From positions 2,914,001 to 2,978,000 of the forward strand of contig NZ_CP020737.1 of NCBI RefSeq assembly GCF_002097715.1: 64,000 bases of DNA. The letters run 5' to 3'. Within the stretch, counting starts at the first letter, position 1, and each line of letters opens with the position of its first letter. Made by a program: the position numbers and the translations under genes. Below, one piece after another: positions 1 to 64,000 of the stretch. Source of the stretch: Burkholderia ubonensis subsp. mesacidophila (lineage in GTDB: Bacteria > Pseudomonadota > Gammaproteobacteria > Burkholderiales > Burkholderiaceae). A model generated the notes under the pieces. That model saw only the letters and a list, made by a program, of their open reading frames with translations. It was not told the origin of the DNA and did no database searches.

Positions 1-512
1 GGATCGACGCTGAACACGATGCGCTTGAGCGCATGCGACGCCGGCTCCGGCTTGCTCTTCATCTGCGTGAAGCGGTAGGTCTCGTTGCGCAGCGCGAGGA
101 TCGCCGCGCGCACGCCCCAGTCGGAGCCGCGCTCGTCGACCGGCAGCTGGGCCAGCGTGAAGGTGACCTGAACGACCTTGGTCGCGAGCAGCGCGCGCCA
201 TGCGGCGGTGACCGCGTCGTTATAGGCTTTCTGATTGAAAGCATCCTGCTTGCCGAGGCCGACCAGCAGCACGCGCGACGCGCCGATGCCTTGCACCTCG
301 TGCAGGAACAGCGTCTTGCCGCGCTTGCCGTCCATGTCGCCGGCCTTCACGACGCGCGAGATCAGCCCCTTGGTGGCCGTGTCGATGTCGAGCGCGGCGC
401 CCGACAGCGTCTGCGCCTCGAAGATGCCGAGCACGATGCAGTCCGACTTGCCGGTCAGGAACCCCTTCGACTCGCCCTTGCTCCAATCACAGCCTTTTAT
501 GCTAAAGTCCAT
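1..512 (-). CDS. pepA: Leucyl aminopeptidase PepA, N-terminal part (3' end cut by window)
   Basis: Cytosolic M17 metallo-aminopeptidase that removes N-terminal residues from peptides. Translating the minus strand from the ATG at 512-510 gives [18 protein letters not shown] and continues as the PepA N-terminal domain, with a recognisable VLLVGLGK strand; the catalytic metal-binding domain lies beyond the window edge. About 170 codons are visible. A GAGG Shine-Dalgarno (SD) sits nine bases before the ATG. The gene is divergent from lptF across 122 bases, an arrangement common in beta- and gammaproteobacteria. Identification rests on the N-terminal domain only. Confidence 0.85.
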
Positions 513-634
513 CGCGCTTGTCCTCGGATAAAATCTGGGCTAAGGATGAAAGCCGCAATTATCCGCTATTTTTCCCGTGGCGGCGCGAGCGCCTGCCCAC
601 GCGTGCGCAGCGTCCCGCCCTCTTCTCTTCAAGA

Positions 635-1732
635 ATGATCTTCGAACGCTCCCTCCAGCGCGAGCTTGCGTATACGGCTGGCGCCGTGTTCATGGTGCTG
701 CTCACGATCATGCTCACGACGATGATGATCCGCATCGTCGGCTATGCCGCGTCCGGCGAAATCGATCCGAAGGACGTGCTCGTGCTGATCGGCCTCACCG
801 TGATCGGCTACCTCGCCGTGATGCTCGTCGTCACGCTGTTCGTATCGATCCTGTTCGTGCTGACCCGGTGGTACCGGGACTCCGAAATGGTCGTCTGGCT
901 CGCGTCCGGCGTGAGCCTGACCCGCCTCATCAAGCCGATCGGCGTGTTCGCGACGCCGATCATCCTGCTGATCGCGTTCTTCGCGTTCGTCGGCTGGCCG
1001 TGGTCGAACCAGCAGAGCAAGATGATCAAGGCGCGCTTCCAGCAGCGCGACGAAATCTCGCTGCTCGCGCCCGGCCAGTTCCGCGAATCGGCGGCGAGCC
1101 ACCGCGTGTTCTTCATCGAGAAGATGACGCCAGACCAGAGCAAGGTGCAGAACGTGTTCGTCACGTCGACCGAGAACGGCAAGGTCAACGTCGTCGTGTC
1201 GCAGACGGGCCATACCGAAACCACGAAGAACGGCGACCGCTTCGTCGTGCTCGAGGACGGCCGCCGCTACGACGGCTCGCCCGGCCAGCCGAACTTCAAG
1301 ATCATGGAGTTCGAGCGCTACGGTGTGAAGATCACGAGCAAGCCGGTCGTCAACGTGCAGACGACCAACAGCACGCCGACGCTCGAACTGCTGCGCGACC
1401 CGACGCGCGAAAAGCTCGCGGAATTCGCGTGGCGCGCGGGGCTGCCGCTGATCGCGATCAACCTGATGGTGCTCGGCATCCCGCTCGCGTACCAGAACCC
1501 GCGCCGCAGCCGCACGATCAACCTCGTGATGGCCGTGCTGATCTACCTGACCTATTCGAACCTGCTGAACGTCGTGCAGGCGCAGATCGAGCAGGGCAAG
1601 CTGTCGTTCGGTGTCGGCCTCGTCGGCCTGCACGTGATCGTTGCGGCGATCGTCGGCGTCATCTTCTGGCTGCGGGTGCGCAACCGCCCGCTGTTTACAC
1701 GCGCGCTGTTCAGCCGCTCGACGGGAGCATGA
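635..1732 (+). CDS. lptF: LPS export ABC transporter permease LptF
   Basis: Inner-membrane permease of the LptB2FG complex, which extracts lipopolysaccharide from the inner membrane and feeds it to the LptC-LptA bridge. The 365-residue protein has the family plan: paired hydrophobic helices at the N-terminus (about 12-90), a periplasmic beta domain, and three helices at the C-terminus (about 265-355). The frame is open upstream to 518, but ATG 635 begins the typical MIFERSLQREL start. No strong SD is visible. lptG follows after three bases, so the pair is one operon. Confidence 0.95.
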   Translation: MIFERSLQRELAYTAGAVFMVLLTIMLTTMMIRIVGYAASGEIDPKDVLVLIGLTVIGYLAVMLVVTLFVSILFVLTRWYRDSEMVVWLASGVSLTRLIKPIGVFATPIILLIAFFAFVGWPWSNQQSKMIKARFQQRDEISLLAPGQFRESAASHRVFFIEKMTPDQSKVQNVFVTSTENGKVNVVVSQTGHTETTKNGDRFVVLEDGRRYDGSPGQPNFKIMEFERYGVKITSKPVVNVQTTNSTPTLELLRDPTREKLAEFAWRAGLPLIAINLMVLGIPLAYQNPRRSRTINLVMAVLIYLTYSNLLNVVQAQIEQGKLSFGVGLVGLHVIVAAIVGVIFWLRVRNRPLFTRALFSRSTGA

Positions 1733-1735
1733 TCG

Positions 1736-2884
1736 ATGCGGATCTTTGAAAAGTACTTCGCGCGGCAAATCTACGTCACGTTCGTCTTCATCCTGTTCGC
1801 GTTCTCGGGCCTGTTCTTCTTCTTCGACCTGATCAGCGAGCTGAACTCGGTCGGGCACGGCAACTACAAGTTCGGTTACGCGGTGCTGCGCGTCGCGCTG
1901 CAGACGCCGTCGCGCTTCTACGAGATCATCCCGGTCGCCGCGCTGATCAGCGCGATCTACGTGTTCGCGCAAATGGCCGCGAACTCGGAATTCACGATCT
2001 TCCGCGTATCGGGCCTCGCGACCAACCAGGCGCTGCGCTCGCTGCTGAAAATCGGCGTGCCGCTCGTGATCGTCACCTACCTGATCGGCGAGTTCGTCGG
2101 CCCCTACGCCGACCAGCTGTCCGAGCGCGTGCGACTGCAGGCGCTCGGCGCGTCGGTGTCGTCGAACTTCCAGTCCGGCGTGTGGGTGAAGGACACGCTC
2201 GCCGCGCGCGACAACGGCGAGCAGGTCACGCGCTTCGTCAACGTCGGCAGCCTGTCGCCGGATTCGACGATCAGCAACGTGCGAATCTACGAATTCGACT
2301 CGAAATTCCAGCTGCAGAACGTGCGCATCGCGCAGACGGGCCGCTACGAGGCGCCCGGCCACTGGCTGCTGACAGGCGTAACCGAGACCGAGCTCACGCC
2401 GATCAAGCCGATCAGCGGCCAGCCCGCCGATGCGCTGAACCCCGTGTACCGGTCACAGCAGGTCACGCTGCCCGAGTTCCGGCTGCGCTCGGACCTGACG
2501 CCGCAGATCCTGTCGGTGCTGCTCGTGTCGCCGGAACGGATGTCGCTGATCAACCTGTTCCGCTACATCCAGCACCTGAAGGAGAACCAGCAGGACACGC
2601 AGCGCTACGACATCGCGCTGTGGCGCAAGCTGCTGTATCCGTTCGCGGTGTTCGTGATGCTGGTGCTGTCGCTGCCGTTCGCGTACCTGCATACGCGCGC
2701 GGGCGTGGTCGGCGTGAAGGTGTTCGGCGGCATCATGCTCGGCATGAGCTTCCAGCTGCTCAACACGCTGTTCTCGCACATCGGCACGCTGAACACATGG
2801 CCCGCGCCGCTGACGGCGGCGCTCCCCGGCCTGCTCTACCTGGGGCTCGGCCTGTTCGCGCTCAAATGGGTCGACCGGCACTGA
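1736..2884 (+). CDS. lptG: LPS export ABC transporter permease LptG
   Basis: Partner permease of LptF in the LptB2FG lipopolysaccharide extractor. The 382-residue protein begins MRIFEKYFARQIYVTFVF, has N-terminal membrane helices, a central periplasmic beta domain (about 120-270), and C-terminal helices ending near residue 380, the normal size for LptG. The start codon lies three bases past the lptF stop, which indicates translational coupling. The ATPase gene lptB is not in the window, as is usual. Confidence 0.95.
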   Translation: MRIFEKYFARQIYVTFVFILFAFSGLFFFFDLISELNSVGHGNYKFGYAVLRVALQTPSRFYEIIPVAALISAIYVFAQMAANSEFTIFRVSGLATNQALRSLLKIGVPLVIVTYLIGEFVGPYADQLSERVRLQALGASVSSNFQSGVWVKDTLAARDNGEQVTRFVNVGSLSPDSTISNVRIYEFDSKFQLQNVRIAQTGRYEAPGHWLLTGVTETELTPIKPISGQPADALNPVYRSQQVTLPEFRLRSDLTPQILSVLLVSPERMSLINLFRYIQHLKENQQDTQRYDIALWRKLLYPFAVFVMLVLSLPFAYLHTRAGVVGVKVFGGIMLGMSFQLLNTLFSHIGTLNTWPAPLTAALPGLLYLGLGLFALKWVDRH

Positions 2885-2910
2885 GCGCCGGCTTCGCGAC
2901 GGAGTTCGAC

Positions 2911-3297
2911 ATGGGTTCGCACGGCATCGTCCTGTTCGCTCACGGCGCCCGCGATCCGCGCTGGGCGGAGCCGTTCGAGCGGCTCGCCGCGCGGCTGCGC
3001 GCCGCACGCGGCGCGCCCGCTTCTTCCGTGTCGCTCGCGTTCCTCGAGCTGATGACGCCATCGCTCGACACCGCGGTCGCCGCACAAGTGGCGGCCGGCT
3101 GCACGCGCGTCACCGTGGTGCCGGTGTTCTTCGGCCAAGGCGGCCACATCCGGGGCGACCTGCCGCAGCTCGTCGATGCATGCCGCGCCGCGCATCCCGG
3201 CGTCGAGATCCGCTGCGCGACCGCAGTGGGCGAGGACGACGGCGTGCTCGACGCGATCGCGCGCTATTGCCTCGATCAGCTGGACGACGGCGCGTAA
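2911..3297 (+). CDS. cbiX: Short-form CbiX sirohydrochlorin chelatase
   Basis: Small (128-residue) CbiX/SirB-type chelatase, which inserts a divalent metal into sirohydrochlorin for siroheme or cobalamin. The metal-binding histidines of the family are seen as LFAHGARD (His11) and FFGQGGHIRGDLP (His79). The length is that of the short CbiX form that works as a dimer. It lies 26 bases after lptG and converges on the uroporphyrinogen methyltransferase of the sulfate operon, which suggests that it supplies siroheme for CysI. Whether it uses iron or cobalt cannot be read from the sequence. Confidence 0.85.
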   Translation: MGSHGIVLFAHGARDPRWAEPFERLAARLRAARGAPASSVSLAFLELMTPSLDTAVAAQVAAGCTRVTVVPVFFGQGGHIRGDLPQLVDACRAAHPGVEIRCATAVGEDDGVLDAIARYCLDQLDDGA

Positions 3298-3318
3298 GCG
3301 CTGCGCGAACCGCACGAG

Positions 3319-3354
3319 AAAAAAGCGCTGGCTTGTGAAAGCCAGCGCTTTTTT
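3319..3354. terminator. Bidirectional intrinsic terminator
   Basis: A perfect 16-bp inverted repeat (arms 3319-3334 and 3339-3354, GTGA loop) has an A-run at one end and a T-run at the other. It lies between the convergent chelatase and siroheme methyltransferase genes and can end transcription from both sides. Confidence 0.93.
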
Positions 3355-3375
3355 ATTTCCGACGCCCTGCTCCGC

Positions 3376-4125
3376 TCAGGCCGCGTCGCGCATCCCGCCG
3401 GCTTGCTTCGCGGACGCCCCGCGCTCGGCAAACGCGTCGCCGATCATCAGCAGGCTCGGCTGCGCCGGATCGAGCCACGCCTGCGCCGCGCCCGCCGCCA
3501 TCTCGGCGAGCGTCAGCGTCAGCGTGCGCTCGCGCGTAGTGCTGCACGCCTCGACGATCGCGACCGGCGTGGCAGGCGCGCGGCCCGCGTCGATCAGTTC
3601 CTGCGCGATGCCCGGCGCGCTGTCGCGGCCCATGTAGTAGACGATCGAATCGGCGCGCGCCGCTTCGCGGATCTCGTCGCTGCCCGGTGCACGGCTGTGC
3701 GTCGCGAACGCGACGCTGCGCGCGACGCCGCGCAGCGTCAGCGAGCGCTTCAGCGTCGCCGCGCCGGCCAGCGCCGCGGTGATCCCCGGCACGATCTCGT
3801 AGTCGATGCCCGCCGCTTCGAGCGCGCGCATTTCCTCATCCGCGCGGCCGAACAGCATCGGGTCGCCGCCCTTCAGCCGCACGACGCACGCATGCTCGCG
3901 CGCCGCATCGACGATCTGCTTGTTGATGAACTGCTGCGCGGTCGAGCGTTGCCCGCAGCGCTTGCCGACTGCGATCCGGCGCGCGTTCGGCGCGTAGTCG
4001 AGCATCGCGGGCTCGACGAGCGCGTCGTGCAGCACGACGTCGGCCTCGGCGAGCAGCCGCGCGCCGCGCACCGTGATGAGGTCCGCCGCGCCCGGCCCGG
4101 CTCCGATCAGATATACCTTGCCCAT
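3376..4125 (-). CDS. cobA: Uroporphyrinogen-III C-methyltransferase (siroheme branch)
   Basis: Adds two methyl groups from SAM to uroporphyrinogen III, giving precorrin-2, the precursor of siroheme and cobalamin. The 249-residue protein starts MGKVYLIGAGPGAADLIT, carries the family motif RLKGGDPMLFGRADEE, and has no CysG dehydrogenase/ferrochelatase half, so it is the single-domain form. ATG 4125 was chosen over a longer open frame because it begins the conserved domain. It is the last gene of the leftward cys operon and would make the siroheme needed by CysI. It could also be named cysG-like or sumT. Confidence 0.92.
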   Translation of the reverse strand: MGKVYLIGAGPGAADLITVRGARLLAEADVVLHDALVEPAMLDYAPNARRIAVGKRCGQRSTAQQFINKQIVDAAREHACVVRLKGGDPMLFGRADEEMRALEAAGIDYEIVPGITAALAGAATLKRSLTLRGVARSVAFATHSRAPGSDEIREAARADSIVYYMGRDSAPGIAQELIDAGRAPATPVAIVEACSTTRERTLTLTLAEMAAGAAQAWLDPAQPSLLMIGDAFAERGASAKQAGGMRDAA

Positions 4126-4208
4126 ATTTGTCGCTTCGCTTGTCCGCGTGCGTCGGCATCGGCCCGCGCCGCCCGAGTGGCGGCGCGGTTCGCCGCGCAG
4201 TTTACCGA

Positions 4209-5525
4209 TTACGCCGAGAACGCCCGGATCATGCCCGCGGCGACCGTGTGATGCGTCGTCTCGTCGATCAGCACGAACGCGCCCGTGCCCGGATGCGCGT
4301 CGTACGTGTCGCACACGATCGGCTTCTGCAGCGTCAGCGCGACGCGGCCGATATCGTTCATCTTCAGCTCGTGACGGTCGGTCGCGTGCGACAGCGTGTG
4401 CACGTCGAGCACCTGCCTGACCGCGCCGATCTTCGCGAACACCGTGCTCGTGGTCTGCTTCAGCAGGTACTTGCGCTGCGGCGACAGCGGCGCCTCGTCG
4501 AACCAGCACAGGTCCGCCTCGAGCTTCTTCGCCGGCGCGACCGCCTCGCCCGTCGCCACGAACATGTCGCCGCGCGACACGTCGACGTCTTCCGCGACTC
4601 GGATCGTCACCGCCTGGCCCGCGAACGCCTGTTCGACGGCCGCGGTGCCGCCCGGCACCGGCGCGATGATCTCCGCGACCGTCGCGCGGCGGTTCGACGG
4701 CAGCACGACGATCTCGTCGCCCACCTTCACCTCGCCCGACTCGATGCGGCCCATGTAGCCGCGGAAATCGTCGGCCGAGCTGCCGTCCTGGCGCGCAACC
4801 CACTGCACCGGGAAGCGCAGCGCGTCATGCGCCTGCGTCTCGACCGGCAGCGACTCGAGCACGTCGAGCAGCGGCTCGCCCGCGTACCACGGCATGCGCT
4901 CGCTCGCGCCGACGATGTTGTCGCCCTTGAGCGCCGACACCGGCACGAAGCGCACGCCGGCCAGGCCGAGCTGCTGCGCGAGCGTGACGTACGCGTCGCG
5001 GATCTCGTTGAAGCGCGCTTCGCTGTAGTCGACGAGGTCCATCTTGTTGATCGCGACGATCACGTGCTGCAGCGCGAGCAGCTTGACGATCGCGCTGTGG
5101 CGCTTGGTCTGCGGCAGCAGCTCGGCGACGCCGTTCTCCACCGTCACGCGCGTCGCGTCGATCAGGATGATCGCCGCGTGCGCCGTCGACGCGCCCGTCA
5201 CCATGTTGCGCGTGTACTGCTCGTGGCCCGGCGTGTCCGCGATGATGAACTTGCGCTTCGCGGTCGCGAAATAACGGTACGCGACGTCGATCGTGATGCC
5301 CTGCTCGCGCTCGGCTTCGAGGCCGTCGGTCAAGAGCGCGAGGTCAAGCTCGTCGCCGACCGTGCGCTTGTTCTTCGCGCGCGACAGCGCGGACAGCTGG
5401 TCGGACAGCACGGCCTTGCTGTCGTACAGCAGGCGGCCGATCAGCGTGCTCTTGCCGTCGTCGACGCTGCCCGCGGTGATGAAGCGCAGCACGCCGAGGT
5501 CTTCGTTGTTCTCGATGATGCTCAT
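4209..5525 (-). CDS. cysN: Sulfate adenylyltransferase subunit 1 (GTPase) CysN
   Basis: GTPase subunit of ATP sulfurylase, which with CysD makes adenosine 5'-phosphosulfate (APS) from ATP and sulfate. The G-motifs are clear: GSVDDGKS at 19-26, DTPGH at 97-101 and NKMD at 160-163, followed by EF-Tu-like beta barrels. At 438 residues it lacks the C-terminal APS kinase (CysC) domain found fused in some bacteria. It starts 22 bases after cysD and precedes the siroheme methyltransferase. Confidence 0.96.
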   Translation of the reverse strand: MSIIENNEDLGVLRFITAGSVDDGKSTLIGRLLYDSKAVLSDQLSALSRAKNKRTVGDELDLALLTDGLEAEREQGITIDVAYRYFATAKRKFIIADTPGHEQYTRNMVTGASTAHAAIILIDATRVTVENGVAELLPQTKRHSAIVKLLALQHVIVAINKMDLVDYSEARFNEIRDAYVTLAQQLGLAGVRFVPVSALKGDNIVGASERMPWYAGEPLLDVLESLPVETQAHDALRFPVQWVARQDGSSADDFRGYMGRIESGEVKVGDEIVVLPSNRRATVAEIIAPVPGGTAAVEQAFAGQAVTIRVAEDVDVSRGDMFVATGEAVAPAKKLEADLCWFDEAPLSPQRKYLLKQTTSTVFAKIGAVRQVLDVHTLSHATDRHELKMNDIGRVALTLQKPIVCDTYDAHPGTGAFVLIDETTHHTVAAGMIRAFSA

Positions 5526-5547
5526 GATGTGAATGTCCTCGTGTGCT

Positions 5548-6510
5548 TCAGAAATAACCTTGCTTCTTGCGCTGTTCCATCGCGGCTTCGGAGGTCTGGT
5601 CGTCCATCCGGGTCGCGCCGCGCTCGGTGATCTCGGTCACCGCCGTCTCGGCGATGATCTTCTCGACGTCGTCCGCGTCGCTCTCGACCGGGCACGTGCA
5701 GCTGATGTCGCCCACCGTGCGGAAGCGCACCTGCGCGAGTTCGCTCGTCTCGCCTTCACGCATCGGCGTAAGCGGCGTGACCGGCACGAGCAGCCCGTTG
5801 CGGCGCACGATCTCGCGCTCGTGCGCGTAGTAGATCGACGGCAGCTCGAGGTTCTCGCGGGCGATGTACTGCCACACGTCGAGCTCGGTCCAGTTCGAGA
5901 TCGGGAACACGCGCAGGTGCTCGCCGTTGTGCAGGCGCGCGTTGTACAGGCTCCACAGTTCCGGGCGCTGCGCCTTCGGGTCCCACTGGCCGAACTCGTC
6001 GCGGAACGAGAAGATGCGCTCCTTCGCGCGGGCCTTCTCCTCGTCGCGGCGCGCGCCGCCGATCAGCGCGGTGTAGCCGTGCTGCTCGATCGTCTCGAGC
6101 AGCGTGACGGCCTGCGCGGCGTTGCGCGAATCGGTCTCGCGGCGCAGCACGACGGTGCCGCGCCTGATCGAGTCCTCGACGTGGCCGACGACCAGCTCGG
6201 CGCCGATCTCCTTCGCGCGGCGGTCGCGGAAGTCGATCACTTCGTCATAGTTGTGGCCGGTGTCGATGTGCACGAGCGGGAACGGCAGCGACGTGTTGCG
6301 GTTCGCGCCGAGGCCGAACGCCTTCAGCGCGAGATGCAGCACGACGACCGAATCCTTGCCGCCCGAGAACAGCAGCGCCGGCTTGCTGCACTCGGCGACC
6401 AGCTCGCGCAGGATGTGGATCGACTCGGCTTCGAGCCAGTCGAGGTGGCCCATGCGGCTGCTGTCGCCGGTGGGCGGGGCAAAGGCGGATTGCTCGAGCG
6501 TCGTGCTCAT
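5548..6510 (-). CDS. cysD: Sulfate adenylyltransferase subunit 2 CysD
   Basis: Catalytic subunit of ATP sulfurylase. The 320-residue protein has the PP-loop SGGKDSVV near residue 50 and other conserved blocks of the PAPS reductase-like ATP pyrophosphatase fold, including PFPLVHIDTGHNYDE. The start at 6510 (MSTTLEQSAF) was chosen; the frame is open further upstream, and an internal start at MGHLDW would give a shorter N-terminus like many homologues. It lies between cysH and cysN in the sulfate operon. Confidence 0.95.
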   Translation of the reverse strand: MSTTLEQSAFAPPTGDSSRMGHLDWLEAESIHILRELVAECSKPALLFSGGKDSVVVLHLALKAFGLGANRNTSLPFPLVHIDTGHNYDEVIDFRDRRAKEIGAELVVGHVEDSIRRGTVVLRRETDSRNAAQAVTLLETIEQHGYTALIGGARRDEEKARAKERIFSFRDEFGQWDPKAQRPELWSLYNARLHNGEHLRVFPISNWTELDVWQYIARENLELPSIYYAHEREIVRRNGLLVPVTPLTPMREGETSELAQVRFRTVGDISCTCPVESDADDVEKIIAETAVTEITERGATRMDDQTSEAAMEQRKKQGYF

Positions 6511-6538
6511 GGTTTCAGTCCTTCTCTTCTGGGTTCGT

Positions 6539-6560
6539 GCCGCCCGCTTTCGCGGGCGGC
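6539..6560 (-). other. GNRA-capped hairpin in the cysH-cysD spacer
   Basis: A perfect 9-bp GC-rich stem with, on the transcribed strand, a GAAA tetraloop lies in the 72-base gap between cysH and cysD. There is no T-run after it, so it is more likely an mRNA stability or processing element than a terminator. Confidence 0.6.
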
Positions 6561-6582
6561 GCAATATTCGGTCTTGTGTCGT

Positions 6583-7332
6583 TCAGTGCGCGGCGCTTGC
6601 GTCGGACGTCGCGGGAATCGGCGTGATCGTGATGTGCAGCCCGCATTCCTTCGAATCGCGCGACTCCCACCACCAGCGGCCAGCCCGGCTGTCCTCGCCG
6701 GGGCGGATCGCCCGCGTACAGGGCTCGCAGCCGATGCTCGGGTAGCCGCGCGCATGCAGCGGATTGACCGGCACGTCGAACGCCTTCAGGTACGCCCACA
6801 CTTCGCTCTCCGTCCAGTCGGCGAGCGGGTTGTACTTCGCGATGCCGCGCGCGTCGTCGCGCTCTTCCTCGTGCAGCTCCGCGCGCGTGACCGACTGCTC
6901 GCGGCGCTGGCCGGTGACCCACGCATCGACGTCGGAGAGCGCGCGGTTCAGCGGCTCGACCTTGCGGATGTGGCAGCACGCCTTGCGCAGCTCGACGCTC
7001 TCGTAGAACGCGTTCAGCCCGTGGTCGGCGACGTACTGGTCGACCGCGTCCTGCTGCGGGTGGAACTGCTCGATCTCGTAGCCGTAGCGTTCGCGCACGC
7101 GGTCGATCATCCCGAGCGTCTCCGCGTGCAGGCGGCCCGTGTTCAGCGAGAAGATGCCGACCGACACGCCCTTCGACAGGATCGCGTGCGTGACGAGCAT
7201 GTCTTCCGCCGCAAGGCTGCTTGCGAACTTCACGTTCGGATGGCGCGCGGCGATCTGCGCGAGCAGCGCGTCGAGCCGCTCGACCTTCGCGGCGAGTTCC
7301 GGCGTCAGCGCGGTGGCGTTGGCGTCGCTCAT
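6583..7332 (-). CDS. cysH: Assimilatory adenylylsulfate (APS) reductase CysH
   Basis: Reduces activated sulfate to sulfite using thioredoxin. The 249-residue protein contains both cysteine pairs that hold a [4Fe-4S] cluster in APS-type enzymes (KACCHIRKVEP and IGCEPCTRAI); PAPS-specific enzymes lack these. It therefore most likely reduces APS directly. No APS kinase gene (cysC) is in the operon, which agrees. Its ATG overlaps the stop of the DUF934 gene by four bases. The electron donor is inferred from the family. Confidence 0.94.
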   Translation of the reverse strand: MSDANATALTPELAAKVERLDALLAQIAARHPNVKFASSLAAEDMLVTHAILSKGVSVGIFSLNTGRLHAETLGMIDRVRERYGYEIEQFHPQQDAVDQYVADHGLNAFYESVELRKACCHIRKVEPLNRALSDVDAWVTGQRREQSVTRAELHEEERDDARGIAKYNPLADWTESEVWAYLKAFDVPVNPLHARGYPSIGCEPCTRAIRPGEDSRAGRWWWESRDSKECGLHITITPIPATSDASAAH

Positions 7333-7886
7333 GCGTTCACCTTTGCAGCGGGCGTCGCTACGTCGGCGGCCGCTTCACGGCGGCGGAACAGCGGCGCGGG
7401 CTCGTCGAACGCGCCCTGGTAGCGCTGCGAGAATTCGCCGAACGCGTTCAGCGCGTCATGGATGTCCTTGTCCGCGCGCACCGCGAACGCATCGAAGCCG
7501 CAGCGCGACATGTACAGCAGCTGGTCGCGCAGCACGTCGCCGATCGCGCGCAGCTCGCCGGTCCAGCCATGGCGCTCGCGCAACAGGCGCGCGATGCTGT
7601 AGCCGCGGCCGTCCGCGAAGCGCGGGAATTCGACGCCGATCAGCGCGATCGCGTCGAAGTCGGCGGCGAGATCCGCCGGCTCGCTGTCCGGCGCGAGCCA
7701 CACGCCGAGCTCGTCCTTCGTCTTCGCGGCAACGAGCGCCGCGCGCTCGGCCTGCCACAGCGAGAACGGCACCAGCACCTTGCCGGCCGGCAACGCGTCG
7801 ACCGCGGGCAGCGCGCCGTCTTCCGCCGCGCGCACGACCTGCCATGCGTCGTCGAGCACTGCGCGGTTCTTGATAATCGAAGCCAT
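7329..7886 (-). CDS. DUF934 family protein of the sulfite-reductase operon
   Basis: A 185-residue protein of the DUF934 family, regularly encoded between sulfite reductase and cysH in proteobacteria. It is often annotated as an oxidoreductase, but no biochemical role is assigned with confidence. No cofactor motif or cysteine pair is evident. ATG 7886 is preferred over a TTG two codons upstream because AAGGAA lies seven bases before it. Its stop overlaps the cysH start (ATGA), so translation is probably coupled. Context suggests a helper for sulfite reductase, perhaps in electron supply. Confidence 0.85.
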   Translation of the reverse strand: MASIIKNRAVLDDAWQVVRAAEDGALPAVDALPAGKVLVPFSLWQAERAALVAAKTKDELGVWLAPDSEPADLAADFDAIALIGVEFPRFADGRGYSIARLLRERHGWTGELRAIGDVLRDQLLYMSRCGFDAFAVRADKDIHDALNAFGEFSQRYQGAFDEPAPLFRRREAAADVATPAAKVNA

Positions 7887-7911
7887 CTGCAAATTCCTTC
7901 TACCCGGTTGG

Positions 7912-9591
7912 TTACGCGTTCACCGTCTGGCGCGCCGCGTAGACGCGCTCCTTGAACGGCGCGATGCCGATGCGATCATACGTGTCGATGAAGCGCTCGC
8001 CGTCGGCGCGCGACTCGACGAACGTGTCGATCAGCTTCGCGATCACGTCCGGCACTTCCTCCGCCGAGAACGACGGGCCGATCACGCGGCCGAGGCGCGC
8101 GCCGTTGTGGCCCGTGCCCTGCTCGCCGCCGAGCGACACCTGGTACCACTCGGCGCCGTCCTTGTCGACGCCGAGGATGCCGATGTTGCCGACGTGGTGG
8201 TGGCCGCACGAGTTCATGCAACCGGAAATGTTCAGCGACAGGTCGCCGAGGTCGTACACGTAGTCGAGATCGTCGAAGCGCTGCTGGATGGCCAGCGCGA
8301 TCGGGATCGACTTCGCATTCGCGAGCGAGCAGAAGTCGCCGCCCGGGCACGCGATGATGTCGGTCAGCAGGCCGATGTTCGGCGTCGCGAAACCGGCCGC
8401 CTTCGCCTTTTCCCACACGGCGAACAGGTCGCGCTTCTTCACGTTCGCGAGGATCAGGTTCTGCTCGTGCGACACGCGCAGCTCGCCGTACGAGTAGGCG
8501 TCCGCCCAGTCGGCAACCTGTTCCATCTGCGCATCGGTCGCGTCACCCGGCGCGACGCGATGGTTCTTCAGCGACAGCGTGACGGCTGCATAGCCCGGCA
8601 CCTTGTGCGGCGCGACGTTGCGCTCGACCCAGCGCGCGAACGCCTTGTTCTCGAGCAGGTGCTGCTCGAACGACGCGTCGGTGTCGGCGAGCTTTTCGTA
8701 GACCGGCGGCTTGAAATACTGCGACACGCGGTCGAGCTCCGCCTGCGTGAGCGTCGACGGGCCGTCCTTCAGGTGCTGCCACTCTTCCTCGACCTGCTGC
8801 GCGAACTTCGCCGGCGACAGCGCCTTCACGAGAATCTTGATGCGGGCCTTGTACAGGTTGTCGCGGCGGCCGTAGCGGTTGTACACGCGCAGCACGGCTT
8901 CGCAGTAGGTCAAGAGATGCTGCCACGGTAGGTCTTCGCGAATTACCGCGCCGACGATCGGCGTGCGGCCGAGGCCGCCGCCCGCGAGGATGCTCGCGAC
9001 CACTTCGCCCTGCGCGTTCTTCTTCAGGTACACGCCGAGGTCGTGGATCTGCACGGCCGCGCGGTCGGCCTGCGAGCCCGACACCGCGATCTTGAACTTG
9101 CGCGGCAGCCAGGCGAATTCGGGGTGGAACGTCGACCACTGGCGGAGGATTTCCGACCACGGACGCGGATCGATCTCCTCGTCCTGCGCGACGCCCGCGA
9201 ACTGGTCGGCCGTGATGTTGCGGATGCAGTTGCCCGAGGTCTGGATCGCGTGCATCTGCACCGACGCGAGCTTCGCGAGGATCTCGGGCGTGTCTTCCAG
9301 CTGGACCCAGTTGAACTGGATGTTCGAGCGGGTCGAGAAGTGGCCGTAGCCGCGGTCGTGCTCGCGCGCGATGCGCGCCAGCATCCGCAGCTGGTCGCTG
9401 CGCAGGTTGCCGTACGGAATCGCGATGCGGTGCATGTATGCGTGACGCTGCATGTACAGGCCGTTCTGCAGGCGCAGCGGGCGGAACTCGTCTTCGCTCA
9501 ACTCGCCCGACAAGCGGCGGCGCACCTGATCGCGGTACTGCGCGACACGCTCGTCGACGATCGTCTGGTCGTACTGGTCGTACTGATACAT
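7912..9591 (-). CDS. cysI: Nitrite/sulfite reductase hemoprotein CysI
   Basis: Six-electron reduction of sulfite to sulfide at a siroheme-[4Fe-4S] centre. The 559-residue protein has the two cluster/siroheme motifs CPGGDFC and CMNSC in the C-terminal half and starts MYQYDQYDQTIVDERV. No flavoprotein CysJ gene accompanies it, so electrons probably come from ferredoxin or another donor. It is the first gene of the leftward sulfate operon and is divergent from cysB across 215 bases. Confidence 0.94.
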   Translation of the reverse strand: MYQYDQYDQTIVDERVAQYRDQVRRRLSGELSEDEFRPLRLQNGLYMQRHAYMHRIAIPYGNLRSDQLRMLARIAREHDRGYGHFSTRSNIQFNWVQLEDTPEILAKLASVQMHAIQTSGNCIRNITADQFAGVAQDEEIDPRPWSEILRQWSTFHPEFAWLPRKFKIAVSGSQADRAAVQIHDLGVYLKKNAQGEVVASILAGGGLGRTPIVGAVIREDLPWQHLLTYCEAVLRVYNRYGRRDNLYKARIKILVKALSPAKFAQQVEEEWQHLKDGPSTLTQAELDRVSQYFKPPVYEKLADTDASFEQHLLENKAFARWVERNVAPHKVPGYAAVTLSLKNHRVAPGDATDAQMEQVADWADAYSYGELRVSHEQNLILANVKKRDLFAVWEKAKAAGFATPNIGLLTDIIACPGGDFCSLANAKSIPIALAIQQRFDDLDYVYDLGDLSLNISGCMNSCGHHHVGNIGILGVDKDGAEWYQVSLGGEQGTGHNGARLGRVIGPSFSAEEVPDVIAKLIDTFVESRADGERFIDTYDRIGIAPFKERVYAARQTVNA

Positions 9592-9806
9592 TCGGGGACC
9601 CCAGGGTTTTCGTGTTGACTGCGCGACGTCCTAGCCACGTCGCGCCCGAATCTCCGTTTCGCCGCCGCGCCCGGCCATCCGCGGGCCGGTGGATTGCTAA
9701 TGACGAAAACAGATATCCATATTTGAAAAACTCCGGTGAATCGTAATAAACTCCCCTTATATTTCAAACGACTAAAAAATTCTGTTGATATGCGGAAGGG
9801 TTATAA
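9592..9806. promoter_or_regulatory. cysI-cysB divergent control region
   Basis: An AT-rich stretch (about 9700-9800) in GC-rich surroundings. On the minus strand TTGAAA (9767-9762), 16 bases, then TACGAT (9745-9740) form a plausible sigma70 promoter for the cys operon with a leader of about 140 bases. CysB-type regulators usually bind such regions, but no operator can be defined by eye. Confidence 0.55.
9697..9720 (-). CDS. Possible 7-residue upstream ORF before cysI
   Basis: A tiny open frame (MDICFRH, then stop) lies in the predicted cysI leader, 106 bases before the cysI start. A GGAG sequence sits ten bases before its ATG. It contains one Cys codon (TGT). This may be chance; there is no terminator or antiterminator structure to go with it. 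Confidence 0.2.
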   Translation of the reverse strand: MDICFRH

Positions 9807-10748
9807 ATGAACCTGCACCAATTTCGCTTCGTGCGCGAGGCCGTCCGGCAGAATTTCAACCTCACCGAGGCCGCCAAGGCGCTGTACACGTCGCAGCCGG
9901 GGGTCTCGAAGGCGATCATCGAGCTGGAAGACGAGCTGGGCGTCGAGATCTTCACGCGGCACGGCAAGCGCGTGCGGTCGCTCACCGAACCGGGGCGGAT
10001 CATTCTCGCGTCGGTCGAGCGGATCCTCCAGGAGGTTGAAAGCCTGAAAAGGGTCGGAAAGGATTACGCCGCGCAGGACCAGGGCAACCTGACGATCGCG
10101 GCGACCCACACGCAGGCCCGCTACTCGCTGCCGGCCGCGATCGCCGAATTCAAGAAGCGCTTCCCGAAGGTGCACCTGTCGATCCTGCAGGGCAGCCCGA
10201 CGCAGGTCGCCGAGATGGTGATCCACGACCAGGCCGACCTCGCGATCGCGACCGAGGCGATCGCCGACTACAAGGAACTCGTGTCGCTGCCCTGCTTCCA
10301 GTGGCATCACGCGGCCGTGGTGCCCGTCGATCACCCGCTGCTGGAGCGCAAGACGCCGACGCTCGACGATCTCGCGCAGTTCCCGCTGATCACCTACGAC
10401 GACGCGTTCGCCGGCCGCAAGAAGATCAACCATGCGTTCGCGCTGCGCGGGCTGTCGCCGGACATCGTGCTCGAGGCGATCGACGCCGACGTGATCAAGA
10501 CCTACGTCGAGCTCGGCCTCGGCGTCGGGATCATGGCCGACATCGCGTTCAACCCGGAGCGCGACCGCAATCTGCGGCTGATTCCGGTTGGCCACCTGTT
10601 CGGCAGCAACGTCACGCGCGTCGCGCTCAAGCAGGGCGCGTACCTGCGCAGCTATGTATATACGCTCGTCGAGCTGCTGTCGCCGACGCTGAACCGCAAG
10701 CTGATCGAGCAGGCGCTCAAGGGCGAAGCCGAATCGTACGAGCTTTGA
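9807..10748 (+). CDS. cysB: LysR-type regulator CysB
   Basis: Transcription factor for sulfur assimilation. The 313-residue protein has an N-terminal winged helix-turn-helix (about 1-60, with NLTEAAKALYTSQPGVSKAI) and a periplasmic-binding-like effector domain (about 90-300). The N-terminus MNLHQFRFVREA is that of the CysB/Cbl group rather than other LysR proteins. Divergence from cysI supports control of that operon. Known CysB proteins sense acetylserine or sulfur compounds. The paralogue SsuR of Burkholderia is similar, so position is the main reason for choosing CysB. Confidence 0.9.
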   Translation: MNLHQFRFVREAVRQNFNLTEAAKALYTSQPGVSKAIIELEDELGVEIFTRHGKRVRSLTEPGRIILASVERILQEVESLKRVGKDYAAQDQGNLTIAATHTQARYSLPAAIAEFKKRFPKVHLSILQGSPTQVAEMVIHDQADLAIATEAIADYKELVSLPCFQWHHAAVVPVDHPLLERKTPTLDDLAQFPLITYDDAFAGRKKINHAFALRGLSPDIVLEAIDADVIKTYVELGLGVGIMADIAFNPERDRNLRLIPVGHLFGSNVTRVALKQGAYLRSYVYTLVELLSPTLNRKLIEQALKGEAESYEL

Positions 10749-10764
10749 GCGGCGTATCGCGACA

Positions 10765-10785
10765 GGGGGCGCACGCTGCGCCCCC
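10765..10785 (+). terminator. Hairpin after cysB, T-run lacking
   Basis: A perfect 9-bp GC stem with a CGC loop starts 17 bases after the cysB stop. There is no following T-run, so termination would be weak or Rho-assisted. Confidence 0.5.
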
Positions 10786-10935
10786 GGATTGCCGACGAAC
10801 CCGTCGTTTTTCGGAACGAGGGGTTTTGTCTGCGACAAGGATCACGTCGAGCTCGACCAGCGCGCGAGCATGATGGGGATCGTCCGGCACGGCGCGTTCG
10901 TCTCTATGTCGGCCCGTGGCCGGCGACCGGGCTGC

Positions 10936-10964
10936 TTGCCCGGTGCCGAGTTTTCAGCGATAAT
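10936..10964 (+). promoter_or_regulatory. Candidate sigma70 promoter of tRNA-Leu
   Basis: TTGCCC (10936-10941) and GATAAT (10959-10964) are separated by 17 bases. Transcription would begin near 10971, giving a 36-base leader before the tRNA. The rest of 10786-10935 holds no gene that can be supported. Confidence 0.5.
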
Positions 10965-11006
10965 TTGCGTTTTCGCCGCGAGCAATTGCATACGCGGTCC
11001 GGAAAA

Positions 11007-11091
11007 GCCCAGGTGGTGAAATTGGTAGACGCAGGGGACTCAAAATCCCCCGCCGCAAGGCGTGCCGGTTCGATTCCGGCCCTGGGCACCA
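11007..11091 (+). tRNA. tRNA-Leu (anticodon CAA)
   Basis: The acceptor arms GCCCAGG and CCTGGGC pair, with a long variable arm as in leucine tRNAs, the TTCGATTCC T-loop, and an encoded CCA at 11089-11091. The anticodon stem GGGGA/TCCCC encloses CTCAAAA, placing anticodon CAA, which reads UUG. No integrase or duplicated tRNA end is seen nearby, so there is no sign of island insertion here. Confidence 0.97.
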
Positions 11092-11346
11092 TCAAATCCC
11101 TTCAAAGCCTTATCAGCCAAGGCTTCCCAGCCTTCCAGCACGCGTTTCTGTGGTAATTTCAGCGGTAGTTGCCGTCCTGCGAAGCAACGCCTGGGCCCGC
11201 GCACCTTCATCCTGAAGAACCGTCGTCCGCGCGAGCGCGCCCGGCATGTCCGGCGCCGCAGCGCAAGAAAACCGTCACGATCAACCTCAAGACCTCTGAC
11301 GTTGGCCAGGCGGCCCACGCGAGGCCCGACGAGAGAAGACCCAACG

Positions 11347-12720
11347 ATGCCCAGAGATCACGGAGCGCTGCGCCGGCACGAGAAACCGCCCGCGTCGCCG
11401 GTACGCCGGTACCTCGTCGTGGCCGGTACTGCATTGATCCTGGCCGGGCTGGGATGGGTGCTCGTCGGCGTCATCCAGCCTGCGTTGCGCCATACGATCG
11501 TCATTACAACGGGCGCTGACAACGGCATCTATCGCGGCTTCGCGGATCGCTACGCCGCGATCCTCAAGCGCGACGGCATCACGCTCGATATCCGCAGCTC
11601 GTCCGGCTCGATCGAAAATTACGAGCGGTTGACGAAGCCCGACAGCGAGTACGAAGTGGGTTTCATTCAATCGGGCACGACGACGCCGAAGGAGATGGAT
11701 CACCTGCAGACCATCGCGGCCGTCTCGTACGAGCCGATCTGGGTGTTCTATCGCGGCGCCACGACTGTCAACCGGTTGTCGCAACTGCGCGGCAAACGGG
11801 TGGGCATCGGTGTGCCCGGCAGCGGACTGCTCAATGTCTCCCTTGTCCTGCTCGGCTATAGCGGCATCACTCGGGACAATACGACCCTCGATCAAGTGGA
11901 TGCGGCCACCGCCTATCGGCGCCTCGAGCACGGGGAGCTGGATGCCGCTTTTTTCATCGGCCGACCCGACGCCCCGATGCAGCAGACCTTGCTCAACAGC
12001 GACCTGAAGCTCATGAGTTTCGCGCAGGCAGACGCCCTCGCGCAGAAGTTTCCATCCCTGTCCAAGATCGTCTATCCGCGCGCCTCGACCAGCGTCGCCG
12101 ACGATCGGCCGCAGGCAGACGTCACCCTGCTGGCCGCCACGGCGCTGCTCGTCGCGAAAGACACGCTGCATCCTGCCTTCGTCTATCTGCTGCTTGAGGT
12201 CGCCAAAGTGGTCCACGGCCACGAGGACTACTTCACGCCGATCGGCACGTTCCCCAACCTGAATACCGAGGAATTTCCGATTGCGGACGAAAGCACGCGC
12301 TACTTCAAGTCCGGCCGCCCCTTCCTGCAGCGCTACCTGCCATTCTGGCTGGCCAGCTTTATCGAACGACGCCTGCTCGTCCTGGTTCCTTTCGCGGCGT
12401 TGCTCCTTGCCCTGTTGCAGGCATTGCCACGCATGGTGGAGGCGCATTTGAAGAAGCGGCTGCTGATCTGCTACGGGGAGCTCAAACTGCTGGATGACGA
12501 AATCTGGGCCGACCGGCAGCCAAGCCGCGAGCAGATCGCGCGCTGGAACCAGGAAATCGATGACATCGATGCGCACGCCAGTCAGATGCGAATGCCGAAG
12601 CGCTATTTTCGGGACCTGTACGCGCTCAAGCAGGCGATCGGCGTCGTAAGAGAGCACATTTCCACCGAAATCAAACGCCCCTCCTCCGCTGCCACTGCGC
12701 GCGGCACTGAAAGACAGTGA
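11347..12720 (+). CDS. Membrane-anchored TAXI-family (TRAP) solute-binding protein
   Basis: A 457-residue protein of the TAXI group of TRAP-transporter solute receptors. It has an N-terminal membrane anchor (about 20-40), a periplasmic binding domain with typical blocks such as TTGADNGIYRGFADRYA and RGKRVGIGVPGSG, a second membrane helix near residues 340-362, and a cytoplasmic helical tail of about 95 residues. No TRAP permease gene is adjacent, so it is an orphan. A GAGAAGA SD lies seven bases before ATG 11347. The ligand is unknown; a sensor role is as likely as transport. Confidence 0.85.
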   Translation: MPRDHGALRRHEKPPASPVRRYLVVAGTALILAGLGWVLVGVIQPALRHTIVITTGADNGIYRGFADRYAAILKRDGITLDIRSSSGSIENYERLTKPDSEYEVGFIQSGTTTPKEMDHLQTIAAVSYEPIWVFYRGATTVNRLSQLRGKRVGIGVPGSGLLNVSLVLLGYSGITRDNTTLDQVDAATAYRRLEHGELDAAFFIGRPDAPMQQTLLNSDLKLMSFAQADALAQKFPSLSKIVYPRASTSVADDRPQADVTLLAATALLVAKDTLHPAFVYLLLEVAKVVHGHEDYFTPIGTFPNLNTEEFPIADESTRYFKSGRPFLQRYLPFWLASFIERRLLVLVPFAALLLALLQALPRMVEAHLKKRLLICYGELKLLDDEIWADRQPSREQIARWNQEIDDIDAHASQMRMPKRYFRDLYALKQAIGVVREHISTEIKRPSSAATARGTERQ

Positions 12721-12800
12721 CGTCCCAGGCGCTCGCAGCGCAACGCACCGGCTTGCCCGATAGTCCAAGCAACAGGCACAACGCAGCACGGAGGCGGCCT

Positions 12801-12968
12801 ATGTCCCTGCGAGCAACTTCGAAACGGATCTGCGCGGGTATGCTGGCATCCGCGCTCTGGTTCGCGCTGTACGGCTGCGACATCCTGAGCCAGCCTCCCG
12901 TGCCGGACTGGCCGGGCCCGCACGCCCCGTATCCGTTCCCGGACAACGTCCCGCATCGCACCGAATGA
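12801..12968 (+). CDS. Small putative lipoprotein
   Basis: A 55-residue protein with a basic N-terminus, a short hydrophobic stretch and a lipobox-like LYGC, then a Pro-rich tail (DWPGPHAPYPFPDN). GGAGG lies six bases before ATG 12801, which is why this start is chosen over an upstream in-frame start at 12717 that overlaps the TAXI gene. It follows the TAXI gene closely and may be cotranscribed. I do not recognise a family; function unknown. Confidence 0.6.
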   Translation: MSLRATSKRICAGMLASALWFALYGCDILSQPPVPDWPGPHAPYPFPDNVPHRTE

Positions 12969-13002
12969 GCGCGCGGCGCACGCGCCTGCCGCATTACGCC
13001 GG

Positions 13003-13923
13003 TCAGCCGCCGTGCGCCCGCTCCTCCAGCGCATCGCCCATCAACTCCGCGAACCAATCGACGAACGCATTGAGCCGGCGCGACCGGTGCCGGCGGTGCG
13101 GATACACCGCCGACACATCCATCGGCGCGGCCCGGTGGCCCGGCATCACCTCGACGAGCGCACCGCCGGCAAGCAGATGCGCGACGTCGAAGCGCGGAAT
13201 CTGGATCAGTCCCATCCCCGCGATGCAGCTTGCGATGTAGGTCTCCGCGTTGTTGACGATCACGCGGCTCGGCAGTGCGAACTGACGCGTCGCGCCGTGC
13301 TCGCACACTTCCCACGGCAGCTCGCGCCCCGTCGTCGGCGATGCGTAGCCGACCGCATGGTACCCGTGCGCGAGCGCATCGGGATGCTCGGGCACGCCGC
13401 ATTCGCGCAGGTAGCCGGGGCTCGCGCAGTTGATCAGCACGAATTGCCCGAGCGACCGCACGACGAGGCTGCTGTCCGCGAGCCGCCCGACCCGGATCGC
13501 GCAGTCGACGCCCTCCTGCACGAGGTCAATGGAGCGGTCGGTGGAGCCGAGCGCCAGCTGCAGCTTCGGATGACGCCGGAACAGCGACGGCAGCGCGGGC
13601 GCGATCACGCGGCGCGCGATCCGGCTCGGCACGTCGACGTTGAGCCGCCCGACCACGTCCCGGTCGCGGCCGTGAAACAGGCGGTCGAGCTCGTCGGCCT
13701 CGGCGAGCAGGCGCCGGCCGCGCTCGAGCAGCAGCGCGCCGTCGGCGGTCAGCTGCACCTGCCGCGTCGTGCGATGCAGCAGCCGCGTGCCGAGGCCCGC
13801 CTCGAGCTGCTGGACGGCCGCCGACACGGTCGCGCGCGGCACGTCGAGCGCACGCGCCGCCTTGATGAAGCTGCCCATCTCGGCAACCTGAAGGAAGATC
13901 CTGACCTGGTCCAGCTTGTCCAT
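13003..13923 (-). CDS. LysR-family transcriptional regulator
   Basis: A 306-residue regulator with the LysR helix-turn-helix (GSFIKAARALDVPRATVSAAVQQLE, here in two blocks at about 18-42) and effector domain. The variant motif, with VPRATVS, is that of the subgroup that often controls a nearby oxidoreductase gene. ATG 13923 is chosen because it begins the HTH domain; the frame stays open upstream. The SDR gene lies upstream on the same strand, 138 bases away, and is a candidate target. The inducer is unknown. Confidence 0.9.
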   Translation of the reverse strand: MDKLDQVRIFLQVAEMGSFIKAARALDVPRATVSAAVQQLEAGLGTRLLHRTTRQVQLTADGALLLERGRRLLAEADELDRLFHGRDRDVVGRLNVDVPSRIARRVIAPALPSLFRRHPKLQLALGSTDRSIDLVQEGVDCAIRVGRLADSSLVVRSLGQFVLINCASPGYLRECGVPEHPDALAHGYHAVGYASPTTGRELPWEVCEHGATRQFALPSRVIVNNAETYIASCIAGMGLIQIPRFDVAHLLAGGALVEVMPGHRAAPMDVSAVYPHRRHRSRRLNAFVDWFAELMGDALEERAHGG

Positions 13924-14061
13924 CGGCAAGAAGCGTAGGTTCGAACTGCCGCCGTCGTCCGGCGTGCCGGATGCGAAAAAGGCGCGCGGCCGTGATGCCC
14001 GCGCGCCTGTCCATTGTCCACGCAAACCGGCCATTGCGGTGCGCGGCTCCCCCCCGGCCGA

Positions 14062-14835
14062 TTACTTGGTCGTATAGCCGCCGTTGATCAGGATCGTCTG
14101 GCCCGTGATCCACCAGCCGTCGGTCACGAGGTGGCGGATGAACGGCACGACGTCCTCGACGTCGGTCAGGCCGGTCTTGCTGAACGGCGACAGCGCGGCC
14201 GCCGTCTTGTGGTACGCAACCGCGTCGGCGCCTTCGGCCGGATAGAAGAACGGCGTGTCCATCGGGCCCGGCCCGACGGCCGTCACCGAAATCCCGCGCG
14301 CGCCGTACTCCTTCGCCGCCGCGCGCGTGAAGTGCTCGACCGGTGCCTTCGCGCCCTCGTAAGCGGCGTAGAACGGCGTGAACGCGCCGAGCAGCGACGT
14401 CACGAGCGTGACGAGCTTGCCGTGATCCTCGAGATGCCGCCCCGCTTCCTTGATGAAGAAGAACGCCGACTTGCTGTTGACCGCGAACATCTCGTCGTAT
14501 TCGGCTTCGGTGATCTCGGTGATCGGCTTCTTCAGCACCTTGCCGACGGTGTTGATCGCGATGTCGATCCTGCCGAAGCGCTGCTTCACCGCGTCGAACA
14601 GCTGCTCGACCGCGCCGGCCGTCGTCAGGTCGGCCTGGAACGTTGCGGCGTCGGCGCCCGCCGCCCGCACCGCGGCGGCCGTTTCCTCGGCCTGCGGCTG
14701 CGTCGCCGCGCTGTTGTAATGGATCGCCACCGCCTTCGCGCCGTGGCCCGCCAGGTCCCGCGCGATCAACCCACCGAGGTTCTTGGCGCCGCCCGCGATC
14801 AGGACGACCTTGTCTGCTAGCGTGTGAGTGGCCAC
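14062..14835 (-). CDS. SDR family oxidoreductase
   Basis: A 257-residue classical short-chain dehydrogenase. The Gly-rich nucleotide motif is GGAKNLGG at 15-22, and the catalytic Ser147, Tyr159 and Lys163 (YEGAK) have normal spacing. The C-terminus has the usual ITGQTILINGGY. The substrate cannot be told; FabG-like enzymes and sugar or ketone reductases look alike. A LysR gene lies just downstream on the same strand. Confidence 0.9.
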   Translation of the reverse strand: MATHTLADKVVLIAGGAKNLGGLIARDLAGHGAKAVAIHYNSAATQPQAEETAAAVRAAGADAATFQADLTTAGAVEQLFDAVKQRFGRIDIAINTVGKVLKKPITEITEAEYDEMFAVNSKSAFFFIKEAGRHLEDHGKLVTLVTSLLGAFTPFYAAYEGAKAPVEHFTRAAAKEYGARGISVTAVGPGPMDTPFFYPAEGADAVAYHKTAAALSPFSKTGLTDVEDVVPFIRHLVTDGWWITGQTILINGGYTTK

Positions 14836-14955
14836 GGTTGACTCCTTTCTCGTTGAACGAAGCTCCGAGTGTAGGCAGGTCCGCGGCGCCGGTCAGCCGG
14901 TCGAGGCTGGATGGATTGTCCAGAAATTCAAGCCAATCCGGCGACGTCGATCACA

Positions 14956-15453
14956 TCACGCGTGCCGCTCGGCGTCGATCCTGCCGAGCAGCCACTGCAT
15001 CCCGGCCAGGTGCTGCTGATCGTGGCTGCACAGGTAATGGACGAGCCCGCGCACCGTCAACGCGCCGTAGCCGTCGAATTCGCCGGTGCGGGCCAGTTGG
15101 GCCGGCGTGAGGCGCGACACGATGTCGACCGTCCGGCGCCGGGCGTCGCGAAACGCGGCGAGCACGTCGGACGCGCCGGCATCGTCGTAGCGCCGCTCGA
15201 CCGCGAGCGCATCGCTGTCGAGCGACACGAGCAGCGGCCGATCTTCTTCGAGCATCCGGCGCAAGCGCACGTGATACCCGTCGATCTCGATGTCCCGCAC
15301 ATGGCAAAGCTGCCCGAGCGGCGAAAACCGTTCGCTCGGAATGCCCTCCCAGTCGCCGGGCGTCCAGCGTGCGTACCCGTCGGGCACCGCCGCGTAATGG
15401 GCTTCGAGCAGCCGGGGAAAATCGGCGAGTGCGTCAAGCGTCGTCGGGTTCAT
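14956..15453 (-). CDS. DinB family protein
   Basis: A 165-residue four-helix protein of the DinB/YfiT fold. The metal triad is visible as His51 (QLCHVRD), His144 and His148 (SHDQQH). Members include thiol-dependent transferases and stress-related proteins of unknown activity. ATG 15453 begins the domain; the ORF is open further upstream. It lies 53 bases from copC on the same strand, but no functional link is known. Confidence 0.85.
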   Translation of the reverse strand: MNPTTLDALADFPRLLEAHYAAVPDGYARWTPGDWEGIPSERFSPLGQLCHVRDIEIDGYHVRLRRMLEEDRPLLVSLDSDALAVERRYDDAGASDVLAAFRDARRRTVDIVSRLTPAQLARTGEFDGYGALTVRGLVHYLCSHDQQHLAGMQWLLGRIDAERHA

Positions 15454-15506
15454 GCGAGCGTCTCCGTATCGAATGCGGGGCAGCGGCCGTCGCCCCGCCA
15501 CCGCGG

Positions 15507-15881
15507 TCATTTCACGCTGAAGCGGTACGTGCCTTGCGTGCGGTGCCCGTCCGTCGCGACGGCCACCCATTTGACGGTATAGCCGCCCGCCCCGAGCGCG
15601 GACAGCGGCACCGTCATCCGCTTGCGGTTCGCGGCGTCGATGTTCGCCTTGCCGTCCGACACCGTCTTGCCGGCGCCGTCGACCACGATGATCGAGCTGA
15701 AGGCCGGCTCGAGCGGCTCGGTGAAGTCGAGCGCGACGGCGGTCGGCGCGGCGGCCAGCGCGGCGTTGGCCGCCGGATCGGTTTTCGCCGGCCGCGCATG
15801 CGCGAACGCGGCGGTCGACACGGTCGCGGCGAGTGCGACGGCGGCCGCCTTGCGGCCCAGGGAGAGCAGATCGAAGGTCAT
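15507..15881 (-). CDS. copC: Periplasmic copper-binding protein CopC
   Basis: A 124-residue periplasmic beta-sandwich protein that binds Cu(II). The signal peptide (about 1-27, cleaved before HARP) leaves His28 as first residue of the mature protein, the usual Cu ligand, and Asp111 and His113 in ATDGHRTQG complete the Cu(II) site. Met-rich Cu(I) ligands are few. No copD gene follows, so it may act as a copper scavenger rather than part of an importer. No clear SD precedes ATG 15881. Confidence 0.88.
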   Translation of the reverse strand: MTFDLLSLGRKAAAVALAATVSTAAFAHARPAKTDPAANAALAAAPTAVALDFTEPLEPAFSSIIVVDGAGKTVSDGKANIDAANRKRMTVPLSALGAGGYTVKWVAVATDGHRTQGTYRFSVK

Positions 15882-16005
15882 GTTCTTGTTCGTGATGAAG
15901 GATCGGATGCCGGGGGGCGCAAGCCGCCCGCGGCGCTCCGGCAGCTTACCAGCGCGCGCGCCGTCGTGCCGGGAACCGGGCGCCGCTTGATAGAATGCGC
16001 GCGCT

Positions 16006-16722
16006 ATGGATCTCGAAAGCATTCTCTTCACCCAGGGCTTCGGCTCGCGCCGCCAGTGCCGCGGCCTCGTCGAGGCCGCGCGCGTCGCGGTTGCCGGCGC
16101 GCCCTGCACCGACCCCGACGCCGAATTCGACACCGCCGGCCTGGTCTTTTCGGTCGACGGCGTCGCGTGGCCGTTCCACGCGCGCGCGTACCTCGCGCTC
16201 AACAAGCCGGCCGGCTACGAGTGCTCGCGCGATCCGCAGCATCATTCGAGCGTGTTCAGCCTGTTGCCGCCGCCGCTCGTCGCGCGCGGCGTGCAGTGCG
16301 TCGGCCGCCTCGACCAGGACACGACCGGCCTGCTGCTGCTGTCCGACGACGGCCAGTTCGTGCACACGTACACGTCGCCGAAGCGCAAGGTGCCGAAGAC
16401 CTACGTCGCGACCGTACGCCACCCGCTCGACGACGCGCAGCTGCACGCGCTGCGCACGGGCGTCCGGCTGCACGGCGAGCCGAAGCCGATCGCCGCGGTC
16501 GCGGCCGACGCGCGCGACGCGCACGTGCTCGCGCTGACCGTGCTCGAAGGCAAATATCATCAGGTGAAACGGATGGTCGCGGCCGCGAGCAATCGCGTGG
16601 AGGCGCTGCACCGCGAAAGCATCGGCGGATTCGCGCTGCCGGCCGACCTCGAGCCGGGCGCCTGGCGCTGGTTGAGCGAAGCCGACCTGGCGTCGCTGCG
16701 CAATACCGTCAAAACCCTGTAA
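16006..16722 (+). CDS. rsuA: 16S rRNA pseudouridine synthase, RsuA type
   Basis: Isomerises a uridine in rRNA, probably U516 of 16S rRNA. The 238-residue protein has an N-terminal S4-like RNA-binding segment (about 1-45) and the catalytic motif GRLDQDTTGLLLLSDDG with Asp103. The later motif GKYHQVKRMVAA is typical of RsuA rather than RluE. It stands alone between the divergent copC gene and a small membrane protein gene. Confidence 0.88.
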   Translation: MDLESILFTQGFGSRRQCRGLVEAARVAVAGAPCTDPDAEFDTAGLVFSVDGVAWPFHARAYLALNKPAGYECSRDPQHHSSVFSLLPPPLVARGVQCVGRLDQDTTGLLLLSDDGQFVHTYTSPKRKVPKTYVATVRHPLDDAQLHALRTGVRLHGEPKPIAAVAADARDAHVLALTVLEGKYHQVKRMVAAASNRVEALHRESIGGFALPADLEPGAWRWLSEADLASLRNTVKTL

Positions 16723-16828
16723 GGGAAAATCCGCACGACCGTTCGACGATCGGCCGCGCGGCAGCCGCCCGATCCCCCGCTATACTCGAATTACAAGCTG
16801 TTACGAGCAGCGATGCTGGGGAGACATC

Positions 16829-17017
16829 ATGCATACGACCAATTCGATCTACCTGTCCTACCTGATGATTGCGTTCGCCGTGGTCGGCTCGCTGGCGATC
16901 GGCGGGTTGCTGGCCTTCATGCGCGCGACGCACAAATATCATCCGAACCTGATCGGCGCGCTGATCGGCGCGTTGCTGTGCTTCCTGCTGATCGAGGCGT
17001 TACCCGCACTGACCTGA
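16829..17017 (+). CDS. Small two-helix membrane protein
   Basis: A 62-residue protein with two hydrophobic segments (about 8-30 and 41-58) separated by a basic turn, RATHKYHPN. GGGGAG lies five bases before the ATG, which supports translation. Its 3' end overlaps the end of the convergent epimerase-like gene by 18 bases. Family not recognised; function unknown. Confidence 0.65.
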   Translation: MHTTNSIYLSYLMIAFAVVGSLAIGGLLAFMRATHKYHPNLIGALIGALLCFLLIEALPALT

Positions 17018-18040
17018 CGCGCCGTCAGGTGCGAGCGTTTGAAGGAAATCGTCTACGGTCGGATACCGCAACGTCACGCACAATTCGCGCTTGAGCCGTG
17101 CGTTGGACAGCCGCCGCGACTCGCGCATGAACGACAGGAGCGTCGGCTCCAGCAGACGCTCGGCGTCGGCGCGGCTCACGCGCGGTGGCGGCGGCAGGCC
17201 GAACGCCTGCGCAACCCGGTCGAAATACTCCCCCATCCGCAATTCGCTGTCGTCCGACGCGTGCACGGCGCGCGACGGCCTGCCGCGCGCGGCCGCGCGC
17301 AGCAGGATCGCCGCGAGGTCGTCGGCGTGGATGTGGTTCGTATAGACGTCGTCGGCCGGCGCGAGCGCCGGCGTGCCGCGTTCGAGGCGGGCGAGCGGCA
17401 GCCGGTTCGCCGCGTAGATGCCGGGAATGCGGACGATGCGCGCCGACAGCTCGCCGCGCACGGTCGCGGCGCGCAGTTGCCGCTCCGCCGACACGCGGCG
17501 CAACGCACGCGGATTGGCGGGATTGAGCGGATGCGTTTCGTCGATGCGCGCGCCGCCGCAGTCGCCGTACACGCCGGTCGTGCTCGCGTAGACGAGCGTG
17601 GGCGCGCGAAGACCGTCGGGTACAATACGCGCTGCCCGCAAGGGCGCGCCGGCCTGCTGGAGCGCCGCGCGCGCGGCCCGCAGCCTGCCGGATGTCGGCG
17701 CGGGCTGCGCGAGCCGCCGTCGCCCGGGCACGGTCAATGCAGCAACGAGCGCACGCGTGCGCCGGTCGTCGCGGCCATCAGGCTGTGGCGGCGCGAGATG
17801 CAGGATCGTGCGCGGGGCAAGCCCCGCGAGGCGGGCCAGCGTAAACGGCCGGTCGAGGTCGCCGACGATCGGCGTCGCGCCCGCGGCGCGCAGTTCGTCA
17901 CGCCGGGCCGGATGGCTCGTCAGCGCGACGATCCGCCGGTCGCCGCGCCGCGCGCGCCATTGCGCGATGCAGCGCAGGCCGACGTCGCCGCAGCCGACGA
18001 TCAGCACGCGCGGACGGCGCAGGATTCGTGTCGCGATCAT
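17000..18040 (-). CDS. Atypical SDR / NAD-dependent epimerase-like protein
   Basis: A 346-residue Rossmann protein. The nucleotide-binding loop is VLIVGCGDVG near the N-terminus, and the block YASTTGVYGDCGG is that of the extended SDR subgroup that includes YeeZ-like proteins. The canonical YxxxK pair is not obvious, so the catalytic ability is uncertain. ATG 18040 is chosen because it begins just before the Rossmann strand, but no SD is clear and the frame is open to 18127. It is divergent from the ascD-like gene. Confidence 0.78.
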   Translation of the reverse strand: MIATRILRRPRVLIVGCGDVGLRCIAQWRARRGDRRIVALTSHPARRDELRAAGATPIVGDLDRPFTLARLAGLAPRTILHLAPPQPDGRDDRRTRALVAALTVPGRRRLAQPAPTSGRLRAARAALQQAGAPLRAARIVPDGLRAPTLVYASTTGVYGDCGGARIDETHPLNPANPRALRRVSAERQLRAATVRGELSARIVRIPGIYAANRLPLARLERGTPALAPADDVYTNHIHADDLAAILLRAAARGRPSRAVHASDDSELRMGEYFDRVAQAFGLPPPPRVSRADAERLLEPTLLSFMRESRRLSNARLKRELCVTLRYPTVDDFLQTLAPDGASGQCG

Positions 18041-18145
18041 GATGTTTGCGAAATCAGTAGCCACCGTTGCGCAACGCGCAACGGCTTGCATTGTAGCTGC
18101 CGTGCGCAACCTGCACGGTCCCCACATTTTGTTCTAGTTGGTTCT

Positions 18146-19177
18146 ATGGCATTCAACGTCACTCTCAAGCAAAGCGGCCGGCAATTCCAGGTCGAGTCGG
18201 ACGAAACCGTGCTGGCGGCCGCGCTGCGCCAGAACGTCCATCTGCCGTACGGCTGCAAGAACGGCGCGTGCGGCTCCTGCAAGGGGCAGATCGTGTCGGG
18301 CCAGATCGAGCAGGGCCCGCACGCCGCGTCGGCGCTGTCCAACGACGAGCGCACCCGCGGCCTCGCGCTGCTGTGCTGCTCGAAGGCGCAATGCGATCTC
18401 GAGATCGACGTGCGCGAGATCGCCGGCGTCGACGGGGTGCAGGTCAAGAAGCTGCCGTGCCGCATCGCCGCGCTCGAGCGCAAGGCCGACGACGTGATGG
18501 TGCTGAAGCTGCAGCTGCCGGCGAACGAGCGCCTGCAGTACCTCGCCGGCCAGTACATCGAATTCATCCTGAAGGACGGCTCGCGCCGCAGCTACTCGAT
18601 GGCGAACGCGCCGCACGAGGAAGGCCCGGTCGAGCTGCACATCCGCCACATGCCGGGCGGCAAGTTCACCGACCACGTGTTCGGCGCGATGAAGGAGCGC
18701 GACATCCTGCGCTTCGAGGGCCCGCTCGGCACGTTCTTCCTGCGCGAGGATTCCGACAAGCCGATCGTGCTGCTCGCGTCGGGCACCGGCTTCGCGCCGA
18801 TCAAGGCGATCATCGAGCACGTGAAGCACCGGGGCATCACGCGGCCGATGACGCTCTACTGGGGCGCGCGCCGCAAGAAGGACATCTACCTCGCCGAGCT
18901 CGCCGAGCAATGGGCGAGCGAGATCCCGAACTTCAAGTTCGTGCCGGTGCTGTCCGAGCCGGACGACGCCGACCAGTGGGCCGGCCGCACCGGCTTCGTC
19001 CATCGCGCGGTGATCGAGGACCTGCCGGACCTGTCGGCGCACCAGGTCTACGCGTGCGGCGCGCCGGTGATGGTCGAGTCCGCGCAGCGCGACTTCACGC
19101 AGCATCACGGGCTGCCCGCGGACGAGTTCTACGCGGACTCGTTCACGAGCGCCGCCGATCTCGCGCATCCGGTCTGA
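18146..19177 (+). CDS. ascD: [2Fe-2S] flavin reductase, AscD / CDP-6-deoxy-delta-3,4-glucoseen reductase-like
   Basis: A 343-residue electron-transfer flavoprotein: N-terminal plant-type ferredoxin domain (about 1-90; cluster ligands in GCKNGACGSCKG and LCCSKAQC), a FAD domain (RSYSMAN near 155) and a NAD domain (GTGFAPIKAI near 215). This order is that of AscD and phenol-hydroxylase-type reductases. The name follows common annotation in Burkholderia, but no deoxysugar genes are nearby, so the true partner is unknown. The ATG at 18146 begins the ferredoxin domain. Confidence 0.85.
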   Translation: MAFNVTLKQSGRQFQVESDETVLAAALRQNVHLPYGCKNGACGSCKGQIVSGQIEQGPHAASALSNDERTRGLALLCCSKAQCDLEIDVREIAGVDGVQVKKLPCRIAALERKADDVMVLKLQLPANERLQYLAGQYIEFILKDGSRRSYSMANAPHEEGPVELHIRHMPGGKFTDHVFGAMKERDILRFEGPLGTFFLREDSDKPIVLLASGTGFAPIKAIIEHVKHRGITRPMTLYWGARRKKDIYLAELAEQWASEIPNFKFVPVLSEPDDADQWAGRTGFVHRAVIEDLPDLSAHQVYACGAPVMVESAQRDFTQHHGLPADEFYADSFTSAADLAHPV

Positions 19178-19261
19178 GCCCCGGCCGGCGCCCGCGCCCC
19201 GCACACCGCCGCGACACATTTGTTGCATCGCGGCGGTTTACAGTGGGACGCGGGATGCCGT

Positions 19262-19357
19262 ATGCTTGCGCACATGAACCGCTTCCTGTCCACTCTCCGA
19301 CGTCGCCGCTCGCCGCTCCGCCCGGATGCCGCCGGCTCGTCACGGACTCGCGCGTAA
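19262..19357 (+). CDS. Putative Arg-rich leader peptide of argD
   Basis: A 31-codon frame ([12 protein letters not shown], then four Arg at 13-16) with Arg also at 7, 20, 28 and 30: eight Arg in 31 codons. Two of the four clustered codons (CGA, CGT) are ones that GC-rich genomes use sparingly. GGGA lies six bases before ATG 19262; an internal in-frame ATG at 19274 would give 27 residues. It ends 46 bases before a strong terminator that precedes argD. The position and composition suggest an attenuation leader. Translation itself is not proven. Confidence 0.55.
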
Positions 19358-19431
19358 CCCCTACCCCGCTTCACCGGTTACGCACAAGCTGTTCGAACCA
19401 CCCAGCCACGGCATCTACCGTGGCTTTTTTT
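19352..19431 (+). promoter_or_regulatory. Putative arginine attenuator before argD
   Basis: Three elements are seen. A perfect 8-bp hairpin pairs 19352-19359 with 19376-19383 and includes the leader stop codon. An intrinsic terminator has arms AGCCACGG (19404-19411) and CCGTGGCT (19418-19425) followed by a T-run to 19431. Inside the leader frame, CCG-GGCT at 19329-19337 can pair, with a small internal loop, with the terminator's first arm. Ribosome stalling at the Arg codons would leave this competitor free. The model is inference; the terminator is clear. Confidence 0.6.
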
Positions 19432-19472
19432 ATTGCCTGTTTCCCTTTGACCGCCAGCAGGAGTCTGCCGCC

Positions 19473-20657
19473 ATGCCCCTGAACGATTATCCGATCGACT
19501 CGCTGATGTACATCACGACCCGCCCCGACATCGTGTTCACGCACGGCAAGGGTTCATGGATCTACGATCACACCGGCAAGCGTTATCTGGATTTCATCCA
19601 GGGCTGGGCGGTCAACAGCCTCGGCCACTGCAACGACGGCGTCGTCGAGGCGCTCAAGTCGCAGGCTGAAACGCTGCTGAACCCGTCGCCGGCGTTCTAC
19701 AACGAGCCGATGGCGAAGCTCGCGGGCCTGCTCACGCAGCACAGCGCGTTCGACAAGGTGTTCTTCACGAACAGCGGCGCCGAAGCGAACGAAGGCGCGA
19801 TCAAGCTCGCGCGCAAGTGGGGCCGCAAGTTCAAGGACGGCGCATACGAGATCATCACGTTCGACCACGGCTTCCACGGCCGCACGCTCGCGACGATGTC
19901 GGCGAGCGGCAAGCCGGGCTGGGACACGCTGTACGCGCCGCAGGTGCCGGGCTTCCCGAAGGCCGAGCTGAACAACATCGAGTCGGTCGAGAAGCTGATC
20001 AACGGGAAGACCGTCGCGGTGATGCTCGAGCCGATCCAGGGCGAAGGCGGGGTGATCCCCGCGACGCGCGAATTCATGCGCGCGCTGCGCGCGCTGACGA
20101 AGCAGCACAACCTGCTGCTGATCGTCGACGAAGTGCAGAGCGGCTGCGGCCGCGCGGGCACGCTGTTCGCGTACGAGCTCGCCGACATCGAGCCGGACAT
20201 CATGACGCTCGGCAAGGGCATCGGCAGCGGCGTGCCGCTCGCGGCGCTGCTGTCGAAGGCCGAGGTCGCGGTGTTCGAGGCGGGCGACCAGGGCGGCACC
20301 TACAACGGCAACCCGCTGATGACGGCGGCAGGCTATTCGGTGATCTCGCAGCTCGTCGCGCCCGGCTTCCTCGAAGGCGTGCGCGCGCGCAGCGAATACC
20401 TGAAGCGCAAGCTGCTCGATCTGTCGGATGAGCGCGGCTTCGAGGGCGAGCGCGGCGAGGGCCTGCTGCGCGCGCTGCTGCTCGGCAAGGACATCGGTCC
20501 GCAGATCGTCGAGAAGGCGCGCGAGATGCAGCCGGACGGCCTGCTGCTCAACGCGGCGCGCCCGAACCTGCTGCGCTTCATGCCCGCGCTGAACGTGACG
20601 ACCGAGGAAATCGACCAGATGATGGCGATGCTGCGGTCGATTCTCGACACGCTCTGA
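19473..20657 (+). CDS. argD: Acetylornithine aminotransferase ArgD
   Basis: PLP-dependent class III aminotransferase that converts N-acetylglutamate semialdehyde to N-acetylornithine in arginine synthesis; homologues also act on succinyl-diaminopimelate. The 394-residue protein has the PLP lysine at Lys248 (TLGKGIGSG), the DEVQSGCGR block at 219-227, and [10 protein letters not shown] at 100-109. AGGAG lies nine bases before ATG 19473. The arginine-rich leader upstream supports an arginine role. The GNAT gene follows after 12 bases and may be cotranscribed. Confidence 0.9.
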
Positions 20658-20669
20658 GGAGTCCGCGCG

Positions 20670-21125
20670 ATGGATGCCGCCGCCGATGCAGTCGCTATCC
20701 GCCCGTTCGAGCGCGCCGACACCGATGCCGTACTCGCGGTGTGGCATGACGCGTTTCCGCAGTACGACGAGGCCGGCGCGCCGCTGCACCGCGATCCGCT
20801 GCGATCGATCGAGCTGAAGGTCGCGACGCAGCCGGAGCTGTTCTTCGTCGCGGTCAGCGGCGCACGCGTCGTGGGCACGCTGATGGCGGGCTTCGACGGG
20901 CATCGCGGCTGGCTGTACTCGTTCGGCGTCGCGCACGATGCGCGCCGGCTCGGCGTCGGCCGCGCGCTGATCGCCCATGCGGAAGCCGCGCTCGCCGCGC
21001 GCGGCTGCCTGAAGGTCAACCTGCAGGTACTGCCCGGCAACGACGACGCGTGCCGCTTCTACGCGGCGCTCGGCTATCGCGTCGAGGAGCGCATTTCGTT
21101 CGGCAAGACGCTGCCGGCGGCGTGA
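20670..21125 (+). CDS. GNAT family N-acetyltransferase
   Basis: A 151-residue acetyl-CoA-dependent transferase with the GNAT fold: the acetyl-CoA loop appears as ARRLGVGRALIAHAE (about 91-105), and NDDACRFYAALGYR (about 126-139) is the family's C-terminal block, as in YpeA-like proteins. The substrate is unknown. It starts 12 bases after argD, so it is probably in the same transcript, but a link to arginine synthesis is only suggested by position. Confidence 0.88.
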   Translation: MDAAADAVAIRPFERADTDAVLAVWHDAFPQYDEAGAPLHRDPLRSIELKVATQPELFFVAVSGARVVGTLMAGFDGHRGWLYSFGVAHDARRLGVGRALIAHAEAALAARGCLKVNLQVLPGNDDACRFYAALGYRVEERISFGKTLPAA

Positions 21126-21155
21126 CGCGCACGCCGGCAGCGTCGGCGGCCGGCG

Positions 21156-21827
21156 TCAGTGCGTGATCGGCTCCGCGCCCGGCAGCGGATTGCCGAGCGC
21201 GTCGGTCGGCACCGCCTGCTGCTCGAACGCGGCGAAATACGCGGCCCACTGCGTCGCGCTCACGCGCACGATCAGCGCGCCGTCCTGCCAGATGTCGTTG
21301 TGGTCGTTGTGGTCGTCGCCCGCGCGACGCAGGAAGTGCGGGCCCGACGAGCCCTGGTTCATGTGCGTGTCGTGGATGCCGTTGCCTTCGACGTACGTGC
21401 GGCCGAACACGACCACGTCGAGCCCCTGCGACTGCGCGGCATCGACGAGCCGCAGCAGCGACGGAATCGGCTCCGGGTGCTCGCTGCCGTCCATCACGTC
21501 GCTCGCGCGCCACGCGCCGGTCTCGTTCAGGATGTCGCTGCGCAGGTAGTCGAGCGCAGGCAGCGCGGCCTGCCCCGTCAGATCGGCAAAGCCCTCCGTG
21601 GCGTCAGCGAGCGTCTGCGTGATCGGGTGGTGGAAGTCGTAGACCAGCTTGTAGTTCAACAGGTCGTCGGCGTCGTTGGTGCCGACGTTGATCGCGACGT
21701 CCCAGTCGCCATCCGGCAGCGCGAGCGTCAGGTGGATGTGATACTGGATCTCGCCGCCGTGCGGCAACGCCTTCAGCCCTGCCACCGCCTTGACCTTCGC
21801 CTTCACGAATCCGTAATCCAGGCTCAT
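21156..21827 (-). CDS. DUF2278 (YukJ-like) protein
   Basis: A 223-residue cytosolic protein of the DUF2278 / YukJ family, starting MSLDYGFVKAKV with conserved blocks QYHIHL and GNGIHDTHMNQGS. The conserved His and Asp residues suggest a metal site or hydrolase-like fold, but the function is unknown. It lies convergent to the GNAT gene with 30 bases between stops, where a GC-rich inverted repeat (21129-21154) may end transcription. Confidence 0.85.
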   Translation of the reverse strand: MSLDYGFVKAKVKAVAGLKALPHGGEIQYHIHLTLALPDGDWDVAINVGTNDADDLLNYKLVYDFHHPITQTLADATEGFADLTGQAALPALDYLRSDILNETGAWRASDVMDGSEHPEPIPSLLRLVDAAQSQGLDVVVFGRTYVEGNGIHDTHMNQGSSGPHFLRRAGDDHNDHNDIWQDGALIVRVSATQWAAYFAAFEQQAVPTDALGNPLPGAEPITH

Positions 21828-21935
21828 GCGTGTTCTCCGTGTGCCGATGGGCTGCCCATGCTACGCCGCGTGCATGTCGATTTGCGGACGGCCGGTTGCG
21901 GACGGCCGTTTGCCCCACGGATGGCGCGCGCCATG

Positions 21936-21970
21936 AAAAAAGGCCGTCACGGCGAACCGTGACAGCCTTT
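21936..21970 (-). terminator. Terminator of the liv operon
   Basis: On the minus strand a hairpin (arms 21970-21957 side and 21952-21942 side, one mismatch, short loop) is followed by a run of six T. It lies 44 bases after the livF stop. Confidence 0.88.
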
Positions 21971-22013
21971 CGAAAGCCCTTGCGCGCCGCCTGCGGCGAC
22001 GCGCGGGGCCCGT

Positions 22014-22730
22014 TCATTCGCCCAGATACGCTGCCCGCACCTTCGGGTCGTCGAGCATCTTCTTCGCGTCGCCTTCCATCGTGACCGTGCCCGAATCCAT
22101 CACGTAGCCGCGGTCGGCCGCCTGCAGCGCGAGGCGCGCGTTCTGCTCGACGAGCAGCACCGTGATGCCCTCCTTCGAGATCGTGCGCACCACTTCGAAG
22201 ATCTTCTCGACCATGATCGGCGACAGGCCCATCGACGGCTCGTCGAGCAGCAGCAGCTTGGGCTTGGAGAGGATCGCGCGCGACATCGCGAGCATCTGCT
22301 GCTCGCCGCCGGACAGCGTGCCGGCGAGCTGCGTCGCGCGCTCCTTCAGGCGCGGGAAGAAGCCGAACATCCGGTCGACGTCGCGCTTGATCTGCTCCGT
22401 GTCGTTGCGCAGATACGCGCCCATCTGCATGTTCTCGATGATCGACATCCGCGCGAAGATCCCGCGGCCTTCCGGCACCATCGCGAGGCCGTGCTTCAGC
22501 AGTTCGTGCGTCGGCACGCCCTTGATCGACTTGCCGTCGTACTCGATGTCGCCCGCCGAGTACGGCTTCAGGCCCGTGATCGCCTTCATCGTCGTGGTCT
22601 TGCCTGCGCCGTTCGCGCCGATCAGCGTCACGAGCTCGCCCTGGCGGACTTCCATGTCAACGCCCTTGACGGCCTGGATCCCGCCGTAGTTGACCTGCAA
22701 GCCCTTGATTTTCAACATTGCCGCTGCCAT
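22014..22730 (-). CDS. livF: Branched-chain amino acid ABC transporter ATPase LivF
   Basis: One of the two ATPases of the branched-chain amino acid importer. The 238-residue protein has Walker A GANGAGKTT, signature LSGGEQQ and Walker B LLLLDEPSMG. Its ATG shares a base with the livG stop codon, so translation is coupled. An internal start at MLKIKGLQV four codons later is also possible. It is the last gene of the leftward liv operon. Confidence 0.95.
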   Translation of the reverse strand: MAAAMLKIKGLQVNYGGIQAVKGVDMEVRQGELVTLIGANGAGKTTTMKAITGLKPYSAGDIEYDGKSIKGVPTHELLKHGLAMVPEGRGIFARMSIIENMQMGAYLRNDTEQIKRDVDRMFGFFPRLKERATQLAGTLSGGEQQMLAMSRAILSKPKLLLLDEPSMGLSPIMVEKIFEVVRTISKEGITVLLVEQNARLALQAADRGYVMDSGTVTMEGDAKKMLDDPKVRAAYLGE

Positions 22731-23506
22731 CAGTGCACCCCTGCGCCGAGATATGCCTCAATCACCTTCGGGTTCTTCTGCACGTCCTGCGGCAGACCCT
22801 CGGCGATCACCTTGCCGTAATCGAGCACCGTCATCCGGTTGCACAATCCCATCACGAGCTTCACGTCGTGCTCGATCAGCAGGATCGTGCGGCCGTCCGA
22901 ACGGATCTTGTCGAGCAGGCGCGTCAGTTCCACTTTCTCCGTTGCGTTCATCCCCGCCGCCGGCTCGTCGAGCGCGAGCAGCTTCGGATCGGTCGCGAGC
23001 GCGCGCGCGATTTCCAGGCGGCGCTGGTGGCCGTACGACAGGTTGCGCGACGTGTAGTCGGCATACTGCAGCACGCCGACGTATTCGAGCAGTTCGATCG
23101 CGCGCTCCTTGATCTCGCGCTCTTCCTGGCGTTCCGCCGGCGTCTGGAACACCGCGCCGAGCAGCCCGTGCTTGGTGCGCACGTGGCGGCCCACCATCAC
23201 GTTCTCGAGGGCCGTCATCCCGCCGAACAGGCGGATGTTCTGGAACGTGCGTGCGATGCCCGTCTTCGCGACCTGGTGCACCGCGGTCGGCTTGTATTCC
23301 GCGCCGTCCAGCCTGAATTCGCCGGAGTCCGGCGTGTACAGGCCCGTGATCACGTTGAAGAACGTCGTCTTGCCGGCGCCGTTCGGGCCGATCAGGCCGT
23401 AGATCTCGCCTTCCTTGATCTCGAGGCCGACGTCGGACAGCGCCTGCAGGCCGCCGAAGCGCTTGTTCACGCCTTTCACGGACAGTCGGATTTGCTTGTC
23501 GCTCAT
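22730..23506 (-). CDS. livG: Branched-chain amino acid ABC transporter ATPase LivG
   Basis: Second ATPase of the liv importer. The 258-residue protein starts MSDKQIRLSVKGVNKRFGG and carries Walker A GPNGAGKTT, signature LSYGHQRR and Walker B LLALDEPAAGMN, all typical of LivG, with the LivG-specific C-terminus ending in IEAYLG. The start at 23506 has a GGAGAAAC-type SD; the frame is open upstream but without conserved sequence. Confidence 0.95.
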   Translation of the reverse strand: MSDKQIRLSVKGVNKRFGGLQALSDVGLEIKEGEIYGLIGPNGAGKTTFFNVITGLYTPDSGEFRLDGAEYKPTAVHQVAKTGIARTFQNIRLFGGMTALENVMVGRHVRTKHGLLGAVFQTPAERQEEREIKERAIELLEYVGVLQYADYTSRNLSYGHQRRLEIARALATDPKLLALDEPAAGMNATEKVELTRLLDKIRSDGRTILLIEHDVKLVMGLCNRMTVLDYGKVIAEGLPQDVQKNPKVIEAYLGAGVH

Positions 23507-23534
23507 GTGTGTTTCTCCTTCCGCTGTCGATCCG

Positions 23535-24701
23535 TTACGCGCGCGCCGACTTGGCGCTGCGCTTCGCGAGTTTCGCGATCTTGTCCTCATGCTTCGGCGC
23601 CGGCCACAGGCCTTCCGAGCGATACAGCATGATGACCACCATCGCGAGGCCGTACAGCGCCTGGCGGATCACTTCGGTATCCACGACTTCATGGCCGAAC
23701 ACGGCGTTCTGCAGCGGGCCCATCGTCGAACGGAGGAATTCCGGGAAGATCGCGAGCAGCACCGCGCCGAGGATCACGCCCGGGATGTGGCCCATGCCGC
23801 CCAGCACCACGCAGGCCAGCACGACGATCGATTCCCAGAACGTGAACGACTCAGGCGACACGAAGCCCTGGAACGAGCCGAACATCGCGCCCGACAGGCC
23901 GCCGAACGACGCGCCCATCGCGAACGCGAGCAGCTTCACGTTGCGGGTGTTGATGCCCATCGCCTTCGCCGCGATCTCGTCCTCGCGGATCGCCGCCCAT
24001 GCGCGGCCGATGCGCGAGTGCTGCAGGCGCGTACACGTCCAGATCACCAGCAGCGCGCACAGCACGAACAGGTAGTAGTACATGTAGACCGACGGCAGCT
24101 GGATGCCGAACAGCGAGTGCGTCTGCGCGAGGCTGAAGTCGCCGGCGTGCACCGGATCGATCCCCGTGATCCCCTTCGGGCCGTTCGTGATGTTCACCGG
24201 ACGATCGAGGTTGTTCATGAAGATCCGCACGATCTCACCGAAGCCCAGCGTGACGATCGCGAGGTAGTCGCCGCGCAGCCGCAGCGTCGGCGCACCGAGC
24301 AGGATCCCGAACATCGCGGCAATCGCCATCGCGATCGGCACGATGAGCAGGAACGGCACGTGCAGCCCGCCGGGCGCGAGGTTCGCGATCCACTCGAACT
24401 GCGTGGTCAGGTGCGGCGAGGACAACAACGCCGCCGTGTACGCGCCCACCGCGTAGAACGCGATGTAGCCCAAGTCCAGCAGGCCGGCAAAGCCGACCAC
24501 AACGTTCAGGCCGAGCGCGAGCATCACGTACAGCATCGCGAAGTCGAGCACGCGGACCCAGTAGTTGCCGCCCGCTGCGCCGATGATGATCGGCGCGGCA
24601 ATCACGAACGCCGCCGTGAGGATGCCGATGGTGACGGTCTTCGCGGTGTTGCGTTCTTCGACGAGCGTCGTCGAGGTTTCGATCGGTTGAATGGATGTCA
24701 T
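23535..24701 (-). CDS. livM: Branched-chain amino acid ABC transporter permease LivM
   Basis: Inner-membrane permease with about ten hydrophobic segments over 388 residues. The cytoplasmic coupling sequence for the ATPases is recognisable as AIREDEIAAKAMGINTRNVK. It lies between livH and livG in the usual order. The C-terminus is Lys/Ala-rich and somewhat longer than average. Confidence 0.94.
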   Translation of the reverse strand: MTSIQPIETSTTLVEERNTAKTVTIGILTAAFVIAAPIIIGAAGGNYWVRVLDFAMLYVMLALGLNVVVGFAGLLDLGYIAFYAVGAYTAALLSSPHLTTQFEWIANLAPGGLHVPFLLIVPIAMAIAAMFGILLGAPTLRLRGDYLAIVTLGFGEIVRIFMNNLDRPVNITNGPKGITGIDPVHAGDFSLAQTHSLFGIQLPSVYMYYYLFVLCALLVIWTCTRLQHSRIGRAWAAIREDEIAAKAMGINTRNVKLLAFAMGASFGGLSGAMFGSFQGFVSPESFTFWESIVVLACVVLGGMGHIPGVILGAVLLAIFPEFLRSTMGPLQNAVFGHEVVDTEVIRQALYGLAMVVIMLYRSEGLWPAPKHEDKIAKLAKRSAKSARA

Positions 24702-24719
24702 GTTCTTGCTCCCCTTCCG

Positions 24720-25670
24720 TTACGCGCGGTCCGCGACACGTTCGCCCAGCAGGCCGGACGGACGGAACACGAGGACGATGATCAGCACGATGAAGGCAAA
24801 CACGTCCTGGTAGTTGCTGCCGAACACGCCGCCCGTCAGATTGCCGATGTAGCCTGCGCCCAGCTGCTCGATGAGACCGAGCACCACCCCGCCGACCATC
24901 GCGCCCGCGAGGTTGCCGATGCCGCCCAGCACCGCGGCCGTGAAGGCCTTCATGCCCGGGATGAAACCCATGTAGAAGTGCACGTTGCCGTACTCCGACG
25001 CGATCATCACGCCGGCGAGCGCCGCGAGCGCCGAGCCGATCATGAAGGTCGCCGAGATCACGAAGTTCGGGTTCACGCCCATCAGGCTGGCGGTGTTCGG
25101 GCTTTCGGCGATCGCGCGCATCGCGCGGCCGAGCTTGGTCTTGTGCACGAGCAGCAGCAGGCCGCCCATCACGAGGAACGCGACGGCGATGATCACGATT
25201 TCGGTCATCGAGATCACGGCGCCCGGCGTCGTGTCGGTGGCCTTGATCACGTTGATCGGGTCGGTCGGCAGCAGCTGCGGGAACGGCAGCGGGTTGCGCG
25301 ACCAGATGATCATCGCGGCGGTCTGCAGCAGGATCGACACGCCGATCGCGGTGATCAGCGGCGCGAGACGCGGCGCACGGCGCAGCGGCCGGTACGCGAC
25401 CCGCTCGATCGTGTAGCCGACGACGGCGCACACGATCGCGGCGATGCCCAGGCCGATCGTCAGTGTCGCGACGTTGCCAAGCTGCGGGAAATGGTTTTGC
25501 AGCACGGTGATCGCGGAAAGCGCGACCATCGCGCCGATCATCAGCACATCGCCGTGCGCGAAGTTGATGATGCCGAGAATGCCGTACACCATCGTGTAGC
25601 CCAACGCGATGATGGCGTAGACACTGCCGAGCACCAGCCCGTTGAGGATCTGCTGGACGAAAATATCCAT
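24720..25670 (-). CDS. livH: Branched-chain amino acid ABC transporter permease LivH
   Basis: Inner-membrane permease of the liv system, 316 residues with about eight hydrophobic segments. The N-terminus (MDIFVQQILNGLVLGSVYA) and the block IINFAHGDVLMIGA are hallmarks of LivH. It starts 211 bases downstream of livJ, and that gap has no gene and no convincing terminator, so livJ and livH may be cotranscribed. Confidence 0.95.
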   Translation of the reverse strand: MDIFVQQILNGLVLGSVYAIIALGYTMVYGILGIINFAHGDVLMIGAMVALSAITVLQNHFPQLGNVATLTIGLGIAAIVCAVVGYTIERVAYRPLRRAPRLAPLITAIGVSILLQTAAMIIWSRNPLPFPQLLPTDPINVIKATDTTPGAVISMTEIVIIAVAFLVMGGLLLLVHKTKLGRAMRAIAESPNTASLMGVNPNFVISATFMIGSALAALAGVMIASEYGNVHFYMGFIPGMKAFTAAVLGGIGNLAGAMVGGVVLGLIEQLGAGYIGNLTGGVFGSNYQDVFAFIVLIIVLVFRPSGLLGERVADRA

Positions 25671-25881
25671 TTAAAGCTCCTTGGCCCGTGCTGCCGGATG
25701 AGGCTGCGCCCCGCGGGTAAGCGGAGAATCACGTCGTCTCGGCGGCACTGCGTGTACTAGAAAAGACCGGTAAGGGTGGATCGTCCCGGCGTGCGCCGCC
25801 CGGCCTGTACGGCCGGACCTGCCGCCGGAGCGGATACAGAAACGGCACCGCACTGTTCCGGCGCCGTCACGAGTCCTGTCG

Positions 25882-27075
25882 CTACATCGTCACGACATCG
25901 AGGACGGTTTTCTTTGCCTCCTTGAAGTCGTAGAGCGTAATCGCCCCCTCTTTCAGATCGCCGTTCGGGGCGAATGCGATGTGACCGATCACCCCGCGGT
26001 AGTCGGTCGACGGCATCGCAGCCAGCACCTTGGACGCCTCGATCGAGTTGGCGCGCTTCATTGCATCGACGATCACGTAGACCGCGTCATACGTGAACGG
26101 CGCGTAGATCTGCACCGGCGTGTGGAAACGGTCTTCATACTTCTTCTCGAAGTCCGCTCCTTTCTCCATCCGCGACAGGGCGAGCCCCGCCTCCGAACAG
26201 ATCAGGTTCTGCACCGCGTTGCCCGCGAGCTCGGCCACCTTGTCGGTACACACGCCGTCGCCGGCAAGGATTTTTGCTCCGATACCGAGCGCCATCGCCT
26301 GCTTCGCAAACGGGCCGCCCGTCGCGTCCATCCCGCCGTACATGATGACGTCCGGATGGTCACGCTTGATCTTCGTCAGGATCGCCTTGAAGTCCGTCGC
26401 GCGGTCGTTGGTCGCTTCGCGCGCGACGATCTGCGCGCCCGCCGCCTTGACGGTCTTCTCGAATTCGTCGGCAAGCCCCTTGCCGTAGGCGGTCGCGTCG
26501 TCGACGACCGCGAAGCGCTTCGCGTGGAGCGCATGCAGCGCGTAGTTGGCGAGCGCAGGGCCTTGCTGCGCGTCCGTCGCCACGACGCGGTAGGTGGTCT
26601 TGAACCCCTGCTTCGTATAGTCGGGGTTGGTCGAGGACGGTGAAATCTGCACGATGCCCGCGTCGCTGTAAATTTTCGACGCCGGGATCGACACCCCCGA
26701 ATTGAGGTGTCCCACCACGGCCACGACCCGGTCGTCGACCAACTTCTGTGCAACTTGCGTGCCCGTCTTCGGATCGGCCGCGTCGTCCTCGGCGACCAGT
26801 TCCAGCCGCACCGGGTGCGCGTCGATCGTCAGGCCATGCGCATTGATTTCCTCGATCGCCAAACGTGCCCCGTTTTCATTGTCCTTGCCGAGATGCGCGA
26901 TGCTGCCCGTCAACGGGGCGGCATGACCGATCTTGACGACGCGCACGTCGCTGGCCGGCGGTGCCGCGGACGCCGCAGCCTCCTTGCCCGCCCCGTCGTC
27001 GCTCTTTTTGCTGCAGGCGGCGAGCATTGCAACCGCAGCGGCGACGGACACGGCGTAAGCCAACTTCACATGCAT
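25882..27075 (-). CDS. livJ: Branched-chain amino acid-binding protein LivJ/LivK (putative lipoprotein)
   Basis: Periplasmic receptor of the liv importer. The 397-residue protein has a lipoprotein signal (MLAAC, Cys21), so in contrast to the soluble E. coli proteins it may be membrane-tethered. The binding domain shows typical blocks such as KIGHAAPLTGSIAHLGKDN and a Cys pair later that may form a disulfide. AGGAGA lies nine bases before ATG 27075. Which of Leu, Ile, Val or other amino acids it prefers cannot be read. Confidence 0.92.
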   Translation of the reverse strand: MHVKLAYAVSVAAAVAMLAACSKKSDDGAGKEAAASAAPPASDVRVVKIGHAAPLTGSIAHLGKDNENGARLAIEEINAHGLTIDAHPVRLELVAEDDAADPKTGTQVAQKLVDDRVVAVVGHLNSGVSIPASKIYSDAGIVQISPSSTNPDYTKQGFKTTYRVVATDAQQGPALANYALHALHAKRFAVVDDATAYGKGLADEFEKTVKAAGAQIVAREATNDRATDFKAILTKIKRDHPDVIMYGGMDATGGPFAKQAMALGIGAKILAGDGVCTDKVAELAGNAVQNLICSEAGLALSRMEKGADFEKKYEDRFHTPVQIYAPFTYDAVYVIVDAMKRANSIEASKVLAAMPSTDYRGVIGHIAFAPNGDLKEGAITLYDFKEAKKTVLDVVTM

Positions 27076-27290
27076 TAAATAGGTCTCCTGCGCCTTGCCA
27101 AAACCGGGTTCCACGGCCATTCAGGCCTGAAAACGGGCGAATTGTAACTCCATTTATAGAACGCCAATATTCCTGATTTGATGGGGTTTTCCTGCATTGC
27201 AACCAATTTTGAGACAAGGGTTTGGCGGCGAATAGCAACCCGGTTGCACCATCTGCGGGAATATCGGTTGCGATTACGGTTTCCACGTGC

Positions 27291-27318
27291 AAAAAAAAGC
27301 GCGCCCTGGGGCGCGCTT
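27291..27318 (-). terminator. Terminator after ispH
   Basis: A perfect 9-bp GC-rich stem with a four-base loop, followed on the minus strand by eight T, starts 27 bases after the ispH stop and separates it from livJ. Confidence 0.92.
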
Positions 27319-27344
27319 CGGTGTACCGCTCTGTGTACGGCGGA

Positions 27345-28325
27345 TCAGGCTGCGGGCGGCAGGTTCAGGCCGCGCGGCAGCGGGAACGACACGCTCTCCT
27401 CGATCCCGTCGAGCGCGCGGACGTTGCGCACGCCGAGTTCGCGCAGGCGCGCGATCACCGCCTGGGCGAGCACTTCGGGCGCCGACGCGCCGGCCGTCAC
27501 GCCGATGCGGCGCTTGCCGGCGACCCACGCCGGATCGATCTGGTCGGGCGCATCCACCATGTATGCCGCGACGCCGCGCTTCTCGGCCACTTCGCGCAGC
27601 CGGCTCGAGTTCGAGCTGTTCGGGCTGCCGACGACGATCACGACGTCGCACTGCGGCGCCATGAACTTCACCGCGTCCTGGCGGTTCTGCGTTGCATAGC
27701 AGATGTCCTGCTTCTTCGGCTCGCGGATCTTCGGGTATTTCGCCTTCAGCGCGGCGATGATCTCGGCCGCGTCGTCGACGGACAGCGTCGTCTGCGTGAC
27801 GAGCGCGATGCGCTCCGGATCGGCGAGCTCGAGCTTCTGCACGTCCTCGACGCTCTCGACGAGGTGCATGCCGCGCTCGACCTGGCCCATCGTGCCCTCG
27901 ACCTCCGGGTGCCCCTTGTGCCCGATCATCACGATGTCGACGCCATCCTGGCGCATCTTCGCCACTTCGACGTGCACCTTCGTGACGAGCGGGCACGTCG
28001 CGTCGTAGACGCGCAGCCCGCGCACGCCGGCTTCGTCGCGCACCGCCTTCGATACGCCGTGCGCGCTGAAGATCACGGTGTTGCCAGACGGCACTTCCTC
28101 GAGTTCCTCGACGAAAATCGCGCCCTTCTTCTTCAGGTCCTCGACCACGTACTTGTTGTGGACGATCTCGTGGCGCACGTAGATCGGCGCGCCGTACATC
28201 GCGATCGCGCGCTCGACGATCTCGATCGCGCGATCGACCCCCGCGCAGAAGCCGCGCGGCTGGGCCAGCAGGATTTCGGCGTCGGCGGCGACGGTCTGTC
28301 CGGACAGCGTATCGGTGGTGCTCAT
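27345..28325 (-). CDS. ispH: 4-hydroxy-3-methylbut-2-enyl diphosphate reductase IspH
   Basis: Last step of the MEP isoprenoid pathway, giving IPP and DMAPP. The 326-residue protein has the three cluster cysteines in [10 protein letters not shown] (Cys27), [11 protein letters not shown] and CYATQNRQ, and the conserved SAHGVS and [10 protein letters not shown] blocks. It starts two bases after the fkpB stop, the standard fkpB-ispH pairing. Confidence 0.96.
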
Positions 28326-28327
28326 GA

Positions 28328-28783
28328 TTACAGGATCCCGATGATTTTCACTTCAAACGTGAGCGCTTGGCCCGCGAGCGGATGATTGAAGTCGAACAGC
28401 GCCGAGGTTTCGCCGACTTCCTTCAGCACCCCTGCATATCGACCGCCGTCCGGCGCGTTGAATTCGATCAGGTCGCCCGGCGTGAAGTCCTCGCCGATCA
28501 TCCCGTTCTCGCGCAGCGTCTTGAGCGTCACGCGCTGGAGCATGTCCGGATTTCGGGGCCCGAATGCCTGCTCGGGCGCTAGCTGATAAGTCGAATGGTC
28601 GCCCACCCGGAGCCCGACGAGAATCTGTTCCAGCGAAGGCGCCAGCTGCCCTGCGCCGAGCAGCAGCGTCGCGGGCTTGTCGGAAAAGGTGTTGACGATG
28701 TCGGCGCCGTCGGCCAGTGCCAGCCGGTAGTGCAGCGTGACGTGCGAACCGGGCTTCACTTCGGAAAGATCGATGAGGCTCAT
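28328..28783 (-). CDS. fkpB: FKBP-type peptidyl-prolyl isomerase FkpB (SlpA)
   Basis: A 151-residue cytosolic prolyl isomerase/chaperone of the SlyD/FkpB group. The FK506-binding core starts [12 protein letters not shown] and is interrupted by an insert-in-flap domain (about 60-120, with [14 protein letters not shown]), as in SlyD-like proteins, but without a metal-binding His-rich tail. It is the first gene of the fkpB-ispH operon and is divergent from radC across 139 bases. Confidence 0.92.
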
Positions 28784-28922
28784 GAATTACTCGTTCAGTC
28801 GGCGCCCGATGCGGCCGCGAGGCCCGGCGCAAAACCGACATTGTAAGTCACCTGAGCGCGCAAGGCGGAAAGTGCGACGACGTTGCACAGGCCTGCCTGC
28901 CCGCCACAATGGAGAATCAACC

Positions 28923-29666
28923 ATGCCGCAACAATTGTCGCCCTTCCGCGAATGCCGCGACGCCGACGCCGACACGCCGCGCGCGGCCGGGCGGCGCAAG
29001 CGCGCGCGACGGCCCGACCTGCCGCGCGAGCGGCTGCTCGAGCGCGGGCCGGCCGCGCTGTCCGACGACGAGCTGATCGTGCTGCTGCTCGGCACCGGCG
29101 TGCCCGGCCACAACGTATTCGACAGCGCGCGTGCGCTGCTCGAACACTTCGGCAAGTCGCTGCGCGGGCTGCTCGACGCGACCCCGGCCGATTTCCGCGG
29201 CCACCCGGGCATCGGCGAAGCCCGCATCGCCCGGCTGTCCGCGGTCGCCGAGCTCGCGCGGCGCGCGCTCGCGGAGAAGGCGCGCGAGCAGTTGCTGATC
29301 GATTCGCCCGGCGCGGTCGAGGACTACCTGCGGCTCGTGATCGGCACGCGCCCGTACGAAGTGTTCATGACCCTGTACCTCGACGCGCGCCACAGCCTCG
29401 TCGACAGCGAGGAAAGCGCGCGCGGCTCGCTGACGCGGATGGCCGTCTACCCGCGCGAGATCGTGCGCCGCGCGCTGTCGGTGAACGCCGCCGCGCTGGT
29501 CGTCGCGCACAACCACCCGTCCGGCGCGGTGCAGCCGAGCGCGGAGGACCGGCGCCTGACCCGCGTGCTGCGCGACGCGCTCGCCCTGTTCGACGTGCGG
29601 CTGCTGGATCACGTCGTCGTCGGCGCGACCGAAACGTTCTCGTTCGCGCGCGCCGGCTTGCTATAA
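28923..29666 (+). CDS. radC: RadC family JAB/MPN-domain protein
   Basis: A 247-residue RadC protein. The N-terminal half contains the helix-hairpin-helix-like segment with [14 protein letters not shown], and the C-terminal half the JAB1/MPN metalloprotease-like signature HNHPSG followed by SAEDRRLT. Its biological role is unresolved; the old link to DNA repair is doubtful. ATG 28923 starts 22 residues before the conserved domain, and the basic N-terminus (RRKRARRP) is unusual but of unknown meaning. Confidence 0.92.
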
Positions 29667-29762
29667 ACTGTGCCAGGCCGCGCAGGCGGGCCCGCCGGGC
29701 CCGCACCGAGCGGCCTCCGGCAGGCGGCGCACGAGCGCCACGACGGCACGATGAAATTACGT

Positions 29763-29792
29763 TTGATTTTCCTGAACTTTTTCTGCTAGAAT
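29763..29792 (+). promoter_or_regulatory. Candidate sigma70 promoter of rpmB-rpmG
   Basis: TTGATT (29763-29768), 18 bases, TAGAAT (29787-29792). The leader to the rpmB start would be about 150 bases and holds no open frame that can be supported. Confidence 0.7.
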
Positions 29793-29947
29793 CGCCGTCT
29801 GTCTTTTTTCCAACCAGTTCTAGCCATCGAAGGGCCTTGTCTGTTAAGGGCTTGGGCGTTCTGAGTGCAGCTATGGATCACGTGGCTGCTCGATGAGAAC
29901 CTTCACCGGCGATCGAACCCCGAATTTAGCGTATTAGGAGTGCTCTC

Positions 29948-30181
29948 ATGGCACGCGTATGCCAAGTAACTGGGAAAGCGCCGATGAGCGGCAACAACGT
30001 TTCCCACGCAAACAACAAGACGAAGCGTCGCTTCCTGCCGAACCTGCAAAACCGCCGGTTCTGGGTGGAGAGCGAAAACCGCTGGGTGCGCCTGCGCGTC
30101 TCGAACGCCGGCCTGCGCCTGATCGACAAGAACGGCATCGATTCCGTGCTCGCTGACCTGCGCGCACGCGGCGAAGTCTAA
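29948..30181 (+). CDS. rpmB: 50S ribosomal protein L28
   Basis: A 77-residue basic protein starting [20 protein letters not shown], the standard L28 sequence, including [17 protein letters not shown]. It is a component of the large ribosomal subunit and is followed by rpmG after 17 bases, the usual pair. An AGGAG SD precedes the start. Confidence 0.98.
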
Positions 30182-30198
30182 GCCCAAGGAGCACAATC

Positions 30199-30366
30199 AT
30201 GGCAAAAGGCGCACGCGACAAGATCAAGCTCGAGTCGACCGCTGGTACGGGTCATTTCTACACGACCACGAAGAACAAGCGCAACATGCCGGAAAAGATG
30301 GCGATCAAGAAGTTCGATCCCGTCGTCCGCAAGCATGTGGAATACAAAGAAACCAAGATCAAGTAA
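30199..30366 (+). CDS. rpmG: 50S ribosomal protein L33
   Basis: A 55-residue protein beginning [20 protein letters not shown] and ending with EYKETKIK, the L33 sequence. The zinc-ligand cysteines found in some L33 forms are absent, so this is the zinc-independent (C-minus) form. It is preceded by AAGGAG and lies directly after rpmB in one transcript that ends at the terminator after it. Confidence 0.97.
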
Positions 30367-30396
30367 TCTCCGGTTTCTACCAGCCTGACGGTGACC

Positions 30397-30430
30397 AAAA
30401 AGCCCCGCAATCGCGGGGCTTTTTGTTTTG
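30397..30430 (+). terminator. Terminator of rpmB-rpmG
   Basis: An 8-bp stem (AGCCCCGC / GCGGGGCT, short loop) at 30401-30420 followed by a T-rich run; starts 34 bases after the rpmG stop. Confidence 0.93.
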
Positions 30431-30526
30431 CGCGCACGCTTTTGGCCGACGCGGTATGCTCTCCCCTTTCCGCGGCTGCGCCGCCGGAATACACAAGATC
30501 AAGCGTGCAATGATGGAGATGCAGCA

Positions 30527-32113
30527 ATGAAATTCGACGTGGCGATCGTCGGCAGCGGCCTGGCAGGCCTGTCGGTCGCGCTCAATCTGGCCGACACGCG
30601 GCGGGTCGCGCTGATCGCGAAGCGTTCGATGATGGAAGGCGCGAGCGACAACGCGCAAGGCGGCATCGCCGCCGTGCTCGATTCCGCGGACAGCATCGAG
30701 AACCATGTCGACGACACGCTGGTCGCCGGCGGCGGCCTGTGCGACGAGAGCGCGACGCGCTACATCGTCGAGCATGGTCGCGAAGCGATCGAATGGCTGA
30801 TTTCGCAGGGCGTGCCGTTCACGAAGGACGACGCCGCCGAGCTCGGCTTTCACCTGACCCGCGAAGGCGGCCACAGCCACCGCCGCATCATCCACGCCGC
30901 CGACGCGACCGGGCACGCGGTGCTCGCGACGCTGTCCGAGCGCGCGCGCCGCCATCCGAACATCACGTTCCTCGAGAACCACCACGCGATCGACCTGATC
31001 ACGTCGGAGCGGCTCGGCCTGCCCGGCCGCCGCTGCCACGGCCTGTACGCGCTCGACGTCGACAGCGGCCGCACGGTCACGATCGAGGCGCCGCACACGG
31101 TGCTCGCTACCGGCGGCGCCGGCAAGGTCTACCTGTACACGACCAACCCGGACACCGCGACCGGCGACGGCATCGCGATGGCGTGGCGCGCGGGCTGCCG
31201 CGTCGCGAACATGGAGTTCATCCAGTTCCACCCGACCTGCCTGTTCCACCCTTACGCGAAGTCGTTCCTGATCTCCGAGGCGGTGCGCGGCGAAGGCGGC
31301 CTGCTGAAGCTGCCGGACGGCACGCGCTTCATGCCCGCGCACGACCCGCGCGAGGAACTGGCGCCGCGCGACATCGTCGCGCGCGCGATCGACTTCGAGA
31401 TCAAGAAGCGCGGGATCGACTGCGTGTACCTCGACATCAGCCACCAGCCGGAAGCGTTCCTGCGCGAACATTTCCCGACGATCCACGCGCGCTGCCTCGA
31501 GTTCGGCATCGACATCGCGAAGCAGCCGATTCCGGTCGTGCCGGCCGCGCACTACACGTGCGGCGGCGTCGTCACCGACCTGGCAGGCCGCACCGACCTC
31601 GCCGGCCTGTATGCGGTCGGCGAAACGTCGTATACGGGGCTGCACGGCGCTAACCGGCTCGCCAGCAACTCGCTGCTCGAATGCCTCGTGATCGGCCGTG
31701 CGGCAGCCGGAGCGATCGAGACGGCCGGCTTCGAGGTCGACTCGCCGGGCGCGCTGCCCGCGTGGGACGAGAGCCGCGTGTCGGATCCCGACGAGGAAGT
31801 CGTCGTCGCGCACAACTGGGACGAATTGCGGCGCCTGATGTGGAACTACGTCGGCATCGTGCGCACCGACAAGCGTCTCGAACGCGCGAAGCACCGGCTG
31901 TCGCTGTTGCGCGACGAGATCCACGAGTATTACGCGAATTTCCGCGTGAGCCGCGACCTGCTGGAGCTGCGCAACCTCGTCGACGTCGCGATGCTGATCG
32001 TCAAGAGCGCCCAGTCGCGACGCGAAAGCCGCGGGCTGCATTACAGCCGCGACTGGCCGCACGCGCTGCCGAAGGCGCTGCCGAGCGTGCTGATGCCGAA
32101 GGCGCGCCGATAA
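30527..32113 (+). CDS. nadB: L-aspartate oxidase NadB
   Basis: FAD enzyme that oxidises L-aspartate to iminoaspartate, the first step of de novo NAD synthesis. The 528-residue protein has the FAD motif GSGLAGLS near the N-terminus, the conserved [14 protein letters not shown], and the active-site region HPTCLFHP and GEGG. The C-terminal helical domain is complete. ATG 30527 begins [11 protein letters not shown]; the frame is open upstream. It converges on nadC-nadA across a shared terminator. Confidence 0.95.
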
Positions 32114-32132
32114 CGCCGCGCGCAGCACCAGG

Positions 32133-32170
32133 AAAAAAGCCGTTGGCGCGCGAACGCCAACGGCTTTTTT
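32133..32170. terminator. Bidirectional terminator between nadB and nadC
   Basis: A perfect 10-bp stem (arms 32139-32148 and 32155-32164) has an A-run before and a T-run after, so it serves both convergent genes. Confidence 0.93.
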
Positions 32171-32192
32171 GTCTGCGGATTGCGCCGCGCGG

Positions 32193-33077
32193 TCAGTCGA
32201 CGATGCGCATCGAATAATCGGTCGCGCGCACGTCCTTCGTCAGCGCGCCGATCGAGATGCGATCGACGCCGGTCTCGGCGAACATGCGCACCGTATCGAA
32301 ATTGACGCCGCCCGACACTTCGAGCACGGCCTTGGCCGCAGCCACGCGCACCGCCTCGCGCATCATGTCGAGTGTGAAGTTGTCGAGCAGCACCGACTGC
32401 GCGCCGTGCGCGAGCGCCGTGTCGAGCTGCGCGAGCGTCTCGACCTCGACCTGCACCGGCACGCCCGCGTTCAGCGCGAACGCCGCGTCGAGCGCTTCGC
32501 CGACCCCGCCTGCGGCCGCAATGTGGTTCTCCTTGATCAGGATCCCGTCGTACAGCGCGAGCCGCTGGTTCGCGCCGCCGCCGACCCGCACCGCGTACTT
32601 CTGCGCGAGCCGCAGGCCCGGCAGCGTCTTGCGCGTATCGAGGATCTGCGCGCGCGTGCCCTCGACCCGGTCGACGTAGCGGCGCGTCGCCGTCGCGACG
32701 CCGGACAGCAATTGCAGGAAGTTCAGCCCGTTGCGCTCGGCGGTCAGCAGCGCGCGCGCCGGGCCTTCGAGTTCGCAGACCGTCGAATCGGCCTTCATCC
32801 GGTCGCCTTCGCGATACTGCCAGCGCACGTCGATCGTCGGATCGATGCGGTGCATCACCGCGTCGAACCAGGGCACGCCGCACAGCACGGCCTCTTCGCG
32901 CACGATGATGCGCGCACGGCGGCGCTCGCCGGCCGGCACGAGCCGCCCGGTCTGGTCGCCCGCGCCGACGTCCTCGGCAATCGCATCGGCGACGTTGCGC
33001 GCGAGCGCGTCGTCGAACGCGGCGCCGTACTGCGCGCGGATCGTTTCGAAAAGCGGGGAAACGGCGCTGGTCGTCAT
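32193..33077 (-). CDS. nadC: Nicotinate-nucleotide pyrophosphorylase (carboxylating) NadC
   Basis: Quinolinate phosphoribosyltransferase, third step of NAD synthesis. The 294-residue protein has the conserved [16 protein letters not shown] and [10 protein letters not shown] blocks and [19 protein letters not shown]. Its ATG overlaps the nadA stop by four bases, so translation is coupled. The ORF is open far upstream in nadA but the domain starts here. Confidence 0.96.
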
Positions 33078-34210
33078 GCCGCCCCCACGTTCGCGAACAG
33101 TTGCTGGTCGCGCTGCAGGTCGCCGCTCGTCTGCACGCGCTTCTTGTGGGCGGCCGCGAACTCGAGCATCCGGTCGATCGGCAGGCGCGCGCGCGCGCCG
33201 ATCGCCGGGTCGACGAAGATCTCGTTGTGGCCGCGCTCGAGCACGTCCGCGAGGTTCGCGAGGCCGTTCATCGCCATCCACGGGCAGTGCGCGCAGCTCT
33301 TGCAGGTCGCGCTGTTGCCGGCCGTCGGCGCCGCGATGAAGGTCTTGCCCGGCGCCGCGAGCTGCATCTTGTGCAGGATGCCGAGATCGGTCGCGACGAT
33401 GAAATGCGTCGCGTCCAGCTTCACCGCCGCGTCGATCAGCTGCGTGGTCGAGCCGACGACGTCGGCCAGCGCGACGACGTTCTCCGGCGATTCCGGATGG
33501 ACGAGCACCTTCGCGTCCGGGTATTCGGCGCGCAGCAGGTCGAGCTCGATGCCCTTGAATTCGTCGTGCACGAGACACGAACCCTGCCACAGCAGCATGT
33601 CCGCGCCGGTTTTCTTCTGGATGTAGCTGCCGAGATGGCGATCCGGCGCCCAGATGATTTTCTCGCCGCGGGCGTGGAGATCCGCGACGATCTCGAGGCC
33701 GATCGACGACGTGACCATCCAGTCCGCGCGCGCCTTCACGGCGGCGCTGGTGTTCGCGTAGACGACGACGGTGCGGTCCGGGTGCGCATCGCAGAACGCG
33801 GAGAATTCGTCGGCCGGACAGCCGAGATCGAGCGAACAGGTGGCGTCGAGGTCCGGCATCAGGATCCGTTTGCCCGGGCTCAGGATCTTCGCGGTTTCGC
33901 CCATGAAGCGCACGCCCGCGACGACGAGCGTCTGCGCGTCGTGGTCGCGGCCGAAGCGGGCCATTTCGAGCGAATCGGCGACGCATCCGCCGGTTTCGTC
34001 GGCGAGTTCCTGCAATTCGGCGTCCACGTAATAGTGCGCGACCAGGACTGCCTTCTCACGGGCCAGCAACGCCTTGATGCGCGCCTTCAGCGCGGCGCGC
34101 TCCTCGGGGGACGGCGTCTCGGGCACCTTGGCCCATGCCTGCCCGACGCCGCAGACGGCGCCTGCCGCGACTGGCCGGTCGTACTCGACGGGTTTGATCG
34201 TCGATTGCAT
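33074..34210 (-). CDS. nadA: Quinolinate synthase NadA
   Basis: Condenses iminoaspartate with dihydroxyacetone phosphate to quinolinate, using a [4Fe-4S] cluster. Conserved cysteine regions include [22 protein letters not shown] and [13 protein letters not shown]. The protein is about 378 residues from ATG 34210; this start is favoured because AGGAG lies eight bases before it, while the ATG at 34216 is too close to that SD. nadA-nadC form an operon that converges on nadB, so all three de novo genes are clustered. Confidence 0.95.
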
Positions 34211-34231
34211 CTCCATATCTCCTGTCGGTGG

Positions 34232-34378
34232 GAGTTAGTGCTTTAGCACTTACTCCCACCCCATGCTTCGCGGTCGACCAGAGTTAGTGCTTTAGCGCTT
34301 ACTCTGGTCCCATCCTTCGCGGTCGACCAGAGTTGGCGCTTTAGCGCTTACTCCGGCCCCATGCTTTGCGATCGCCCA
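34232..34378. repeat. Three tandem 49-bp hairpin-bearing repeats
   Basis: Units begin at 34232, 34281 and 34330, exactly 49 bases apart. Each starts with an imperfect inverted repeat (GAGTTAGTGC, TTTA, then GCACTTACTC in unit 1; units 2 and 3 have compensating G/C changes) followed by a more variable spacer with CGGTCGACCA. Units are similar but not identical. They lie between the desaturase terminator and nadA, within 20 bases of the nadA SD. I recall similar elements in other Burkholderia genomes, but this is memory, not a search. Confidence 0.9.
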
Positions 34379-34382
34379 AAAG

Positions 34383-34407
34383 AAAAAACCCCGCCAGCGC
34401 GGGGTTT
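34383..34407 (-). terminator. Terminator after the desaturase gene
   Basis: An 8-bp stem (AACCCCGC / GCGGGGTT, four-base loop) followed on the minus strand by a T-run; 32 bases beyond the desaturase stop. Confidence 0.9.
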
Positions 34408-34438
34408 GTGACGTCCTGAGATTCTAATCGATTTCGAA

Positions 34439-35635
34439 TCAGGCGTAGCGGCGCAGGCGCATCGCGAATTCCTGCAATGCCTTGATGCCGCTTTGTTCGG
34501 CGCGATGGCACCAATCCTGCAATTGGGCCAGCAGCTGTTCGCGCGACGCGGTCGAACGATCCCAGATTGCCGCGAGATCCTGGCGCAGCTGGAAGTACGT
34601 CTGCAGCTTCTGGCTGTTCGCGAAAATCTCCGGCAGCAGCTTCTTCTGCGGCTCGTCGAGCCCGTCCGCATCCTTGTGGAACCACTTGCGCGCACCGCGC
34701 ATCAGCTGGTACTTCTCGCCCGAACCAAGTTCCTTCAGACGCACGAGTTCCTGACGGTACGCCCGCTTGACGGCCTTGCCGTAGCGCGCCATCACCTCGT
34801 AGCGGTTCGACAGCACGGCCTGCAGCGTTTCCTGGTCGAGCACCGTCTTCGGCTTGTTCAGGCGCGGCGTCGGCGCGACCTTCTTCACCTTCGCGAGACC
34901 GAACGCGGACATGATGCGGATGTACATCCAGCCGATGTCGAACTCGTACCACTTGTTCGACAGCTTCGCGGACGTCGCGAACGTGTGGTGGTTGTTGTGC
35001 AGTTCCTCGCCGCCGATCACGATGCCCCACGGGAACAGGTTCGTGCTCGCATCAGCCGAGTTGAAGTTGCGGTAGCCCCAGAAGTGGCCGAAACCGTTGA
35101 CGACGCCCGCCGCCCAGAACGGGATCCAGACCATCTGCACGGCCCACACGGTCAGGCCGAGCACGCCGAACAGCGCGACGTCGATCACCATCATCAGGCT
35201 GACGCCGAGAATCGGGTACTTCGAGTAGATGTTGCGCTCGATCCAGTCGTTCGGCGTGCCGTGGCCGAACTTGCGCATCGTCTCTTCGTTCTTCGCTTCC
35301 GCACGGTACAGCTCGGCGCCTTCGAGGAACACCTTCCAGATGCCGCGCGTCTGCGGGCTGTGCGGATCTTCCTCGGTCTCGCACTTCGCGTGGTGCTTGC
35401 GGTGAATCGCCGCCCACTGGCCGGTCAGCATCCCGGTCGTCATCCACAGCCAGAGGCGGAAGAAATGGCTGGCGATCGGGTGCAGCTCCAGCGCGCGGTG
35501 CGCCTGGCAGCGATGCAGGTAGACCGTCACCCCGATGATCGTCACGTGCGTGACGGCGAGCGCGAACAGCACGATCTGCCACCACGAGAAGCGCAGGAGC
35601 CCGTGAGCAAGAAAGTCGAGCAGGGAATTCAACAA
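34439..35635 (-). CDS. Membrane fatty-acid (acyl-CoA delta-9 type) desaturase with extra C-terminal domain
   Basis: Introduces a double bond into fatty acyl chains using a di-iron centre in the membrane. The three His boxes are HRCQAH (41-46), HRKHH (78-82) and HNNHH (213-217). With the TTG start at 35635 (AGG eight bases upstream) it has 398 residues; a GTG at 35668 has no SD. Residues beyond about 260 form a soluble helical extension whose end (LRQDLAAIWDRSTASREQLL onward) resembles the C-terminus of ISL3-family transposases. The 158 bases upstream hold no gene. Confidence 0.88.
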   Translation of the reverse strand: MLNSLLDFLAHGLLRFSWWQIVLFALAVTHVTIIGVTVYLHRCQAHRALELHPIASHFFRLWLWMTTGMLTGQWAAIHRKHHAKCETEEDPHSPQTRGIWKVFLEGAELYRAEAKNEETMRKFGHGTPNDWIERNIYSKYPILGVSLMMVIDVALFGVLGLTVWAVQMVWIPFWAAGVVNGFGHFWGYRNFNSADASTNLFPWGIVIGGEELHNNHHTFATSAKLSNKWYEFDIGWMYIRIMSAFGLAKVKKVAPTPRLNKPKTVLDQETLQAVLSNRYEVMARYGKAVKRAYRQELVRLKELGSGEKYQLMRGARKWFHKDADGLDEPQKKLLPEIFANSQKLQTYFQLRQDLAAIWDRSTASREQLLAQLQDWCHRAEQSGIKALQEFAMRLRRYA

Positions 35636-35826
35636 GGCAGTTACCTGTGGAGTGAACGACGCCGGCACGCACCGGCGTCAGAAAAATGAAAGCATACCGC
35701 TGGATAGACCAGAATTTTACTTCAACCGTTCCAAGTCTTTGTAAAAAATGACTATTTCTTGCCTTGACGCAACGCCGCCAGTCCATCGGCGGACTCCGCC
35801 GGCCCGGCGCTCCGCGTCTGGCCGGC

Positions 35827-37188
35827 TTACACGACCGCGCGGCCGGCCGTGCTCTCGCCGTCCTCGGCGCGCGTCGCCGCGAAACCGTCCGGAAGGCCGA
35901 CGACGCGCACCTCGCGCTGCGGGAACGGGATCGAGACCCCGTGCTCGGTAAACAGCCGCCAGATGTTGCGGTTCACCGTCGAGCGCACGCCCGACGTGCC
36001 TTTCGCGGAATCCTCGATCCAGAAGCCGAGCTCGAGATCGATGCCGTCCGCGCCGAAGCTCACGAGATACGGCGTCGGCGCCGGCTCCTCGAGCACGCGC
36101 GGCACGCCCTTCGCGGCTTCGGCGAGCAGCGTCAGCGCGTGCTCGACGTCGCTCGTGTACGCGATCTGCACCGCGACCTTCGCGTAGCCGCGCGTCAGGT
36201 ACGACGACTGGTTCTGCACGACGTCGGTGATCAGCTTCTCGTTCGGAATCAGCGTCTCGTTGCCATCGAGGCCGCGCACGACCGTGTAGCGCGTGCGGAT
36301 CTGCGTGACGATGCCCTGCAGCCCGCCGACGCTGATCGCGTCGCCGAGCCGCAGCGACCGGTCGAGCAGGATGATGAAGCCCGATACGTAGTTGCTCGCG
36401 ATCTTCTGCAGGCCGAAGCCGAGCCCGACGCCGACCGCGCCGCCGAACACGCCGAGCACGGTCACGTCGATGCCGACGAGCGACAGCCCGATCAGCACCG
36501 CCGCGAACACGAGCAGCGCGCGTCCGACCCGCGACAGCACGACCTTCAGGTTCGCGTCGAGGGTCGTCGAGCGCGTCAGGCGATCCTCGAGCACCGAGCC
36601 GAGCCACATCGCGACCAGCAGCGTCACGCAGATCCACAGCGCGCCGGAGATCAGCGACAGCAGCGTGAGGTGCGCGTTCGCGACGCGGAACTGCACGCTG
36701 TCGAGCCACGCGAGCACGTCGCGCTGGATGCCGAGCACGGTCAGCACCATCGCGGCCCACACGACGGTCGACACGATCTTCTCGACGATCGACAGCCACG
36801 CGTTGGTGCTGCCGTCGCGCGCGAACACCCGCCGCGCGAAGAAGAACAGCACGTAGATGAGCCCGATGCCGATGAGCGGCACGAGCGCGAGCGACAGCAG
36901 CGCCGTCGACATGAACGGGTCGAACGCGAGCTGCGCGATCCAGACGAACACGCCGCCGAACAGCGGGAACAGCGCGCGCTTCAGGCTCTGCGCGCCGGCG
37001 CCGGGCCCGCGCCCGGCCGCGCGGCGGCGCGCGTCGATGCGGCCGTGCACGAAGCGCGCGGCGAGCCATGCGAAGCACAGCGCGCCGACCAGGACTGCCG
37101 CCTGCCAGAGCATCACCGGCTGGTTGAAGTCCCGGACCACCGACGCGAGGCGCCGCGACAGCAGGCGGCTCTGCAGGTTCTGCATCAT
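35827..37188 (-). CDS. MscS-family mechanosensitive ion channel
   Basis: A 453-residue channel that may release solutes at hypo-osmotic shock. There are several N-terminal hydrophobic segments (at least five before residue 260), then the pore-lining helix and following block AVGVGLGFGLQKIASNYVSG, and the cytoplasmic MscS beta domain (SVGGLQGIVTQIRTRYTVV). It is larger than MscS of E. coli (286), with extra N-terminal helices as in the YbdG/YnaI group. It starts 15 bases after the rsmB-like gene and ends the purN operon. A tandem ATG start (MMQ) is present. Confidence 0.9.
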   Translation of the reverse strand: MMQNLQSRLLSRRLASVVRDFNQPVMLWQAAVLVGALCFAWLAARFVHGRIDARRRAAGRGPGAGAQSLKRALFPLFGGVFVWIAQLAFDPFMSTALLSLALVPLIGIGLIYVLFFFARRVFARDGSTNAWLSIVEKIVSTVVWAAMVLTVLGIQRDVLAWLDSVQFRVANAHLTLLSLISGALWICVTLLVAMWLGSVLEDRLTRSTTLDANLKVVLSRVGRALLVFAAVLIGLSLVGIDVTVLGVFGGAVGVGLGFGLQKIASNYVSGFIILLDRSLRLGDAISVGGLQGIVTQIRTRYTVVRGLDGNETLIPNEKLITDVVQNQSSYLTRGYAKVAVQIAYTSDVEHALTLLAEAAKGVPRVLEEPAPTPYLVSFGADGIDLELGFWIEDSAKGTSGVRSTVNRNIWRLFTEHGVSIPFPQREVRVVGLPDGFAATRAEDGESTAGRAVV

Positions 37189-37203
37189 CCGTGTGGCCAG
37201 CCG

Positions 37204-38469
37204 TTACGCCTGCGCGCGCCGCTCGAGCACGGCGGCGAAGAAGCCGTCGGTCGCATGGCGGTGCGGCCACAGCGACAGGTAGTCGCCGGTATCGAGCGCG
37301 ATGCGCTGGTCGGCCAGCACCTTCTGCGCCGGCACCAGCACGAACTCCGGATGATCGGCGAGGAACTGCGCGACGATCGCCTCGTTCTCCGCGTCGAGCA
37401 CGCTGCAGGTCGCGTAGACGAGCCGCCCGCCCTTCTTCACGAGACGCGCGGCGCTCGCGAGGATCGACGCCTGCTTCGGCGCGAGCTCCTCGATCGACGT
37501 GCGCGACTGGCGCCACTTCAGGTCCGGGTTGCGGCGCAGCGTGCCGAGGCCGCTGCACGGCGCGTCGACCAGCACGCGGTCGATCTTGCCGGCGAGCCGC
37601 TTGATCTTCGCGTCGTGCTCGCTGTCGATCAGCACCGGGTTCACGTTCGACAGGCCGCTGCGCGCAAGGCGCGGCTTCAGCTTCGCGAGCCGCTTCTCGG
37701 ACACGTCGAACGCATACAGGCGGCCGGTCGAGCGCATCATCGCGCCGAGCGCGAGGGTCTTGCCGCCCGCGCCCGCGCAGAAATCGACGACCATCTCGCC
37801 ACGGCGCGGCGCGACGAGCGAGCACAGCAGCTGGCTGCCCTCGTCCTGCACCTCGATCTGGCCTTCCTCGAACAGCCTGAGCTTGGTGAGCGCCGGCTTG
37901 CCGACGACGCGCACGCCGAACGGCGCGAACGGCGTCGCGCCCGCGTCAATGCCGTTCGCGCGCAGCGCGTCGATCACCTGGTCGCGGGTCGCCTTCTGCG
38001 CGTTCGCGCGCAGGTCGAGCGGCGCCGGGTAGTTCATCGCGGCGGCAAGCTGCGCGAGTTCCTCGGCGTCGAAGCGCGACGACAGCGCCTGGTGGATCCA
38101 GTCCGGCAGGTTCGTGCGCACGCGCACCGGCAGGCTCGCCGGATCGATCTTCGACACGTGTTCGAGCCAGGCCGCTTCCGCGTCGGACACGAACGGCTTC
38201 AGCGCGTTGCGGCCGACCGTCTGCATCAGGCCGAGCAGCGTCAGGCGCCGCGCGGGGCTGCCCGTGCCGCTCTCGGCGAGGTGCGCGAACTCCATCTTCC
38301 GGCGCAGCACCGCGAACACGGCCTCGGCAATCACGCCGCGCTCGGCATGCCCGAGCTTCGGGTGCGCGCGGAAGAACCGGCTCGTCGTCGCGTCGGCGGG
38401 GCCGGCGAACTTCAGCACCTCGGCCAGCAAAGTCTCGGTCTGGCCGATCAGGAATCCGTGCAGCTTCAT
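37204..38469 (-). CDS. RsmB/NOP-family RNA m5C methyltransferase
   Basis: SAM-dependent cytosine-5 RNA methyltransferase of 421 residues. Seen are the SAM loop VVDFCAGAGGKT, the catalytic Cys in VDAPCSGLGTLRRNPDLKW, and the second Cys in YATCSV. The N-terminal domain lacks a clear NusB-like match to true RsmB, so the target (16S C967 or another site) is uncertain. Its ATG overlaps the purN stop by four bases. Confidence 0.9.
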   Translation of the reverse strand: MKLHGFLIGQTETLLAEVLKFAGPADATTSRFFRAHPKLGHAERGVIAEAVFAVLRRKMEFAHLAESGTGSPARRLTLLGLMQTVGRNALKPFVSDAEAAWLEHVSKIDPASLPVRVRTNLPDWIHQALSSRFDAEELAQLAAAMNYPAPLDLRANAQKATRDQVIDALRANGIDAGATPFAPFGVRVVGKPALTKLRLFEEGQIEVQDEGSQLLCSLVAPRRGEMVVDFCAGAGGKTLALGAMMRSTGRLYAFDVSEKRLAKLKPRLARSGLSNVNPVLIDSEHDAKIKRLAGKIDRVLVDAPCSGLGTLRRNPDLKWRQSRTSIEELAPKQASILASAARLVKKGGRLVYATCSVLDAENEAIVAQFLADHPEFVLVPAQKVLADQRIALDTGDYLSLWPHRHATDGFFAAVLERRAQA

Positions 38470-39128
38470 ACGCCCTCACTTGTTTCGGTATGCGGTTGGT
38501 CCGCGAAAATCCAGCGCGCCTCTTCCGGCGCCACGACCGCGCGGCCGTTCTCGAGGCGCAGGCGCCCTTCGACGAACCAGCGCACCGCGCGCGGATACAG
38601 CACGTGCTCGACCGTCAGCACGCGCTGCGCGAGCGCCGCCGCGTCGTCGCCCGCGCGCACGGGCACCGCGCCCTGCGCGACGATCGCGCCACTGTCGAGT
38701 TCGGGAATCACGAAATGCACGCTCGCGCCATGCAGCGCGACACCCGCGTCCAGCGCCTGCTGGTGCGTGTGGATGCCCTTGAAGCTCGGCAGCAGCGACG
38801 GATGGATGTTCAGCAGCCGGCCCTCGTATTGTCTGACGAATGCCGGCGTGAGGATGCGCATGAAGCCCGCGAGGACGACGAGGTCAGGCTCGAAACGGTC
38901 GATTTCGGCGGCGAGCGCCGCGTCGAAGCTGTCGCGGCCGTCGAACGACCGGTGGTCGACCACCGCGGTCGCCACCCCGTGCGACGCGGCAAAAGCCAGG
39001 CCGGCCGCGTCGGGCCGGTTGGCGATCACGGCGGCAACCTCGGCGGGCCACCGCTCCTGCGCACACGCGCGGACGATGGCTTCCATGTTGCTGCCGCGAC
39101 CGGAAATCAGGATCACGAGTTTTTTCAT
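38466..39128 (-). CDS. purN: Phosphoribosylglycinamide formyltransferase PurN
   Basis: Uses 10-formyl-THF to formylate GAR in purine synthesis. The 220-residue protein has the formyltransferase core: VILISGRGSNMEAI at the N-terminus and active-site block LLNIHPSLLPSFKG with Asn and His, followed by HFVIPELDSGAIVAQ. It is the first gene of a leftward operon with the methyltransferase and MscS genes and is divergent from ribF. Confidence 0.96.
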   Translation of the reverse strand: MKKLVILISGRGSNMEAIVRACAQERWPAEVAAVIANRPDAAGLAFAASHGVATAVVDHRSFDGRDSFDAALAAEIDRFEPDLVVLAGFMRILTPAFVRQYEGRLLNIHPSLLPSFKGIHTHQQALDAGVALHGASVHFVIPELDSGAIVAQGAVPVRAGDDAAALAQRVLTVEHVLYPRAVRWFVEGRLRLENGRAVVAPEEARWIFADQPHTETSEGV

Positions 39129-39250
39129 CCGCGAATTTTACCATTCGGCCTCGGGTTTCCCGCCGCCTGAGCCGCCGGCCCGCCCGAACGTTTATAATCT
39201 TCTGCTTTGCGGCCTCGATCCGCTCATTCCCCGACGCTGCACCCGCTATC

Positions 39251-40243
39251 GTGAAAGTCTTCCGCGGCCTGCCCAACGCCGAAAGCCGCGCCCCGTGCGC
39301 GCTGACGATCGGCAACTTCGACGGTGTCCATCGCGGCCACCAGGCCCTGCTCGCGCGCGTGCGCGCGGCAGCGGACGCGCGCGGCCTGCCCGTCTGCGTG
39401 ATGACCTTCGAGCCGCACCCGCGCGAATTCTTCAATCCCGCCGGCGCGCCGCCGCGCATCGCGATGCTGCGCGACAAGCTGGAAGCGCTGCGCGAGCACG
39501 GCGTCGACCGGGTCGTCGTCGAGCACTTCAACCACACGTTCGCCAGCCAGTCGCCGCAGGCGTTCGTCGAGCGCACGCTCGTGGGCGGGCTGCACACGCG
39601 CTGGATGATGGTCGGCGACGATTTCTGCTACGGCGCGAAGCGCGCGGGCACGTTCGACACGCTGAAGGCGGCCGGCGAGCAGTACGGCTTCGAGGTCGAG
39701 CAGATGGGCACGGTCGCCGGCAGCGACGGCACGCGCATCTCCAGCTCGGGCGTGCGCGCCGCGCTCGCGGCGGGCGATCTCGCCGCGGCCGCGCAGGCGC
39801 TCGGCCACGGCTACGCGATCAGCGGCCACGTCACGCACGGCCTGAAGCTCGGCCGCGACCTCGGCTTCCCGACGCTGAACCTGCCGATCGCGCACAAGCG
39901 GCCGGCGCTGATGGGCATCTTCGTCGTCCAGGTCCACGGCCTCGCCGACACCCCGCTGCCCGGCGTCGCGAGCCTCGGGCTGCGCCCGACCGTCGTCGAT
40001 TCGGGCCGCGTGCTGCTTGAAGTGCACCTGCTCGACTGGCACGGCGACGCATACGGCAAGCTCGTGCGCGTCGAATTCCTGCAGAAGCTGCGCGACGAAG
40101 CGAAGTTCGACGATCTCGAAGCGCTGTCGCGCGCGATCGCGCAGGACGTCGCGAATGCCCGCGCGTACTTCGCGGCGCGCGACCACGCGCCCGGCAGCCG
40201 CACGACCGGCTTCTCGACGTCGGCCACCGACCGAATTAGCTGA
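39251..40243 (+). CDS. ribF: Bifunctional riboflavin kinase / FAD synthetase RibF
   Basis: Converts riboflavin to FMN and FAD. The 330-residue protein starts with GTG 39251 and has the nucleotidyltransferase motif GNFDGVHRGHQALL in the N-terminal half and the flavokinase domain in the C-terminal half (GLRPTVVDSGRVLLEVHL). A TATAAT at 39193-39198 may be its -10 element, though no good -35 is seen. It begins the ribF-ileS-lspA cluster common in proteobacteria. Confidence 0.95.
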   Translation: MKVFRGLPNAESRAPCALTIGNFDGVHRGHQALLARVRAAADARGLPVCVMTFEPHPREFFNPAGAPPRIAMLRDKLEALREHGVDRVVVEHFNHTFASQSPQAFVERTLVGGLHTRWMMVGDDFCYGAKRAGTFDTLKAAGEQYGFEVEQMGTVAGSDGTRISSSGVRAALAAGDLAAAAQALGHGYAISGHVTHGLKLGRDLGFPTLNLPIAHKRPALMGIFVVQVHGLADTPLPGVASLGLRPTVVDSGRVLLEVHLLDWHGDAYGKLVRVEFLQKLRDEAKFDDLEALSRAIAQDVANARAYFAARDHAPGSRTTGFSTSATDRIS

Positions 40244-40345
40244 CCCCGGCTGGCGGCGCTGTGCGCCGCATCCCGGCGCCGCCGACGCGCGCGCTCACCC
40301 GATTCACGACGCACGAGCGTCCCTCGATTTGATAGCGATCTCATC

Positions 40346-43183
40346 ATGAGCAACAAGAAAGCCGATTCGAAACCGCAGGCCAAGTATCCGGTCAACCTGC
40401 TCGACACGCCGTTCCCGATGCGCGGCGACCTGCCGAAGCGCGAGCCGCAGTGGGTCAAGGAATGGGAAGCGCGCGGCATCTACGAGAAGATCCGCGCGGC
40501 CAGCCAGGGCCGGCCGAAGTTCATCCTGCACGACGGCCCGCCGTACGCGAACGGCGACATCCACCTCGGCCACGCGGTGAACAAGATCCTGAAGGACATC
40601 GTCGTCAAGTCGCGCAACATGGCGGGCTTCGACGCGCCGTACGTGCCGGGCTGGGACTGCCACGGCATGCCGATCGAGATCCAGATCGAGAAGCAGTTCG
40701 GCAAGTCGCTGCCGGCGGCCGAAGTGATGACCAAGGCGCGCGCGTACGCGACCGAGCAGATCGAGAAGCAGAAGGCCGGCTTCAAGCGGCTCGGCGTGCT
40801 GGGCGACTGGGGCAACCCGTACAAGACGATGAACTTCGTCAACGAGGCGGAAGAGATCCGCGCGCTCGGCAAGATCATCGAGAAGGGCTACGTGTATCGC
40901 GGCCTGAAGCCGGTGAACTGGTGCTTCGACTGCGGCTCGGCGCTCGCCGAGGCGGAAGTCGAGTACAAGGACCGCACCGACCCGACGATCGACGTGATGT
41001 TCCCGTTCGCGGAGCCGGAAAAGACCGCGCAGGCGTTCGGCCTGCCGGCGCTGCCGCGCGCCGATGGCGGCATCGTGATCTGGACCACCACGCCGTGGAC
41101 GATCCCGGCGAACCAGGCGCTGAACCTGCATCCGGAGATCGTCTACGCGCTCGTCGACACCGAGCGCGGCCTGCTGATCATCGCGGAAGAGCGCGTCGCC
41201 GCGTGCATGGAGGACTTCAAGCTGACCGGCCGCGTCGTCGCGACGACGCCCGGCGAGAAGCTCGTCAACCTGCGCTTCAACCACCCGCTCGCCGCGGCCC
41301 ACCCCGGCTACAAGCGCACGGCGCCCGTCTATCTCGGCGACTACGTGACGACCGACACCGGCACCGGCGTCGTGCACTCGTCGCCCGCGTACGGCGTCGA
41401 GGACTTCGTTTCCTGCAAGGCGCACGGGATGACCGACTCGGACATCATCAACCCGGTGATGGGCGACGGCCGCTACATCGAATCGCTGCCGCTGTTCGGC
41501 GGCCTGTCGATCTGGGACGCGAACCCGAAGGTCGTCGACGCGCTGAACGCAGCCGGCACGCTGCTGCGCAACGAGAAGTACGCGCACAGCTACATGCACT
41601 GCTGGCGCCACAAGACGCCGATCATCTACCGCGCGACGTCGCAGTGGTTCGCGGGCATGGACGTGACGCCGCACGACGGCGGCAAGACGCTGCGCGAAAC
41701 CGCGCTCGCGGGCGTCGACGCGACCGCGTTCTACCCGTCGTGGGGCAAGCAGCGCCTGCACAGCATGATCGAGAACCGCCCGGACTGGACGCTGTCGCGC
41801 CAGCGCCAATGGGGCGTGCCGATGGCGTTCTTCGTGCACAAGGAAACCGGCGAGCTGCATCCGCGCACGCTGGAGCTGCTGGAAGAAGTCGCGAAGCGCG
41901 TCGAGCAGTCGGGCATCGAAGCCTGGCAATCGCTCGATCCGCGCGAGCTGATCGGCGACGACGCGAACATGTACGAGAAGAACCGCGACACGCTCGACGT
42001 GTGGTTCGACTCGGGCACGACCCACTGGCACGTGCTGCGCGGCTCGCACAAGGACGCGCTGCAGTTCCCGGCCGACCTGTACCTCGAAGGCTCGGACCAG
42101 CACCGCGGCTGGTTCCACTCGTCGCTGCTGACCGCGTCGATGATCGACGGCTGCGCGCCGTACAAGGGCCTGCTCACGCACGGCTTCACCGTCGACGGCG
42201 AAGGCCGCAAGATGAGCAAGTCGCTCGGCAACGGCATCGACCCGCATGAAGTCGCGAACCGCCTCGGCGCGGAAATCATCCGCCTGTGGATCGCATCGAC
42301 CGACTACTCGGGCGAGCTCGCGATCTCCGAGGAAATCCTGAAGCGCGTGACGGAAGGCTATCGCCGCATCCGCAACACGCTGCGCTTCCTGCTCGCGAAC
42401 CTGTCCGACTTCGACTATGCGCAGCATGCGCTGCCGGTCGGCGAATGGCTCGAGATCGACCGCTACGCGGTCGCGTTCTCCGCGCAGCTGCAGGCGGAGC
42501 TGCTCGCGCACTACGAGAAGTACGAGTTCCATCCGGTCGTCGCGAAGCTGCAGACGTACTGCTCGGAAGACCTCGGCGGCTTCTACCTCGACGTGCTGAA
42601 GGATCGCCTGTACACGAGCGCGGCCGATTCGAAGGCGCGCCGCTCCGCGCAGACGGCGCTCTATCACCTGACGCAGGGCCTGCTGCGCGTGCTCGCGCCG
42701 TTCCTGTCGTTCACCGCCGAGGAAGCGTGGAAGGTGTTCCAGCCGGCCAGCGACACGATCTTCACGGAAACGTACTACGCGTATCCGGACGTCGCCGAAG
42801 CGGACGCGCTGATCGCGAAGTGGACGCTCCTGCGCGACGTGCGCGGCAACGTCACGAAGGCGCTCGAGGAAGCGCGCACCGCGAACCGCATCGGCTCGTC
42901 GCTGCAGGCGGAAGTCACGGTGCATGCGAGCGGCGCGCGCTACGACGCGCTGACGAGCCTCGCCGACGACCTGAAGTTCGTGCTGATCACGTCGGCGGCA
43001 ACGGTGGTCAAGGTCGACGACGAAGCGCACGAGAGCGTCGACGTGGCCGCGTCGACGTACCAGAAGTGCGAGCGCTGCTGGCACTACCGCGAGGACGTCG
43101 GCGCGCACGCCGACCACCCGACGCTGTGTGGCCGCTGCTTCTCGAACCTGTTTGAAAACGGTGAACTCCGGAGCGCTGCATAA
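40346..43183 (+). CDS. ileS: Isoleucyl-tRNA synthetase IleS
   Basis: Charges tRNA-Ile. The 945-residue protein has the HIGH-like motif ([14 protein letters not shown]), the KMSKS motif ([10 protein letters not shown]), a complete editing domain, and a C-terminal zinc ribbon ([12 protein letters not shown] and LCGRCFSNL), so it is a full bacterial-type enzyme sensitive to mupirocin by family. Its stop codon is directly followed by the lspA ATG. Confidence 0.98.
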
Positions 43184-43684
43184 ATGGCGAAAACCCTGTC
43201 GAAATCGGCAAGTGGCGCGCTCGCGCCGTGGCTCGGCATTTCGCTGATCGTCATCCTGTTCGACCAGCTGACGAAGATCGCGATCCTGAAGACCTTCGCG
43301 TACGGCGCGCAGCATGCGCTGACGTCGTTCTTCAATCTCGTGCTCGTCTATAACCAGGGCGCCGCGTTCGGCTTTCTCGCGGCGGCGGGCGGCTGGCAGC
43401 GCTGGGCGTTCACCGCGCTCGGCATCGGCGCGACGATCGTGATCTGCTACCTGCTCAAGCGCCACGGCCACCAGCGCCTGTTCAGCCTGTCGCTCGCGCT
43501 GATCCTCGGCGGCGCGCTCGGCAACGTGATCGACCGGCTCGTCTACGGCCACGTGATCGACTTCCTCGACTTCCACGTCGGCGCCTGGCATTTCCCGGCG
43601 TTCAACCTCGCCGATTCCGCGATCACGGTCGGCGCGGTGCTGCTGATCTACGACGAACTGCGTCGCGTGCGCGGCGCGCGCTGA
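43184..43684 (+). CDS. lspA: Prolipoprotein signal peptidase LspA
   Basis: Aspartic protease of the inner membrane that removes lipoprotein signal peptides. The 166-residue protein has four hydrophobic helices and the catalytic Asp pair in [10 protein letters not shown] and [11 protein letters not shown]. Its ATG abuts the ileS stop (TAAATG). A GC-rich hairpin follows it. Confidence 0.97.
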
Positions 43685-43713
43685 GCCCGCATAAAGCGCG
43701 CATACTCTGCGTC

Positions 43714-43738
43714 GACGGCCGGCCTCGCGCCGGCCGTC
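43714..43738 (+). terminator. Hairpin between lspA and coaBC
   Basis: A perfect 10-bp GC stem (arms 43714-43723 and 43729-43738, five-base loop) starts 29 bases after lspA, with only two T after it. It may weakly terminate transcription or protect the mRNA; it ends 15 bases before the coaBC SD. Confidence 0.5.
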
Positions 43739-43764
43739 TTGATCGACCCCTTCGGAGGCCCGAG

Positions 43765-44976
43765 TTGGCACACGCAGAACTCGCAGGAAAACACCTCGTC
43801 CTCGGCCTGACGGGCGGCATCGCCTGCTACAAGATCGCCGAGCTCACCCGCCTGCTCACCAAGGCGGGCGCGACCGTGCAGGTCGCGATGACCGAAGCCG
43901 CGACCCAGTTCATCACCCCCGTCACGATGCAGGCGCTGTCCGGCCGGCCCGTCTACACGAGCCAGTGGGACCCGCGCGTCGACAACAACATGGCGCACAT
44001 CGACCTGTCGCGCGAAGCCGACGCGATCGTCATCGCGCCCGCGTCGACCGACTTCCTCGCGAAGCTCGCGCACGGGTTCGCGGACGACCTGCTGTCGACG
44101 CTGTGCGTCGCGCGCGATTGCCCGCTGCTCGTCGTGCCCGCGATGAACCGCCAGATGTGGCAGAACCCGGCCACCCAGCGCAACGTCGCGCAGCTGCGCG
44201 CGGACGGCGTGTCGGTGCTCGGTCCCGATTCGGGCGCGCAGGCGTGCGGCGAGGTCGGCGACGGCCGCATGCTCGAGCCGGAGGCGATCTACGAAGCGAT
44301 CGTCTCGCACTTCCAGCCGAAGCGGCTCGCGCACCGGCGCGTGCTGATCACGGCCGGCCCGACGTTCGAACCGCTCGATCCGGTGCGCGGGCTCACCAAC
44401 CGCTCGAGCGGCAAGATGGGCTTCGCGCTCGCGCGCGCGGCGCAGCAGGCCGGCGCGGAAGTGCATCTGGTCGCCGGCCCCGTTGCGCTGGACACGCCGT
44501 GGGGCGTGTACCGGCAAGACGTGCAGACCGCGCAGCAGATGTACGACGCGGTGATGCATGCGGTGGCCGACGCGGACATCTTCATCGCGGTGGCCGCGGT
44601 CGCCGACTGGCGCGTCGCGCAGCCTGCCGAGCACAAGATGAAGAAGAGCGCCGACCGCAAGATGCCCGCGCTGACGTTCGTCGAGAACCCGGACATCCTC
44701 GCGTCGGTCGCAGCCCTCCCCGATCCGCCGTTCTGCGTCGGCTTCGCGGCCGAGAGCAACGATCTCGACGTGCACGGCGACGAGAAGCGCAAGCGCAAGA
44801 ACGTGCCGCTGCTCGTCGGCAATCTCGGCCCGCTCACGTTCGGCCGCGACGACAACGAAGTCGTGCTGTTCGAGGCGGCGGGCATCACGCGCCTGCCGCG
44901 CGCGCCGAAGGACGAACTCGCGCACGTGCTCGTCGACGAAATCGCGAAGCGCCTGCCCGACAACCGACTGATCTGA
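43765..44976 (+). CDS. coaBC: Bifunctional phosphopantothenoylcysteine decarboxylase / synthetase CoaBC
   Basis: Two consecutive steps of coenzyme A synthesis. The 403-residue protein starts at TTG 43765, with GGAGG six bases upstream. The N-terminal CoaC flavoprotein domain shows LGLTGGIACYK and PAMNRQMW, and the C-terminal CoaB domain begins near residue 190 with VLITAGPTFEPLDPVR and has AVADWR. The TTG start is supported by the SD, since no ATG occurs near the domain start. Confidence 0.95.
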   Translation: MAHAELAGKHLVLGLTGGIACYKIAELTRLLTKAGATVQVAMTEAATQFITPVTMQALSGRPVYTSQWDPRVDNNMAHIDLSREADAIVIAPASTDFLAKLAHGFADDLLSTLCVARDCPLLVVPAMNRQMWQNPATQRNVAQLRADGVSVLGPDSGAQACGEVGDGRMLEPEAIYEAIVSHFQPKRLAHRRVLITAGPTFEPLDPVRGLTNRSSGKMGFALARAAQQAGAEVHLVAGPVALDTPWGVYRQDVQTAQQMYDAVMHAVADADIFIAVAAVADWRVAQPAEHKMKKSADRKMPALTFVENPDILASVAALPDPPFCVGFAAESNDLDVHGDEKRKRKNVPLLVGNLGPLTFGRDDNEVVLFEAAGITRLPRAPKDELAHVLVDEIAKRLPDNRLI

Positions 44977-45033
44977 CGCCCTGCGCGGCGGCGCTTCGGC
45001 TGCCGCGCATCCTTTCCCCGAATCGACGACCGA

Positions 45034-45480
45034 ATGAAACTCGACCTGAAGATCCTCGACGCGCGCATGCGCGATTACCTGCCCGCCTACGCGACGACCG
45101 GCAGCGCCGGCCTCGACCTGCGCGCGTGCCTCGACGCGCCGTTGACGCTGAAGCCGGGCGAGACCACGCTCGTGCCGACCGGTCTCGCGATCCATCTCGC
45201 CGACCCCGGCTACGCGGCGCTGATCCTGCCGCGCTCGGGCCTCGGCCACAAGCACGGCATCGTGCTCGGCAACCTGGTCGGCCTGATCGACTCCGACTAC
45301 CAGGGCGAGCTGATGATCTCGACGTGGAACCGCGGTCAGACGGAGTTCGTGCTGAACCCGTTCGAACGCCTCGCGCAGCTCGTGATCGTGCCGGTCGTGC
45401 AGGCGCAGTTCAACATCGTCGACGACTTCGCTGCAAGCGATCGCGGCGCGGGCGGCTTCGGCAGCACCGGCCGTCACTGA
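45034..45480 (+). CDS. dut: dUTP diphosphatase Dut
   Basis: Hydrolyses dUTP to dUMP and PPi, keeping uracil out of DNA. The 148-residue protein has the trimeric dUTPase motifs: [15 protein letters not shown] motif 1, [10 protein letters not shown] (motif 2), [12 protein letters not shown] (motif 3), [11 protein letters not shown] (motif 4) and [10 protein letters not shown] (motif 5). It follows coaBC by 57 bases, a common pair. Confidence 0.97.
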
Positions 45481-45485
45481 ACGAC

Positions 45486-45515
45486 AAAAGGGGCCTCGCG
45501 GCCCCTTTCTTTTTT
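45486..45515. terminator. Terminator after dut (bidirectional)
   Basis: A perfect 9-bp stem (AAAGGGGCC / GGCCCCTTT, TCGC loop) with T-run on the plus strand and A-run on the other lies between the convergent dut and COG4705-type genes. Confidence 0.92.
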
Positions 45516-45526
45516 CCCCTGCGCCG

Positions 45527-46294
45527 TCACTCCTCGACCGGCTGCGCAATCCGCGCGGGCACGAGTTCGCGCCGCGCGTGCGCGATGCTCGCATAGGCCA
45601 CCATCGCCACCAGCACGCCCAGCAGCACCGCCGACGAGCCGGCCGTGCCGAGCGCGAGCCCGCCCTTCGCGACCGGCTTCGTCAGCAGGTCGCCGACCGT
45701 CGCGCCGAACGGGCGCGTCAGCACGAACGCCGCCCAGAACAGGAAGACGCCCGAGATCCGCGTGAAATAGTGCGCCAGCACGATCGCCGCGAGCAGGCCG
45801 CCGATCAGCAGCGCGCCGCCGGCGAAGCCGAGGCCCGAGCTGTCCGCGAGGAAATCGCCGAGCGCGGTGCCGAGCGTGTTCGAGAACAGGATCGCCACCC
45901 AGTACAGCAGCTCGACCTTGCGCGTGCGGATCGTGTCGACCGACAGCGACTCGCCCGACAGGCGCCAGGCCGCGAAGATCGCCAGCAGGATCGCGACGAG
46001 GATCGACGAGCCGGCCGCATAGCCGAGGCCGAGCGTGCGATCCATGAAATCGGACATCGTCGTGCCGGCGGTGCTGGTCGCGACGATCACCGCCCAGTAG
46101 ATCGCCGGACGATAGCGCGTCGTCTTCAGCTGCGCGCCGAGCGTGACGAGGAAGAAACCGAACAGCAGGATCGAGCTCACTGCGTAGCCGACGTTCAGCG
46201 TCATCGACAGCAGGTCGCCGCCGGTTTCGCCGAGCGTGGTCGCGCAGATCTTCATGATCCAGAATGCGAGGGTGATTTCGGGCAGTTTTTTCAT
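45527..46294 (-). CDS. Membrane protein of the COG4705 type with four internal repeats
   Basis: A 255-residue integral membrane protein with eight or so hydrophobic segments. A 17-residue motif occurs four times, from FW or YW to a GD or SD: examples are FWIMKICATTLGETGGD and YWVAILFSNTLGTALGD. ATG 46294 is chosen because an AGG SD lies about eight bases upstream; the frame also has an ATG at 46333. The repeated Asp and small residues suggest an ion or small-solute carrier, but no function is established to my knowledge. Confidence 0.8.
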   Translation of the reverse strand: MKKLPEITLAFWIMKICATTLGETGGDLLSMTLNVGYAVSSILLFGFFLVTLGAQLKTTRYRPAIYWAVIVATSTAGTTMSDFMDRTLGLGYAAGSSILVAILLAIFAAWRLSGESLSVDTIRTRKVELLYWVAILFSNTLGTALGDFLADSSGLGFAGGALLIGGLLAAIVLAHYFTRISGVFLFWAAFVLTRPFGATVGDLLTKPVAKGGLALGTAGSSAVLLGVLVAMVAYASIAHARRELVPARIAQPVEE

Positions 46295-46416
46295 TCGAAC
46301 CTCATGCGGAAGGCGCGAGGCGGCATCAGCCACCTCCGCGCGGATGGTTCGAATGTAATCGGCGCACGCTTAACGCAGCCTTAGCATGCGTGCATCTCGA
46401 TGGAGCGGCCGTGCGA

Positions 46417-47805
46417 TCAGCGCGCGTGCTGGTGCCGGTAATGCAGCGCGTAAGCGAGCGTCAGCAGCACGACGAACGCGACGCCGACCACCATCGTCAT
46501 CCGGAACTCGCGCGTGAACGCGGTCGTCAGGAGGATCGCGGCGAGCAGGCCCGCGCCGAGCAGGCTGCCGAACGGGTGCCACCACATCCGGAACGCGAGC
46601 GCCGGGCCGCGATAATGCCGGCGAAAGCGCAGATGCGTGACGAAGATCATCAGCCACGTGAACAGCGCGCCGAACATTGCGATCGCCATCATCACGGTGA
46701 ACGCGGTGTCCGGCGACAGCGCGACCAGCACGGCCGCGACCGCGACGCCGCTCGTCGAAACCCACAGCGCCGCGCGCGGCACGCCGTTCGCGCCGAGCCG
46801 GCCGAACACCGCCGGCGCCAGGCGCGCGCGCGACAGGCTGAACATCATTCGCGTCGTCACGTAGAGCTGGCTGTTCATCGCCGACAGCGCGGCGACCAGC
46901 ACGACGAAATTGATCACGCCGGCCGCATATGGCACGCGCGTCGCGGCCATCACCTTCACGAACGGGCTTTCGTCGGTGCCGGCCTGCGTCCACGGCACGA
47001 TCGCGAGCATCAGCGCGAGCGTCAGCAGATAGAACAGCACGAGCCGGAACACGGTCGAGCGAAACGCGCGCGTGACCGCATGCTCCGGGTCGCGCGCCTC
47101 GCCCGCCGCGATCGCGACGGCTTCGATGCTCATGTCGCTGAAGATCGCGACGATCACCGCGACCCAGGTGCCCCACGGCCCCTTCGGCAGGAAGCCGCCG
47201 TGCGCGGTGTAGTTCGCGAAGCCGATGCCGGACGCGGCCGGCGCCGACCAGACCAGATACGCGCCGAGCAAGACGAACACGACGATCGCCGCGATCTTCA
47301 GCATCGAGAACGCATACTCGACCGCCCCGTACAGCGTAACGCTCGCCATGTTCACGGCGATCAGCAGCGCCGAGAAGCCGACCACCCAGTACCACCCGGG
47401 CACCGTCGGGAACCAGTACTTCATGAACACCGCGATCGCGCTGATCTCGGTGCCGATCGCGAACACGACCGCGAACCAGTACGCGTAGCGCACGAGAAAG
47501 CCGGCGAGCGGGCCGACGTAATGCTCCGCATACGCGCCGAATGAGCCGGCGGTCGGATGTGCGACGGTCATCTCCGCGAGCGCGCCCATCAGCAGCAGTG
47601 CGATCAGCGCACCGATCGCATACGAAATCATCACGCTCGGGCCGGCGAGCCCGATCGCGAAACCGCTGCCGAGAAACAGCCCGGTGCCGATCGCGCCGCC
47701 GATCGCGATCATCGCCATCTGCCCCGACGACAATGCGTGGCGCAGCCCCTGTTCGCGTTCGACGATGCTGTCGAACGACCGTTGTTGTTGTGACACTTCC
47801 CTCAC
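46417..47805 (-). CDS. APC-family amino acid permease
   Basis: A 462-residue amino acid/cation symporter of the AAT group, with twelve hydrophobic segments. The first helix has the substrate-binding loop GGAIGTGLFLGSG, and SDMSIEAVAIAAGEARDP is a characteristic block of the group. Its start is a GTG (47805); a second GTG three codons later (47796) has a better spaced AGGGG upstream. The transported amino acid (GABA, aromatic or other) is not determinable. Confidence 0.88.
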   Translation of the reverse strand: MREVSQQQRSFDSIVEREQGLRHALSSGQMAMIAIGGAIGTGLFLGSGFAIGLAGPSVMISYAIGALIALLLMGALAEMTVAHPTAGSFGAYAEHYVGPLAGFLVRYAYWFAVVFAIGTEISAIAVFMKYWFPTVPGWYWVVGFSALLIAVNMASVTLYGAVEYAFSMLKIAAIVVFVLLGAYLVWSAPAASGIGFANYTAHGGFLPKGPWGTWVAVIVAIFSDMSIEAVAIAAGEARDPEHAVTRAFRSTVFRLVLFYLLTLALMLAIVPWTQAGTDESPFVKVMAATRVPYAAGVINFVVLVAALSAMNSQLYVTTRMMFSLSRARLAPAVFGRLGANGVPRAALWVSTSGVAVAAVLVALSPDTAFTVMMAIAMFGALFTWLMIFVTHLRFRRHYRGPALAFRMWWHPFGSLLGAGLLAAILLTTAFTREFRMTMVVGVAFVVLLTLAYALHYRHQHAR

Positions 47806-47848
47806 TCCCCTGCACCCGCGCTGGCGCCGCCGGCGCCGGATAAAACGA

Positions 47849-47876
47849 AACGGCGCGGAAGACTTCCCGCGCCGTT
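47849..47876 (-). terminator. Terminator after clpA
   Basis: A perfect 10-bp stem (AACGGCGCGG / CCGCGCCGTT) with eight-base loop, followed on the minus strand by TCGTTTTA, ends the clpS-clpA transcript. Confidence 0.85.
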
Positions 47877-47899
47877 GGCTGAAACGGATTGACCGTGGC

Positions 47900-50200
47900 T
47901 TATTCGACTTCGACCGTTTCCTCGTTCGGCTTGTGCGGCGGATTCGCCAGCTTGTCGAACGACAGCTGCACCTTGTCGCTTTCGTCGACGTCGACCGTCA
48001 CGTGACCGCCGTTCACCAGCTTGCCGAACAGCAGCTCGTCGGCGAGCGCGCGACGGATCGTGTCCTGGATCAGCCGCTGCATCGGCCGCGCGCCCATCAG
48101 CGGGTCGAAGCCGTGCTTCGCGAGATGCTTGCGCAACGTGTCGGTGAACAGCGCATCGACCTTCTTCTCGTGCAGTTGCTCCTCGAGCTGGATCAGGAAC
48201 TTGTCGACCACGCGCATGATGATTTCCTCATCGAGCGAGCGGAAGCTGATGATCGCGTCCAGACGGTTGCGGAACTCCGGCGTGAACAGGCGCTTGATGT
48301 CGGCCATCTCGTCGCCGGTTTCGCGGCGCGTCGTGAAGCCGATCGTCGCCTTCTGCATCGACTCGGCGCCCGCGTTCGTCGTCATGATGATGATGACGTT
48401 GCGGAAATCCGCCTTGCGCCCGTTGTTGTCCGTCAGCGTGCCGTGGTCCATCACCTGCAGCAGCACGTTGAAGATGTCCGGATGCGCCTTCTCGATCTCG
48501 TCGAGCAGCAGCACGCAGTGCGGCTTCTTCGTGACGGCTTCGGTCAGGAGGCCGCCCTGGTCGAACCCGACGTAGCCCGGCGGCGCGCCGATCAGGCGGC
48601 TCACTGCGTGGCGCTCCATGTATTCCGACATGTCGAAGCGGATCAGCTCGATGCCGAGCGTGAACGCGAGCTGGCGCGCCACTTCGGTCTTGCCGACCCC
48701 GGTCGGGCCCGAGAACAGGAACGAACCGATCGGCTTGTCCATCTTGCCGAGGCCCGCTCGCGCCATCTTGATCGATGCCGCCAGTGCGTCGATCGCCGGA
48801 TCCTGGCCGAACACGACGCTCTTCAGGTCGCGGTCGAGCGTCTGCAGCTTGCTGCGGTCGTCCTGCGACACGCTCTGCGCCGGCACGCGCGCGATCTTCG
48901 CGATGATTTCCTCGATCTCGCTCTTGCCGATCGTCTTCTTCTGCTTCGACTTCGGCAGGATGCGCTGCGCGGCGCCCGCCTCGTCGATCACGTCGATCGC
49001 CTTGTCGGGCAGGTGGCGGTCGGTGATGAAGCGTGCCGACAGCTCGGCCGCCGCCGACAGCGCGCCCGCCGAATACTTGACGCCGTGGTGCTCCTCGAAG
49101 CGCGACTTCAGGCCGCGCAGGATCGCGACCGTCTGCTCGACGGTCGGCTCGGTCACGTCGACCTTCTGGAAGCGCCGCGACAGCGCCGCATCCTTCTCGA
49201 AGATGCCGCGATATTCGGTGAACGTCGTGGCGCCAATGCACTTAAGCGTGCCCGACGACAGCGCCGGCTTCAGCAGGTTCGACGCGTCGAGCGTGCCGCC
49301 CGACGCGGCGCCCGCGCCGATCAGCGTATGGATCTCGTCGATGAACAGGATCGCGTGCGGCCGTTCCTTCAGTTCCTTCAGCACCGTCTTCAGGCGCTGC
49401 TCGAAATCGCCGCGATACTTGGTGCCCGCGAGCAGCGCGCCCATGTCGAGCGAGTAGACCTGCGCGTTCGCGAGGATGTCCGGCACTTCGCCGCGCGTGA
49501 TGCGGTACGCGAGGCCTTCCGCGATCGCGGTCTTGCCGACGCCGGCCTCGCCGACGAGCAGCGGATTGTTCTTGCGGCGGCGGCACAGCACCTGCACGAC
49601 GCGCTCGACTTCGGGCTCGCGCCCGATCAGCGGATCGATGCGGCCGTCCTTCGCCATCTGGTTCAGGTTCTGCGTGAACTGCGCGAGCGGGGTTTCCTTC
49701 TGCGCGTTCGCGTCCTCGCTCTCGGCATTCGCGTCGCTCGCCTTCGCGGCCTCGCCGCTGTTCGTCTTCGCGATGCCGTGCGAGATGAAGTTGACGACGT
49801 CGAGGCGGGTGACGCCCTGCTGCTGCAGGTAGTACACCGCGTGCGAGTCCTTCTCGCCGAAGATCGCGACGAGCACGTTCGCGCCGGTCACTTCCTTCTT
49901 GCCGTTGGACGTCGACTGCACATGCATGATCGCGCGCTGGATCACGCGCTGGAAACCGAGCGTCGGTTGCGTATCGACGTCGTCGGTGCCCGGGACCGTG
50001 GGCGTGTTGTCGTGGATGAAATTGCGCAGGTTCTGACGCAGGTCCTCGATGTTCGCCGCACACGCGCGCAACACCTCGGCCGCCGTCGGATTATCCAGCA
50101 GGGCCAGCAGCAGATGCTCGACCGTTATGAACTCATGGCGCGCCTGACGTGCTTCCATGAACGCCATGTGCAGGCTAACTTCCAATTCCTGGGCAATCAT
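47900..50200 (-). CDS. clpA: ATP-dependent Clp protease ATPase subunit ClpA
   Basis: Hexameric AAA+ unfoldase that feeds substrates to ClpP. The 766-residue protein has an N-terminal Clp repeat domain, two AAA modules with Walker [15 protein letters not shown] and [14 protein letters not shown], and the ClpP-binding IGL/ITF-type loop expected for ClpA. Its ATG overlaps the clpS stop (ATGA at 50200-50197), so translation is coupled. Confidence 0.96.
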
Positions 50201-50511
50201 GCTTCCTCCATCACGCACTGCAGCGGATGCCCGGCCTGCCGCGCATGGGTAACGACTTGCTCAACCTTGGTCGACGCGATGTCCCGCGTATAGACCCCAC
50301 AAACCCCTCGCCCTTCGCGATGGACCTTCAGCATGATCTGCGTGGCCGTCTCGCGATCCTTCTTGAAATACTCCTGCACGACCATCACGACGAACTCCAT
50401 CGGCGTAAAGTCGTCGTTGAGCAGCACCACCTTGTACATCGAAGGCGGCTTCAACTTCTGCTGCTTGCGTTCCAGGACGGTGCTGTCCTGCTTGTCCGGG
50501 ATAATCGCCAT
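50197..50511 (-). CDS. clpS: Clp protease adaptor ClpS
   Basis: Adaptor that delivers N-degron substrates to ClpA. The 104-residue protein has the typical [18 protein letters not shown] and the conserved [17 protein letters not shown], which carry the residues for binding destabilising N-terminal amino acids. It is the first gene of the clpS-clpA operon; a hairpin (50621-50646) lies upstream. Confidence 0.96.
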
Positions 50512-50620
50512 ACACCCATTCTAAACAACTCGGACAGGCCCGCAATCCTGCCATAACCCGACCGACCGGCCGGCGCCCTCCCCGGAAGCCCGGAACCACG
50601 CGCTTGCGCTCGCACCATAC

Positions 50621-50646
50621 GAAAGCCGGCTGCGGTGCCGGCTTTC
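50621..50646. other. Hairpin in the clpS-csp intergenic region
   Basis: A perfect 10-bp inverted repeat (arms 50621-50630 and 50637-50646, loop TGCGGT) lies in the 540-base gap between the divergent clpS and cold-shock genes. No T-run follows. It may mark the end of the upstream region of clpS or be a protein-binding or RNA element. Confidence 0.5.
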
Positions 50647-50876
50647 ACAGGTGGCGCGGGACACGCACCGTCTCGGGGAATCGTCCCGCGACGTCGCGTC
50701 CGCATCCAGTATCCCACAAGCAAGGGAAGCTCGAACGCGTGTCACTCGAGCCTGGTATATGAGCCGATTATGCGACTTTTCAAGTCCACGCGCTTGCGAC
50801 GATGCCGACCGGCAAAGCCGGAAAAACCCTGAAAATGGGTTCTTTACAACGGCCCCCTATACGTCTAAAAATTTTC

Positions 50877-50905
50877 TTGACACTCAAATAAAGAGCGCCA
50901 ACAAT
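50877..50905 (+). promoter_or_regulatory. Sigma70 promoter of the cold-shock gene
   Basis: A consensus TTGACA at 50877-50882, 17 bases, AACAAT at 50900-50905. The start site would be near 50912, leaving a leader of about 140 bases before the ATG. The rest of 50512-50876 contains a hairpin but no supported gene. Confidence 0.8.
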
Positions 50906-51052
50906 CAAGCTGGCACTTTTTTCAATTTGTCTGAACGGCAAAACGAGAAAGGCCGAGGTGAGCTGTGAGGGGGGAACGGCTGTATTTTCCGGTCGTTTGG
51001 CTTTTCGAGCGTGCTCGTGGTAGGTAGCGACTGTGTGACAGGGGAAGTAGGT

Positions 51053-51256
51053 ATGGCAACTGGTATTGTCAAATGGTTCAATGACGCGAAGGGCTTCGGT
51101 TTCATCACCCCCGACGAGGGCGGTGAGGATCTGTTCGCACACTTCTCGGCCATCAACATGCAGGGCTTCAAGACCCTGAAGGAAGGCCAGAAGGTGAGCT
51201 TCGAGGTCGTCCAAGGACCGAAAGGCAAGCAGGCTTCGAATATCCAGGCCGCCTAA
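51053..51256 (+). CDS. Cold-shock-domain protein (CspA family)
   Basis: A 67-residue single-stranded nucleic-acid chaperone. RNP1 is KGFGFITP and RNP2 DLFAHFS, both intact. ATG 51053 follows an AGG SD (GAAGTAGGT); the frame is open upstream but the domain begins here. The long untranslated leader is typical of cold-inducible csp mRNAs, in which the leader folds differently at low temperature. Whether this copy is cold-induced is not shown. Confidence 0.96.
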
Positions 51257-51278
51257 GGGCAACGGATTTCGGACGAGG

Positions 51279-51309
51279 AAACCCGGCGAAACGCCGGGTT
51301 TCTTTTTTT
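51279..51309 (+). terminator. Terminator of the cold-shock gene
   Basis: A perfect 10-bp stem with AAA loop followed by CTTTTTTT, 22 bases after the stop. Confidence 0.95.
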
Positions 51310-51481
51310 GTAGTCGCCAAGCGTGCTTTTCGATTGGCCGAGCGTTTCGTCTAATCGCGATGGGACGCCGTCGATTATCTTGCCATGCGTTCAGATCGCA
51401 GCGGCATGCCGTTTTGTGAAACAACGGCGACGCGTGTCACGACGATGTCAACCGAACGTCACGCTCCTCGCCTGAGCTAAA

Positions 51482-51513
51482 CGCCCGCCCCGCACCAACG
51501 TGCAGGGCGGGCG
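51482..51513 (-). terminator. Likely terminator of the multicopper oxidase gene
   Basis: On the minus strand a 9-bp GC-rich stem with an extra inner helix (GCAC/GTGC) is followed by only three T; 28 bases after the stop. Strength uncertain. The remaining region to the cold-shock gene (51310-51481) holds nothing that can be supported. Confidence 0.6.
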
Positions 51514-51540
51514 GAATCGTCGACCGTCGTCGACGGCGTG

Positions 51541-53145
51541 TCATACGACCTTCAGCGTTCCCATCATGCCGAGATCCTCGTGCTCGAGGATGTGGCAGTG
51601 GAACATGCGCTCGCCACGCAGGTCCTGCGTCGTGAGCAACGTCACGGTTTCGCCGCTGCGCACGTTCACCGTATCGCGCCATGCGCGGAACGGCTCCGGC
51701 GTACGGGCGCCGCCCGACGCGCGATCGATCACCTGGAATTGCGTGCCGTGCAAGTGGAACGGGTGATCCATGTCGGTTTCGTTGCGGATCGTCCATCGTT
51801 CGACGTCGCCCGCGCGGCTCGTCAGCGTCGCGCGGTGCGGGGCATACACGTCACCGTTGATCGTGAAGCGCATGCCGGCCGGACGGCCGTGCGCCGGCGC
51901 GGCCATCATCGCGTCCATGTCCATTTCCTCGCCGAACGCCACCGTCTTGTCCGCGACAGGCTTCCCGAGCTCGGGCACCGCGCGCAGCGTCGCAGGCAGC
52001 GATCGCGCGACGGCCGGCGCGAATGCGACGTCGGCGAGCGGCAGCGCCGGATCCGGCGGCAGGCTGCCGTGCCCGTCGTCCGACATCGCCATCTTGCGCC
52101 GGTCGTATTCGGCCGCGACCAGCACCGCGCGCGACGCGCGCTCGCCCGCGCGCACCAGCAACTCCGCGCGCTCGCCCGGCGCGAGCAGCAGCGACGTGAC
52201 GCGGCGCGGCGTCTCCAGCAGCCCGCCGTCGGTGCCGGCCTGCTCGAACGCGCGGCCGTCGTCGAACGCGAGCCGCAGGTAGCGCGCGCTGCACGCATTC
52301 CACACGCGCCAGCGCTCGTCGTCAGCGACCTCGACGCGCGGCCGTCGCGCACCGTTGACCAGCACGAACTGCCCTTCGCGGCCGTTCATCCAGTCCATCA
52401 TGTCGTTCGGCGCAATCGTGCCGTCGCGAGCGAGCTTCAGGTCGGACACGAACAGGTTGCGTTCCGGCCAGCCGGCGAGCGGGTCGTCCGCCGCGCGCAC
52501 GACGAACGGCCCCGCCAGCCCGCGAAACACCTGCTCGGCCGTCATCATGTGCGGATGCGGGTGATACCAGTACGTGCCCGCGCTCCCCTTCGGCAGCGTG
52601 AACCGATAGACGTGCGACGCGCCAGGCGCGACCGGCGCGGACGGATTGCCGTCCTGGTCGGGCGGCACCGGCAGCCCGTGCCAGTGAATCGTCGACGGTT
52701 GCGGCAGCCGGTTCACGAAACGGATCTCGACGGTATCGCCTTCGCGCACGTCGATCAGCGGCCCGACGACCGGCCCCTGGGCGCCGTCGCCGAATTGCCA
52801 GAACGTCGTCGGGCGAGCGCCGCGCAGCATCGGGCGCGCGACCGGCTGCGCGACGAGCGTCGCGCGAAACATGCCGGGCTCGCGGCTCTCGTTCGCGAGC
52901 GTGCGCAGCGATGCCAGCGACGCGCCGGCCGGCAACGCATCGGCGGCGGCGAGCGGGGCCGGACGCGCCGCCGGCGCATGCTTGCCGTGCTGCCCGTGCG
53001 ACGCCATGCCCGACATCCCGGGCATGTCGTCCATCTCCATGTCGGCCATGCCGGCGTGACCCGCGTGCTGCGCCCACGCGCTGCGCGCGACCAGCGACGC
53101 AACAGCGACGCCGACGGCGCGCGACAGGAAGGTTCTGCGTATCAT
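51541..53145 (-). CDS. Tat-exported multicopper oxidase (CueO/CopA-like)
   Basis: A 534-residue three-cupredoxin-domain oxidase. The signal peptide has a twin-arginine motif (RRTFLSR at 3-9), meaning that it is folded with copper before export. Copper ligands are visible: HWHG (154-157), HPHPH (195-199), HPFHLHG near 470, and HCHILEHEDLGMM (516-528) with the T1 Cys517. Residues 27-56 are unusually rich in Met and His. This fits a cuprous oxidase for copper tolerance, though laccase or manganese oxidase activity cannot be excluded. GAGGAA lies six bases before the ATG. Confidence 0.9.
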   Translation of the reverse strand: MIRRTFLSRAVGVAVASLVARSAWAQHAGHAGMADMEMDDMPGMSGMASHGQHGKHAPAARPAPLAAADALPAGASLASLRTLANESREPGMFRATLVAQPVARPMLRGARPTTFWQFGDGAQGPVVGPLIDVREGDTVEIRFVNRLPQPSTIHWHGLPVPPDQDGNPSAPVAPGASHVYRFTLPKGSAGTYWYHPHPHMMTAEQVFRGLAGPFVVRAADDPLAGWPERNLFVSDLKLARDGTIAPNDMMDWMNGREGQFVLVNGARRPRVEVADDERWRVWNACSARYLRLAFDDGRAFEQAGTDGGLLETPRRVTSLLLAPGERAELLVRAGERASRAVLVAAEYDRRKMAMSDDGHGSLPPDPALPLADVAFAPAVARSLPATLRAVPELGKPVADKTVAFGEEMDMDAMMAAPAHGRPAGMRFTINGDVYAPHRATLTSRAGDVERWTIRNETDMDHPFHLHGTQFQVIDRASGGARTPEPFRAWRDTVNVRSGETVTLLTTQDLRGERMFHCHILEHEDLGMMGTLKVV

Positions 53146-53748
53146 CAATCGTTCCTCGTTCTCGGCGGTATGGTTCGGGAAGCGGCGGCTGTCCGCGGGG
53201 CTGCCCGCATCATCATAACCGGGCGCCCGCCCTGTTAAGTGACCGCCCCATCCAGGCGGCGAAACGCCGCATGCCCTGGCGTACACGCGCGCCTCTCCCA
53301 TCGCTCCACCTCCTCGTGATCACATGCACGATGGTCACTCCGCGCCTGTCGCGCCGAGCCTGTTGCGCCGAGCCTGTTGCGCCCGGTCGCGCGCCTCGCG
53401 CGTCAAGTCCGCCAAGATTTCACGATGCGGAACAAGCCCCTGCCTTGTAAAAATTCGTGGTGCAGAGCACAAATATCCTGTTTCGCGATGCCGAAAACCG
53501 TTCCGCAATACAAAACGAAGCGAATAATCCTTTGTTTTTAAAAGTGAATTTTTGTTTGGGTCAGTGCTTCTAAGCGCACCATCCGAGCGGGCCCCGGACG
53601 TAGACTTCTTCACATGCACTGGCGTTACGCAGCGACGTTCGGCACACACCACCGACGAACCCGACGCAACCGCCAGTCGAGCCAGGACCTGCCGGACGCC
53701 GGCAGGCGGCGCAAAGGAATCGCGTGTGATCAGAAAGGGAGAACGGAA
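53146..53748. other. 600-base non-coding region with AT-rich segment
   Basis: No supported gene. A 14-bp tandem duplication (CGCCGAGCCTGTTG twice) runs 53352-53379. The stretch 53440-53570 is clearly richer in A and T than its surroundings, including runs such as TTTTTAAAAG. It separates the oxidase gene from the small orphan gene and may carry promoters for both. Confidence 0.5.
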
Positions 53749-53973
53749 ATGAAGGGATTTCGCTTTGGTTCAGCGCTCGGGTCGTTCTACATCCTGCCGG
53801 GCAACGGCGGCTGGGAAGCGACGTTCGGCAATGCTTTGCTCGGCGCGTTCTCGTGCCCCGAGCATGCCGCAGACCACATCTCCCGCGGCGACTGCCCGCA
53901 ACTGTCCGATCTGGACACGGCGACGCTCGAGGTTCCGCACGAAATCGCGGAATGGGAAATCGTCCACGTGTAA
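53749..53973 (+). CDS. Small conserved-looking protein of unknown function
   Basis: A 74-residue acidic protein, probably cytosolic. It begins MKGFRFGSALGSFYILPGNG and contains a single CPEHAADHISRGDC segment with two Cys and two His, spaced so that a metal site is possible but not shown. GGGAGA lies in front of the ATG with suitable spacing, and a terminator follows, so it is probably a real gene. No family recognised. Confidence 0.65.
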   Translation: MKGFRFGSALGSFYILPGNGGWEATFGNALLGAFSCPEHAADHISRGDCPQLSDLDTATLEVPHEIAEWEIVHV

Positions 53974-53990
53974 GTGACGGCCCTGCAACG

Positions 53991-54018
53991 AAAAACGCCC
54001 CGCGCGTGCGGGGCGTTT
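53991..54018. terminator. Bidirectional terminator between small gene and icd2
   Basis: A perfect 11-bp stem (arms 53993-54003 and 54008-54018, four-base loop) has A-rich and T-rich flanks and lies between convergent genes. Confidence 0.9.
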
Positions 54019-54057
54019 CGCTTTCCGGCCAGCCTTGATGCCAGGCCGCGCGCGTCG

Positions 54058-56382
<2,325 letters not shown>

Positions 56383-56507
56383 CTAGCCGGGCGCGGGTGT
56401 TGCGAGGACCGTCATGTTCTACCTTGCAGGGCGCACGGACCGCGATGCGGCGTCGCGTTTGCGCGCACCGGGGCGGCCGGCAATGCGCCGGCACACCCCG
56501 GAGGGAC

Positions 56508-57764
56508 TTACATGTTCTCGATCAGCACTTCACCGAAGCCCGAGCACGACACCTGCGTCGCGCCTTCCATCAGGCGTGCGAAGTCGTACGTGACGCGCTT
56601 CTGCTGAATCGACTTCTCCATCGCGGCGATGATGGTGTCGGCCGCCTCGGTCCAGCCGAGATGGCGCAGCATCATTTCGGCCGACAGGATCTCGGAACCG
56701 GGGTTCACGTAATCCTTGCCCGCGTACTTCGGCGCGGTGCCGTGGGTGGCCTCGAACATCGCGACCGAATCCGACAGGTTCGCGCCCGGCGCGATGCCGA
56801 TGCCGCCGACCTGCGCGGCCAGCGCATCGGAGATGTAGTCGCCGTTCAGGTTCAGCGTCGCGATCACGTCGTATTCGGCCGGACGCAGCAGGATCTGCTG
56901 CAGGAACGCGTCGGCGATCGAGTCCTTGATGACGATCTCGTTACCCGTCTTCGGGTTCTTCACGCGCATCCACGGGCCGCCGTCGATCAGCTCGCCGCCG
57001 AATTCCTTCTGCGCGAGCGCATAGCCGGCGTCACGGAACAGGCCTTCCGTGAACTTCATGATGTTGCCCTTGTGCACCAGCGTGACGGACTTGCGGTCGT
57101 TGTCGATCGCGTACTGGATCGCCTTGCGCACGAGACGCTCGGTGCCTTCCGTCGACACGGGCTTGACGCCGATCCCCGAGGTTTCCGGGAAGCGGATCTT
57201 CTTCACGCCCATCTCGTCCTGCAGGAACTTGATGACCTTCTTCGCCTGCTCCGAGCCGGCCGCCCATTCGATGCCCGCGTAGATGTCTTCCGAGTTCTCG
57301 CGGAAGATCACCATGTCGATCTTTTGCGGCTCGCGCACCGGCGACGGCACGCCCTTGAAGTACTGGACCGGGCGCAGGCACACGTACAGGTCGAGCTCCT
57401 GGCGCAGCGCGACGTTCAACGAGCGGATGCCGCCGCCGACCGGGGTCGTCAGCGGCCCCTTGATCGACACCACGTATTCCTTCAGCACCTGCAGCGTCTC
57501 GTCCGGCAGCCACACGTCCGGGCCGTAGACCTTCGTCGCCTTCTCGCCCGCGTAGATCTCCATCCAGTGGATCTTGCGCTTGCCCTTGTACGCCCGCTCG
57601 ACCGCGGCGTCGACGACCTTGATCATGACCGGCGTGATGTCGAAGCCCGTACCGTCGCCTTCGATGTAGGGAATGATCGGCTGATCGGAAACGTTGAGCG
57701 TGTAATCCTTGTTGACGGTGATCTTGTCACCGCCGTCCGGAACCTTGATGTGCTGATACGGCAT
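56508..57764 (-). CDS. icd: Dimeric NADP-dependent isocitrate dehydrogenase (IDH-I)
   Basis: TCA-cycle enzyme forming 2-oxoglutarate. The 418-residue protein has the substrate loop [13 protein letters not shown], whose Ser is the regulatory phosphorylation site in E. coli, and the metal-binding [18 protein letters not shown] block. ATG 57764 is chosen as it begins [12 protein letters not shown]; the frame is open upstream. A palindromic element lies 167 bases before the start codon. Confidence 0.96.
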
Positions 57765-57930
57765 GATCGACTCCAGTGACGTGGCTGAGCAGGTAATTCT
57801 GGTCGAAGCTGCGTGCGCCAGGGAGCGCATCAAGGCCACCCCCGTGAGTGCCACAGCGAGCCGCTATTCTAGCGCCCGATTCGGGAGCGGCGGCGCGATG
57901 CGCGGCGCTGCGTATCAAGTCGTCCCTTAT

Positions 57931-57944
57931 GTCTTATATAAGAC
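57931..57944. promoter_or_regulatory. Perfect 14-bp palindrome between icd and rluE
   Basis: GTCTTATATAAGAC is a perfect inverted repeat in an AT-rich pocket of a GC-rich genome, typical in form of GntR-family operators. On the minus strand a CATAAT (57969-57964) lies just upstream of it, so a repressor there could block icd transcription. The regulator is not encoded nearby. Confidence 0.65.
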
Positions 57945-58037
57945 AGATGACTTGGCGTTCCGTATTATGCATTAAGATTCCGCCATTTGCCATAGACCGC
58001 CCGGCGCGCACCGCCACGCCGGGCGCGCGTCCCTGCC

Positions 58038-58616
58038 ATGACCTTGATCGCCCTCAACAAGCCGTTCGGTACGATTTGCCAGTTTTCCGCGCACGAGACG
58101 CGGCCGTCGCTCGGCGACTGGGTAAAGACGCCCGGCGTCTACGCGGCCGGCCGGCTCGACGCGGACAGCGAAGGCCTGCTGCTGCTCACCGACGACGGCG
58201 CGCTGCAGGCCCGCATCGCCGAGCCGCGCCACAAGCTCGTCAAGCGCTACTGGGCGCAGGTCGAAGGCGCGCCGGGGCCGGCCGACTTGAAGGCGCTCGC
58301 GCGCGGCGTCGATCTCGGCGATTACGTGACGCGAGCGTGCCGCGCCGAGTTCATCGAGCCGCCCGACGCGCTGTGGCCGCGCAATCCGCCGATCCGCTAC
58401 CGCGCGGCGATCCCGACCACCTGGATCGAACTCGCGATCACCGAGGGCAAGAACCGCCAGGTGCGCCGGATGACGGCGGCGATCGGCTTTCCGACGCTGC
58501 GTCTCGTGCGGGTCGGCATCGGCTCGCTGGATATATTCACGCTCGGCATTGCGCCAGGAGAAACAATCACCCTGCCGCCGCGTGCGCCGTGGGACGGTTT
58601 CGCGCGCATCGAATGA
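58038..58616 (+). CDS. rluE: 23S rRNA pseudouridine synthase RluE type
   Basis: A 192-residue pseudouridine synthase, probably for U2457 of 23S rRNA. Catalytic motif GRLDADSEGLLLLTDDG has the active Asp, and GKNRQVRRMTAAIGFPTLRL is the RluE/RluB-type block. It has no N-terminal S4 domain, in line with RluE. Start ATG 58038 begins the domain (MTLIALNKPFG); the frame is open upstream. Confidence 0.92.
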   Translation: MTLIALNKPFGTICQFSAHETRPSLGDWVKTPGVYAAGRLDADSEGLLLLTDDGALQARIAEPRHKLVKRYWAQVEGAPGPADLKALARGVDLGDYVTRACRAEFIEPPDALWPRNPPIRYRAAIPTTWIELAITEGKNRQVRRMTAAIGFPTLRLVRVGIGSLDIFTLGIAPGETITLPPRAPWDGFARIE

Positions 58617-58724
58617 CATTTGCGTGACGCGTGATTTTTTTCGTCAACCACCTGCGAAGATCATGCGTTAAACGACGCAGATGCCACCCTGAGCTATCCG
58701 GCATTGGCGCCCGAGCCGCTTTTG

Positions 58725-58746
58725 CGTCGTGCAAACGACGTTTTTT
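58725..58746 (+). terminator. Terminator downstream of rluE
   Basis: A 6-bp stem CGTCGT / ACGACG closed by a GCAA tetraloop and followed by six T, 108 bases after the rluE stop. Confidence 0.8.
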
Positions 58747-58850
58747 CGAATGCGATTCGGCGCCCGCAGCGCAAAGAGAAATTTCTTGGAGCGTCTGTCA
58801 ACCGAAAGGTGGATGGCACCGTTAGACGTCATGACTCCTATGCCGGGTCA

Positions 58851-58868
58851 TTTGGTTAATTAACTAAA
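58851..58868. promoter_or_regulatory. 18-bp imperfect palindrome before the Lys/His-rich gene
   Basis: TTTGGTTAATTAACTAAA, with a perfect GTTAATTAAC core, lies 15 bases before the start codon of the next gene. Its AT content is far from the genome average. It could be an operator or just part of the leader. Confidence 0.45.
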
Positions 58869-58883
58869 GCTGAGGAACACAAC

Positions 58884-59108
58884 ATGAACAAACTGATCGC
58901 CGCTCTGGTCGCTGGTCTCTTCGCAACGGCAGCTTTCGCACAAGCTTCGGCACCGGCAGCTGCTCCGGCAGCTCCGGCAGCAGAAAAGGCAGAAGCTGCT
59001 TCGGCACCGGCGAAGAAGGCTGCTAAGAAGCACCACGCAAAGAAGCACCACGCTTCGAAGAAGGCTGCTGCTAGCGCCGCTGAAGCCCCGGCTGCTGCTT
59101 CGAACTAA
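58884..59108 (+). CDS. Small exported Ala/Lys/His-rich protein
   Basis: A 74-residue protein with a clear signal peptide (about 1-19, AFA before QAS), an Ala/Pro-rich stretch, and a basic centre with two copies of AKKHH-type units (AKKHHAKKHHASKK). GAGGAA lies seven bases before the ATG, and a terminator follows the gene, so it is likely expressed. It resembles acid-shock (Asr-like) proteins in composition; histidines could bind metal. Function unknown. Confidence 0.75.
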   Translation: MNKLIAALVAGLFATAAFAQASAPAAAPAAPAAEKAEAASAPAKKAAKKHHAKKHHASKKAAASAAEAPAAASN

Positions 59109-59168
59109 GTAAGCAAGCTGTAAAAATAACGCAGTCAAGAACTAGCAGTTGCCGTTCTTACGGCGTTG

Positions 59169-59207
59169 AAAGGCAGGTCACCGCAAGGCGATCTGCCTTT
59201 TTCTTTT
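59169..59207 (+). terminator. Terminator after the Lys/His-rich gene
   Basis: An 11-bp stem with one G-T pair (arms 59169-59179 and 59190-59200) followed by TTCTTTT; begins 60 bases after the stop. Confidence 0.9.
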
Positions 59208-59269
59208 GTGTGCCCGTACGTGCGCTTCGCGTACCATGCGGGTCTCGTTTTCCCGAAAGGAGCCCTGCT

Positions 59270-59770
59270 GTGCGATTCTCCCTGCGCTCGTCGCTCGGCC
59301 GCCTTGCGCGCGCCGCCATGTTTCCCGTCGCGTTGACCGTCGCCGCGCTCGGCATGCAAACCGCCGTCGCGCAGGTGCCGCCCGGCGCCAAGCAGCCGAG
59401 CGAGTTTCCGCGCGCGAAGCTGCGCGCCGGCATGTACGTGATCGACGCGGCCGTCGCGGCCAACGACGCCGATCGCGAACAGGGGCTGATGTACCGCTCG
59501 CAGCTCGCGCCGAACGAAGGGATGCTGTTCGTGTTCAACGAGAACGCGGTGCACTGCTTCTGGATGAAGAACACGCTGATCCCGCTGTCGATCGCCTTCA
59601 TCCGCGCGGACGGCACGATCACCGACATCGACGAGATGCAGGCCGAGACGACCAGCAACCACTGCCCGCGCAACAACGGCGTCTATGCGCTCGAGATGGG
59701 CAAGGGCTGGTTCGCGGCAAAGGGCATCAAGCCCGGCATGAAGCTCGACGGGCTGCCGAAGCCGCAGTGA
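59270..59770 (+). CDS. DUF192 exported protein
   Basis: A 166-residue protein of the DUF192 family, a beta-rich fold found in many exported bacterial proteins; function unknown. The start is GTG 59270, with AAAGGAG seven bases upstream. A signal peptide (about 1-33) ends near AVAQVPPG. Characteristic blocks are REQGLMYRSQLAPNEGMLF and HCFWMKNTLIPLSIAFI. The gene stands alone between terminators. Confidence 0.87.
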   Translation: MRFSLRSSLGRLARAAMFPVALTVAALGMQTAVAQVPPGAKQPSEFPRAKLRAGMYVIDAAVAANDADREQGLMYRSQLAPNEGMLFVFNENAVHCFWMKNTLIPLSIAFIRADGTITDIDEMQAETTSNHCPRNNGVYALEMGKGWFAAKGIKPGMKLDGLPKPQ

Positions 59771-59794
59771 CGCGCGCGGCGCGACGCCATGCAT

Positions 59795-59826
59795 GCCGGC
59801 CGCCTTGCGCGCGCCGGCTTTTTTTT
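59795..59826 (+). terminator. Terminator after the DUF192 gene
   Basis: A GCCGGC / GCCGGC stem (outer 6 bp, loop of 12) followed by a T-run of eight; 24 bases after the stop. Confidence 0.85.
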
Positions 59827-59968
59827 CGCCCGGCGCCCGCCTTGATTCCGGCCATGCGGCCCGCATCTGCAAAAGCCACACGCAAGCGCTATGCTTTAAG
59901 TCTCACTTGATTCCCCGGTCCGGCGTCCGCCGCCGGCCGGCTTACGACCCGAACCACTGGAGGTTCAC

Positions 59969-62083
59969 GTGCCCCGCAAAACCCCCATCGAGCGCTATCG
60001 CAATATCGGGATCAGCGCTCACATCGATGCCGGCAAAACCACGACTACCGAGCGCATCCTGTTTTATACCGGCGTGAGCCACAAGATCGGCGAAGTGCAC
60101 GATGGCGCGGCCACGATGGACTGGATGGAGCAGGAGCAGGAACGCGGCATCACGATCACGTCGGCCGCGACGACCGCGTTCTGGAAGGGCATGGCCGGCA
60201 ATTATCCGGAACACCGGATCAACATCATCGACACCCCCGGGCACGTCGACTTCACGATCGAAGTGGAGCGTTCGATGCGCGTGCTCGACGGCGCGTGCAT
60301 GGTCTACGACTCCGTCGGCGGCGTGCAGCCGCAGTCGGAAACCGTGTGGCGCCAGGCGAACAAGTACAAGGTGCCGCGCATCGCGTTCGTCAACAAGATG
60401 GACCGCGTCGGCGCGGACTTCTTCCGCGTGCAGCGGCAGATCGGCGAGCGCCTGAAAGGCGTCGCCGTGCCGATCCAGATTCCGATCGGCGCGGAGGACC
60501 ATTTCCAGGGCGTCGTCGATCTCGTCAAGATGAAGGCGATCGTCTGGGACGACGAGAGCCAGGGCGTGAAGTTCGCGTACGAGGATATCCCGGCGAACCT
60601 CGTCGAGCTCGCGCACGAGTGGCGCGAGAAGATGGTCGAGGCCGCCGCCGAAGCCAGCGAGGAACTGCTCGAGAAGTACCTGACCGACCACAACTCGCTG
60701 ACCGAGGACGAGATCAAGGCCGCGCTGCGCAAGCGCACGATCGCCAACGAGATCGTGCCGATGCTGTGCGGCAGCGCGTTCAAGAACAAGGGCGTGCAGG
60801 CGATGCTCGACGCGGTGATCGACTACCTGCCGTCGCCCGCCGACGTGCCCGCGATCCTCGGTCACACGCTCGACGACAAGGAAGCGGAACGTCATCCGAG
60901 CGACGACGAGCCGTTCTCCGCGCTCGCGTTCAAGATCATGACCGACCCGTTCGTGGGCCAGCTGATCTTCTTCCGCGTGTATTCGGGCGTCGTCGAATCG
61001 GGCAACACGGTGCTGAACCCGACCAAGGACAAGAAGGAACGGCTCGGCCGGATCCTGCAGATGCACGCGAACGAGCGCAAGGAAATCAAGGAAGTGCGCG
61101 CGGGCGACATCGCGGCCGCGGTCGGCCTGAAGGAAGCGACGACGGGCGACACGCTGTGCGATCCGGTGAAGCCGATCATCCTCGAGAAGATGGAATTCCC
61201 GGAGCCGGTGATCTCGCAGGCGGTCGAGCCGAAGACCAAGGTCGACCAGGAAAAGATGGGCCTCGCGCTGAACCGCCTCGCACAGGAAGACCCGTCGTTC
61301 CGCGTGCAGACCGACGAGGAATCGGGCCAGACGATCATCTCCGGGATGGGCGAGCTGCACCTCGAGATCATCGTCGACCGGATGCGGCGCGAGTTCGGCG
61401 TCGAGGCGACGGTCGGCAAGCCGCAGGTCGCGTATCGCGAGACGGTGCGCACCGCCGCCGACGACGTCGAGGGCAAGTTCGTCAAGCAGTCGGGCGGCCG
61501 CGGCCAGTACGGCCACGCTGTGATCAAGCTCGAGCCGAACCCCGGCAAGGGCTACGAGTTCCTCGACGAGATCAAGGGCGGCGTGATTCCGCGCGAGTTC
61601 ATCCCGGCGGTCGACAAGGGCATCCAGGAGACGCTGAAGAGCGGCGTGCTCGCGGGCTATCCGGTCGTCGACGTGAAGGTGCACCTGACGTTCGGCTCGT
61701 ACCACGACGTCGACTCGAACGAAAACGCGTTCCGCATGGCCGGCTCGATGGCGTTCAAGGAAGCGATGCGCCGCGCGAAGCCGGTGCTGCTCGAGCCGAT
61801 GATGGCGGTCGAGGTCGAGACGCCCGAGGACTTCATGGGCAACGTGATGGGCGACCTGTCGAGCCGCCGCGGCATCGTGCAGGGCATGGAGGACATCGCG
61901 GGCGGCGGCGGCAAGCTCGTGCGCGCCGAAGTGCCGCTCGCCGAGATGTTCGGCTACTCGACGTCGCTGCGTTCGGCGACCCAGGGTCGCGCCACGTACA
62001 CGATGGAGTTCAAGCACTACGCGGAGACGCCGACGAACGTGTCGGAGGCGGTGATCAACGCGAAGCGCACCGACACGCGGTAA
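59969..62083 (+). CDS. fusA: Elongation factor G (likely second copy)
   Basis: Translocation GTPase of the ribosome. The 704-residue protein starts with GTG 59969, preceded by GGAGG, and has G1 [10 protein letters not shown]3 DTPGHVD and G4 NKMD, plus the complete C-terminal domains. The other str-operon genes (rpsL, rpsG, tuf) are absent from this window, so it is probably the isolated second copy known in Burkholderia as fusA2; this is inferred from context. It ends with a strong terminator. Confidence 0.93.
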
Positions 62084-62104
62084 CGTCGGCCAAGGCCGCA
62101 CCCG

Positions 62105-62138
62105 AAGCCCGTCCGTTCGCGGACGGGCTTTTTTTTTG
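62105..62138 (+). terminator. Terminator of fusA
   Basis: A perfect 11-bp stem (arms 62105-62115 and 62120-62130) with a TTCG tetraloop and a T-run of nine. Confidence 0.96.
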
Positions 62139-62162
62139 GTTCATCGCGGGTTGCCGGGGAAC

Positions 62163-62201
62163 GCAGCGCGGGAATTTTGACCGCGCTGCAGCGCTTTTTT
62201 T
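62163..62201 (+). promoter_or_regulatory. Overlapping hairpins before the nickel/cobalt permease gene
   Basis: A 9-bp perfect stem pairs 62163-62171 with 62181-62189. It overlaps a palindrome, GCGCTGCAGCGC (62183-62194), that is followed by seven T, so the two foldings exclude each other. This is the form of a terminator/antiterminator pair, located 45 bases before the start codon. No known riboswitch is recognised. Confidence 0.5.
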
Positions 62202-62246
62202 GCCCGTGCCACAATCCGCTGCAATCCGTCAGACGAATCATTGCCG

Positions 62247-63257
62247 ATGCCGCCCACCCCTGCCCTGCGCCGCCTGCTGATGCTCTATGCGGGCTTGCTC
62301 GCCGCCAATGCGGCCGTCTGGCTGTGGGCGCTCGCGGCGCTGCGCGAGCGGCCGCTGCTGCTCGGCACGGCCGCGATCGCGTACGGGCTCGGGCTGCGTC
62401 ACGCGGTCGACGCCGATCACATCGCCGCGATCGACGTCGCGACGCGCAAGCTGATGCAGGACGGCCGGCGTCCGCTGACGGTCGGCCTGTTCTTCTCGCT
62501 CGGCCACTCGACGATCGTGGTCGCCGCGACGCTCGGCGTCGCGCTGACCGCGTTCGCGCTGCGCGAGCGCTTCGATGCGTTCCGCGACATCGGCGGCACG
62601 ATCGGCACCGCGGTGTCCGCGACGTTCCTGCTCGTGCTCGCGTGCGTGAACCTCGCGATCCTGCGCGATGTGTGGCGGCGTTACCGCGACGGCGGGTCGG
62701 GTGGCGATGACGCCACGCACGCGCATCGCCGGGCCGGCGTCATCGCGCGCCTGCTGCGTCCGCTGTTCCGGTTCGTCACGAAGAGCTGGCACATGTATCC
62801 GGTCGGCGTGCTGTTCGGGCTCGGTTTCGATACTGCAACGGAAATCGGCCTGCTCGCGATCGCCGCCGCGCAGGCGAGCCAGGGCCTGCCGCTCTACGCG
62901 ATCCTGCTGTTTCCCGCGCTGTTCATGGCCGGCATGACGCTGATCGACTCGACCGACAACGTGCTGATGATCCACGCATACGGCTGGGCGATGGACGATC
63001 CGCAGCGCAAGCTGCTGTACAACGCGAGCATCACGTTCGTCTCGGCGGCCGTCGCGCTTGCGATCGGCGGCATCGAGGCCGCCGGGCTGCTCGCGGACAA
63101 GCTCGCGCTGACGGGCCCCGTGCGCGATGCGCTCGACGCGGTCGGCGAGCGGTTCGGCGCAGTCGGATACGGGATCGTCGCGCTGTTCCTGGTCTGCTGG
63201 ATCGCGTCGATCCTGTTCCATCGCTGGCAGCGCGCGGCCGACGCGCCGGCGCGCTGA
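62247..63257 (+). CDS. Nickel/cobalt permease, NiCoT family (HoxN/NixA-like)
   Basis: A 336-residue inner-membrane importer of Ni2+ or Co2+. The signature HX4DH is present as RHAVDADHIAAID (His52 to His58), with the second block FSLGHSTIVV, the third GFDTATEIG and a fourth with STDNVLM. About eight hydrophobic segments are seen. A TTG two codons upstream could also be the start. Metal preference is not determinable. It follows the fusA terminator and a second hairpin. Confidence 0.92.
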   Translation: MPPTPALRRLLMLYAGLLAANAAVWLWALAALRERPLLLGTAAIAYGLGLRHAVDADHIAAIDVATRKLMQDGRRPLTVGLFFSLGHSTIVVAATLGVALTAFALRERFDAFRDIGGTIGTAVSATFLLVLACVNLAILRDVWRRYRDGGSGGDDATHAHRRAGVIARLLRPLFRFVTKSWHMYPVGVLFGLGFDTATEIGLLAIAAAQASQGLPLYAILLFPALFMAGMTLIDSTDNVLMIHAYGWAMDDPQRKLLYNASITFVSAAVALAIGGIEAAGLLADKLALTGPVRDALDAVGERFGAVGYGIVALFLVCWIASILFHRWQRAADAPAR

Positions 63258-63546
63258 CCTTCCTCCAGACGTTTCATTCCGGAAACATAACCCCCTCCCA
63301 GACGTTTCAGCATCCGTCTTACGCAACGCGCGCGCCTTGCGGCGCGGGCGTGAGCGGCCGATGGCACGGATCTCGCAGATAGGGCTGCGCACGGCGGGCC
63401 CGCGTGCCGATCGACGTCCCCGACCGACGCCATGCGCCGGCCTGGACGGGATCGGCCGCCGAAACCACACCGCATCACAGGCTCCCGGGCACCACACGCA
63501 TACAGTCGCGCGGCTACGAGGCATCGCGCGCTTTGGGAGGCCAATG
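63258..63546. other. Intergenic region with a short direct repeat
   Basis: Contains CCAGACGTTTCA twice, at 63265-63276 and 63298-63309, 33 bases apart, and otherwise no supported gene. It would carry the promoter of the downstream exported protein. Confidence 0.5.
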
Positions 63547-64000
63547 ATGCATAAGACGAAACTGCCGTTCCGCGCGGCGGGACGGTGCTATCGCGCGACC
63601 TTGCTGGCCGCGGCCGCGTTCGCTTGCTGCTGCGGTTCGTATGCCGTCGCGCAGGAAGCAACGTCAATCGGACCCGTCGCCGGACAGTCCGGCGACGACA
63701 CTCCACCCTTCACCGCGCCATTGCAGGTCGCGCAGAACGCGATGCCCGACGGCGCGGACATCACGATGCCCGTTGCCGGACACGCAGCCGCGTGCGCCGC
63801 CGATCCGTCTGCGTGCGCGCCAGGCAAGTACGCCAGCGGCGGTGTCGGCGGCCACGGTGGCGCCGGCAGCGGAAGCGGCACCAGCCCGGGCAGCGGCAGC
63901 AGCGGGAGTAACGGAAACGGCGCCGTCGGGCCCGCAAGTGTCGGCGGAACGGTGGGCTCGACCACGGGCGGCACAACCGGCAATGGCCGCAGCAATGGCG
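63547..64000 (+). CDS. Gly/Ser-rich exported protein, partial (runs off window)
   Basis: An open frame without stop to the window edge, about 151 codons visible. GGAGG lies six bases before ATG 63547 (another ATG is at 63544). A signal peptide with basic start, hydrophobic core and AVAQ-type cleavage site near residue 35 precedes a low-complexity region rich in Gly, Ser, Asn and Thr (from about residue 95, e.g. GGHGGAGSGSGTSPGS). Such repeats occur in outer-membrane-associated and autotransporter proteins, but the family is not recognisable from this part. Confidence 0.7.
   Translation, partial: MHKTKLPFRAAGRCYRATLLAAAAFACCCGSYAVAQEATSIGPVAGQSGDDTPPFTAPLQVAQNAMPDGADITMPVAGHAAACAADPSACAPGKYASGGVGGHGGAGSGSGTSPGSGSSGSNGNGAVGPASVGGTVGSTTGGTTGNGRSNG

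Follow-up and report, generated by a model that had tools for sequence, protein, structure and literature searches.

The window analysed, a stretch of 64,000 nucleotides of the Burkholderia ubonensis subsp. mesacidophila genome (contig NZ_CP020737.1, positions 2,914,001 to 2,978,000), carries on its forward strand argD, encoding acetylornithine transaminase (19473..20657; NF002985, 803.7 bits for a cut-off of 568). It is preceded on the same strand by a conserved neighbour, a ferredoxin-reductase-like gene (18146..19177, with the start at 18146 chosen in the present analysis), whose top NCBIfam match is BenC with 213 bits, under the cut-off of 430. Between the two genes, and in the same orientation, we observed a promoter with a -35 box TTTACA (19237..19242) and a -10 box TATGCT (19261..19266) separated by 18 nt, followed 7 nt later by the conserved ATG of a probably leaderless leader ORF of 27 codons and TAA (19274..19357, stop codon at 19355-19357). 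Within this ORF four Arg codons stand in a row, CGA CGT CGC CGC (19298..19309); this run is hereafter called region 1. Further downstream lie region 2, whose core GCCGCCGGCTC (19328..19338) is a partial complement of the terminator 5' arm and a candidate antiterminator, a hairpin holding the leader stop codon (19352..19383), in which GCGTAACC (19352-19359) is complementary to GGTTACGC (19376-19383), and an intrinsic terminator (19404..19431) with the stem AGCCACGG/CCGTGGCT at 19404-19425 and then a T run. The terminator ends 41 nt before argD, which has the Shine-Dalgarno (SD) sequence AGGAG at 19459-19463. A first-pass annotation of this DNA had pointed out the four successive Arg codons, the hairpin and the terminator ending shortly before argD, and all of them are present in the sequence as it described them. 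A 9-bp inverted repeat, CCGCCGCGA/TCGCGGCGG (19206-19236), abuts the -35 box; it might mark the end of the upstream gene or be an operator. Elsewhere in the window, a tRNA-Leu (CAA) gene is found at 11007-11091.

The element is matched over its full length (19260..19430, forward strand) by the Rfam family RF02884, BcKCsr7, already catalogued as a Burkholderia sRNA, with a covariance-model score of 156.4 bits for a gathering threshold of 59 bits; on the present reading, the first 14 nt of this match are promoter. In the Rfam search RF02884 alone reached its gathering threshold in the region, and no T-box or other riboswitch was detected. A plasmid search with the element region returned only a 32-nt match. 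In the whole genome we detected one RF02884 match (150 of the 1921 first-look candidates were scored), and the idea that this element also controls other arg genes was discarded. No comparable leader was found within 350 nt upstream of argC (itself a match under the curated cut-off), argG and the two ornithine carbamoyltransferase genes. A strong terminator 96 nt upstream of argC was taken as the end of the preceding gene, and at locus L299 an ORF with five Arg codons in a row begins 110 nt before argF, with a hairpin 10 nt before this gene. The genome gave no match to the ArgR domain, which was matched in 9 of the 14 control genomes, E. coli among them; according to the available text of PMC5343134, ArgR is conserved in many gammaproteobacterial groups and absent in other classes. 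A second aminotransferase copy (C1:1255276-1256427 of the source genome) scores as AstC, an enzyme of arginine catabolism, and was therefore ruled out as another ArgD. Since the other copy is of the AstC type, the ArgD of the window is taken, from these scores, as the biosynthetic one. An attenuator is expected to precede a gene involved in making the amino acid that it senses, and argD is such a gene, with NF002985 above the cut-off and the enzyme function assigned by homology.

The leader had initially been started at the ATG at 19262, which opens a 31-codon frame with eight Arg codons, with GGGA read as its SD sequence. This frame does exist in the sequence, but its ATG sits within the -10 box and is not conserved, many relatives having TATTCT or TATCCT in this box instead; the conserved start is the ATG at 19274. 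GGGA (19252-19255) precedes the -10 box and is therefore probably not transcribed. Because both belong to the promoter and are unconserved, we rejected the start at 19262 and the SD assigned to it. Indeed, an SD-like tetramer 4-17 nt before the leader ATG was found in none of the 139 leaders compared, and a -10-like hexamer is located 6-9 nt upstream of the ATG in 136 of them and, on re-inspection, in the other three as well. The distance from the -10 box to the ATG is 6, 7 or 8 nt in the 107 leaders of the family set described below, the ATG having been picked by this spacing. From the ATG to the end of the terminator stem, 12 of 23 Burkholderia-type leaders measure 147 nt and that of the window 151 nt; the length given for the published B. 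cenocepacia transcript is also 147 nt. The lack of an SD, the -10 box 6-9 nt before the ATG and the 147-nt length together suggest that the argD leader is probably translated from a leaderless mRNA, as proposed for trpL of S. meliloti; there, the available text of PMC7298713 states that the RNA starts at the leader ATG, so that it may be a leaderless mRNA.

Among the 200 genomes of the family that were scanned, RF02884 matched in 121, and we read 110 loci from 109 of these, the source genome included. In 109 loci the element is flanked by both the ferredoxin-reductase-like gene and argD (L108 has no argD). In 107 of these 109, a promoter, an ATG 6-8 nt after the -10 box, an Arg run and a terminator follow each other directly before argD; the two loci left out are L075, with NN at the start codon, and L080, in which the start codon and the frame of the run are lost. 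In L080 the best argD match begins at residue 134, and the element and argD seem to decay together. A motif pattern scan of genome contigs gave at least 120 loci which, since they overlap the family set and the scan required the motif, show placement and not prevalence: among the matches listed, each of the 115 loci reaching argD (115 of 115) has this gene on the same strand at 37-151 nt from the element, on its downstream side, and 80 titles name Burkholderia, Paraburkholderia, Caballeronia, Pandoraea, Mycetohabitans and Ralstonia. In the 120 listed loci of at most 8 kb (1,894,728 bases scanned, both strands of the 120 named loci), the combination of promoter, ATG and RRR retrieved 113 argD-type leaders in 113 loci and a single ORF elsewhere, devoid of a terminator; as these loci were picked for the element, the useful figure is the low background.

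Loci beyond the Rfam matches were also inspected. RF02884 gave no match in 79 of the family genomes; argD was matched at E <= 1e-120 in 56 of them, and the best 30 of these 56 loci comprise 21 with leader, promoter and terminator and 9 without. Two further family loci missed by Rfam, L233 and L234, have no leader. An order-wide sample of 120 genomes contained 17 argD orthologues with at least 59% identity, nine with the leader (source genome included) and eight without; in family f8 the leader is present in 25 of the best 30 loci of 49 argD matches and absent from five, and in family f24 it is present in 4/4 loci. None of the four argD orthologues found outside the order in a class sample of 274 genomes has it. 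Absence at L233, L234 and L292-L295 was judged by eye over 330 nt. At L275, L286, L287, L290, L303-L306, L311 and L328, argD follows the reductase-like gene, and no promoter, leader and terminator were seen. A loose promoter pattern match near an Arg-rich ORF at L238 was left out of the counts. The many argD orthologues without a leader count against an attenuator, as do the five of the 107 leaders with only two adjacent Arg codons. Sequence comparison nonetheless shows conservation of the layout, the frame, the Arg run, the terminator, the target gene and the lack of an SD, and the layout is kept in other families with other stems; conservation in relatives had been proposed as the check on the initial reading of the region as an arginine attenuator, and this reading is supported by it.

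Even with the ATG picked only by its spacing from the -10 box, every one of the 107 leader ORFs holds an in-frame Arg run, RRRR in 101, RRR in one and RR in the rest, that is, the conserved cluster of codons for the pathway amino acid that is expected in the short leader ORF of an attenuator. The run is preceded by 6, 7, 8 or 9 codons in 5, 8, 79 and 15 loci, respectively, hence changes in length have preserved the frame. Its 417 codons are 205 CGC, 111 CGA and 101 CGT; CGG, AGG and AGA are never used. In the argD genes, CGG makes up 9.2% of the Arg codons and CGA, with which each of the 107 runs opens, only 2.9%, a contrast that speaks for the attenuator. CGA, CGU and CGC are expected to be read by one tRNA, tRNA-Arg(ICG).

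Stalling on such a run could have another cause. Leaders of the SpeFL type rely on arrest-peptide sensing, and here too a nascent chain, together with free arginine or a related metabolite, might stall the ribosome in place of a low level of Arg-tRNA. A short, conserved and Arg-rich peptide, with CGA as the first codon of the run in 107/107 leaders, would be compatible with this explanation. In addition, a leader with Arg codons acts on Salmonella speF, as reported in the available text of PMC6386406, which corrects the first-pass annotation, where no well-established arginine example was known. However, the peptide varies freely ahead of the run (MNRIQSEL, MIRAQAHL, MNLIAIASI, MNHANI), which is unexpected of an arrest peptide, and synonymous codons vary within the run. 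For the 48 distinct leaders in which eight codons precede the run, we obtained a pN/pS of 0.88 for codons 2-8 versus 0.04 for the run; this difference favours codon sensing over a specific arrest peptide, which we consider quite improbable.

The RNA itself has been described in B. cenocepacia. The review PMC10987360 reports it, in its available text, under the names Bc_KC_sr7, RIT34, nc5U30 and IG1_2967543 (chromosome 1, 2,967,641-2,967,787; 147 nt), as an expressed and conserved sRNA without assigned function, lowered during C. elegans infection and raised by organic peroxide; that text makes no link to a leader peptide or to argD (0 occurrences of argD). These changes do not bear on the attenuator. 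The 'nc5U' of nc5U30 presumably stands for short 5'UTR. Sass 2017 (PMC5688073) describes 82 short 5'UTR transcripts arising from processing or attenuation, the name nc5U being absent from its main text, and the available text of Sass 2015 (PMC4603805) mentions neither attenuation nor arginine. BcKCsr7 could be an independent trans-acting sRNA, with its placement before argD and its small ORF incidental, as would agree with its listing as an sRNA in Rfam and in PMC10987360 and with its own promoter and terminator. We find this highly improbable and have rejected it, because its placement before argD is constant in all the listed loci that reach this gene and the Arg run is in frame in the 107 leaders, where it is kept while the residues before it drift. 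Moreover, the leaders of families f8, f24, f3 and f5 keep the ORF with a different RNA sequence.

An intrinsic terminator lies between the leader and argD in 107/107 leaders and in 32/32 leaders of other families; taken alone, the terminator of the window is unremarkable (1 found versus 1.6 expected in shuffles). Outside the family the stems differ (for example GCCACAGG/CCTGTGGC, GGCCGCA/TGCGGCC, GCCGCGC/GCGCGGC), with matched arms and the Arg runs kept. Minimum-energy folding of the free leader gives the terminator in 107/107 and 32/32, with at least 3 nt of the Arg run paired downstream in 107/107 and 31/32. When a ribosome was placed on the second Arg codon and the RNA was folded from 14 nt beyond, the terminator 5' arm had as its partner the region 2 core, which lies 25-45 nt past the beginning of the run, in 107/107 and 29/32. 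This pairing was obtained for 38/38 representatives versus 5.5 expected after shuffling of the region, and for 29/32 others versus 9.0 expected; the core was placed after the duplex-energy result was known and the sequences are related, so the stalled folds cannot be counted as independent trials. In 104 of the 107 leaders the core, GGC[TA], keeps its position, in all three reading frames and either inside the ORF or past its stop, and it is therefore kept as RNA.

The strength of this pairing is less clear-cut. The energy of the antiterminator duplex beats that of shuffles (p<0.05) in only 9/38 representatives and 6/32 others. The combined chi-squares are 169.0 on 76 df and 95.7 on 64 df, from rows that are not independent, and a 14 by 14 cross-family duplex matrix was mixed, with the own pair at rank one in 3 cases and at rank two in another 3. 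The competitor for the terminator arm proposed at the outset, CCGCCGGCT (19329-19337), is thus present, with its position kept and its pairing with the arm recovered in the stalled fold, but in the window its duplex energy does not stand out from shuffles (p 0.385). Both alternative RNA structures are predicted by folding, and these models indicate an antiterminator that is well supported in place and less so in strength. That the locus simply carries a short ORF and then a partial terminator, so that argD would be expressed at a constant low level without arginine control, is the explanation to which we give least credit: it would agree with a duplex no stronger than shuffles in many lineages, but not with an Arg run kept across families while stem sequences change, a GGC[TA] core kept whatever its frame or its side of the stop, or an arm that pairs with this core far more often than with shuffled sequence. 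We also observed that CAAGCUGUUCGAA (19385-19397) can pair with the leader 5' end (19276-19284; GAAC, GCUU) in the Burkholderia consensus fold, and that in another group of ten sequences the leader 5' end pairs with CGGUU/CGGUC instead; such a pairing, if formed as modelled, might block ribosome re-loading on the released RNA.

The element is thus very probably a ribosome-mediated transcription attenuator which senses charged arginine tRNA and controls argD. We infer that it would operate as follows. Transcription would begin at or beside the ATG at 19274, and a ribosome would load on the leaderless 5' end. With ample Arg-tRNA, this ribosome would pass CGA-CGT-CGC-CGC and reach the stop codon; region 2 would then be covered or paired with region 1, the terminator would form, and termination would release a short RNA, the known BcKCsr7/nc5U30/RIT34. 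When Arg-tRNA is scarce, the ribosome would wait on the Arg run and mask region 1, region 2 would be able to pair with the 5' arm of the terminator, and RNA polymerase would continue into argD, the expected response to low arginine.

The released product could have a role of its own. Attenuation of argD in cis through the leaderless Arg peptide might be combined with an action of the released RNA or peptide in trans, by analogy with rnTrpL; we regard this dual role as unlikely. In bacteria lacking ArgR, it would let the same arginine signal reach argC and argG, before which no such attenuator was seen.

Arginine would be a new specificity within a known attenuation mechanism, and this interpretation re-labels a known RNA. 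It offers a function for an Rfam family known so far simply as an sRNA, and makes a leader transcript of an RNA catalogued in the B. cepacia complex. It also offers a mechanism for arginine control where ArgR is not found, in the source genome and, following the available text of PMC5343134, in other classes. In the literature searched, mostly open papers without supplementary tables, no bacterial attenuator of argD or of arginine biosynthesis is named; arginine biosynthesis would be added to the pathways attenuated by leader peptides, with a leader gene that is probably leaderless and is retained in several families.

The his, trp, leu, thr and phe operons of proteobacteria use leader-peptide attenuators. 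The argD leader resembles them in having a short ORF rich in codons of the pathway amino acid, predicted alternative hairpins and an intrinsic terminator before a biosynthetic gene; unlike them, it would be specific for arginine, lies directly before argD, lacks an SD and is predicted to be leaderless. RF02884 BcKCsr7/nc5U30/RIT34 of B. cenocepacia is the identical RNA, there listed as an sRNA with no function. S. meliloti trpL, as presented in the available text of PMC7298713, has an RNA start at the ATG and releases a small RNA, rnTrpL, by attenuation, both of which are proposed here for the argD leader; it differs by its amino acid, tryptophan, by belonging to another class and by the trans functions reported for rnTrpL. 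The Salmonella orf34-speF leader also uses Arg codons in a leader ORF to report the arginine supply, but, according to the available text of PMC6386406, it has two consecutive Arg codons, an SD and Rho-dependent termination, with mRNA decay and RBS control, and it acts on a polyamine gene. An element of the orf34/speF type, Rho-dependent, led by an SD and without an intrinsic terminator, was therefore discarded for this locus, since the argD leader has no SD and instead combines a strong intrinsic terminator with a gene of arginine synthesis.
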